Below, piece by piece: positions 1-36,553 of a DNA stretch of 36,553 nt. How positions within the stretch are numbered: the stretch's first letter is position 1; the number at the start of each line of letters is the position of its first letter. Both the position numbers and the translations under genes were made by a program. The stretch comes from Gemmatimonadota bacterium (lineage in GTDB: Bacteria; Gemmatimonadota; Gemmatimonadetes; Gemmatimonadales; Gemmatimonadaceae): assembly GCA_003141205.1 (NCBI GenBank), contig PLLD01000281.1, positions 1-36,553 on the forward strand. Reading direction: 5' to 3'. The notes under the pieces were generated by a model. It saw only the letters and a program-made list of their open reading frames with translations. It was not told the origin of the DNA and ran no database searches.

Positions 1-65
1 CCGGCGGCCGCGCCCGCCCCGCCTTCAACCTTACTTAACCCATTGCCGCCCAGTAGATTACAGCA

Positions 66-1886
66 TTGATGCCGAGCAACACTCGCCCGCCCCGTCGCGG
101 GCCCGGCCGCGCATCCGCGGCCCATCGCCCCGCGCTGCGAGCACCCATCGCCGCGGCCGCCCCTCCAGTGGTACACACACAAGTGAATAATCCCCAAACG
201 ATGGGGATGGGCGCTCCCCTCATGGCGCCTAACGCCGCCCTGCTCATCGATTTCGACAACGTCACGATGGGGATCCGATCCGATCTCCAGACCGAGCTGC
301 GGAACCTGCTCTCGTCGGCGATCATCAAGGGGAAGGTCCAGCTGCGCCGCGCCTACGCGGATTGGCGCCGCTATCCCCAATACGTCGCCCCGCTCGCGGA
401 ATCGTCGATCGACATGATCATGGCGCCGGCGTACGGGTCATCGAAGAAGAACGCCACCGACATCCGGTTGGCGATCGATGCCCTCGAGCTCGTGTTCACG
501 CGTCCCGAGATCGGCACGTTCATCCTGCTGTCCGGCGATTCGGATTTCTCGACGCTCGTGATCAAGCTCAAGGAGTACGGCAAGTACGTGATCGGCGTCG
601 GCATTCGCGAGTCCTCGAGCGATCTGCTCGTGATGAATTGCGACGAGTACTACAGCTACAACGCCCTGGCCGGATTGGTGCGGGCCGGAAGCGCGCAGGA
701 CGATATGGCCGCGCGGCGCGATCCGTGGGAGCTGGTCGCGGAAGCGGTCGCCCGCATGCAGCGCAACGGCGACGTCATGCGCGCCGACCGGCTCAAGCAG
801 GTGATGCAGGACATCGATAGCTCGTTCGACGAGAAGAATCTGGGCATGTCGAAGTTCTCCCGCTTCGTGCAGGAGGCGGCGCACCGCAAGCTGCTCGCGC
901 TTACGAAGCTCGAAAACGGCCAGCTCGAGATCGGCCCGCCGCGGCAGGACGCGACATTTGCGGGCGAGCTGCCGGTGGCCGACTCGACGCCGCCGGTGCT
1001 GATGCACGATGGTATGGGAGCGGACCACGCCGATGGAGCGGCGGGGGAGCCGGCGGTCGAGGACCGGCCGCGGCGCTCACGGCGCGGTCGGGGTGGCCGG
1101 CGGGGTGGCGCCGGGCGCGAGCGGGAGGCGCCGGGATCGGTGCCCGTGGCGGCCACGGTGGGAGAGGCCGTCGCCGGTCTGATCCCGGTTGGAGATCTAG
1201 GGCCGGACGAGGCCGCGCCCGAGGAGGTCGTACCGGTCCGGGCTGTCACGCCCGCGCTCTCGGTAGGCCACGCGGGGGAGCGGCTGACGCGCGAGGAAGC
1301 GTTCGACCTGGTGCGGCGCACGGCCGCCAAGCTCGTGCACGGCGACGAGGCGGTGCCGGCGGCGGCCATGCGTGCGGCCGCGCACGATCTGCTCGGCCAC
1401 GACAGCGAAAGCCTGGCCGAGCGCAATTTCTTCCGCATCCTGCAGGACGCGCACGACGCGGAGGTCATCGATCTCCGGCGCCGCGGCGCCGACTACGAGG
1501 TGGCGTTGCCCGCCGCCGTTCCGCCGGTGGCGGAACAGCTGCAGTTCACGGCTGCCTCGCATGCCGCGGCCGCTGGGGCCGCGGGTGGGATGGCATCCGG
1601 CGGAGCGGCGCATCCGGCCCCGCGCGGAATCCGTCCGCGCAGTGTGGTGCGGAGCAGGAGTGCCCCGCGCGGCCGGGCGGCACCGGCTGGCCCCCCGCCG
1701 GAGCTGCTCAGCGTCGGTGTGGTCGAAGGCGGTCGCTCGCGTTCCGCGCCCGTCGCCGCGCCGGTGGAGGAAGTCGAGCCCGCAGAGGAAGCGGCCGTGG
1801 AGGAGACTCCCGCCGCCCGTCCGCGGCGCCCGCGCGCCCGAGGCACGACGACGCGGAGCCGACCGACCAAGACCGGCGACGCCTGA
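66..1886 (+). CDS. NYN-domain (LabA/DUF88-like) putative ribonuclease with two OST-HTH/LOTUS-like domains and an Arg-rich C-terminal tail
   Basis: NYN core ALLIDFDNV...ILLSGDSDFSTLVIKLKEYGKYVIGVG; LOTUS-like blocks DPWELVAEAVARMQRNGDVMRADRLKQVMQ...FSRFVQEA and EAFDLVRRTAAKLV...FFRILQDAHDAEVIDLRRRG. The true start may be internal (GTG 183 or ATG about 204); the first ~40 aa look non-coding. Confidence 0.85.
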   Translation: MMPSNTRPPRRGPGRASAAHRPALRAPIAAAAPPVVHTQVNNPQTMGMGAPLMAPNAALLIDFDNVTMGIRSDLQTELRNLLSSAIIKGKVQLRRAYADWRRYPQYVAPLAESSIDMIMAPAYGSSKKNATDIRLAIDALELVFTRPEIGTFILLSGDSDFSTLVIKLKEYGKYVIGVGIRESSSDLLVMNCDEYYSYNALAGLVRAGSAQDDMAARRDPWELVAEAVARMQRNGDVMRADRLKQVMQDIDSSFDEKNLGMSKFSRFVQEAAHRKLLALTKLENGQLEIGPPRQDATFAGELPVADSTPPVLMHDGMGADHADGAAGEPAVEDRPRRSRRGRGGRRGGAGREREAPGSVPVAATVGEAVAGLIPVGDLGPDEAAPEEVVPVRAVTPALSVGHAGERLTREEAFDLVRRTAAKLVHGDEAVPAAAMRAAAHDLLGHDSESLAERNFFRILQDAHDAEVIDLRRRGADYEVALPAAVPPVAEQLQFTAASHAAAAGAAGGMASGGAAHPAPRGIRPRSVVRSRSAPRGRAAPAGPPPELLSVGVVEGGRSRSAPVAAPVEEVEPAEEAAVEETPAARPRRPRARGTTTRSRPTKTGDA

Positions 1887-1895
1887 CGTAGCGGC

Positions 1896-2552
1896 ATGGT
1901 GGGGCGCGCGAACCGGCGCCGGCGCGCGCTGTCGCGGGCGTTCTTCTCCCGGGACACGACGCTGGTGGCGCGGGAGATGTTGGGAGCGATCCTCGAGTGC
2001 CGCGGCGACGGCGGCGTCACGAGCGGCCGCATCGTCGAGACCGAGGCGTACCTCGGCGGGGATGATCCCGCATCGCACGCCGTCGTGGGGCGCACGTCGC
2101 GCACGGAGCATCTGTTCGGCCGGCCGGGGAACGCGTACGTCTATTTCATCTACGGCCGCTACTGGTGCGTGAACGCCGTCACGGAGCGGGCGGGTCGCGG
2201 ACACGCCGTGCTCGTGCGTGGGATCGAACCGGTCGACGGCATCGATCTCATGCGCGCGCGGCGCGGGATATTCGGCACCGAGCGCGGCCTCACGAACGGG
2301 CCGGCCCGACTCTGTCTCGCTCTCGGGATCGACGGCCGTCTGAACGGGGTATCCCTACAGCGCGGCCCGCTCGTCCTCCGCGAAGGCTGTGCGATTCCCG
2401 ATGCCGCGGTGTCCGTGTCGCAGCGGATCGGACTCACGCGCGCAGCGGATTGGCCGCTGCGCTATTACGTCACGAGCAATCCCCATGTCTCCCGCACTCC
2501 GTCCGCATTTTCGGTTGGCAGGTATGCCGCGGCGCCCGGCGCGCGGAGTTGA
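1896..2552 (+). CDS. DNA-3-methyladenine glycosylase, AAG/MPG family
   Basis: LVAREMLGAILE...GRIVETEAYLGGDDPASHA...GNAYVYFIYGRYWCVNAVTE...LTNGPARLCLALGID are characteristic of the AAG/MPG fold. Confidence 0.92.
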   Translation: MVGRANRRRRALSRAFFSRDTTLVAREMLGAILECRGDGGVTSGRIVETEAYLGGDDPASHAVVGRTSRTEHLFGRPGNAYVYFIYGRYWCVNAVTERAGRGHAVLVRGIEPVDGIDLMRARRGIFGTERGLTNGPARLCLALGIDGRLNGVSLQRGPLVLREGCAIPDAAVSVSQRIGLTRAADWPLRYYVTSNPHVSRTPSAFSVGRYAAAPGARS

Positions 2553-3906
2553 GCGGCGCGTCGCCGGCATCCTGGCGGCGACGGTGGCGGCGAGCGTGGC
2601 GGCGGCCATGGCCGCCTGCGCGCACGCCCAGCATGGCACCCCGCCCCGCGCCCTGGCCGGCACAGCCCGTCCGGATACGGCGATGACCGCGCCCTCTCCC
2701 ATGTTTCGCGCCGCGCGCCCGCGCGGGGTGTCCGACGACGCCATGCGCATCTTCGATGGCGCGGTCGTGATCGACACGCACAATGACATGCCGACGAAGA
2801 TGCTGGACGACAAGTACGATCCGGACGTCCGGCATCCCGCGGGATTCGGACCGGGGCAGGGGAATACCGATCTACCGCGCCTGCAGGAATCGGGGCTGAC
2901 GGCGGAATGGATGTCGGCCTGGGTGGACGCGACCTACGCGCGGCAGCAGCCGGACGGATCCTTCGCGCGCGTCACGCGCTATCTGGACGCGATCCACGCG
3001 TGGGTCGGCCGGCATCCGGACCGGCTCGTGTTCGCGACGACCGCGGCGCAGGTCGAGCGGGCGAAAGCGGACGGGAAGGTTGCGATCCTGATCGGGGTCG
3101 AAGGTGGGCACGCGATCGAGAACTCGCTCGACAATCTGCGCACCCTGTACGCGCGCGGGGCGCGCTACATGACGCTCACGTGGAACAACGGGAATGACTG
3201 GGCGGGCTCATCGATCGGGGTCAACGGGACCCGCACGGGCGGGCTCACCCCCTTTGGGCGCGATGTCGTGCGCGAGATGAACCGGCTCGGGATGCTGGTC
3301 GATGTGTCGCACGTCTCGGACGCGACGATGGCCGATGTGCTGGCGACGACTACCGCGCCGGTGATCGCATCGCATTCGAGCGCGCGGGCGCTGAACGAGC
3401 ACCCGCGGAACGTCACCGACGCCGAGATCCGCGCCATCGCGGCGACGGGCGGTGTCGTGAATGTGAATTTCTTCTCGCGATTCATCGATCCGGCCTATCG
3501 GCGGGCCGATGATGCGCTGGACGCGACGATGCAGCGCAAGCGGGCCGAGCTCATGCGGCGCGGGCCGCTCGATACGGCGACGCTGAACGCCGAGCTCGCG
3601 AAGGAGCGGCGGCCACTCGAGGCGTCGCTGCCGGTCACGCCCTTGTTGGTTCTGCTGGACCACATCGATCACATCGCCAAGGTCGGCGGCGTGGATCACG
3701 TGGGGATCGGCAGCGATTTCGACGGTGTGACGGCGCTGCCCGAGGGCATGGAGGACGTCACCGCGCTCCCGCGCATCGCGCAGGGACTACTCGACCGCGG
3801 CTATTCGGCCGAGGACATCCGGAAGATCCTGGGCGGCAACATGCTGCGCGTCATGCGGAAGGTCCTGGATCACGCGGGCGCCGCGGCGGCGCCCGCATCG
3901 CGCTGA
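2524..3906 (+). CDS. Membrane dipeptidase, peptidase family M19, with N-terminal signal sequence
   Basis: VVIDTHNDMP metal motif, GVEGGHAIENSLDNLR, MLVDVSHVSDATMADVL, PVIASHSSARAL, HVGIGSDFDGV. Start set to internal ATG 2524, in frame with ORF 2389..3906. Confidence 0.9.
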   Translation: MPRRPARGVERRVAGILAATVAASVAAAMAACAHAQHGTPPRALAGTARPDTAMTAPSPMFRAARPRGVSDDAMRIFDGAVVIDTHNDMPTKMLDDKYDPDVRHPAGFGPGQGNTDLPRLQESGLTAEWMSAWVDATYARQQPDGSFARVTRYLDAIHAWVGRHPDRLVFATTAAQVERAKADGKVAILIGVEGGHAIENSLDNLRTLYARGARYMTLTWNNGNDWAGSSIGVNGTRTGGLTPFGRDVVREMNRLGMLVDVSHVSDATMADVLATTTAPVIASHSSARALNEHPRNVTDAEIRAIAATGGVVNVNFFSRFIDPAYRRADDALDATMQRKRAELMRRGPLDTATLNAELAKERRPLEASLPVTPLLVLLDHIDHIAKVGGVDHVGIGSDFDGVTALPEGMEDVTALPRIAQGLLDRGYSAEDIRKILGGNMLRVMRKVLDHAGAAAAPASR

Positions 3907-3943
3907 CGTTTCTTAGTCGTTTCTTAGTCGTTTCTTAGTCGTT
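3907..3943. repeat. 11-bp tandem repeat (CGTTTCTTAGT) x3 plus partial, over the stop codon of the minus-strand gene
   Basis: Direct reading: cgtttcttagt|cgtttcttagt|cgtttcttagt|cgtt. TTA (minus-strand TAA) at 3913, 3924 and 3935, 11 bp apart. Confidence 0.97.
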
Positions 3944-4663
3944 CCCGCGTGCGCTGACCGCGTTGATGCGGAGACCGGCCTGGAACATGAAGAAGGCCTG
4001 ATTGGTGAAGAAGCGCGGGTCGCCCTCCGGTGCGCTCGTCGGGAAGAGCTTGGCCTGCCCATAGAGCGAGATGCGGTTGACGAGCTGCGCCTGCACACCG
4101 AGGACGATGAGCGGTGTGACCCATTGGGCCGCGTCGTTCCGATAGGTGTCCGTGTAATAGGTCGGGAACCACTGCGCGGCGTTGCCGTACGCGGGCGGAG
4201 TCGAGGTCATGACGGTGCCCTCGATGAAGTTGCCCGAGAGGCCGAGCCCGAGGTAGGGGCGGACGCGGCCGCTCCACGGGAACGCCAGCAGCGCGGCTTC
4301 CAGGTGCCGCGAGTTGTGCACCGTGGCCGTGGCGCCGTACGCCACATCACGGGACGTCGTAAAGGTCGTGTCCGAGTAATACCGGCCGACTTCGGTGTAT
4401 TGCAGGTTGTGGCCGGTGAAGAAGGTCTGGTCCAGCCCGACGAGCAAGGCGAAGTGGCGTCGCGTGATGAGCCAATCGAGACCGATCGATGGCGCGAGGG
4501 AATGCGCGGTCGAGGACGTCCAATACAGCATCGTCCCCCCGTTGATCCCCCAGAACCAGGAATTATCGAACAGCCGGTCCTCTGACTGGGCGTGTCCCAC
4601 GGCGGGAAGAACGGCGACGGCGAGAAGGGCAACGCCGGCCGCGAAGCGTCGGATCAGCCGCAT
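3935..4663 (-). CDS. Outer-membrane beta-barrel-like protein with signal peptide
   Basis: MRLIRRFAAGVALLAVAVLPAVGHAQ signal; alternating hydrophobic/aromatic strands ending AFFMFQAGLRINAVSARGND. Start at CAT 4661-4663. Confidence 0.65.
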   Translation of the reverse strand: MRLIRRFAAGVALLAVAVLPAVGHAQSEDRLFDNSWFWGINGGTMLYWTSSTAHSLAPSIGLDWLITRRHFALLVGLDQTFFTGHNLQYTEVGRYYSDTTFTTSRDVAYGATATVHNSRHLEAALLAFPWSGRVRPYLGLGLSGNFIEGTVMTSTPPAYGNAAQWFPTYYTDTYRNDAAQWVTPLIVLGVQAQLVNRISLYGQAKLFPTSAPEGDPRFFTNQAFFMFQAGLRINAVSARGND

Positions 4664-4759
4664 GTGTCGGAAACCTCGTGCGAGTTGGAAAGTCGCCACC
4701 AAGCGAGATACGGGCACCAGCGCCCGCGGCTACCGCCACGACAGCGCGCCAGATTCACA

Positions 4760-4788
4760 GGGGGGACGAGGACCCCCCCCGGGGGGTC
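4760..4788. other. G6/C8/G6 homopolymer block with two mutually exclusive hairpins (possible terminator for kbl)
   Basis: gggggg-acgagga-cccccccc-ggggggtc: G6 can pair with C6 (loop acgagga), or GACCCCCC with GGGGGGTC. Confidence 0.6.
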
Positions 4789-4818
4789 ACAATGTCCGCC
4801 TCCCCGCCCAGCTCGTCG

Positions 4819-6060
4819 CTAATGCAACAGTCCAACCGTCTTCCCGACGGTCTTGAACGCCGCAATTGCCGCGTCGAGGTCGCTACGCGTATGGGCGGCC
4901 GACAACTGGCACCGCACGCGGGCCTGCCCCTGTGGCACCACGGGAAATCCGAAGCCGGTCACGAAGATCCCCTCCTTCAACAGGAGGTCGCTCATGCGAA
5001 TGGCTGTGGCCGTTTCCCCCACGATGATCGGGACGATCGGCGTCTCTCCCGGCAGGGGAGCGAATCCGGCCTCCGTGATCGCCTCGCGAAAGTATCGGGC
5101 GTTGTCGCGCAGGCGCGTGACACGCTCCGGTGCCGCCTCGATCGCCTGTACGGCGGCGAGCGCACTGGCGGCGACGGTCGGCGGCAGGGCATTCGAGAAG
5201 AGCTGCGGGCGGGAGCGCTGGGTCAGTATGTCGCACAAGGACTCGGGACCGGCCACGAACCCGCCCGCGGCTCCGCCCAGGGCCTTTCCCAGGGTCGACG
5301 TAATCACGTCGACTTGGCCGAGGACGCCGAAATGCTCCGCCGTGCCGCGGCCGGTGCGGCCGAGCACACCGGTGCCGTGGGAATCGTCGACGACGAGGAC
5401 GGCGCCGTAGCGCCGAGCGATCTCGAGGAGGTCGGGTAGCCGGGCGATGCTGCCCTCCATGGAGAACACGCCGTCGGACCAGATCAGGATGCGGCGCGCG
5501 GAGCGGTGCGCCTCGAGCTTGGCCACGAGATCGTCCATGTCCGAGTGCGCGTAGACGGCCGTCGTGCACTTGGTGATCGACTTTGCGAGCCGCATGGAGT
5601 CGACGATCGACGCGTGGTTGAGGGCGTCGGACAGAACGACGTCCCCCTCCTGCACGACGCTCGCGGTCAGCCCTTCATTGGCGTTCCACGCCGACACGTA
5701 GGTCAGCGCCGCCTCGGTGCCGACGAATCGGGCGAGCGCCGCCTCGAGCTCGCGATGGATCGTGAAGGTGCCGCAGATGAACCGGACGCTCCCGGTCCCG
5801 GCGCCGAAGCGGCGGAGCCCCTCGATCCCGGCGGCGACGACCGCGGGGTCGTCGCAGAGGCCGAGATAGTTGTTGGACGAAAGGATCAGGACCTCGCCCC
5901 GTCCTTCCATGCGGACCCGGGCCGACTGCGGCGAGTCGAGAAAGTTGAGCCGCTTGTACACCCCGTCCTGCTTGAGGCGATCGATCTGGGCCGCGAGGTC
6001 GCCCGCGAAGGCCGACCGGTGCGTGGTCGCGGCCTCGGCTGCGGACGTCTCAGTCGCCAC
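4819..6060 (-). CDS. kbl: Glycine C-acetyltransferase (2-amino-3-ketobutyrate CoA ligase)
   Basis: PLP alpha-oxoamine synthase family: SSNNYLGLCDDP, GTGSVRFICGTFTIHRELEAALARF, VVDDSHGTGVLGRTGRGT, DVITSTLGKALGGAAGGFV. Adjacent to tdh. GTG start 6060 overlaps the upstream stop. Confidence 0.92.
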   Translation of the reverse strand: MATETSAAEAATTHRSAFAGDLAAQIDRLKQDGVYKRLNFLDSPQSARVRMEGRGEVLILSSNNYLGLCDDPAVVAAGIEGLRRFGAGTGSVRFICGTFTIHRELEAALARFVGTEAALTYVSAWNANEGLTASVVQEGDVVLSDALNHASIVDSMRLAKSITKCTTAVYAHSDMDDLVAKLEAHRSARRILIWSDGVFSMEGSIARLPDLLEIARRYGAVLVVDDSHGTGVLGRTGRGTAEHFGVLGQVDVITSTLGKALGGAAGGFVAGPESLCDILTQRSRPQLFSNALPPTVAASALAAVQAIEAAPERVTRLRDNARYFREAITEAGFAPLPGETPIVPIIVGETATAIRMSDLLLKEGIFVTGFGFPVVPQGQARVRCQLSAAHTRSDLDAAIAAFKTVGKTVGLLH

Positions 6061-6388
6061 GGCGGCGGAGCCCCACGCGGGCGCGCGCAAGGCGCTCGAG
6101 GTAGTCGGGCACCGCCTCGTGCGGCGGGCGTACCGGTATGGCGAACGCGGGATTGTCCGGCTGGCTGCCCCCTTCGTCGACGTAGAGGTCGCCACCCGCC
6201 GCCTCGACGGCGGTTTCCCAGCGCTCGACCGCATCGAGGAGGTCGGACAGCTGCTCGGCCGATTCGTGACCGGTGAGCGTGATGCTGCGCGCGCGCAGCT
6301 TCGCCGCGATCTCGCGAGCCGCGGCGGTCAGCTCCTCGGCGCGGTGCGGATCGAGCGCGTCATTGATGTCGTCGCGGGGCGGGGCCAT
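6050..6388 (-). CDS. Small conserved-type hypothetical protein between tdh and kbl
   Basis: MAPPRDDINDALDPHRAEELTAAAREIAAKL...; TGA overlaps the kbl GTG start, consistent with an operon. An upstream ATG at 6415 is also possible. Confidence 0.6.
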   Translation of the reverse strand: MAPPRDDINDALDPHRAEELTAAAREIAAKLRARSITLTGHESAEQLSDLLDAVERWETAVEAAGGDLYVDEGGSQPDNPAFAIPVRPPHEAVPDYLERLARARVGLRRRGD

Positions 6389-6460
6389 GGTATCCGGGGG
6401 AGGGAGGGAAGGCAACGAATGTCCGTATGAGTAATTAAATGGCGTTCGCGGCGCGGACGG

Positions 6461-7486
6461 CTACGCGATCTCGAAAATGACCTTGCCCGCCTCCCCCGAC
6501 CGGATCACGCGCATCGCTTCGTCGACGGCGTCGAGCGGGAAGCGGTGGGTGATGACGGGGCTGGGGTCGAAGGCGCCGGACCGAAGGAAGCGCGTCATCT
6601 GGATCCAGGTGTCGTACATCCGGCGGCCGACGACCCCGTACAGCGTGAGCCCCTTGAAGATGACCTCGGTCGCGAAGTCGATCGGCACGGCCGTCGTTGG
6701 GATGCCGAGCATCTGCACGCGTCCGCCGACGCGGACGAGGGCGAGGGCCTGGTGAATCGCGGCGGGCACCCCCGACATCTCGAGCACCACATCGACGCCC
6801 AGCCCGTCGGTCGCGCGCCGCACGGCCTCCTCGGCCTTGTCGGGGTGCACGACCTCGTCCGCGCCCATGGCGGCCGCGAGGGCCAGCCGCCGGTCGTTCA
6901 CATCGGACGCGATCACCCGCGCCGCGCCCGCCGCCTTGCAGATCCCGGCGGCGAAGATGCCGATGGGGCCGCAGCCGGTAATCAGCACGTACGCGCCCGG
7001 TATGTCGGCGGTGAGCGCCGTATGGAACGCATTCCCCATCGGATCGTGAATCCCGCCGATGTCGTAGGAGATCTTGTCATCCAGGTGCCACACGTTCGTC
7101 GCGGGCATCACGATGAATTCGGCGAAGCACCCATCGCGATCCACGCCGATGATCTTGGTGTACGGACACACGTGGGCGTTCCCGGTGCGGCACAGCAGGC
7201 AGCGTCCGTCGACGATGTGTCCCTCGGCCGTCACCCGGTCGCCGACCTTGACGTCGGTGACCAACGACCCGACGCGGACGACATCGCCCGCGAATTCGTG
7301 CCCCACGACGATCGGCGGCTTGACGCGCCGCCGGGCCCAGTCATCCCACTCGTAGATGTGGACGTCGGTGCCGCACACGCCGGCGCGGCGCACGCGAATC
7401 AGAACTTCATCGTCTCGGGGCGTAGGGTCGGGAACGTCCGCGAGCACGAGCCCGGGACCTGCGGAACCCTTGATCAGAGCTTTCAC
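6461..7486 (-). CDS. tdh: L-threonine 3-dehydrogenase (Zn-dependent MDR)
   Basis: MKALIKGSAGPGLVL...GVCGTDVHIYEWDDWA...VGHEFAGDVVRVG, Cys-rich structural zinc segment, ITGCGPIGIFAAGICKAAGAARVIASD; operon with kbl. Confidence 0.93.
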   Translation of the reverse strand: MKALIKGSAGPGLVLADVPDPTPRDDEVLIRVRRAGVCGTDVHIYEWDDWARRRVKPPIVVGHEFAGDVVRVGSLVTDVKVGDRVTAEGHIVDGRCLLCRTGNAHVCPYTKIIGVDRDGCFAEFIVMPATNVWHLDDKISYDIGGIHDPMGNAFHTALTADIPGAYVLITGCGPIGIFAAGICKAAGAARVIASDVNDRRLALAAAMGADEVVHPDKAEEAVRRATDGLGVDVVLEMSGVPAAIHQALALVRVGGRVQMLGIPTTAVPIDFATEVIFKGLTLYGVVGRRMYDTWIQMTRFLRSGAFDPSPVITHRFPLDAVDEAMRVIRSGEAGKVIFEIA

Positions 7487-7503
7487 TTGTAGGGGAAGGG
7501 AAG

Positions 7504-10497
7504 TCAGTCATCAGCCGCAACGAGAGGCTCGCCCACCCGGCGCACCTCGTCCGGCAGCTCGGCCACGTTGGCCACCGGCGCGGGCTCGACGCGCACCGCG
7601 CAGAACTTGAACTCGGGGATACCAGCGTACGGATCGAGGGCGGGGTTGGTCAGCAGGTTCGCCGCCGCCTCCCGGTAATGCATGGGAATGAACACCTGGT
7701 GTCGCGCGACGCGGGAGGAGATGCGCACGGCGATGCGAATGCTCGCGCGGCGCGAGGTGATCGACACATCGTCCCCGTCGCGCACTCCCAGCTCCGCCGC
7801 ATCGATGGGGGACAGCTCGACGGTCGGCGTCGACTCGCGTGCATCGAGCGCCGTGGACCGTCGCGTCATCGTCCCCGTATGCCAGTGATACATCTGTCGT
7901 CCGGTATTCAGTACGAAGGGGAAGGTCGCATCGGGCAGCTCCGCCGGCGGCAGGTACTCGACCGGCACGAACTTCGCCCGTCCATCGGCCGTTGGGAAGC
8001 GCTCGTCGAAGAGGAATGCCGTCCCCGGGTGCGTCGCGGTGGGCACAGGGTACAGCAGTCCGGGGCCTTTCAGGCGCGCGTGGCTGACACCACGCCATGA
8101 GGGCGTCACCCGGGCGATCTCGTCGAACACCTCGGACGCGGTCGTAAAGGGCGTCGGGAGACCGATCCGCCGCGAGAGGTCGATGATCGTGTCGAGATCG
8201 GGGCGCGAGTTCCCGGGCGGCTCGATCGCCTTGTGCGACAGCTGGATCCGGCGCTCCGTGTTCACGAAGGTCCCGGTTTTCTCGGCGAACGAGGAGCCGG
8301 GGAGCACGACGTCGGCGTACCGCGCCGTCTCCGTCAGGAACAGGTCGTGAACGACCAGGAACTCGAGGTTGTGGAACCACTCCTCGGCGTGTGCCACGTC
8401 GGGGTCCGAGATGACGGGGTTCTCGCCATAGATGTACATCCCGCGCACCGGACTGCCGGCTTGGACGATCTGCGTCACCTTGAGTCCCGCGACGAGTGGG
8501 ATCCGCTCGTCGGGGACTCCCCACTCCTGCGCGAAGACGTGCCGGATCGCGGGATCCTCGACCGGCTGGTAATCGGTGTAGAACATCGGGATCGCTCCGA
8601 CGTCGCTCGCGCCCTGGACGTTGTTCTGTCCGCGGATCGGCATCATCGCCGAGCCCAACCGTCCGATCATCCCGCAGGCGAGCATGAGGTTGAGGAGCGA
8701 CGTCACGATGTCGGTCCCCGTGTGGTGCTGCGTGAGCCCCATCGCCCAGAGCGTCGACGAGTTCGGACCGCGCGCGTAGATCTCGGCCGCGCGACGGATC
8801 AGGTCGGCGGGCACGCCCGTGATCGTCTCGGCCCGCTCCGGGGTGTACGGCGCCACGGCCGCGCGGACGGCGTCGAAGTCGTGCGTCCGCGCGGCGATGA
8901 AGGCCGTGTCCTCGAGCCCTTCGGCGAGGACGTGCTGCAGCATCGCGTTCAGCAGCGGGACGTCGGTCCCCGGCAGCATCTGCAGGTGGATCTTGGCGCG
9001 CGCGGCCAGCTCGATCCGCCGGACGTCGGCCACCATGAGGGTGGCGCCGCGCTTGACGGCGCGCTTGATCGCCGCGCCGAAGACCGGGTGCGATTCCGTC
9101 GTGTTGGCGCCGAGGATGAAGATGACGTCCGAGTCCTCCTCGACCTCGCGCATGGAGCCCGACGCCGCGCTCGTCGCCATCGCGCGTTGCATCGCGCTCA
9201 CCGACGACGAATGGCAGAGCCGAGTGCAGTGGTCGATGTTGTTCGTGCCGATGCCGGCCCGGAACAGCCGCTGCAGGACGTAGTTCTCCTCGTTGGAGCA
9301 CTTGGCCGATTGGAAGGTCGCGAGACTATCCGGGCCACGCTCGTCGCGCAGCCGCAGCAGCTCCTGCGCCGTGAGCTCCATCGCCTCGTCCCACGTTGCC
9401 TCCCGGAACGGCTCGTACCAGGACGCCGGCGTGGACGCGCGGTCGCGCGGATCGCCCAGGGGACTGTCGCCGGTCGGGGCGGTGCGGAGGGGATTCGTCT
9501 CCGGCCGGCGCTTGCGGCCGTGCCCCTCTCCCTCGACGTCCTTCCACGGCCCGCTGCGGCGGCCCCATTGGCTCGCGCCGTCGCGCGCGGGATCGAAGCG
9601 CCAGCGACCGCTCGCTTCCTTATACCAGCCGCGCCGGATCAGGGGGGATTTGAGCCGGTCGCGGTGGAGCACGAAATCGGTCCCGAAACGCCCCTTCACG
9701 CAGGTCGAGCCCTGATTGGGAGTGTCCTCCTCGATCCAGGGGCTGATGACGCGCACGACATCGTTGCCGCGGACCTCGAGATCGAGTTGGCAGCCGACGG
9801 CGCAGTACGGGCACACGGAGCGCACCGCGTGCGCCGCGTGCTGCATGACGTCGGCCGCCATCTTGGCGAGCGGGATGACGTCGTGGATCGCGCCGGTCGG
9901 GCACACGCGCACGCACTCGCCGCACCACGTACAGCCGGCGTGCTCCGGGTTGCCGTCCGCCCCGACGATGATCTCGGCGCGATCGCCGCGCTCGGCGACG
10001 TCCAGGACGCCGACGACCTGGATGTCCTCGCAGGCGCGGACGCAGCGCGTGCACAGGATGCAGGTCGACATGTCGTGCTGGATGATCGGATCGCCCTCGC
10101 GCTCGTCGCCCGCGCGCAGCGGGAGCGAGCTGCGGTGCCGGGTCGGGACGTCGTAGCGGCGCACCATCTGCTCGAATTCGTTGCGCGCGCCGCCCGCGGG
10201 GATGTCCTCCACCGGGTAGCGCTCGAGCAGCATCCCGAGCACGGCCTGGCGGCTCTTCACGGCGGCCTGCGACTCGGTGGTGACGACCATTCCCTCGGCG
10301 GCGGGGGTCGCGCACGCCGGGACGAGCTTCGGATTTCCCTCGACGGAGACGAGGCAGATGCGGCAGTTGCCGACGATCGGCAGCTTCGGGTACCAACACA
10401 GCGTCGGGATGTCGACGCCCATCGACCGCGCCGCGTCGAGGATCGTCGCGCCGGGCGAAACGGGGACTTCGCGGCCGTCGATGGTGAGCGTCAGCAT
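7504..10497 (-). CDS. Formate dehydrogenase alpha subunit (2Fe-2S / NuoG-type N-terminus, 4Fe-4S, molybdopterin domains; Cys version)
   Basis: MLTLTIDGREVPVSPGATILDAARSMGVDIPTLCW; CILCTRCVRACEDIQ; CTWCGECVRVCPTGAIHD; SVCPYCAVGCQLDLEV; DHCTRLCHSSSV active-site region; C-terminal molydop-binding domain. Start at CAT 10495-10497, not the ORF-track start 10707. Confidence 0.9.
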   Translation of the reverse strand: MLTLTIDGREVPVSPGATILDAARSMGVDIPTLCWYPKLPIVGNCRICLVSVEGNPKLVPACATPAAEGMVVTTESQAAVKSRQAVLGMLLERYPVEDIPAGGARNEFEQMVRRYDVPTRHRSSLPLRAGDEREGDPIIQHDMSTCILCTRCVRACEDIQVVGVLDVAERGDRAEIIVGADGNPEHAGCTWCGECVRVCPTGAIHDVIPLAKMAADVMQHAAHAVRSVCPYCAVGCQLDLEVRGNDVVRVISPWIEEDTPNQGSTCVKGRFGTDFVLHRDRLKSPLIRRGWYKEASGRWRFDPARDGASQWGRRSGPWKDVEGEGHGRKRRPETNPLRTAPTGDSPLGDPRDRASTPASWYEPFREATWDEAMELTAQELLRLRDERGPDSLATFQSAKCSNEENYVLQRLFRAGIGTNNIDHCTRLCHSSSVSAMQRAMATSAASGSMREVEEDSDVIFILGANTTESHPVFGAAIKRAVKRGATLMVADVRRIELAARAKIHLQMLPGTDVPLLNAMLQHVLAEGLEDTAFIAARTHDFDAVRAAVAPYTPERAETITGVPADLIRRAAEIYARGPNSSTLWAMGLTQHHTGTDIVTSLLNLMLACGMIGRLGSAMMPIRGQNNVQGASDVGAIPMFYTDYQPVEDPAIRHVFAQEWGVPDERIPLVAGLKVTQIVQAGSPVRGMYIYGENPVISDPDVAHAEEWFHNLEFLVVHDLFLTETARYADVVLPGSSFAEKTGTFVNTERRIQLSHKAIEPPGNSRPDLDTIIDLSRRIGLPTPFTTASEVFDEIARVTPSWRGVSHARLKGPGLLYPVPTATHPGTAFLFDERFPTADGRAKFVPVEYLPPAELPDATFPFVLNTGRQMYHWHTGTMTRRSTALDARESTPTVELSPIDAAELGVRDGDDVSITSRRASIRIAVRISSRVARHQVFIPMHYREAAANLLTNPALDPYAGIPEFKFCAVRVEPAPVANVAELPDEVRRVGEPLVAADD

Positions 10498-10551
10498 GTC
10501 CAGGCACCTGAGCGGCAGAAATGCACTCGCACCTGAATCGCAACATAAGCA

Positions 10552-10580
10552 TTGCGGTGCAAATTCGGGATTCCTATATT
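10552..10580 (+). promoter_or_regulatory. Candidate sigma-70-type promoter (TTGCGG - 17 bp - TATATT)
   Basis: -35 at 10552-10557, -10 at 10575-10580, 17-bp spacer, in the intergenic region divergent from the formate dehydrogenase gene. Confidence 0.4.
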
Positions 10581-10588
10581 CGCGCGGA

Positions 10589-10690
10589 ATGCACTCGGGT
10601 ATTGCGCCCGATGTTGCATTGGTGGTTGCTTTTGTTGTGGTTGCTTTTGTAGTTGCTCGAGCTTCACGTGTTGCGTCATCGAACGCGTGA
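10589..10690 (+). CDS. Possible 33-aa hydrophobic small ORF (leader or transmembrane peptide)
   Basis: MHSGIAPDVALVVAFVVVAFVVARASRVASSNA*; ATG directly after the candidate -10, so it could be leaderless. No other support. Confidence 0.25.
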   Translation: MHSGIAPDVALVVAFVVVAFVVARASRVASSNA

Positions 10691-10741
10691 GATCGCAGCC
10701 CCGCCACGTGCGCGCTTCTTCGGGCGAATGCGGTTGGGGTC

Positions 10742-10774
10742 CACTCACCGGCCCACGGTGGGGCCGGCCGAGTG
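10742..10774 (+). promoter_or_regulatory. Hairpin upstream of the lysine-rich microORF RBS
   Basis: CACTC-a-CCGGCCC-acggtg-GGGCCGG-cc-GAGTG: two stacked stems of 5 and 7 bp. Confidence 0.45.
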
Positions 10775-10801
10775 ATTCACTCCAGAGATGGAGATGTCTG
10801 C

Positions 10802-10885
10802 ATGGCGACCAAAAAGAAAGGTGCGAAGAGGAAGGTGGCGAAGAAGGCCACCAAGAAGAAGGGCGCGAAGAAGAAGAAGAGATAG
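10802..10885 (+). CDS. 27-aa lysine-rich, histone-H1-tail-like microprotein
   Basis: atg gcg acc aaa aag aaa ggt ... aga tag = MATKKKGAKRKVAKKATKKKGAKKKKR* (16 of 27 residues K/R); GGAG at 10790-10793, 8 nt before ATG; GC hairpin follows. Below the length cutoff of the ORF track. Confidence 0.7.
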   Translation: MATKKKGAKRKVAKKATKKKGAKKKKR

Positions 10886-10902
10886 CGCCGGCGCTTCGCT
10901 GT

Positions 10903-10931
10903 TGGGGGCCGGTGCACTCGGCCGGCCCCCA
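10903..10931 (+). terminator. GC-rich 10-bp perfect hairpin downstream of the lysine-rich microORF
   Basis: TGGGGGCCGG-tgcactcgg-CCGGCCCCCA; no U-tract, so intrinsic termination is uncertain. Confidence 0.45.
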
Positions 10932-10953
10932 CGGCATCCCCGCGACTGCTGGA

Positions 10954-10994
10954 CCGCGTGCTAGGCCGCGTGTTAGGCCGCGTGTTAGGCCGCG
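10954..10994. repeat. 12-bp tandem repeat (TAGGCCGCGTGT) over the stop codon of a minus-strand small ORF
   Basis: ccgcgtgc|taggccgcgtgt|taggccgcgtgt|taggccgcg; minus strand gives TAA, TAA, TAG in the same frame. Confidence 0.95.
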
Positions 10995-11158
10995 ATCGAC
11001 GCGGCGCCTTCGTCCCCGGCCGGTACGGGACCCCACACATACGCCGCGATCCGCGGCACGCTCTCGAGCTCCGTCTCCAGCGAGACGATGATTCCCGCGA
11101 CGTCGGACGCCGGACCCGCGTTCGCCGACTCGGCCCGCACACTCATTCGTTGCTTCAC
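10985..11158 (-). CDS. Small hypothetical protein (57 aa)
   Basis: VKQRMSVRAESANAGPASDVAGIIVSLETELESVPRIAAYVWGPVPAGDEGAASIAA*; GTG start with GGGAG 6 nt upstream; regular amphipathic composition. Confidence 0.45.
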   Translation of the reverse strand: MKQRMSVRAESANAGPASDVAGIIVSLETELESVPRIAAYVWGPVPAGDEGAASIAA

Positions 11159-11351
11159 GTGACGCTCCCGTCGATGGCTCGTTGCGCGCCGCGGGCGTGC
11201 GGCGCCGCCGGTGTAGCGAGGCATGGGGAGTGCCAGAGAGCGGCCGGGGGGAATGGGACGCCATGTAAGGACTTACGCGCCAGCCCGGAAAAACGATCCC
11301 GCGGCGTGTCGCAGTTGGACACGTGCGGGAGCCGTACGTCGTGTCAGTTCG

Positions 11352-11388
11352 CTACGCGGCGCTCTATCGCGCGGCTACGCCGCGCTCT
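11352..11388. repeat. 14-bp near-identical direct repeat over the stop codon of the methyltransferase gene
   Basis: ctacgcggcgctct at 11352 and ctacgccgcgctct at 11375 (1 mismatch, 23-bp offset); each contains CTA (minus-strand TAG). Confidence 0.85.
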
Positions 11389-12247
11389 TCCGCGCGAGGA
11401 ACGACCGGCTCGGCGCGGCTCCGTTGGCGGCGCCCGCGGCACCCGCCTCGCGCTCGACCGTGATCTCCCACCCGTCGTACTGGGCGCGGAGCTCGGTGAC
11501 CGAGAGTGCTTCGTGGCCCGCCACGATGGTCTCGACGAGATGAACGCCGCCATCGGCCGTCGCGTTCTTGAGAAGCTGGATCACATCGCGCCGTTCCGCG
11601 GGGGAGAGGCGGGAGAGCGCCGCCGGGGTGCAGACGACGGCGTTCAGCGGCGCGTCCGGCGTCCAGTGCTCGATGTCCGTGGCGCACGGGCGCACGCGCT
11701 CCGCGAGTCCGGCGGCGCCGGCCGCGCTGAGCACGCGCTCGAGCACATCGTCCGGGACATCGATGGCGGTGACGTCACACCCATTGGCCGCGAGATACAG
11801 CGCCACGCGCTCGGCGGTATCGCCCGCCACGAGCACGTGTGACTCGCCGGTGGAGCGGAGCGCGCGCACCAGCACGCTTTCCGGGCGCAGCCCCCAGTGC
11901 TCCGGGCGGCGGTATTGCTCGAGCATGCGGAGGGAGCGGCGGCGCCACGTGCGATAGGCGGGAATGCGCAGCCGGTGCATGATGATCCGGTCGACCTCTT
12001 CCCACAGCACCAGCTCCGTCAGGACCATCTGCGATTGGTCTTCGAGCGTGCGAACGGCGTCGTCTCCGATGCTCAGCAGCGAGTTGCGCGGGATCGAATC
12101 CTTGTAATTCTCGATCTCGCGCTCGACGTAGAGCTCGTAGTCATGCTTGAGCGAACGGGTGGTTCGGGACGCCACAAATGCCAAAGGTATGACGTGAACC
12201 CGATTGCGCAAGTCATTCGGCGCAATGTTGTTAGGCGGGCTCGACAT
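11375..12247 (-). CDS. Putative SAM-dependent (TehB-like/class I) methyltransferase with N-terminal helical region
   Basis: SHVLVAGDTAERVALYLAANGCDVTAIDVPDDVLERVLSAAGAAGLAERVRPCATDIEHW...LNAVVCTPAAL matches Rossmann motif I and following motifs. Confidence 0.65.
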   Translation of the reverse strand: MSSPPNNIAPNDLRNRVHVIPLAFVASRTTRSLKHDYELYVEREIENYKDSIPRNSLLSIGDDAVRTLEDQSQMVLTELVLWEEVDRIIMHRLRIPAYRTWRRRSLRMLEQYRRPEHWGLRPESVLVRALRSTGESHVLVAGDTAERVALYLAANGCDVTAIDVPDDVLERVLSAAGAAGLAERVRPCATDIEHWTPDAPLNAVVCTPAALSRLSPAERRDVIQLLKNATADGGVHLVETIVAGHEALSVTELRAQYDGWEITVEREAGAAGAANGAAPSRSFLARKSAA

Positions 12248-13100
12248 GAACGGTCACCTCCGATGCGCCGAGGGCCGACCGGATCCGGGCTTCAACGGCA
12301 TCGGCGATGGCGTGCGCCTCCGCCACGGTTGCGTCGCCCGGCACGCCGATCGTGAGCTCGGCGAAGAGCACGCCGGACGGGGTCGAGCGCGAGCGTACGC
12401 CGCTCACGCGGACGACATCGGGGATCTCGCGCACGAGGCGTTCGATCTGCGCGGCATCGACGCCCCGCTCGTCGACGAGGATCGGGACGGACTCGCGCAG
12501 AATGCGGTAGCCGTTGCGCGCGATGATGAGAGCGACGACGATCGCGAGCGGCGCATCGAGCCCGCCGCGTCCGATCCGCGACAGCACGAGTGACGCGATC
12601 GCGAGGAGCGTGACGTACAGATCGCCGGTGGTGTGCGCCGCATCCGCGAGCAGGAAGGTGCTCTCGAGCTCCTGGCCGCGCTGCCGCTCGTACCAGAGGA
12701 CGACGCCCTTCAGAAGAGCGGTCCCGCCGAGCAGCGCGATCTCCGTCGTGCTCGGGCTCCGCGGCTCGATGCGATTGACGAGCTGCGACGTCGCCTCGCG
12801 CAGCAGCTCGAAGCAGGAGATGGCGAGGAAGGCCACGATCGCGAGCGTGCCCAGCGACTCGAACTTCTCGTGGCCGTACGGATGCTCGGCGTCGGGCGCG
12901 CGCGCGGCGACCGCGACCATCGTCATCCCGAGGACGTTGTTGAGCAGGTCGAGCCCCGACTCGAGGGCCGACCCGATCACCGTGAGTGCCCCCGTGCGGT
13001 ATCCGACGATGAGCTTGAGGACGACGATCGCCAGATTGAGCGCGAGCACCACGGCGAGGGCGCGCTGCACGGCGCGGGAGCGGGCGCGGGAGACGGTCAT
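12231..13100 (-). CDS. Cation diffusion facilitator (CDF) family transporter
   Basis: ALAVVLALNLAIVVLKLIVGYRTGALTVIGSALESGLDLLNNVLG...HPYGHEKFESLGTLA; C-terminal cytoplasmic ferredoxin-like domain. Confidence 0.92.
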   Translation of the reverse strand: MTVSRARSRAVQRALAVVLALNLAIVVLKLIVGYRTGALTVIGSALESGLDLLNNVLGMTMVAVAARAPDAEHPYGHEKFESLGTLAIVAFLAISCFELLREATSQLVNRIEPRSPSTTEIALLGGTALLKGVVLWYERQRGQELESTFLLADAAHTTGDLYVTLLAIASLVLSRIGRGGLDAPLAIVVALIIARNGYRILRESVPILVDERGVDAAQIERLVREIPDVVRVSGVRSRSTPSGVLFAELTIGVPGDATVAEAHAIADAVEARIRSALGASEVTVHVEPA

Positions 13101-13109
13101 GGGAGGATC

Positions 13110-14291
13110 TCAGTCGAGCGCTTCAATCAGAGCGCCTTTGAGGTACCCGGTCTCGGGGATCGTGAGAATCTCCGGGTGATCGGATGGCTGACCCAGAACC
13201 GCGCGCAGCATGAGGCGGCGGCCGCTGTCGGACGCGGCGGCCCGCAGCAGCTCGAGGAATTCCGCCTGCGAGAGATGATGGCTGCAGCTCGCCGTATACA
13301 GGAGGCCGCCCGGTGTGAGCAAGCGCATGCCGCGGAGATTGATCTCCTTGTATCCGCGCACCGCGGCGGGCAGGGCGCTGCGCGTCTTGGCGAACGCGGG
13401 GGGATCCAGAACGACGGTGTCGAACCGCTCGCGCGCGCGATCGGCCGATTTGAGATAGGCGAACGCATCCCTCTCCTCGAAGGCGATGTGGGTGAATCCG
13501 TTGAGCGCGGCGTTGCGCGCCCCGCGCTCGAGTGCGGGGGCCGACGTATCCAGGGCGACGACGCTGGCCGAGCGCTGCGCGAGGTGCAGCGCGAAGGATC
13601 CGTGGTAGCTGAAGCAGTCGAGCGCGCGGCCGCCCGGGCGCGCCAGCTCGCCGACGAGCGTCCGGTATTCCCGCTGGTCGAGGAAGGCGCCGGTCTTCTG
13701 CCCGTCCCATGGAGCGGCGAGGTAGCGCACGGCGCCTTCGCGGACCTCGATCTCGCGGGGCACGTCACCGGCGAGAACCTCCACGGCCGCGGCCAGCCCC
13801 TCGCGCCGGCGGGACGCCACATCGTTGCGCGCGAGGATCCCGGCCGCGCCGGTGAGCTCCACGAGCGTTGCGACGAGCATCTCGCGCAGGCCGTCGATGG
13901 CCGCGTGCAGGAGCTGGACGACCAGCCACTGGTCGTACCGATCGCAGATGAGACCGGGCAGCCCGTCCGCCTCGCCGTACACGAGGCGGTACGCGGTAGC
14001 CGTGGCGGCGAGGGGGGCGCGGCGCGCGATCGCCGTTTGGAGCCGGCAGCGCCACCAGTCCGTGTCGATGTTCGCCGCCGGATTGCGATCGATGACGCGC
14101 AGCGAGATCTCGGAACGGGGGCTCCAGAGCGCCCACCCGAGGCGGTGTCCGCGCGGGTCGCGCACGCCCACGATCCCGGGCGCGGGAGAGCGCGGCCGCT
14201 CGACGACGTCGCTGCGGAAGACCCACGGGTGGCCCGAGGCGATGCGCGCGGCCCCGCGCGATGCTACGACGGCGTGGTCCGCGTCACCCAC
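13110..14291 (-). CDS. Class I SAM-dependent rRNA methyltransferase (RlmI-like, PUA + methyltransferase)
   Basis: GHPWVFRSDVV PUA; ADGLPGLICDRYD; KTGAFLDQREYR; ALDCFSYHGSFALHLA; VVLDPPAFAKTRSAL; LLYTASCSHHLS. GTG start about 14291; the longer ORF N-terminus is out-of-frame thiE sequence. Confidence 0.9.
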   Translation of the reverse strand: MGDADHAVVASRGAARIASGHPWVFRSDVVERPRSPAPGIVGVRDPRGHRLGWALWSPRSEISLRVIDRNPAANIDTDWWRCRLQTAIARRAPLAATATAYRLVYGEADGLPGLICDRYDQWLVVQLLHAAIDGLREMLVATLVELTGAAGILARNDVASRRREGLAAAVEVLAGDVPREIEVREGAVRYLAAPWDGQKTGAFLDQREYRTLVGELARPGGRALDCFSYHGSFALHLAQRSASVVALDTSAPALERGARNAALNGFTHIAFEERDAFAYLKSADRARERFDTVVLDPPAFAKTRSALPAAVRGYKEINLRGMRLLTPGGLLYTASCSHHLSQAEFLELLRAAASDSGRRLMLRAVLGQPSDHPEILTIPETGYLKGALIEALD

Positions 14292-14929
14292 GCATCGATT
14301 CGGCTGCGGACGTCGTGGGCCGCGCGCTCGGGATCGGGCGCGCCAAAGATCGCGGCGACCGCCGCGACGCCGGCGGCGCCGGCGGCCATGGCATCCCCCG
14401 CGGTCGCGGCGGTGATCCCGCCCACGGCGACCGCCGGAATCCCGACCATCTGGGCGAGTCGGGCAAAGGTGGCGAGTCCGATCGCGCTGCCGGCGTCGGA
14501 CTTGGATCGCGTCGGATAGAGCGGGCCGATTCCGACGTAGTCGGCCCCCGCGGCGTCGGGGACCTCGGCATCGGCGCCGACCGACGCTCCAATGAGAAAG
14601 CCGGGCGGGGCGACGCGCCGGACGGCTGCGGCGGGCGGATCGTCGTGGCCCAGGTGTACGCCTGCCGCGCCCCGCGCGAGTGCGACGTCCGCCCGGTCGT
14701 TGAGCACGAGCGGCACGCTGGCGGGCAGCGCGGCGAGGAGCGCCCCCGCGACGTCCGCGAGCAACCGCGCGTCGGCCCCCTTGAGCCGAAGCTGGATCAT
14801 CGTGGCGCCTCCCCGAGCGGCGGCGCAGGCGCGCGCGACGAGAGCATCGCGTCCGTCGTGGATGTCGTCGGTGATCGCGATCAGGTGCCAGGGTGCGGGC
14901 GCCACGGGCGTCACGGGGGCAACGGTCAT
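14264..14929 (-). CDS. thiE: Thiamine-phosphate synthase
   Basis: WHLIAITDDIHDGRDALVARACAAARGGATMIQLRLKGADAR...VPLVLNDRADVALARGAAGVHLGHDD...GADYVGIGPLYPTRSK...IPAVAVGGI. Confidence 0.92.
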   Translation of the reverse strand: MTVAPVTPVAPAPWHLIAITDDIHDGRDALVARACAAARGGATMIQLRLKGADARLLADVAGALLAALPASVPLVLNDRADVALARGAAGVHLGHDDPPAAAVRRVAPPGFLIGASVGADAEVPDAAGADYVGIGPLYPTRSKSDAGSAIGLATFARLAQMVGIPAVAVGGITAATAGDAMAAGAAGVAAVAAIFGAPDPERAAHDVRSRIDAWVTRTTPS

Positions 14930-15891
14930 CGATGCCCGCGGATGGCGTTCTTCGCCTGGTCGTGCTCGGCGAGCGTCGTACGAAACTCGTGGTGCCCGTC
15001 GGGCGCCGCGACGAAAAACAGGTACGGCACATCCGCGGGGGTCACCGCCGCCTCCAGACTCGCGGCGCCGGGCGAGCCGATCGGGCCGGGGGGGAGTCCC
15101 GGGTGCTTGTACGTGTTGTAGGGCGATTCGACGGCCAGATCCCTGTAGTACATCCGCTCGACGTGGTGGCCGAGCGCGTACTGCACCGTCGGATCGGCCT
15201 GCAGGGGCATGTGCAGGCGGAGACGGTTGTGGTAGACCGCGGAGATCACGGCGCGCTCCTCCGGAAGCCGAGCCTCCTTCTCGATGATGGACGCGAGGGT
15301 GACCGCGTCGTGGCGGCTGAAGCCGAGCGCCTCGCAGCGCGCGTTCCACGCCGGGTTCCATGCGCGCTCGAATTCGTGCGTCATGAGGGCGACTGCGACG
15401 CGCGGCGGGGTTCCGTCCGGAAAGGAATAGGTCGCGGGGAACAGATACCCTTCGAGCGTGGCGGCGGGATCCGCGAGGGCGCGGCGGAGCGTGCTGTCGC
15501 GCACCGCGGCGGCAACGGAATCGGAATCGGCGCCGATCGTGCGACCGAGGAGCGGTGCGATCTCCGTCAGGTCCCATCCCTCGGGAATCGTCATCACATG
15601 CAGGAGGCCGCGCCCGTGCGTCAGCGCCTCGAGGGTCGCCGACCATCCGATCCCCGGGTACAGGAGATACGTCCCGGGGCGGATCGCGCGGTCGCGGTGG
15701 GACATCGACGCGTACACGCGAAAGAACGTCGGCCATGCGATGACGTGAGAATCCGCCAGCGCGAGAGCGGCCGAGCGGAAGGTCGCGCCGGTGGGGATGA
15801 CGACACGGACCGGCTCCTGGTGGGACGACCCCACACAGGCGGCCGCCGCGAGGGCCGCGATGAGGCTACCGCTGCGGCAACGCCAGTGCAT
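14926..15891 (-). CDS. mltG: Endolytic murein transglycosylase, MltG/YceG family
   Basis: LEGYLFPATYSFPDGT, VTLASIIEKEARLPEERAVISAVYHNRLRLHMPLQADPTVQYALG, SPYNTYKHPGLPPGPIGSPG. Start at CAT 15889-15891. Confidence 0.92.
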   Translation of the reverse strand: MHWRCRSGSLIAALAAAACVGSSHQEPVRVVIPTGATFRSAALALADSHVIAWPTFFRVYASMSHRDRAIRPGTYLLYPGIGWSATLEALTHGRGLLHVMTIPEGWDLTEIAPLLGRTIGADSDSVAAAVRDSTLRRALADPAATLEGYLFPATYSFPDGTPPRVAVALMTHEFERAWNPAWNARCEALGFSRHDAVTLASIIEKEARLPEERAVISAVYHNRLRLHMPLQADPTVQYALGHHVERMYYRDLAVESPYNTYKHPGLPPGPIGSPGAASLEAAVTPADVPYLFFVAAPDGHHEFRTTLAEHDQAKNAIRGHR

Positions 15892-16327
15892 GCTGGAGCA
15901 GCACGGTGGCGGACAGGGCGTCCACGTCTTCCTTGCGTCCGCGGGTCGACCCTTCGAGAATGCGCACGGCGCGCAGCGCGGCCGCCGTCGTGAAGCGCTC
16001 GTCGACGAATCGGATGGGCAGCCCGCTCCGGCGCCCGAGCGCGTCGCCCACGCGGCGGATCTCCGCGGCCCACGGTGTCTCCTCTCCGTCGGAATCGAGG
16101 GGAAGGCCGACGACGACGCAGACGGCATCCAGGGTCACGGCGCGGCGGGCGAGCTCCGCGACCGGCGGGCGCTGCCCTGTGCGGCGCATGATGACGCCGG
16201 CGGGGGATGCGATCGTTCCGGTGGGATCGCTCACCGCGAGCCCGATCCGCCGCTCGCCGTAATCGACGGCCATCCAGCGTCCTTCGCGTGCCGTCTTCTC
16301 GCGTGTGGTCTTCGCGCGTGCGGTCAT
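15866..16327 (-). CDS. ruvX: Holliday-junction resolvase-like / pre-16S rRNA nuclease YqgF family
   Basis: WMAVDYGERRIGLAVSDPTG, VVVGLPLDSDGEE, IRFVDERFTT, STRGRKEDVDALSATVLLQHAL. Confidence 0.9.
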   Translation of the reverse strand: MTARAKTTREKTAREGRWMAVDYGERRIGLAVSDPTGTIASPAGVIMRRTGQRPPVAELARRAVTLDAVCVVVGLPLDSDGEETPWAAEIRRVGDALGRRSGLPIRFVDERFTTAAALRAVRILEGSTRGRKEDVDALSATVLLQHALALPQR

Positions 16328-16358
16328 CTCGCCTCCGGGCGGGGCGGCGCGCCGGCCA

Positions 16359-17642
16359 TCAGCCTTCGGCCATGCTGATGAAGAACTCCCGATTGTTCTT
16401 CGTCCGCACCATGCGTTGCAGGAGGAAGACGATCGCCTCGTCCTCGGGCATGTCGCCGAGGAAGTTGCGCAGCAGGAAGATGCGGTTGATCTCGGACGGG
16501 TCGAGCAGCAGCTCCTCCTTTCGCGTTCCGGATTTCGCGATGTTGATCGCGGGATAGACGCGGCGGTCCGCGATCTTGCGATCGAGCACGAGCTCCATGT
16601 TGCCCGTGCCCTTGAATTCCTCGAAGATCACGTCGTCCATGCGCGACCCGGTTTCGACGAGGGCGGTGGCGACGATGGTGAGCGAGCCGCCCCCATCGAC
16701 CTTGCGTGCGGCGCCGAAGAAGTACTTCGGCTTCTGCAGCGCCTGCGCTTCGACGCCGCCGGAGAGGATGCGTCCGGAGTGGGGCGCGAGCGCGTTGTAC
16801 GCCCGCGCGAGCCGCGTGATCGAGTCGAGGAGGATCACGACATCGCGGCCGGCCTCGACCAGCCGCTTGGCCTTCTCGATGACCATCTCCGCGACCTGGA
16901 CGTGGCGGTCGGGCGGCTCATCGAACGTCGAGCTCACGATCTCCGCGCCCGGCACGCAGGCGAGTGTGTCGGTCACCTCCTCGGGGCGCTCGTCGATCAG
17001 GAGGATGATGAGCGTGATCTCGGGATGGTTCTCGACGATGGCGTTGGCCATCTTCTGCAGAAGGATCGTCTTGCCCGCCCGGGGCGGGGCGACGATCAAC
17101 CCGCGCTGCCCTTTCCCGACCGGCGTAATGATGTCGACCACGCGCATGCTGAGGTCGCCACTGGCGGACTCGAGGTGGATGCGTTGGTCGGGATAGCGCG
17201 GGCGGAGGGTGTCGAAGGCGGGGCGGGGGGCGCCGAGGACCGGCTCGCCGCCGTTGATCGTTTCGACGCGGACGAGGGCGAGGTAGCGCTCCCATTCCTT
17301 CGGGGCGCGGATCTGGCCGAAGATCGTGTCGCCCGTGCGCAGGTCGAAGCGCTTGATCTGCGATGGGGAGACGTAGATGTCGTCGGGGCTGGCGAGGTAG
17401 CTCCAGGCCTCGCTTCGGAGGAAGCCGTACCCTTCGACGAGCGTCTCGAGGACGCCCGTCGCGCGCACGGGGACGTCGGACGTGAGGATGTGCTGTTCGA
17501 TGCGCAGCACGAGGTCGGGCTTGCGCAGGCCGGGGGCCAGGGCGACGCCGAGATTATCTGCGATGCCCTGCAATTCCGCGACGCTCTTGCGTCGGAGGTC
17601 GGCGATTTCGGGAGGCTGCGCCGTAGAGATGTCGATGGCCAT
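16359..17642 (-). CDS. rho: Transcription termination factor Rho
   Basis: [123 protein letters not shown]. Confidence 0.97.
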
Positions 17643-17652
17643 CAGCGGGGAA

Positions 17653-17722
17653 TGCGCGAGGCGGGATTTCGAACCCGCGACCTTCGGCTCCGGAGGCGGA
17701 GCTGGTTGAGTAAAGGTCGCGC
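17653..17722 (-). pseudogene. Degenerate tRNA-Arg(CCG)-like element
   Basis: Minus strand GCGCGAC...CTCGCGC acceptor (6/7 bp), anticodon-like arm TCCGC-CTCCGGA-GCCGA (one mismatch, anticodon CCG), variable AGGTC, T-arm GCGGG-TTCGAAAT-CCCGC (8-nt loop); D-arm region only 15 nt and non-canonical. Confidence 0.55.
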
Positions 17723-17933
17723 CGGTTCGCGCTCGTGCGCGCTGGGTATGCTAGTGCATCATCCTCACTTCCGCTAGCTCGTACGGGACCGTCGCCGCCG
17801 GGCGCTACTCCTGCCACCCGCGGCCGCACGAGATATAATGAGCGCACGCACCGCCACGTGCGCCCCGTTGGGATGCTGATGTTGCCGCATGCCAGCGGGC
17901 GCCGAGCCTCATCGATTTCCCGGAGCACTCGTC

Positions 17934-20072
17934 ATGACCCGATGCGCCCTGTCCGGACCGCTCGCATGCGCCGCTGTCATCGCGCTGATCGCGCCGCTCC
18001 CTGTCCGCGGCCAGGGGGACGCGGCCGCCGGGGCGGGGGCGTGGACGCCGGAGGCCACACAGGCGTTCACGCAGGCACGTGACGCGCAGGTCTCGCCGGA
18101 TGGCCGCTGGGTGGCATTCGAGACGGGGCGCAGCGATCTCGCGGCCAACCGGCGATCGGCGGCGATCGGCATCGTCTCTACCGCGGGCGGCGCGGTCCGC
18201 GTTCTCGCGCCGACGCTGAGCGGCAACGCGGATGCCACGCCGCGCTGGTCCCCTGACGGGCGCCGGCTTGCCTTCCTGACTCATGGATCCGGCGGAGCCG
18301 GCGCAGCCGGCGGCACGGAGCTCTGGACCATGGCGGCGGACGGGCACGACCGGCGGCGCGTCTGCGCGATCATCGAGGGCGATCAGCAGTTTGGCGACGA
18401 CGAAGAGGGCGATACGTACGCCTGGTCGCCCGATGGACACTGGTTCGTGTTCGCGGGGATCGATCCGGCCGCACCGGCGCCCGGCCACGATCCCTACGTC
18501 ATCACGCGCTTCATGTATCAGTCGTACGCGGACTATGCGGACGCGCGTCCCACGCAGTTGTGGATCGTGGCGGCGCAGGGCGGCGCCCCCCGCCGGGTGT
18601 CCGACGGGCAGCACGCCGATCTCGCCCCGGCGTGGTCCCCGGATGGCCACTCGATCGTATTCGTGTCGAACCGCGAGCCCGATCCGGACCTGCACCGCAA
18701 GGATGACCTGTGGGTCGTGGATGTCGCGGGCGGATCGCTCCGGCGCCTGACGGATGGCCCGGGCTCCGCGGTACGCCCGGTGTGGTCGCCGGACGGCCAC
18801 TGGATCGCGTACCTCGGGACGCGGCGCAAATGGGCGACCTACGACAGCATGGCGGAGGACTACCATGCCTGGGTGATCCCCGCGGCGGGCGGCGCGCCGC
18901 GGGACGTGAACGCCGCGCTCGACCGACGCACGGCGAGCGTGGCGTGGGCGCCCGACTCGCGCGCGGTGCTGTTCACGGCGGAGGACCGGGGACGGGTGCT
19001 TCCGTATCGCGTGCCGATCGACTCGGGCGAGTCCCGTCCCCTCTTCGAGCGTGACGTGACGGTCGACGCGCCCTCGGTGGCGCCGAATGGCCAGCTGGCC
19101 TTCACGCTGACGTCGACGACGCAGCCGAGCGAGGTGTGGACGCTGGATCCCGAGCGGGGGGGAGGGACGCCGCGGCAGGTCACGACGCTCAACGCGGCCG
19201 CTCTGGCCACGCATCCCGTGCGCGACGCCGACACGGTGTGGACGCGCAGCACCGAGGGTGCGGCGATAGAGGGGTGGCTCATGCGTCCCGCGGGCGCCGA
19301 TACGGGGCACCGCGTGCCGCTCATTCTCTTCGTTCACGGCGGTCCGCACGGACAGTACGGGTACCGGTTCACGCCGGAGTACCAGATGTACGTCGCGCGT
19401 GGCTACGCGGTGTTGTATGTGAACCCGCGCGGCTCGACCGGCTATGGCCAGGCATTCGCGGACGCCTGTCTCGGCAACTGGGGCGGAGTGGACTACACCG
19501 ATCTCATGCTGAGCGTCGATCGCATCGTCGCGACGCATCCGGAGATCGATCCCGACCGCATGGCGGTCACCGGGGTCAGCTACGGCGGGTTCATGACGAA
19601 CTGGATCGTCACGCACACCGGCCGCTTTCGCGCGGCGGTCACGCGGGAGGGGATGTCGAACCTCATGACGGACCAGCTGCTGTCGGACGCGTGGGATCTC
19701 GAGGTCATCGAGTTCGGTCCCCAGTGGGGGCGGACGGCCGCGTATCTGCGCTGGTCGCCCATCGAATACATCGCCAACGCGGTGACGCCGACGCTCATCA
19801 TCCATGGCGGATCAGACCACGACGTGACGTTCGCGGAGGCCGGGCAGATGTACGCCGGTCTCCGGCTGCAGGGTGTGGAGAGCGAGTTGGTGATGTATCC
19901 GCGCGAGCCGCACGGCTTCCGGGAGCCCCGCCACATCGTGGACGCGTACGCGCGCATGCAGAGCTGGTTCGCGGCCCATCTCACCGGCAGCGCGCCCGTG
20001 GATCAGCGCTGGGATGCCGACCGGGGCGCCGAGCAGTGGTCGGGCGATGTGCCGGCACGCCAACGGCCGTGA
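17934..20072 (+). CDS. S9 family peptidase (prolyl oligopeptidase / acylaminoacyl-peptidase type) with PD40 beta-propeller, secreted
   Basis: Repeated WSPDG blades; catalytic domain LILFVHGGPHGQYGYRFTPEYQMYVARGYAVLYVNPRGSTGYGQ, GVSYGGFMTNW, HGGSDHDVTF, EPHGF. Confidence 0.93.
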   Translation: MTRCALSGPLACAAVIALIAPLPVRGQGDAAAGAGAWTPEATQAFTQARDAQVSPDGRWVAFETGRSDLAANRRSAAIGIVSTAGGAVRVLAPTLSGNADATPRWSPDGRRLAFLTHGSGGAGAAGGTELWTMAADGHDRRRVCAIIEGDQQFGDDEEGDTYAWSPDGHWFVFAGIDPAAPAPGHDPYVITRFMYQSYADYADARPTQLWIVAAQGGAPRRVSDGQHADLAPAWSPDGHSIVFVSNREPDPDLHRKDDLWVVDVAGGSLRRLTDGPGSAVRPVWSPDGHWIAYLGTRRKWATYDSMAEDYHAWVIPAAGGAPRDVNAALDRRTASVAWAPDSRAVLFTAEDRGRVLPYRVPIDSGESRPLFERDVTVDAPSVAPNGQLAFTLTSTTQPSEVWTLDPERGGGTPRQVTTLNAAALATHPVRDADTVWTRSTEGAAIEGWLMRPAGADTGHRVPLILFVHGGPHGQYGYRFTPEYQMYVARGYAVLYVNPRGSTGYGQAFADACLGNWGGVDYTDLMLSVDRIVATHPEIDPDRMAVTGVSYGGFMTNWIVTHTGRFRAAVTREGMSNLMTDQLLSDAWDLEVIEFGPQWGRTAAYLRWSPIEYIANAVTPTLIIHGGSDHDVTFAEAGQMYAGLRLQGVESELVMYPREPHGFREPRHIVDAYARMQSWFAAHLTGSAPVDQRWDADRGAEQWSGDVPARQRP

Positions 20073-20082
20073 GCTGAAATCG

Positions 20083-21252
20083 ATGGCGAATATATCCTAC
20101 CTCGAGTGCACGAAATGCGGTGCCCAGCTGAGCGCGCAGGTGCCGCAGACGGTCTGTCCGCATGACGGCGGCTCGTTGTACGTGCGGTACGACCTGCGGC
20201 CGTACATCGGGCACCGGCCGTCGCACCCGCCGGGCCGGAGCGCGAGCATGTGGCGGTATTCGGGTGTGCTGCCCGACGTGCCGCCGATCTCGTTGGGAGA
20301 AGGGTACACGCCGCTGATCCAGAGCCGGCACAACCCGAACGTCTACATCAAGGATGAAGGGCTCAATCCGACGGGATCGTTCAAGGCGCGCGGACTCTGC
20401 GCCGCGGTCACGATGTGCAAGGCCTACGGCTTGACAAAACTCGCGATCCCCTCGGCCGGCAATGCGGCAAGCGCGCTCGCCGCCTACGCGGCGGCGGCAG
20501 GCATCGAGGCGCACATCTTCATGCCGGTCGACGTGCCCATGGCCAACAGGGTGGAGTGCCAGCAATACGGCGCCAAAGTGACGCTGGTTGAGGGTCTCAT
20601 CAGTGACTGCGCCAAAATGGTGGCCGCACGCCAGGCGACCGAACGGTGGTTCGACGTCTCGACGTTAAAGGAGCCCTTTCGTGTAGAGGGCAAGAAGACC
20701 ATGGGATATGAGATCGCGGAGCAGCTCGAGTGGACGCTGCCGGACGCGATCTTTTATCCGACGGGAGGGGGCGTCGGCCTGATCGGCATGTGGAAGGCCT
20801 TCGAGGAGATGGAGTATCTCGGTTGGGTGGGGAGCAAGCGGCCGAGAATGATCGCCGTGCAGGCTGCGGGATGTGCGCCGATCGTGCGCGCCTGGACCAC
20901 GCATCAGCAGGTCGCGACCTTCTGGGACGGTGCTCAGACTCTGGCGGCGGGCTTGCGCGTGCCGAAGCCGTACGCTGACTATCTCATTCTCTCGATCCTG
21001 CGCAAGAGCGGTGGCACGGCCGTCACGGTCACGGACGATGAGATGCTCGATGCGGTGCACGAGTGGGCGACGACCGAGGGGATCTTCGCCGCACCGGAGG
21101 GCGCGGCGTCACTTGTCGCGCACCGGAAATTGGTCGCCTCGGGGTTTCTCACCGCGAGCGACAGGGTCGTGCTGTTCAATACGGGATCCGGATTGAAATA
21201 CATCGACGTCGTCTCGGCGCATGCATCCCGGCGTCACGTAGGCCACGCGTAG
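20083..21252 (+). CDS. thrC: Threonine synthase (PLP-dependent)
   Basis: MANISYLECTKCGAQLS; LGEGYTPLIQS; IKDEGLNPTGSFKARGLCAAV (PLP Lys); PSAGNAASALAAYAAAAG; YPTGGGVGLIGMWKAF. Confidence 0.9.
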   Translation: MANISYLECTKCGAQLSAQVPQTVCPHDGGSLYVRYDLRPYIGHRPSHPPGRSASMWRYSGVLPDVPPISLGEGYTPLIQSRHNPNVYIKDEGLNPTGSFKARGLCAAVTMCKAYGLTKLAIPSAGNAASALAAYAAAAGIEAHIFMPVDVPMANRVECQQYGAKVTLVEGLISDCAKMVAARQATERWFDVSTLKEPFRVEGKKTMGYEIAEQLEWTLPDAIFYPTGGGVGLIGMWKAFEEMEYLGWVGSKRPRMIAVQAAGCAPIVRAWTTHQQVATFWDGAQTLAAGLRVPKPYADYLILSILRKSGGTAVTVTDDEMLDAVHEWATTEGIFAAPEGAASLVAHRKLVASGFLTASDRVVLFNTGSGLKYIDVVSAHASRRHVGHA

Positions 21253-21409
21253 CGAGGGGCCCAAGCTGTTGCGGAGGAAGGCGATGTCTGCCTCTTTCGG
21301 TCGACCGCCGTGGTGGCCCGGATTGCCGCGGGCTGGCAAGGTGTGTACTCTCAAGCGCTGCGGAAATGCCGCCGCAAACCCTCTGATCCAATCGATAGGA
21401 GGCTTATCC

Positions 21410-21847
21410 GTGAGACGCGTCAACATTGGCCGAGTGATCCTGGGCGGCATCGTCGCCGGGATCGTGGTAGACGTGTTGGGCTACCTCGTCGATGGCATGT
21501 TGCTCGCCCCACAGTGGGCCGCCGGCATGAAGGCCCTGGGCAGACCGGAATTCGCCACCTCTCAAATCGTGCTGTTCAACGTCCTCGGTCTGGCGCAGGG
21601 GCTCTTCGCTGTCTGGCTGTACGCGGCGATTCGCCCCCGCTACGGCGCGGGGCCAAAGACTGCCGTGTGCGCGGGGCTGGCGACGTGGGTTGCCATCATA
21701 CTGTTGCCGAACCTCGGCTTCATGTCGGCGAGCGGCCTCTTTCCCGCGAACCTGACACTCTGGACGAGCGCCGGAGGGATTGTCGAGCTGGTGATCGGGA
21801 CGCTGGTCGGGGCAGCCCTGTATCAGGAGGACGCGGCCGTGGCCTGA
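21410..21847 (+). CDS. Small integral membrane protein, hypothetical
   Basis: GTG start with AGGAGG 7 nt upstream (21397-21402); VRRVNIGRVILGGIVAGIVVDVLGYLV... about four TM segments. Confidence 0.7.
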   Translation: MRRVNIGRVILGGIVAGIVVDVLGYLVDGMLLAPQWAAGMKALGRPEFATSQIVLFNVLGLAQGLFAVWLYAAIRPRYGAGPKTAVCAGLATWVAIILLPNLGFMSASGLFPANLTLWTSAGGIVELVIGTLVGAALYQEDAAVA

Positions 21848-22001
21848 TTGGCCGGGGCGGTGCGGCTGAGGGACGAAACGATCTCGCCGCTAGAGCGTGC
21901 GGAGCAATCCGATGCCGAGCGTCAGGAGGCTCGCAGTGAGGGTCATGGCCCCGATGTAGACCAGCTTGACTGCACCGTTTCGTAGGAGAGTCTCGCTCCG
22001 C

Positions 22002-22437
22002 CTACGGCGCGCGCGCGCCCTCGGTCCGAAGGTTTCTCACCGAGTCGGCGCCGCTCGTCGCGTAGTGTGCCACGGTGATACCCACGAGCTTTCCGTCCTG
22101 GAGTCGGCTCACGGTGTGCGTCGTGACCATGACGTGCTTCCGTAGCACGCTCGGGTAGGGTCCGGCGTCCATGATGATGCTGTCACCGGCGACGACAACG
22201 CGCTCCGAGATGGGTGCCCGTTTGGGGAAGGTGATCGTCCAGCCCGCGGTGGTGGATGTCGCGTTTAGCACGAATGCGACGAGAGTACTGTCCCCCGCTG
22301 CGTTCATTGTGCGCATGTTCCACTTCCCGGCGAGGTCACCGAGCGACAGCGCGGCCGGTGGCGCCGGTGCTGCGGCAGGCGGTCGCGGTGCGTGCTCGCC
22401 AAGGATAGTCTCAACGCGCTAGCCGAGTCAACGCGGC
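22002..22437 (-). pseudogene. 5'-truncated duplicate of the lipoprotein gene at 33786..34277 (lost start codon and lipobox)
   Basis: LAGKWNMRTMNAAGDSTLVAFVLNATSTTAGWTITFPKRAP...VMVTTHTVSRLQDGKLVGITVAHYAT.SADSVRNLRTEGARAP is closely similar to 33786..34277; upstream DNA joins promoter-region sequence (gatagtc..gagtcaacg) directly to the mature domain. Confidence 0.8.
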
Positions 22438-22550
22438 CGGCGCGGGGCGCGCGCGCCATATTCACAACTCATTAGTGATTCATGTGCGCCGGAACAGGCG
22501 GCCAATACGTTGTTGCGTCCGCCGAGATGGTGCACTAACTATGGGCCGCG

Positions 22551-23204
22551 ATGACCCTTCGTAGCGTCCATCGGCCCGATGTATTGCTCGCGACCACGCC
22601 CGTTCTCGGCGCGGCGGTCGCGTTGGTGACGGACGAGCGTGCGCTGGTCGAGGGGATCCGTGCGGGGGAGGCGGGCGCATTTGAAGTGCTCTTCCACCGG
22701 TACTATTCGCCGCTCGTCGATTTTGCGTCGGGGTACCTCCCTGCCGGCAATGCGATGGACGCGGCCGAAGACGTCGTGCACGAGGTTCTGCTACGCGTCT
22801 GGCGCGATCGCGCGACGTGGGCGCTGCGGGGGACGCTCCGTGCCTATCTCTTTGGCGCCGTACGCAACCGCGCGCTCAATATGACTCGTCATGCGCGAGT
22901 AGCCGAGCGGTGGCGCCCCCTGTTTACATCTGACTATGGCGTGCCGGGATTGGCGGAGGGGGGTGTCGGTCCGGACGCGGCGATGGAGCGGGCATCGGAC
23001 GATGCGGTGCGCGACGCGAGGATACAGGCGGCCGTGGCGGCATTGCCGGCTCGTCAGCGCGAGGTCCTCCTGCTTCGCGTCGAGCGCGGCCTCTCGAACG
23101 CGGAGGCCGCCGAGGTGATGGGGATCGCGGCGCGCTCGGCGGAGACCTTTCATTGGCGGGCCGTGCAAGCGTTGCGCCGGTCGCTGGAAGGCATGGTCCG
23201 CTAG
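22551..23204 (+). CDS. ECF-type RNA polymerase sigma factor
   Basis: FEVLFHRYYSPLVDFASGYL...AEDVVHEVLLRVWRDR (region 2) and LPARQREVLLLRVERGLSNAEAAEVMGIAARSAETFHWRAVQALRR (region 4). Confidence 0.93.
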   Translation: MTLRSVHRPDVLLATTPVLGAAVALVTDERALVEGIRAGEAGAFEVLFHRYYSPLVDFASGYLPAGNAMDAAEDVVHEVLLRVWRDRATWALRGTLRAYLFGAVRNRALNMTRHARVAERWRPLFTSDYGVPGLAEGGVGPDAAMERASDDAVRDARIQAAVAALPARQREVLLLRVERGLSNAEAAEVMGIAARSAETFHWRAVQALRRSLEGMVR

Positions 23205-23264
23205 GACGGTCGCGGCCAAGGCGTCCGTGGGGAGCAACCCGGCGTCGTAGATATTGCGTGTAGC

Positions 23265-24329
23265 GTGTCGAACGGACGGATGCCTCCCGACACGCCCGAG
23301 CCACACGTCACGGATATTGCGCTGCTCCTCCGTTTTTTGGCGGGGGACGCGACGCGCGCGGAGCAGGCCGTCGTGCACGGCTGGCTGCGCGTAGATCCGG
23401 CTGGGGAGCGAGCCGGGTTGCTCGAATCGCTCCGCCGCGGCGGCCGGCCGCAGGATCCCGCACTGCCGGCGGCAACCGTTGCGGGCGCGTGGTCGCGAAT
23501 GCGGCAGGATATGGGTGTCGGTCTCGACCGGGGGCCGGTCTCGACCCGCCCGGACTCCGCCACGCGGACGTGGTGGCGCGCGGTCCGCGTGGCGGGAGTC
23601 GTGTGTGCGGCGGCATTGTCGATCACGGTGTTCCGCGCGTCGCATCGCGGTCGCACGGAATGGCGCGAGTATACCACCGTCGCTGGACAGCGCGAATCCG
23701 TCACGTTGCCGGACGGCACGGAATTCACGTTGGCGCCGGCGAGTCGGCTCTCGGTTGCCGCCGATTACGCGGCCGGGAATCGTGCCGTGCGACTCGATGG
23801 CGAGGCGCTTTTTGCGGTCGTGCATGACGACCGGCATCCATTCTCGGTGCGCGCCGGCACCGCAGTGATAACGGACATCGGGACGCAATTCGATGTGCGC
23901 GCGTTCGGGGAGGATGCTTCCACGCGGATTGCGGTGGTGGAAGGGATGGTCGCGGTGGCGCGGGGGGCCGATCGCGACCGAGGGGCGACGAGGATGCCGC
24001 CCGTGCTGCGCGCCGGTGACGTGGCGATCGTGGACACGACGATCGGGGTGACGCACGGTGCGGATGTCACGGCGATGGTGGCTTGGGCGCACGGCGAATT
24101 GGTGTTCGTCGACGCTCCGGTGCCTGAGGCGTTGCGCTCGCTGTCCCGCTGGTACGGCGTGACGTTCGTCGCGGCCGATTCCGCCGTAGCGAAGCAGCAT
24201 CTCGCCGCGCGGTTCCCTCCGGAATCCGTGCAGGAGCTGGCCGATCAATTGGCGGTTGCGTTGGGCGCGCGATACGAGCGGTCGGGGACGACCATCGTAT
24301 TGCGCTCGATGCATCCGACTCACGAGTAG
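23265..24329 (+). CDS. FecR-family anti-sigma factor
   Basis: Single TM, then WREYTTVAGQRESVTLPDGTEFTLAPASRLSVAADYAAGNRAVRLDGEALFAVVHDDRHPFSVRAGTAVITDIGTQFDVRAF; follows the ECF sigma gene. Confidence 0.93.
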   Translation: MSNGRMPPDTPEPHVTDIALLLRFLAGDATRAEQAVVHGWLRVDPAGERAGLLESLRRGGRPQDPALPAATVAGAWSRMRQDMGVGLDRGPVSTRPDSATRTWWRAVRVAGVVCAAALSITVFRASHRGRTEWREYTTVAGQRESVTLPDGTEFTLAPASRLSVAADYAAGNRAVRLDGEALFAVVHDDRHPFSVRAGTAVITDIGTQFDVRAFGEDASTRIAVVEGMVAVARGADRDRGATRMPPVLRAGDVAIVDTTIGVTHGADVTAMVAWAHGELVFVDAPVPEALRSLSRWYGVTFVAADSAVAKQHLAARFPPESVQELADQLAVALGARYERSGTTIVLRSMHPTHE

Positions 24330-24341
24330 GGGAGAATCAGC

Positions 24342-27300
24342 GTGCTGCGTCGCGCTCACCTGGCGTTGTGTCTGGCGTTGGTGGTCAGTAGCCCCCCCGT
24401 GCCTGTGGTCGCTCAGACCATGCAGGTTGCGGCTGTTCCGCCGAAGTTTCTCTCCGTTCCGGAGGGCGGAACGGCCCCGGTGGATGTGAGCGGGGCGCCG
24501 ATCCTGCAGCGTCGGGTGACGCTCGATTTCGATGCCGTGCCGTTGCATGCTGCGCTCGATGCGGTCACGAAGCAGACCGGGATCACGTTCGTGGCGAGCT
24601 GGGAGCTGGCGGCGCTGGGCACGCGGGTGTCGTTACATGCGGACCGGATTACGGCGGTTGCCGCATTGACGGAGCTCCTGGTGGGAGCCGGGCTCGACGT
24701 GCAGCTCACTCCCAACGGAGTCGCGACCCTTATTCCCCGTGCTGCCGTTCCGTCGCGGTATGCGGCTCGACAGGGCGCGGCGACGATCGCCGGCCACGTG
24801 ACCGACGGGGCGCTCAAGTCGCCGCTGTCTGACGTGTCGGTTCGGGTCGAGGGGACGGCGCTCCGCACTACGGCTAACACGGCCGGGAAGTACACGATCG
24901 CGGGCGTTGCAGCGGGGACCTATCGTATCACCGCCCGGCGCGTGGGATATCAGCCGCTCACGAAGGAGATCACCGTCGCGGGCGATCAGGTCGCCACGCT
25001 TGACTTCGCCCTGGTGGGGGCGCCGACGCGGCTCGACGAAGTCGTGACGACGGCCGTCGGTGAACAAAGACGCTATCAGGTCGGGAACGACATATCGGTG
25101 ATCAATGCCGACTCGATCGCGCCGACGGCGCCGATTACGAGCTTAACGGACCTGATCTCCTCCCGGGCGCCGGGCGTTACGGTGCTCGAGACGAGCGGAT
25201 TGACCGGATCCGGCGAAGCGATACGTATTGAGGGGCTCTCGAGCCTCGTCCTGCAGAACGACCCCATTCTGATCGTCGACGGCGTGCGCCAGGATAATTC
25301 GGCCGGGGGGGATCTCGCGGTATATGCATTGGGCGGGAGCCACCCGACGCCCAGCCGTCTCAACGACATCGATTTCAGCGACATCCAGACGGTCGATATC
25401 CTGAAGGGGCCGTCCGCAAGCACGGAGTACGGGACCGATGCGGCGAATGGCGTCATTGTCATTACGACGAAGCACGGAGCGACGGGCGCACCGCAATGGC
25501 GAGCGTCGGCGGAGCAGACGGAGAGCGGCATCCCTCAGCGCTTCGCGACCGGCTACTATAGCTGGGGCCACACGACGGATGGGACGAATACCGCGGTCGA
25601 TTGCCAGCTGAGCGCCCCCTATCCCCAGCTCGCGTTCGGCTCATCAGCGGGCAACTGCATTGTCGACAGCGTGACCCGGTGGAACCCGTTGAACCATGCC
25701 GCGACATCGATCTTCGGCACCGGGAATCGAGGGAAATACGACCTGTCGGTGAGCGGTGGATCGGATGCCGTCCGGTACTTCGTCTCCGGCGGCCTGTCGA
25801 ACGAGACCGGGGTGATCCAGATGCCGGCGGTCTTCAAGGAGGTAGCCGACACGGCGGGGCTGGGGTTACCGAACGCGGCGTTCGCCCCCAATAGCGAGCA
25901 ACAGCGGTCGGTACGCGCCAACACGTCGATCAAGCTCGGACCGACGGCGGACCTGACGGCGGCGGCCAGTTATCTCGCGACGTTCAAGGAGACGCCGAAT
26001 GCGTCGACGCTGTACGCCGGCGTCTTCAACGCGCCCGCCCTGAGCGACGCCGCGCATTACTACGGGTATGGATACTACGGCGGATCGTCCGCCTCACTCA
26101 CGCCGCTGTCGCAGCTGTCGGAGATCGGATCGCAGAACAGCGACCGTGTGACCGGCGGTCTCACGGCGAACTGGCGGCCGACGGGCTGGTTTGTCGGACA
26201 CGCGACCGTAGGCCTCGATCATGGGTCGCAATCGAGTCAATCGCTCGACTACCCCCTCGCCAACAGCGCATATGAGTACTCACCGCCGTCGCTGGGTATC
26301 GCCGATGTGACGACGGATGTGTACTCGGTGGATCTACGGGGCACGGTGACGGCATCTCTCTCGCGCGGGCTCCGCGCCGTGACATCGGGTGGACTCCAGA
26401 TGGTCGACACGCGGGTCGCCGGGCAAACCGCCTACTCGCGAAATATCACCGCCACGAACCTCACCCTGAATGGCGCGACCGGCCCCCTCGTAACGCAGAT
26501 CGGGACGCGGCAGGCCACGCTGGGTGGGTACGGGGAGGAGGAGCTGAGCGTCGCCGATCGGCTCTTCGTGACCGGAGCGCTCCGGATCGATGCGGCCAGT
26601 GGCTTCGGAGGGGCCTATGCCACCGCTGCGTATCCCAAGGCCAGCGTATCGTGGCTCGCCCTCGACGGCGGCCGTACGACCATCCGCGTGCGCGGCGCCT
26701 TCGGCGAATCGGGTGTGCAACCAATGAATGGGGCGGCGCTGCAATTGTATGGGCCGATCGTCGCGCCGGTCGGCAGTGGCGGAAGCTCGGTGCCTGCGAG
26801 CCTGGTGAGCTGGCCGGGAAACCCGAACCTTCGGCCCGAGCGCTCCGAGGAATTCGAGGGCGGAGTGGACGTCGGTGGATGGGGGAACCGCGTCAGCCTG
26901 GCACTCACAGGCTACTCCAAATCCACCCACGACGCATTGGTGAACGTCGATCTGGGCGGGACGCTGGGGGACTACACGTATCAGGAGAACATCGGCGAAG
27001 TGCGGAATACGGGGCTCGAAGGGAGCTTGACGGTGGGCGTGGTAGAGTCCCGCTCGGTCACCTGGGAGGTCGGGCTGAACGCCTCTGTGAACCACAACGT
27101 GCTGATCTCCCTGGCTCCCGGCGTGATCGCGCAAACGGTGAACACGTTCGCGGTACAATTCCGGCAGGCGGTGGCTTTCCCCCTGTACGGGATCTGGGCG
27201 CAGCCCTCGACATACACGGATGCGAACCACGATGGGATCATCGAGCCGAACGAGCTCACCGTAGGCGATTCCGCCGAATACTCCGGGTCGAGTCTTCCCA

Positions 27301-27812
27301 CGCAGGAGGTCTCCATCTCGACGCACCTGGGGCTCTGGAGGGGGGCTCTCGCGGTCGCGAGCCTTGTCGACTATCGCGGCGGCTATAGGATCGCGAACAC
27401 AGTCGGGGGGATCATGGATGGTTCCGGGAATTCGCCCGGGACGAACAATCCCACGGCGCCGTTGTGGCTGCAGGCCCGAGCCATCTCCAACAACATCGGG
27501 GCGGCTCCGGCGCTGGACGTAGAGGATGGGTCGTTCGTGCGGGTCCGGGAGGTATCGGTGACCTACACCGTACCGCACTCCCTAACGCGCAAACTGCGGC
27601 TGCAGAATCTCAGCGTGACCGGCGCGGTGCGGAACCTCGCGCTATGGACCCGCTATAGCGGCATCGATCCGGAGGTGAGCAACTCCGAGGGATCCAACGT
27701 CCAGCTCTCGCAAACGACGGGTGGGGCCGTGGTCAACAATGACGTGCGCTCGGACGCAGGCGCGGTGCCCTTGGCGCGGTACTGGGTACTTCGGCTCAAC
27801 CTGGGACTGTGA
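24342..27812 (+). CDS. SusC/RagA-type TonB-dependent outer-membrane receptor with STN and CarboxypepD_reg domains
   Basis: STN: VTLDFDAVPLHAALDAVTKQTGITFVAS; IAGHVTDGALKSPLSDVSVRVEGT...VGYQPLTKEITV; plug: GEAIRIEGLSSLVLQNDPILIVDGVRQ...VDILKGPSASTEYGTDAANGVIVITTK. Confidence 0.95.
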   Translation: MLRRAHLALCLALVVSSPPVPVVAQTMQVAAVPPKFLSVPEGGTAPVDVSGAPILQRRVTLDFDAVPLHAALDAVTKQTGITFVASWELAALGTRVSLHADRITAVAALTELLVGAGLDVQLTPNGVATLIPRAAVPSRYAARQGAATIAGHVTDGALKSPLSDVSVRVEGTALRTTANTAGKYTIAGVAAGTYRITARRVGYQPLTKEITVAGDQVATLDFALVGAPTRLDEVVTTAVGEQRRYQVGNDISVINADSIAPTAPITSLTDLISSRAPGVTVLETSGLTGSGEAIRIEGLSSLVLQNDPILIVDGVRQDNSAGGDLAVYALGGSHPTPSRLNDIDFSDIQTVDILKGPSASTEYGTDAANGVIVITTKHGATGAPQWRASAEQTESGIPQRFATGYYSWGHTTDGTNTAVDCQLSAPYPQLAFGSSAGNCIVDSVTRWNPLNHAATSIFGTGNRGKYDLSVSGGSDAVRYFVSGGLSNETGVIQMPAVFKEVADTAGLGLPNAAFAPNSEQQRSVRANTSIKLGPTADLTAAASYLATFKETPNASTLYAGVFNAPALSDAAHYYGYGYYGGSSASLTPLSQLSEIGSQNSDRVTGGLTANWRPTGWFVGHATVGLDHGSQSSQSLDYPLANSAYEYSPPSLGIADVTTDVYSVDLRGTVTASLSRGLRAVTSGGLQMVDTRVAGQTAYSRNITATNLTLNGATGPLVTQIGTRQATLGGYGEEELSVADRLFVTGALRIDAASGFGGAYATAAYPKASVSWLALDGGRTTIRVRGAFGESGVQPMNGAALQLYGPIVAPVGSGGSSVPASLVSWPGNPNLRPERSEEFEGGVDVGGWGNRVSLALTGYSKSTHDALVNVDLGGTLGDYTYQENIGEVRNTGLEGSLTVGVVESRSVTWEVGLNASVNHNVLISLAPGVIAQTVNTFAVQFRQAVAFPLYGIWAQPSTYTDANHDGIIEPNELTVGDSAEYSGSSLPTQEVSISTHLGLWRGALAVASLVDYRGGYRIANTVGGIMDGSGNSPGTNNPTAPLWLQARAISNNIGAAPALDVEDGSFVRVREVSVTYTVPHSLTRKLRLQNLSVTGAVRNLALWTRYSGIDPEVSNSEGSNVQLSQTTGGAVVNNDVRSDAGAVPLARYWVLRLNLGL

Positions 27813-29215
27813 TGCGCCCGCGGATAGTCGTCCTAGCGGTAGGCGTCCTGACGCTGGGCGTCGCGTTTGGGTGCCGCCCGAGCGATGTCTTGAGCGTACC
27901 GGCACCCGACGGGGTCGTCGCGAGCAGCGCGCTGCAAAATCAAAACGGCGCGGAGAGCGCGCTCAATGGCGCGAAATTGCAGCTATTCGACGGGGCCGAC
28001 GGTAGCCTGAGCGACGGCGTGTTGGGCAACACCGGCCTGCTGTCGGACGAGTTCACCTTTAGCGGCTTCTCGGACCTCGGCTCGTATGCGAATGTCGACG
28101 CCCGGATGACGGCCGCGAGCCGGGGCTTTGCCGAGCCGGGCGATGCCCCCTGGGTGAAGTTGCTCCAGGCGCGGTCGGCGCTCGCGTTGGCGCTTCCGCT
28201 ACTCGAGAAATACGAGCCGGCGAGCGGGCGATCGAAGGTCGGTGAGGCGTACGCGCTTCTCGGGTATGCAGAGCTGCTCATCGCCGAGTCGTATTGCGCA
28301 GGCACGCCGCTCGATGGGCTGGTGCCGGGGGGCGGCGTGCAGTATGGGACGCCCCTCACGACGGACTCCCTGCTCGGACTCGCCCAGGCCCATTTCGACT
28401 CCGCCGTCGCGGCGGCCACCGGAAGCGACTCCGTGGTGGGACTTGCCAGCGTGGGGCTCGGCCGGACCCTCATGGACCGTGGCCAGTATGGGGCGGCGGC
28501 GATGGCGGTGGCAGGAGTGCCGATAAGCTTCGTGTATGCCGCGACGCTCGAGCAGAGCAACACGACGGCTCCCTTCATCGAGAATCTCTACGCACAGGCG
28601 ATACAGAACAATTTCAACGCGGCCTTCAACATCGCGGATGGCGAAGGGATCAATGGACTGAATTTCATCTCGGCACACGACCCCCGTCTGGCCATCGATA
28701 GCTCGATGCTGACGGCCGATGGCGGCACGTGGTATCTGCCGGCGAAGTTCGAGGCGAATCTGTCCTCCATCCCCCTTGCCACCGGAGTCGAGGCCGGTCT
28801 GATCGTCGCCGAAGCCGCGCTGCAGACGAGCGCTTCCACATGGCTTGCGGACGTGAACGCGTTGCGGGCGGCCGGGCCCAGTACTTACCTCGGCCTGGAC
28901 AGCGCCCTCGTGCCGTTGGCGGATCCCGGGACGGATAGCGGCCGCGTGAGTCTCATGTTCCGCGAGCGAGCGTTCTGGCTATTTGGGACGGGGACACGGC
29001 TCGGAGATCTCCGGCGGCTGGTTCGGCAGTATGGACGAGATCAGAGCACGGTATTTCCGTCGGGGCCCTACGCGAACGGCAATAACCCGTTTCTCCCCGT
29101 ACCGGTGCCGCATTACGGAGCGGACGTGGATCTGACCCTACCGACGCCGGCGGGCGGGGTCACGATCACCAACCCCAGTTACAAGGGATGCCTCGCGTCG
29201 ACGACCGTCGCGTGA
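27812..29215 (+). CDS. SusD/RagB-like outer-membrane lipoprotein
   Basis: Signal with lipobox LTLGVAFGC; helical SusD-like fold, C-terminal FRERAFWLFGTGTRLGDLRRLVRQYGRDQSTVFPSGPYANGNNPFLPVP; ATGA overlap with susC. Confidence 0.9.
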   Translation: MRPRIVVLAVGVLTLGVAFGCRPSDVLSVPAPDGVVASSALQNQNGAESALNGAKLQLFDGADGSLSDGVLGNTGLLSDEFTFSGFSDLGSYANVDARMTAASRGFAEPGDAPWVKLLQARSALALALPLLEKYEPASGRSKVGEAYALLGYAELLIAESYCAGTPLDGLVPGGGVQYGTPLTTDSLLGLAQAHFDSAVAAATGSDSVVGLASVGLGRTLMDRGQYGAAAMAVAGVPISFVYAATLEQSNTTAPFIENLYAQAIQNNFNAAFNIADGEGINGLNFISAHDPRLAIDSSMLTADGGTWYLPAKFEANLSSIPLATGVEAGLIVAEAALQTSASTWLADVNALRAAGPSTYLGLDSALVPLADPGTDSGRVSLMFRERAFWLFGTGTRLGDLRRLVRQYGRDQSTVFPSGPYANGNNPFLPVPVPHYGADVDLTLPTPAGGVTITNPSYKGCLASTTVA

Positions 29216-29231
29216 CGATGAGGTACTTTAG

Positions 29232-30650
29232 ATGAGATCGGCCGCACGTGTTTGGACGCTCATTTGCTGGAGCGCCTGGACTGCGGGGTCGGCGGCGGCG
29301 GCGCGCGCCCAGCTCGCCCCCATTCCAGTGGATCAGCTGGATAGCACCGGGCACCGGCACAGTCCAGCGGCCCTCGGCACGCCGGACGAGTTGCGGGTCG
29401 ATGTGGAGCTCGCGGCCGAGGACGGTCGCGATGCGATCGCGCCCGCAGACACTCTTTATCCGAAGGATGCGCTGCGCGCGGCGACGGTAGCGCGCGCGCG
29501 GGTGTGGCTCGATTCCGTGGCGGCGAAACCGGTCCATGGGCTCCAGCTCACGCCATACGGCCAGCTGGCGGTGATGGGCGAGCAGGATGCGCTCGCACAA
29601 AAGGAGCTCGCGCAGCGCCTCGCGACGCCGGGGTTGTCGGTGGAGGACCGGGCCTTTGCGTTGAGCGCTGGCGCAATCGCCTTTGCCGATCGCGAGCACC
29701 CGCAGTGGCTATCCGTAGCAGAGCGGTATCTGGCCCAGCTCGTGGCACTTGGCGTCCCGGGCGACGCGTGGCAGTTCGCCGCCCGCGACCAACTCTCGGC
29801 CGTGTACTACGAGCTTGGCCGGCGCCCCGAGGCTCTGGCTCACGCACTCGGCGCTTATGCGCTGCTGCCGGACCTTCCCTTCGAGGAGCATATCCTTGGG
29901 ATGAACGGGGGATTGTATTTGCGGGTCGCGGACATCCTTCTCGGGACGCCGGGAATGGCGGACGGACGCAGCCGAATGCACGCCGTGGATTCCTTGATCG
30001 TTGCGATGGCGCATCCCGCGCCCGACCGAATTCAGCTCGATTCGGGGACGCTATGGCCGGGGCAGCGGATGATTCGGATGGTGCAGGCGGACAGCGCGTT
30101 TGTTTTCTCGATCGGGCAGCCTGGCGCTCCGGTTAGGGGAACCACGTGGATCAACGGGACCGATGCCGGCCCGCACGACCAACGGGTTGATGACGGGCGG
30201 GTCTACCTCCTCGATTTCTTCCCACTGGGCGCGCCGTCGATCCTGGCGGGGCAACTAAGCCTGGAACGTCTGCAGCGGCGCCTGGGCCCCGCCGTCCAAG
30301 TCATCGGAATTACCAGCGCGAGCGGCCATTGGGGCGAGCAGTTCGTCGACCCCGACGTCGAGATCCAACGATGGCAGCATTTCTTCGCGCAGGATCTTCG
30401 GCTGAGCTTCCCGGTCGCCATTTGGGCCAGACCCAAGGAGCAGACGCTGCAGGGCGGCATGCTGCCTCCGCAGAATCCCACCCTCGCTGCCTATCATATG
30501 CCCGGCGGATTCGGCGTGGTCGTCGTCGACGCGCGAGGGCGCGTGCGCCGCTTCTTCACCGCCGGGCGCGACCAGGAGGATGACATCGCCCAGTTCGTGA
30601 CGCAGATCGAGGCGGAGGGGACGGGCACCGCGCCACGTTCCGCGCGATGA
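29232..30650 (+). CDS. TlpA/AhpC-TSA-like thioredoxin-fold protein with N-terminal helical region, cysteine-free mature protein
   Basis: DDGRVYLLDFFPLGAPSILAGQLSLERLQRRLGPAVQVIGITSASGHWGEQF...YHMPGGFGVVVVDARGRVRRFFTAGRDQEDDIAQFV; signal peptide. Confidence 0.7.
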   Translation: MRSAARVWTLICWSAWTAGSAAAARAQLAPIPVDQLDSTGHRHSPAALGTPDELRVDVELAAEDGRDAIAPADTLYPKDALRAATVARARVWLDSVAAKPVHGLQLTPYGQLAVMGEQDALAQKELAQRLATPGLSVEDRAFALSAGAIAFADREHPQWLSVAERYLAQLVALGVPGDAWQFAARDQLSAVYYELGRRPEALAHALGAYALLPDLPFEEHILGMNGGLYLRVADILLGTPGMADGRSRMHAVDSLIVAMAHPAPDRIQLDSGTLWPGQRMIRMVQADSAFVFSIGQPGAPVRGTTWINGTDAGPHDQRVDDGRVYLLDFFPLGAPSILAGQLSLERLQRRLGPAVQVIGITSASGHWGEQFVDPDVEIQRWQHFFAQDLRLSFPVAIWARPKEQTLQGGMLPPQNPTLAAYHMPGGFGVVVVDARGRVRRFFTAGRDQEDDIAQFVTQIEAEGTGTAPRSAR

Positions 30651-32356
30651 GACCGGTGTCGGGCGGGGTCGAAGGGGCGGCGGGCCACAGTCAGCTCTCT
30701 ACGGGGAGCGCGGCACGGGGTTGCTCGCGCCGAGCGTTCGTCTCAGCTGCGTCGCTGGCGGTGGCGGGTATTGCGATCGGAGCGCGCCGTCTGTCGGCGG
30801 CGGAGCTGGCCACCGGGATTGCCCCCAACGCGCTCATGCCGGATCCGATGGACGCGGCCGGGTTGCGGGCGCTGGCGACGGCGGCGATCGACGCCGCGCG
30901 GAGTGCCGGAGCGACATACGCCGATGTTCGAGTGGGTGCGTCCCAACGCTTCTCTCTTGGAAAGACCGGAGGGGCCCTCGGGTTCTGGGCAGCGGGGGAT
31001 GTGTTGTTCGGGTTCGGAATCCGTGCGTTGGTCGGTGGCCGATGGGGCTTCGTTCACGGCGACGTGGCAAGCGCGGATGCCGTTGCGACCGCAGCCCGCG
31101 GCGCGGCGGCGCAGGGGAAGAACGGGGCCGGCGCGACATCGGCCGGGGCGGAGTATGCCCCGGCGGGTGCCGTCACCGGTGAATGGCGCACGCCGATGGT
31201 GATCGACCCGTTCGCGGTTCCCCTGCACGAGCAGATGGCGCTGATCCAATCCTGGCTGGACACGATGGCGGGGGTGCGGGGGCTCGACAGCCGGCCGAGC
31301 GTGGCGTGGCAGAGGGAGGTGAGGGTTTTCGCATCGACGGAGGGATCGCTCATCACTCAGCACTTCGGTCGCATCGATCCGGACTTCGACATTTCGGGGA
31401 CGCGCATGATGGGGGGGGAGACTGTCGAGATAAAAGTTCCGTCGTTCTACGCGATGGCGGGCGGGTACGAGGCGATGGCGCGCGAGTCGATTCATGAAGA
31501 GATAAAGGCGACCGCGGAGGATGTTCGGCGGATGGCAAGTCTCGAGGCGCGGACCCTCGATGTCGGGCGGTATCCCGTCGTCCTGGACGGGATGACGTTT
31601 GGGTCTCTGCTTTTCAGTACTGTCGGCCGGGCACTGGAGCTCGATCGCGCTCTGGGGGAGGAGGCGGACGCGTCGGGGACGAGCTATTTGGCCCCGCCCG
31701 CTAGCATCGTTGGAACGCCGGTTTTCTCGCCCGTGCTGAATGTGAGCACCGATCGCGCACTGCCCAGCGTGACGAGCGCGAAGTGGGATGACGAAGGGGT
31801 CGAGCCGGAGACGGGCCCCGTGATTAAGGGGGGGGCGCTGGTCGATTACGAGACGTCCCGGCAGGCGGCGTCGACGTTGCAGCCGTGGTACCATCGGCAG
31901 AGCCGGCCCGTTGCGTCGCGCGGGAGGGCGGTTGCGACTGCGTGTGACCAGGCCGTGCAGATCCGTTGTGGGCATCTCACGGTAACGCACGCGAGGGCGG
32001 CGGCGACGATCGACGACCTGATTCGCGGCATCCCGCGAGGACTTCTCGTTCGCGGCGGATATCAGATATCGACCGATCAGCAGCTCACGACCGGCAATGT
32101 GGATGCGTTCGGCGGTGCGCTCATCCTTCAGGTGGAGAAGGGGCGCGTGGTTCGGCGGGTCAGGAATGTTGGACTGGAATGGAGCACACTGCCGTTCCTC
32201 AAGACCCTTGCGGCTGTCGGAGATGCGAGCACGGTGGCTCACGCGACAGGGGAGAGCTACAAGGGCGTGCCCTGGCACGGCGCGCCGTATCACACGACGG
32301 CTCCGGCTGGGCTGTTCACAGAGGTCAGGGTGGTTGAGATCGGTGGAGCGATCTAG
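30647..32356 (+). CDS. TldD-like protein (TldD/PmbA family) with Tat-type signal, metal-binding motif absent
   Basis: CSRRAFVSAASLAVAGIAIG Tat-like signal; HEEIKATAEDVRRMASLEARTLDVGRYPVVLDGMTFGSLLFSTVGRALELD; SAKWDDEGVEPETGPVIKGGALVDYETSRQAAS. ATGA overlap with the preceding gene. Confidence 0.85.
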   Translation: MRPVSGGVEGAAGHSQLSTGSAARGCSRRAFVSAASLAVAGIAIGARRLSAAELATGIAPNALMPDPMDAAGLRALATAAIDAARSAGATYADVRVGASQRFSLGKTGGALGFWAAGDVLFGFGIRALVGGRWGFVHGDVASADAVATAARGAAAQGKNGAGATSAGAEYAPAGAVTGEWRTPMVIDPFAVPLHEQMALIQSWLDTMAGVRGLDSRPSVAWQREVRVFASTEGSLITQHFGRIDPDFDISGTRMMGGETVEIKVPSFYAMAGGYEAMARESIHEEIKATAEDVRRMASLEARTLDVGRYPVVLDGMTFGSLLFSTVGRALELDRALGEEADASGTSYLAPPASIVGTPVFSPVLNVSTDRALPSVTSAKWDDEGVEPETGPVIKGGALVDYETSRQAASTLQPWYHRQSRPVASRGRAVATACDQAVQIRCGHLTVTHARAAATIDDLIRGIPRGLLVRGGYQISTDQQLTTGNVDAFGGALILQVEKGRVVRRVRNVGLEWSTLPFLKTLAAVGDASTVAHATGESYKGVPWHGAPYHTTAPAGLFTEVRVVEIGGAI

Positions 32357-32358
32357 AC

Positions 32359-33777
32359 GTGCGTCTATCTCGGACGTCCGCATCGAGCGACGAGCCGGTC
32401 CTGACGCGCGCGCAGGCGCACGAGCTCGGGCAGAAGGCGTTGGGCATGACGTCTGCGGATATCGTCAGCATGGAACTCGTTCACACGACCCGGCAGATCA
32501 CGCGCATCGCTGGCGATCGGACACGCACCGGTGATGATGGCGACGAGCTCCGCATCACCGTCACGACCGGATACGGACAGAAGGGCACCGTATCGATGGT
32601 GACGAATCAGGTCGATGACGCGATGCTCAAGGGGGCGGTCGTCCGGGCTGAGGGTGCGGCGCGCGCTCTGACCGGCCCCCTGCGCAGTCTCCTCAATATT
32701 CCTCGGGGGCCGTAGCAATACCTGCCGGTCGACCTATGGCGGGATGCGAGCGTCGCGGCGCTGCGGGAAAGGACGACGGCGGCGTCGGACATGATCGACG
32801 TGGTGCGGTCGGCGGGATTGGTGGCGGCGGGGTTCGTGGGTGTTATGGCACGGTGCGCGGCGGTCATGAATAAGGATGGACTGGAGAGTTACTATCGCGA
32901 GACGGATTGCGAATGCACGATGACCGCGCGGACGGCGGATGGCACGTCATCCGGCTGGCATGGGCAGGCCAACCGCGACTGGGGGAAGGTCGAGGCGCAC
33001 GTGGTTGCGGCGACGGCGGTCGACATCGCGCAACGGGGAGCGAACCCCAAAGCGGTCGAGCCGGGGCGTCATGTGGCGATTCTGACTCCGCTGGCGGTCG
33101 TGCAACTCGTGCATCTCATGACGTCGGCATTCGACGCGATCCAGACCGATAGCGGCGGAACCCCGTTTTCCATGCATCCGACCGGGAGCAAGCGTGGGCT
33201 GCGTGTGTTCGATCGGCGGCTGAGCATGTCGTCGGATCCGGCGGATGCGGATGGCGGGTATCGCCCGGACTTTGCCGGTGGCATGCCGGAGCCCAAGATG
33301 ACGTGGGTGGAGAACGGGGTACTCACGAATCTGGCGTACAGCCCGTGGTACGCCATGGAGACGGGTCAGCGCTATGCGGGCGACCCCTGGTCGTTCCGGA
33401 TGAGTGGGGGATCGGCATCGATCGAGAGCATGATCGCCGCGTGCCAGGAAGGGATCCTTGTCAATCGCGTCTCGAATCTCGAGCTCAGCGACGCGTCCAA
33501 GGGAACGGTGACCGGTGTCACGCGCGACGGGTGCTTCCTGGTCAGGCAGGGCAAAATCGTCCAACCGGTCAAGAACTTTCGGTTCCGCGACTCGCCCTGG
33601 TTCTTCCTCAACAACATTCTTTCTCTAGGTGTCCCGGTTCGCGCCGCGTTTGGCTACACTCCGCCCGCCGCGGACGAATCCTTTGGCGATTCGACCGCGT
33701 GGCCTCGCCGCCCCATCATCGTGCCGCCGATGATGGTCCAGGACTTCAACTTCACATCGTTAGCGGAAGCGGTGTAA
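32359..33777 (+). pseudogene. TldE/PmbA-like gene interrupted by an in-frame TAG at 32713-32715
   Basis: ORFs 32359..32715 and 32791..33777 are in the same frame; sequence between reads ...LNIPRGP*QYLPVDLWRDASVAALRERTTAASDMIDVV... Both halves are PmbA-like (N-term ITRIAGDRTRTGDDGDELRITVTTGYGQKG; C-term GVTRDGCFLVRQGKIVQPVKNFRFRDSP). Confidence 0.88.
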
Positions 33778-33785
33778 TCGGTCCT

Positions 33786-34277
33786 TTACGGCGCGCGCGT
33801 GCCTTCGGTCCGAAGACTCCTCACCGAGTCCGCGCTCTTCGTCGCATAGTGTGCGACGGTCGCGCCCGCCAGCTTGCCGTCCTGGAGACGGCTCACACTA
33901 TGCGTCGTGACCATGAGGTTCTTTCGCAGCACACTTTGGTACGGCCCGGCATCCATGACGAGGCTGTCACCCGCAACGACGACGTGTACCGGTACGGGCG
34001 CTCGTTTGGGAAAGTTGAGAGTCCAGCCCGTCGGGGTAGAGGTCGCGTTCAGCACGTAGGAGACGAGGGTGCTGTCCCCCGCCGCATTCATAGTGCGCAT
34101 GTTCCACTTGCCGGCCAGGTCGCTGAGCGACAGGGCGGGTGGGGGCGGCGGCGCCGGGGCGGCAGCGGGAGGTGCGGCGGCGACCGCGGTCGAGTCCGGG
34201 TGGGCGGCAGGTTCGGACTTCTGGCAGGCGCAAAGAAGGGTCGCGTAGCAGCAGCACGCAATCGTGAGACGGCGCAT
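33786..34277 (-). CDS. Putative lipoprotein, hypothetical (intact paralogue of 22002..22437)
   Basis: MRRLTIACCCYATLLCACQKSEP lipobox, Pro/Ala linker, ALSLSDLAGKWNMRTMNAAGDSTLVSYVLNATSTPTGWTLNFPKR... Confidence 0.75.
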   Translation of the reverse strand: MRRLTIACCCYATLLCACQKSEPAAHPDSTAVAAAPPAAAPAPPPPPALSLSDLAGKWNMRTMNAAGDSTLVSYVLNATSTPTGWTLNFPKRAPVPVHVVVAGDSLVMDAGPYQSVLRKNLMVTTHSVSRLQDGKLAGATVAHYATKSADSVRSLRTEGTRAP

Positions 34278-34344
34278 CGTACACTCCGTGTTCGAGGGCG
34301 CCGCGGCGCTGGTGCGCTGCGGCAGACGGTGCCCGTGCATTCCA

Positions 34345-34372
34345 ATGATAGTCAAGACGTTAGCGGAGTCAA
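34345..34372 (-). promoter_or_regulatory. Candidate promoter (TTGACT - 16 bp - TATCAT) for the lipoprotein gene
   Basis: Minus strand TTGACTCCGCTAACGTCTTGACTATCAT; partly conserved in the truncated copy (TTGACT-18-TATCCT near 22408-22437). Confidence 0.5.
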
Positions 34373-34445
34373 CGTGGTCAGTGGAGGATCGGCGCGTGAC
34401 AAATCGTCAATCGCGCGGGGTGGGATGACTACGAGGGGGAAGTCA

Positions 34446-35306
34446 ATGGCGTCAGCACGGCCGCGGGGGGTCCCTGCGACGGGTGCCCATAGTTGGGTCG
34501 TCAGCCGCACGATCCTCGGCGGTGCGCTCCTGACCGTCGCCAGCGCCTGCGCGTCCGTGGCCACGACGCCGGCACCCGCACCCCTGGCGGGGCAGCGTAC
34601 AACTGGGGCCGGTCAGCGCCCGGTCTCGGCCGCGGGGCCCGGCATCCCGGACCTGCCGGATGTGGTGACCGTGGTCCCGTTCCAGCTCTACCAGCCCGAC
34701 ACAAGCTTAGGCTGGATCTATTTCCAGGCGGAACTGGACGGACGCCGGGGGACGTTCAGCCTCGATACGGGTTCGCCCCGCTTCTGGCTGAATCCGGAGT
34801 ATCTGCGGCCCAGCGCCACAGGCGGCATCGATACGGTCGCGGCGGGGGGCCCGCCCCAGGAGGGGTTTGTCACCGTGCACACGATGCACATTGGCACGCT
34901 GCTCCAGCATCTCGACACGACCGATGTCGGGCCGCCGGTGCCGTACCCTACCAATGGGAATATCATGCGCTTTGTGGGACACGAACTCGGGACGTTCGGG
35001 CTCCCTGCGATGGAGCCCTTCGAGACGATCATCGACTATGTGCACCAGCGCCTCATCCTGATTCGGCTCGACACGGCGGGCCGGCGGCTGGCGGCGGTCC
35101 CCGCCTACACCCCCGCGTATACGATGCCACTCCTGCCCGTGAACGAGCATTGGTGGGGCGTAGCGGCGCACACGGGCGACTCGGTCGGCACCTTAGTCGA
35201 TACCGGGGGGGCAGATGGTGCGGACGTCTTGGGCTTTGCATTTCTGAATAGACTGAGGGTGGTGGGGTTCAACTTGCGCACGCACCAACTCATGGTGTAC
35301 CGCTAA
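34446..35306 (+). CDS. Retropepsin-like (clan AA) aspartic protease, lipoprotein-like signal, with truncated second domain
   Basis: ILGGALLTVASAC lipobox-like; AELDGRRGTFSLDTGSPRFWL; IIDYVHQRLILIRLD; GTLVDTGGADGADVLGFAFLNRLRVVGFNLRTHQLMVYR. Upstream ATG 34425 is also possible. Confidence 0.75.
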   Translation: MASARPRGVPATGAHSWVVSRTILGGALLTVASACASVATTPAPAPLAGQRTTGAGQRPVSAAGPGIPDLPDVVTVVPFQLYQPDTSLGWIYFQAELDGRRGTFSLDTGSPRFWLNPEYLRPSATGGIDTVAAGGPPQEGFVTVHTMHIGTLLQHLDTTDVGPPVPYPTNGNIMRFVGHELGTFGLPAMEPFETIIDYVHQRLILIRLDTAGRRLAAVPAYTPAYTMPLLPVNEHWWGVAAHTGDSVGTLVDTGGADGADVLGFAFLNRLRVVGFNLRTHQLMVYR

Positions 35307-35455
35307 TCGCCACGACTCCTCACCTCTTCCTAGTCTACCGCGCGGGCTGATTATAGGATCTAGCGGACGTTACGCGCGTCGTATTCCCCATTCATTAGTG
35401 ATTCATGCGTGCCGGAACGTGCGCGTAGCACGTTGTGTCGTACGTCAGTGATTAT

Positions 35456-35750
35456 GGGTTCTTCCGCACTTTTGGTGATGGGGTCCAGGTGTAGATTCGT
35501 GCGCGGCGCCCATCTTGGAGGCCGGTCTGAACACGACACCGCTGCTGCCCGCCCCGGCAGAATTGCACCTGTCGCACCTCGCCGTGGACGATCGCGGCAT
35601 CACCGTCGTAGCGACGACCCGCCGCCCGGAGGCGCTGTGTCCGTGCTGCGGCACGCGGGCGGTGCGGGCCCACAGCCGCTACACCCGCACGCTCGCCGAT
35701 CTGCCCTGGCACGGGCTCGCCGTGCAGCTCGTCGTCACCACGCGGCGCAC
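35456..35750 (+). mobile_element. Truncated ISL3-family-like insertion sequence remnant (left end plus transposase N-terminus)
   Basis: Terminus-like GGGTTCTTCCGCACTTTTGGTGATGGGG at 35456; ORF 35515 encodes LHLSHLAVDDRGITVVATTRRPEALCPCCGTRAVRAHSRYTRTLADLPWHGLAVQLVVTTRR (ISL3 N-terminal zinc finger), after which homology stops. Confidence 0.7.
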
Positions 35751-35800
35751 AGTAGCGGTACCACCGCCTACAACTTTCCAGGCGCGGCGCCCTGCCCCAA

Positions 35801-36553
35801 CTACCTGTTTGGGCCGAGCCCCATCCGCCGCACGAGCTCCGGGTACCTCGGATCGCTGCGCAGCGGGTCGAGCAGCGGGTCGTTGAAGTTCTCCGGAAGG
35901 AAGATGTCGCGCTCGTCGATGCCCTTGTGCAGCCACCGGAACGCCTCCGTCTTCCGCCCCAGCGCGGTGCATACGATCGCGAAGGCGAACGGCGTCACAT
36001 ATTCGTGCGCTGATCGCTGCTCCAAGTCGTGCAGCACCACGATCGCCGCCTTCCGATTGCCCGAGGCGGCATAGGCCGCGGCGAGAGCCGCCGGGACGTG
36101 GGCGTACTTCCCGCCCAGTTCGAGCGCGTGCTGCAGCGAGATGATTGCCTCCTGGTATCGCCCCTTGCCGATCTGAGCGAACCCGAGCTCCATGTAGCTG
36201 TGCCCGAAGTTCGGGTCGAGCCGGAGGATGCGCTCGAGCTGGGCGATCGCCTCGTCGTCCCGGTGCATGGTATAGAGGACCCAGCCTACCTCCGATCCGA
36301 TGACCCGGGACAAGGGATCGAGCTCCGCGGCTCGTCGCATCTCCAGCAACGCCTCCTCGAGGCGCCCACGTCCGGTCAGGAAATCGGCATACCAGTGGTG
36401 CGCGTTCGCGTAAGCCGGGTCCTGGGCGATGGCCCGCTTGAACAGCGCGTCGGCCCGCGTCCAGTTCCACTCGTTGAGCATCGTTCCGTACGCGAGTGAG
36501 GTGTACGCCTCGGCCAGCGTGCTGTCGAGCGCGAGCGCGCGCTCCGCCGCGGC
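35801..36553 (-). CDS. TPR-repeat protein, C-terminal part (gene runs off the right edge)
   Basis: Repeated TPR units: ADALFKRAIAQDPAYANAHHWYADFLTGRGRLEEALLEMRRAAELDP...; the frame stays open to the window edge (AAAERALALDSTLAEAYTSLAYGTMLNEW...). Confidence 0.88.
   Translation of the reverse strand, partial: AAAERALALDSTLAEAYTSLAYGTMLNEWNWTRADALFKRAIAQDPAYANAHHWYADFLTGRGRLEEALLEMRRAAELDPLSRVIGSEVGWVLYTMHRDDEAIAQLERILRLDPNFGHSYMELGFAQIGKGRYQEAIISLQHALELGGKYAHVPAALAAAYAASGNRKAAIVVLHDLEQRSAHEYVTPFAFAIVCTALGRKTEAFRWLHKGIDERDIFLPENFNDPLLDPLRSDPRYPELVRRMGLGPNR

Follow-up and report, generated by a model that had tools for sequence, protein, structure and literature searches.

The TldD-type gene analysed here lies in a window (the whole stretch of DNA that was analysed) of 36,553 nucleotides from a Gemmatimonadota contig and is, judging from its sequence, an exported TldD relative in which every metal-holding and catalytic residue of the active site has been lost. 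It is followed by a gene for a TldE-type partner, and both belong to a SusC/SusD operon. The two products may form an exported, non-cleaving TldD/TldE chamber that binds the peptides imported by SusCD, a tentative proposal to which slightly less than an even chance is given. The features of the region are listed in Table 1.

Table 1. Features of the operon and of the TldD-type gene (positions in the window).
Feature	Position	Strand	Evidence or remark
ECF sigma factor, probably encoded first in the operon	22551..23204	+	Pfam Sigma70_r2, Sigma70_r4_2, E to 1.6e-11
FecR-type anti-sigma/transmembrane sensor	23265..24329	+	Pfam FecR 9e-18, FecR_C
SusC/RagA-type TonB-dependent outer-membrane receptor	24342..27812	+	Pfam plug, barrel, CarboxypepD_reg, weak STN
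SusD/RagB-like lipoprotein	27809..29215	+	Start overlaps SusC stop; lipobox-like GCR near N terminus
Secreted thioredoxin-like protein (tentative)	29232..30650	+	Alignment; orthologues match Thioredoxin_2/Redoxin weakly
TldD-type gene without metal site	30647..32356	+	569 aa; Pfam PF19289 5.9e-21, PF01523 7.7e-5; NCBIfam TldD 2.4e-10
Twin-arginine motif SRRAF	30725..30739	+	RR conserved across family alignments
FSTVGR at the HExxxH position	31613..31630	+	Residues 323-328; alignment
Clamp region TGESYKGVPWHGAPY	32246..32290	+	Third-ligand column Ser; clamp-tether Lys kept
TldE/PmbA-like partner, no signal peptide, frame interrupted once	32359..33777	+	PF19289 6.8e-26 on downstream part; alignment with partners
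In-frame amber TAG in TldE	32713..32715	+	L100/L101 read CAA (Gln)

The TldD/PmbA domains PF01523 and PF19289 were both detected above their gathering cut-offs in the product of the gene. Among the NCBIfam models, the protein matched TldD (NF040952), at a score far under the equivalog cut-off of 635 bits, and no match was found to PmbA. When a mixed profile was compared with the PDB, TldD (5nj5_A) was scored at 128 bits and PmbA at 58 bits; a profile made from metal-less rows only was ambiguous between them. By scores and in the tree, the protein groups with HExxxH TldD and not with TldE. The preliminary description had left room for a TldE/PmbA-type subunit, which naturally lacks HExxxH; this identity was rejected on the NCBIfam result, the mixed profile and the tree, with the ambiguity of the metal-less profile as a caveat, and a separate TldE-type gene lies downstream. 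A single-sequence search of solved structures gave only a chance-level match to a hydantoinase. An AlphaFold model built from five sequences (pLDDT 48, pTM 0.46) was too poor for inspecting the active site, and its 16 significant PDB matches were all TldD/PmbA.

The protein has a Tat-like start, in which the twin-arginine motif is followed by a hydrophobic stretch (SRRAFVSAASLAVAGIAIGARRLSA). No NCBIfam match to the Tat model was obtained for the window protein itself, and the Tat-like signal claimed beforehand is kept in it, as the RR pair is in the family rows.

The segment VVLDGMTFGSLLFSTVGRALELD is found in frame at 31577-31645; it had been quoted correctly in the preliminary description, but its placement at 31588-31665 was wrong by around 11-20 bases. 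In an ungapped alignment with two paralogues of the same genome that keep HESIGH (L009 and L010), the H, E and H fall on F, S and R, which bears out the three replacements read earlier from the TldD core pattern. The motif columns of a 50-row alignment contained H, E and H in 25 of 25 HExxxH-type relatives, whereas the same columns were variable in 23 metal-less rows (D/A/G/F, A/G/S/E and R/P/A, respectively). Therefore, the loss of the motif is not due to chance.

Regarding the third ligand, it was true that the C-terminal region has no Cys, but the use of this absence alone as the mark of a pseudoprotease had to be rejected. The missing Cys is uninformative by itself because the corresponding residue, Cys in canonical TldD rows, is Asp in 24 of 24 HExxxH-type relatives, and Asp had already been inferred as the third ligand in Gemmatimonas (PMC5810440). 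As this position is occupied by Ser in the window protein, the ligand is still lost. All four columns (H, E, H and the third ligand) vary in the metal-less clade. Thus, the earlier reading as a secreted pseudoprotease is supported, the protein being probably inactive in catalysis. The metal-less clade, the SusCD operon, the TldE partner and its amber codon had gone unnoticed in the preliminary description.

Two cases of partial motif loss were observed in loci of the genomes G122 and G055 (L170 and L165): L170 (LLHETLGAATELD, HETLGA) keeps the H and the E only, and L165 (DGTIGHATELD) keeps only the last H. Both could be intermediates in the loss of the metal site.

The clamp of E. coli TldD is tethered by Lys456, Glu270 and Asp272 (PMC5810440), and the equivalents of these residues were found in 14 of 18 (Lys), 19 of 23 (Glu) and 21 of 23 (Asp) metal-less rows. 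In four paralogues of the window's genome the Lys is replaced by Asn or Val, which counts against a binding chamber.

The metal-less proteins could still be enzymes, either metal-free or with a different active site, as their strong purifying selection and the few residues newly fixed in the clade (an Ala after the motif and a Thr inside it) might indicate. However, the columns of the former active site belong to the more variable part of the clade's alignment, and the alignment columns of the metal-less TldD and of the TldE partners contain no new conserved set of His, Cys, Asp or Glu, making this explanation improbable. A replacement metal site, the other objection raised in the preliminary description, thus has no support at the sequence level in either protein.

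To define the distribution of the metal-less form within the phylum of the window, TldD homologues were searched in 40 relatives, in the family (179 genomes) and in draws of 395 genomes of the phylum and 394 of the class. The motifs were read for the fetched loci, mostly the best-scoring ones, low-scoring metal-less copies being possible elsewhere; the matches listed from a scan of assembled contigs were HOG34 loci. Among the sequences examined from phylum relatives, the Tat-TldD family consists of one clade with H, E, H and Asp and one without the triad. In most genomes, HExxxH is retained in the fetched loci, its usual form being HE...HPTELDR. Metal-less motifs were read in approximately 27 loci of five genomes: 11 in the window's genome (G000, a 2.9 Mb draft, 82.6% complete, with 15 PF01523 matches), 12 in G122 (apparently the HOG34 assembly), two in G055 and one each in G115 and G198, the latter from another family of the same class. 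In a tree calculated without the motif columns, which was a quick search with some long branches, a branch with an SH-aLRT of 91 set 23 of 23 metal-less rows apart from the rest, and on this tree the metal-less TldD has a single origin.

HExxxH copies are also carried by G000, G122, G055 and G115, so that the metal-less protein could be imagined as a regulator or decoy of an active TldD/TldE in the same cell. This reading is disfavoured by G198 (99% complete), where PF19289 finds two genes, the metal-less TldD and its TldE, and nothing else. As the metal-less TldD moreover comes with its own TldE, a decoy role is very improbable.

A TldE/PmbA-like gene was present downstream of TldD wherever the contig extends far enough, and for the homologous partner in L109 a match to NCBIfam PmbA was obtained. 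No hydrophobic stretch was found at the N termini of the TldE proteins. In the window TldE, the frame and the similarity continue past the TAG codon; therefore, the amber codon is either recent or an assembly error, and the window copy, with its putative nonsense mutation or misread base, may be dying or misread.

This interrupted frame is what speaks for a decaying gene without function, and decay may apply to the pair of the window, not to the family. The window TldD is intact, and the approximately 27 homologues of one origin keep their domains, the Tat motif and, mostly, the operon. Furthermore, NG86 dN/dS between window-type paralogues was 0.16-0.17 for TldD and 0.11-0.17 for TldE, values that are approximate as synonymous sites are near saturation; the HOG34 tandem pair gave 0.38-0.45. 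A dN/dS of around 0.17, together with the mostly kept clamp tether, argues against decay of the metal-less family, and loss of function is considered quite improbable.

The seven genes from the sigma factor to TldE are on one strand (22551-33777), separated by short gaps or overlapping by 4 bases, and by this arrangement constitute one tight operon. Its SusC matched TIGR04056 with E=6e-105 and 352.5 bits, slightly under the cut-off of 368. The assignment of the SusD-like protein is weaker: no Pfam match was found for the window protein itself, an orthologue reaches SusD_RagB with 9.7e-5, which falls just short of the cut-off, and the family profile reaches the SusD proteins of the PDB with E of around 0.08. 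The thioredoxin fold of the next product is tentative because its orthologues give only weak matches, and its profile found no match in the PDB. The CxxC of this protein is absent in the window, L100 and L101 and present (CYPC/CHPC) in L102-L105.

Some further observations were made around these genes. With the CxxC lost from the thioredoxin-like protein and kept as CYPC/CHPC in the sister clade, two adjacent genes look like pseudoenzymes. In G122, G055 and G115 the slot of the thioredoxin-like gene, between SusD and TldD, is occupied by an Ig-like lipoprotein (L113:16484-17581; L085:2249-3394), whose C-terminal PGTYRYHSTIFGTAGTIVV looks, by eye, like a plastocyanin tail in which other residues have taken the place of the copper ligands. 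On either side of the operon lies a short ORF of the opposite strand, the two being related to each other (33786-34355, without Pfam match, and 22005-22418), and an ORF at 34455-35306 (+) with two DTG motifs (DTGSPRFW and DTGGADG) and no Pfam match possibly encodes a retropepsin-like aspartyl protease. Rfam gave nothing in 22000-36553.

SusC and/or SusD adjoin the metal-less pair in 18 of 20 assessable loci, in contrast to none of 16 HExxxH loci, where no SusC or SusD was found within around 7 kb (Fisher p=4e-8, with loci that are phylogenetically non-independent). Metal loss and SusCD linkage may stem from one event, so the test is not independent evidence. The exceptions were L106 (C342), with no SusCD found nearby, and L115 (G198), with a SusC 4.4 kb downstream; both count against the chamber. 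Apart from their intact metal site, the HExxxH plus Asp pairs of the lineage (e.g. L009) resemble the metal-less ones in their Tat start, length and TldE partner, with identities of around 30%. In the literature search, no mention of TldD together with SusD was found.

In the proposed mechanism, TldD and TldE would fold together in the cytoplasm, and the Tat signal of TldD would carry both subunits to the periplasm, as TldE has no signal of its own; a precedent exists for subunits without a signal being co-exported by Tat (PMC4273604). There, the hollow heterodimer would receive extended peptides imported by SusCD, each of which would lie uncut in the former substrate cleft as a beta strand, and would serve as a binding or transfer chamber. 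A peptide is held by backbone beta-sheet bonds in E. coli TldD-E263A/TldE, but in this mutant an Asp of the peptide chelates zinc and the metal also helps to tether the clamp (PMC5810440), which counts against a binding chamber since the affinity of a metal-free form could differ. RagAB, a relative of SusCD, takes up peptides (PMC11817032), and peptides would likewise be the putative cargo of the window SusCD. Also in favour of the chamber, another SusD-like gene of G000 is followed by an S9 peptidase.

The main rival, although unlikely, is a periplasmic chaperone, whose chamber would bind unfolded segments of SusC/SusD during their assembly with the thioredoxin-like protein as folding partner. 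The common operon of the pair with SusC/SusD and the thioredoxin-like gene fits such a role, and a barrel precursor would lend itself to being bound in extended form as a beta strand; however, unfolded chains can enter the chamber of E. coli only via a narrow channel. In addition, 34 SusD-like matches were counted in the 2.9 Mb draft of G000 against around 10-11 metal-less pairs, so most SusCD systems do without a TldD/TldE pair. Other SusD genes of G000 are followed by redoxin-like proteins. Judged from G000 by itself, its SusCD set looks large.

Compared with the heterodimeric metalloprotease TldD/TldE (PmbA) of E. coli (5NJ5; PMC5810440), the metal-less pair has the same order of homologous TldD and TldE-type genes, the family domains and, mostly, the Lys, Glu and Asp of the clamp tether. 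It differs in the absence of HExxxH and of a Cys454 equivalent, and its family in having a Tat signal, a SusCD/FecIR operon and many paralogues per genome. With the SusCD/RagAB TonB-dependent operons, the window operon shares the SusC/RagA receptor, the SusD-like lipoprotein, the ECF sigma factor and FecR, to which it adds the catalytically stripped pair. Extending the binding chamber to the whole clade is more doubtful: wholly non-catalytic TldD/TldE might have become a family of cages that are exported by Tat and bind peptides in the periplasm, expanded to roughly twelve copies per genome, each specific to one operon and connected to a SusCD receptor and a sigma/FecR switch of its own.

TldD/TldE consists of one active and one inactive subunit, and in the metal-less pairs the otherwise active one is without its site as well. 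Such a pair, which selection maintains, which has multiplied and which is linked to a nutrient importer, provides a natural test of the role of the chamber apart from cutting. The proposal would add a new type of periplasmic component to SusCD systems outside Bacteroidota, and the sequences suggest that a protease may have been reused for binding imported peptides instead of cutting them.
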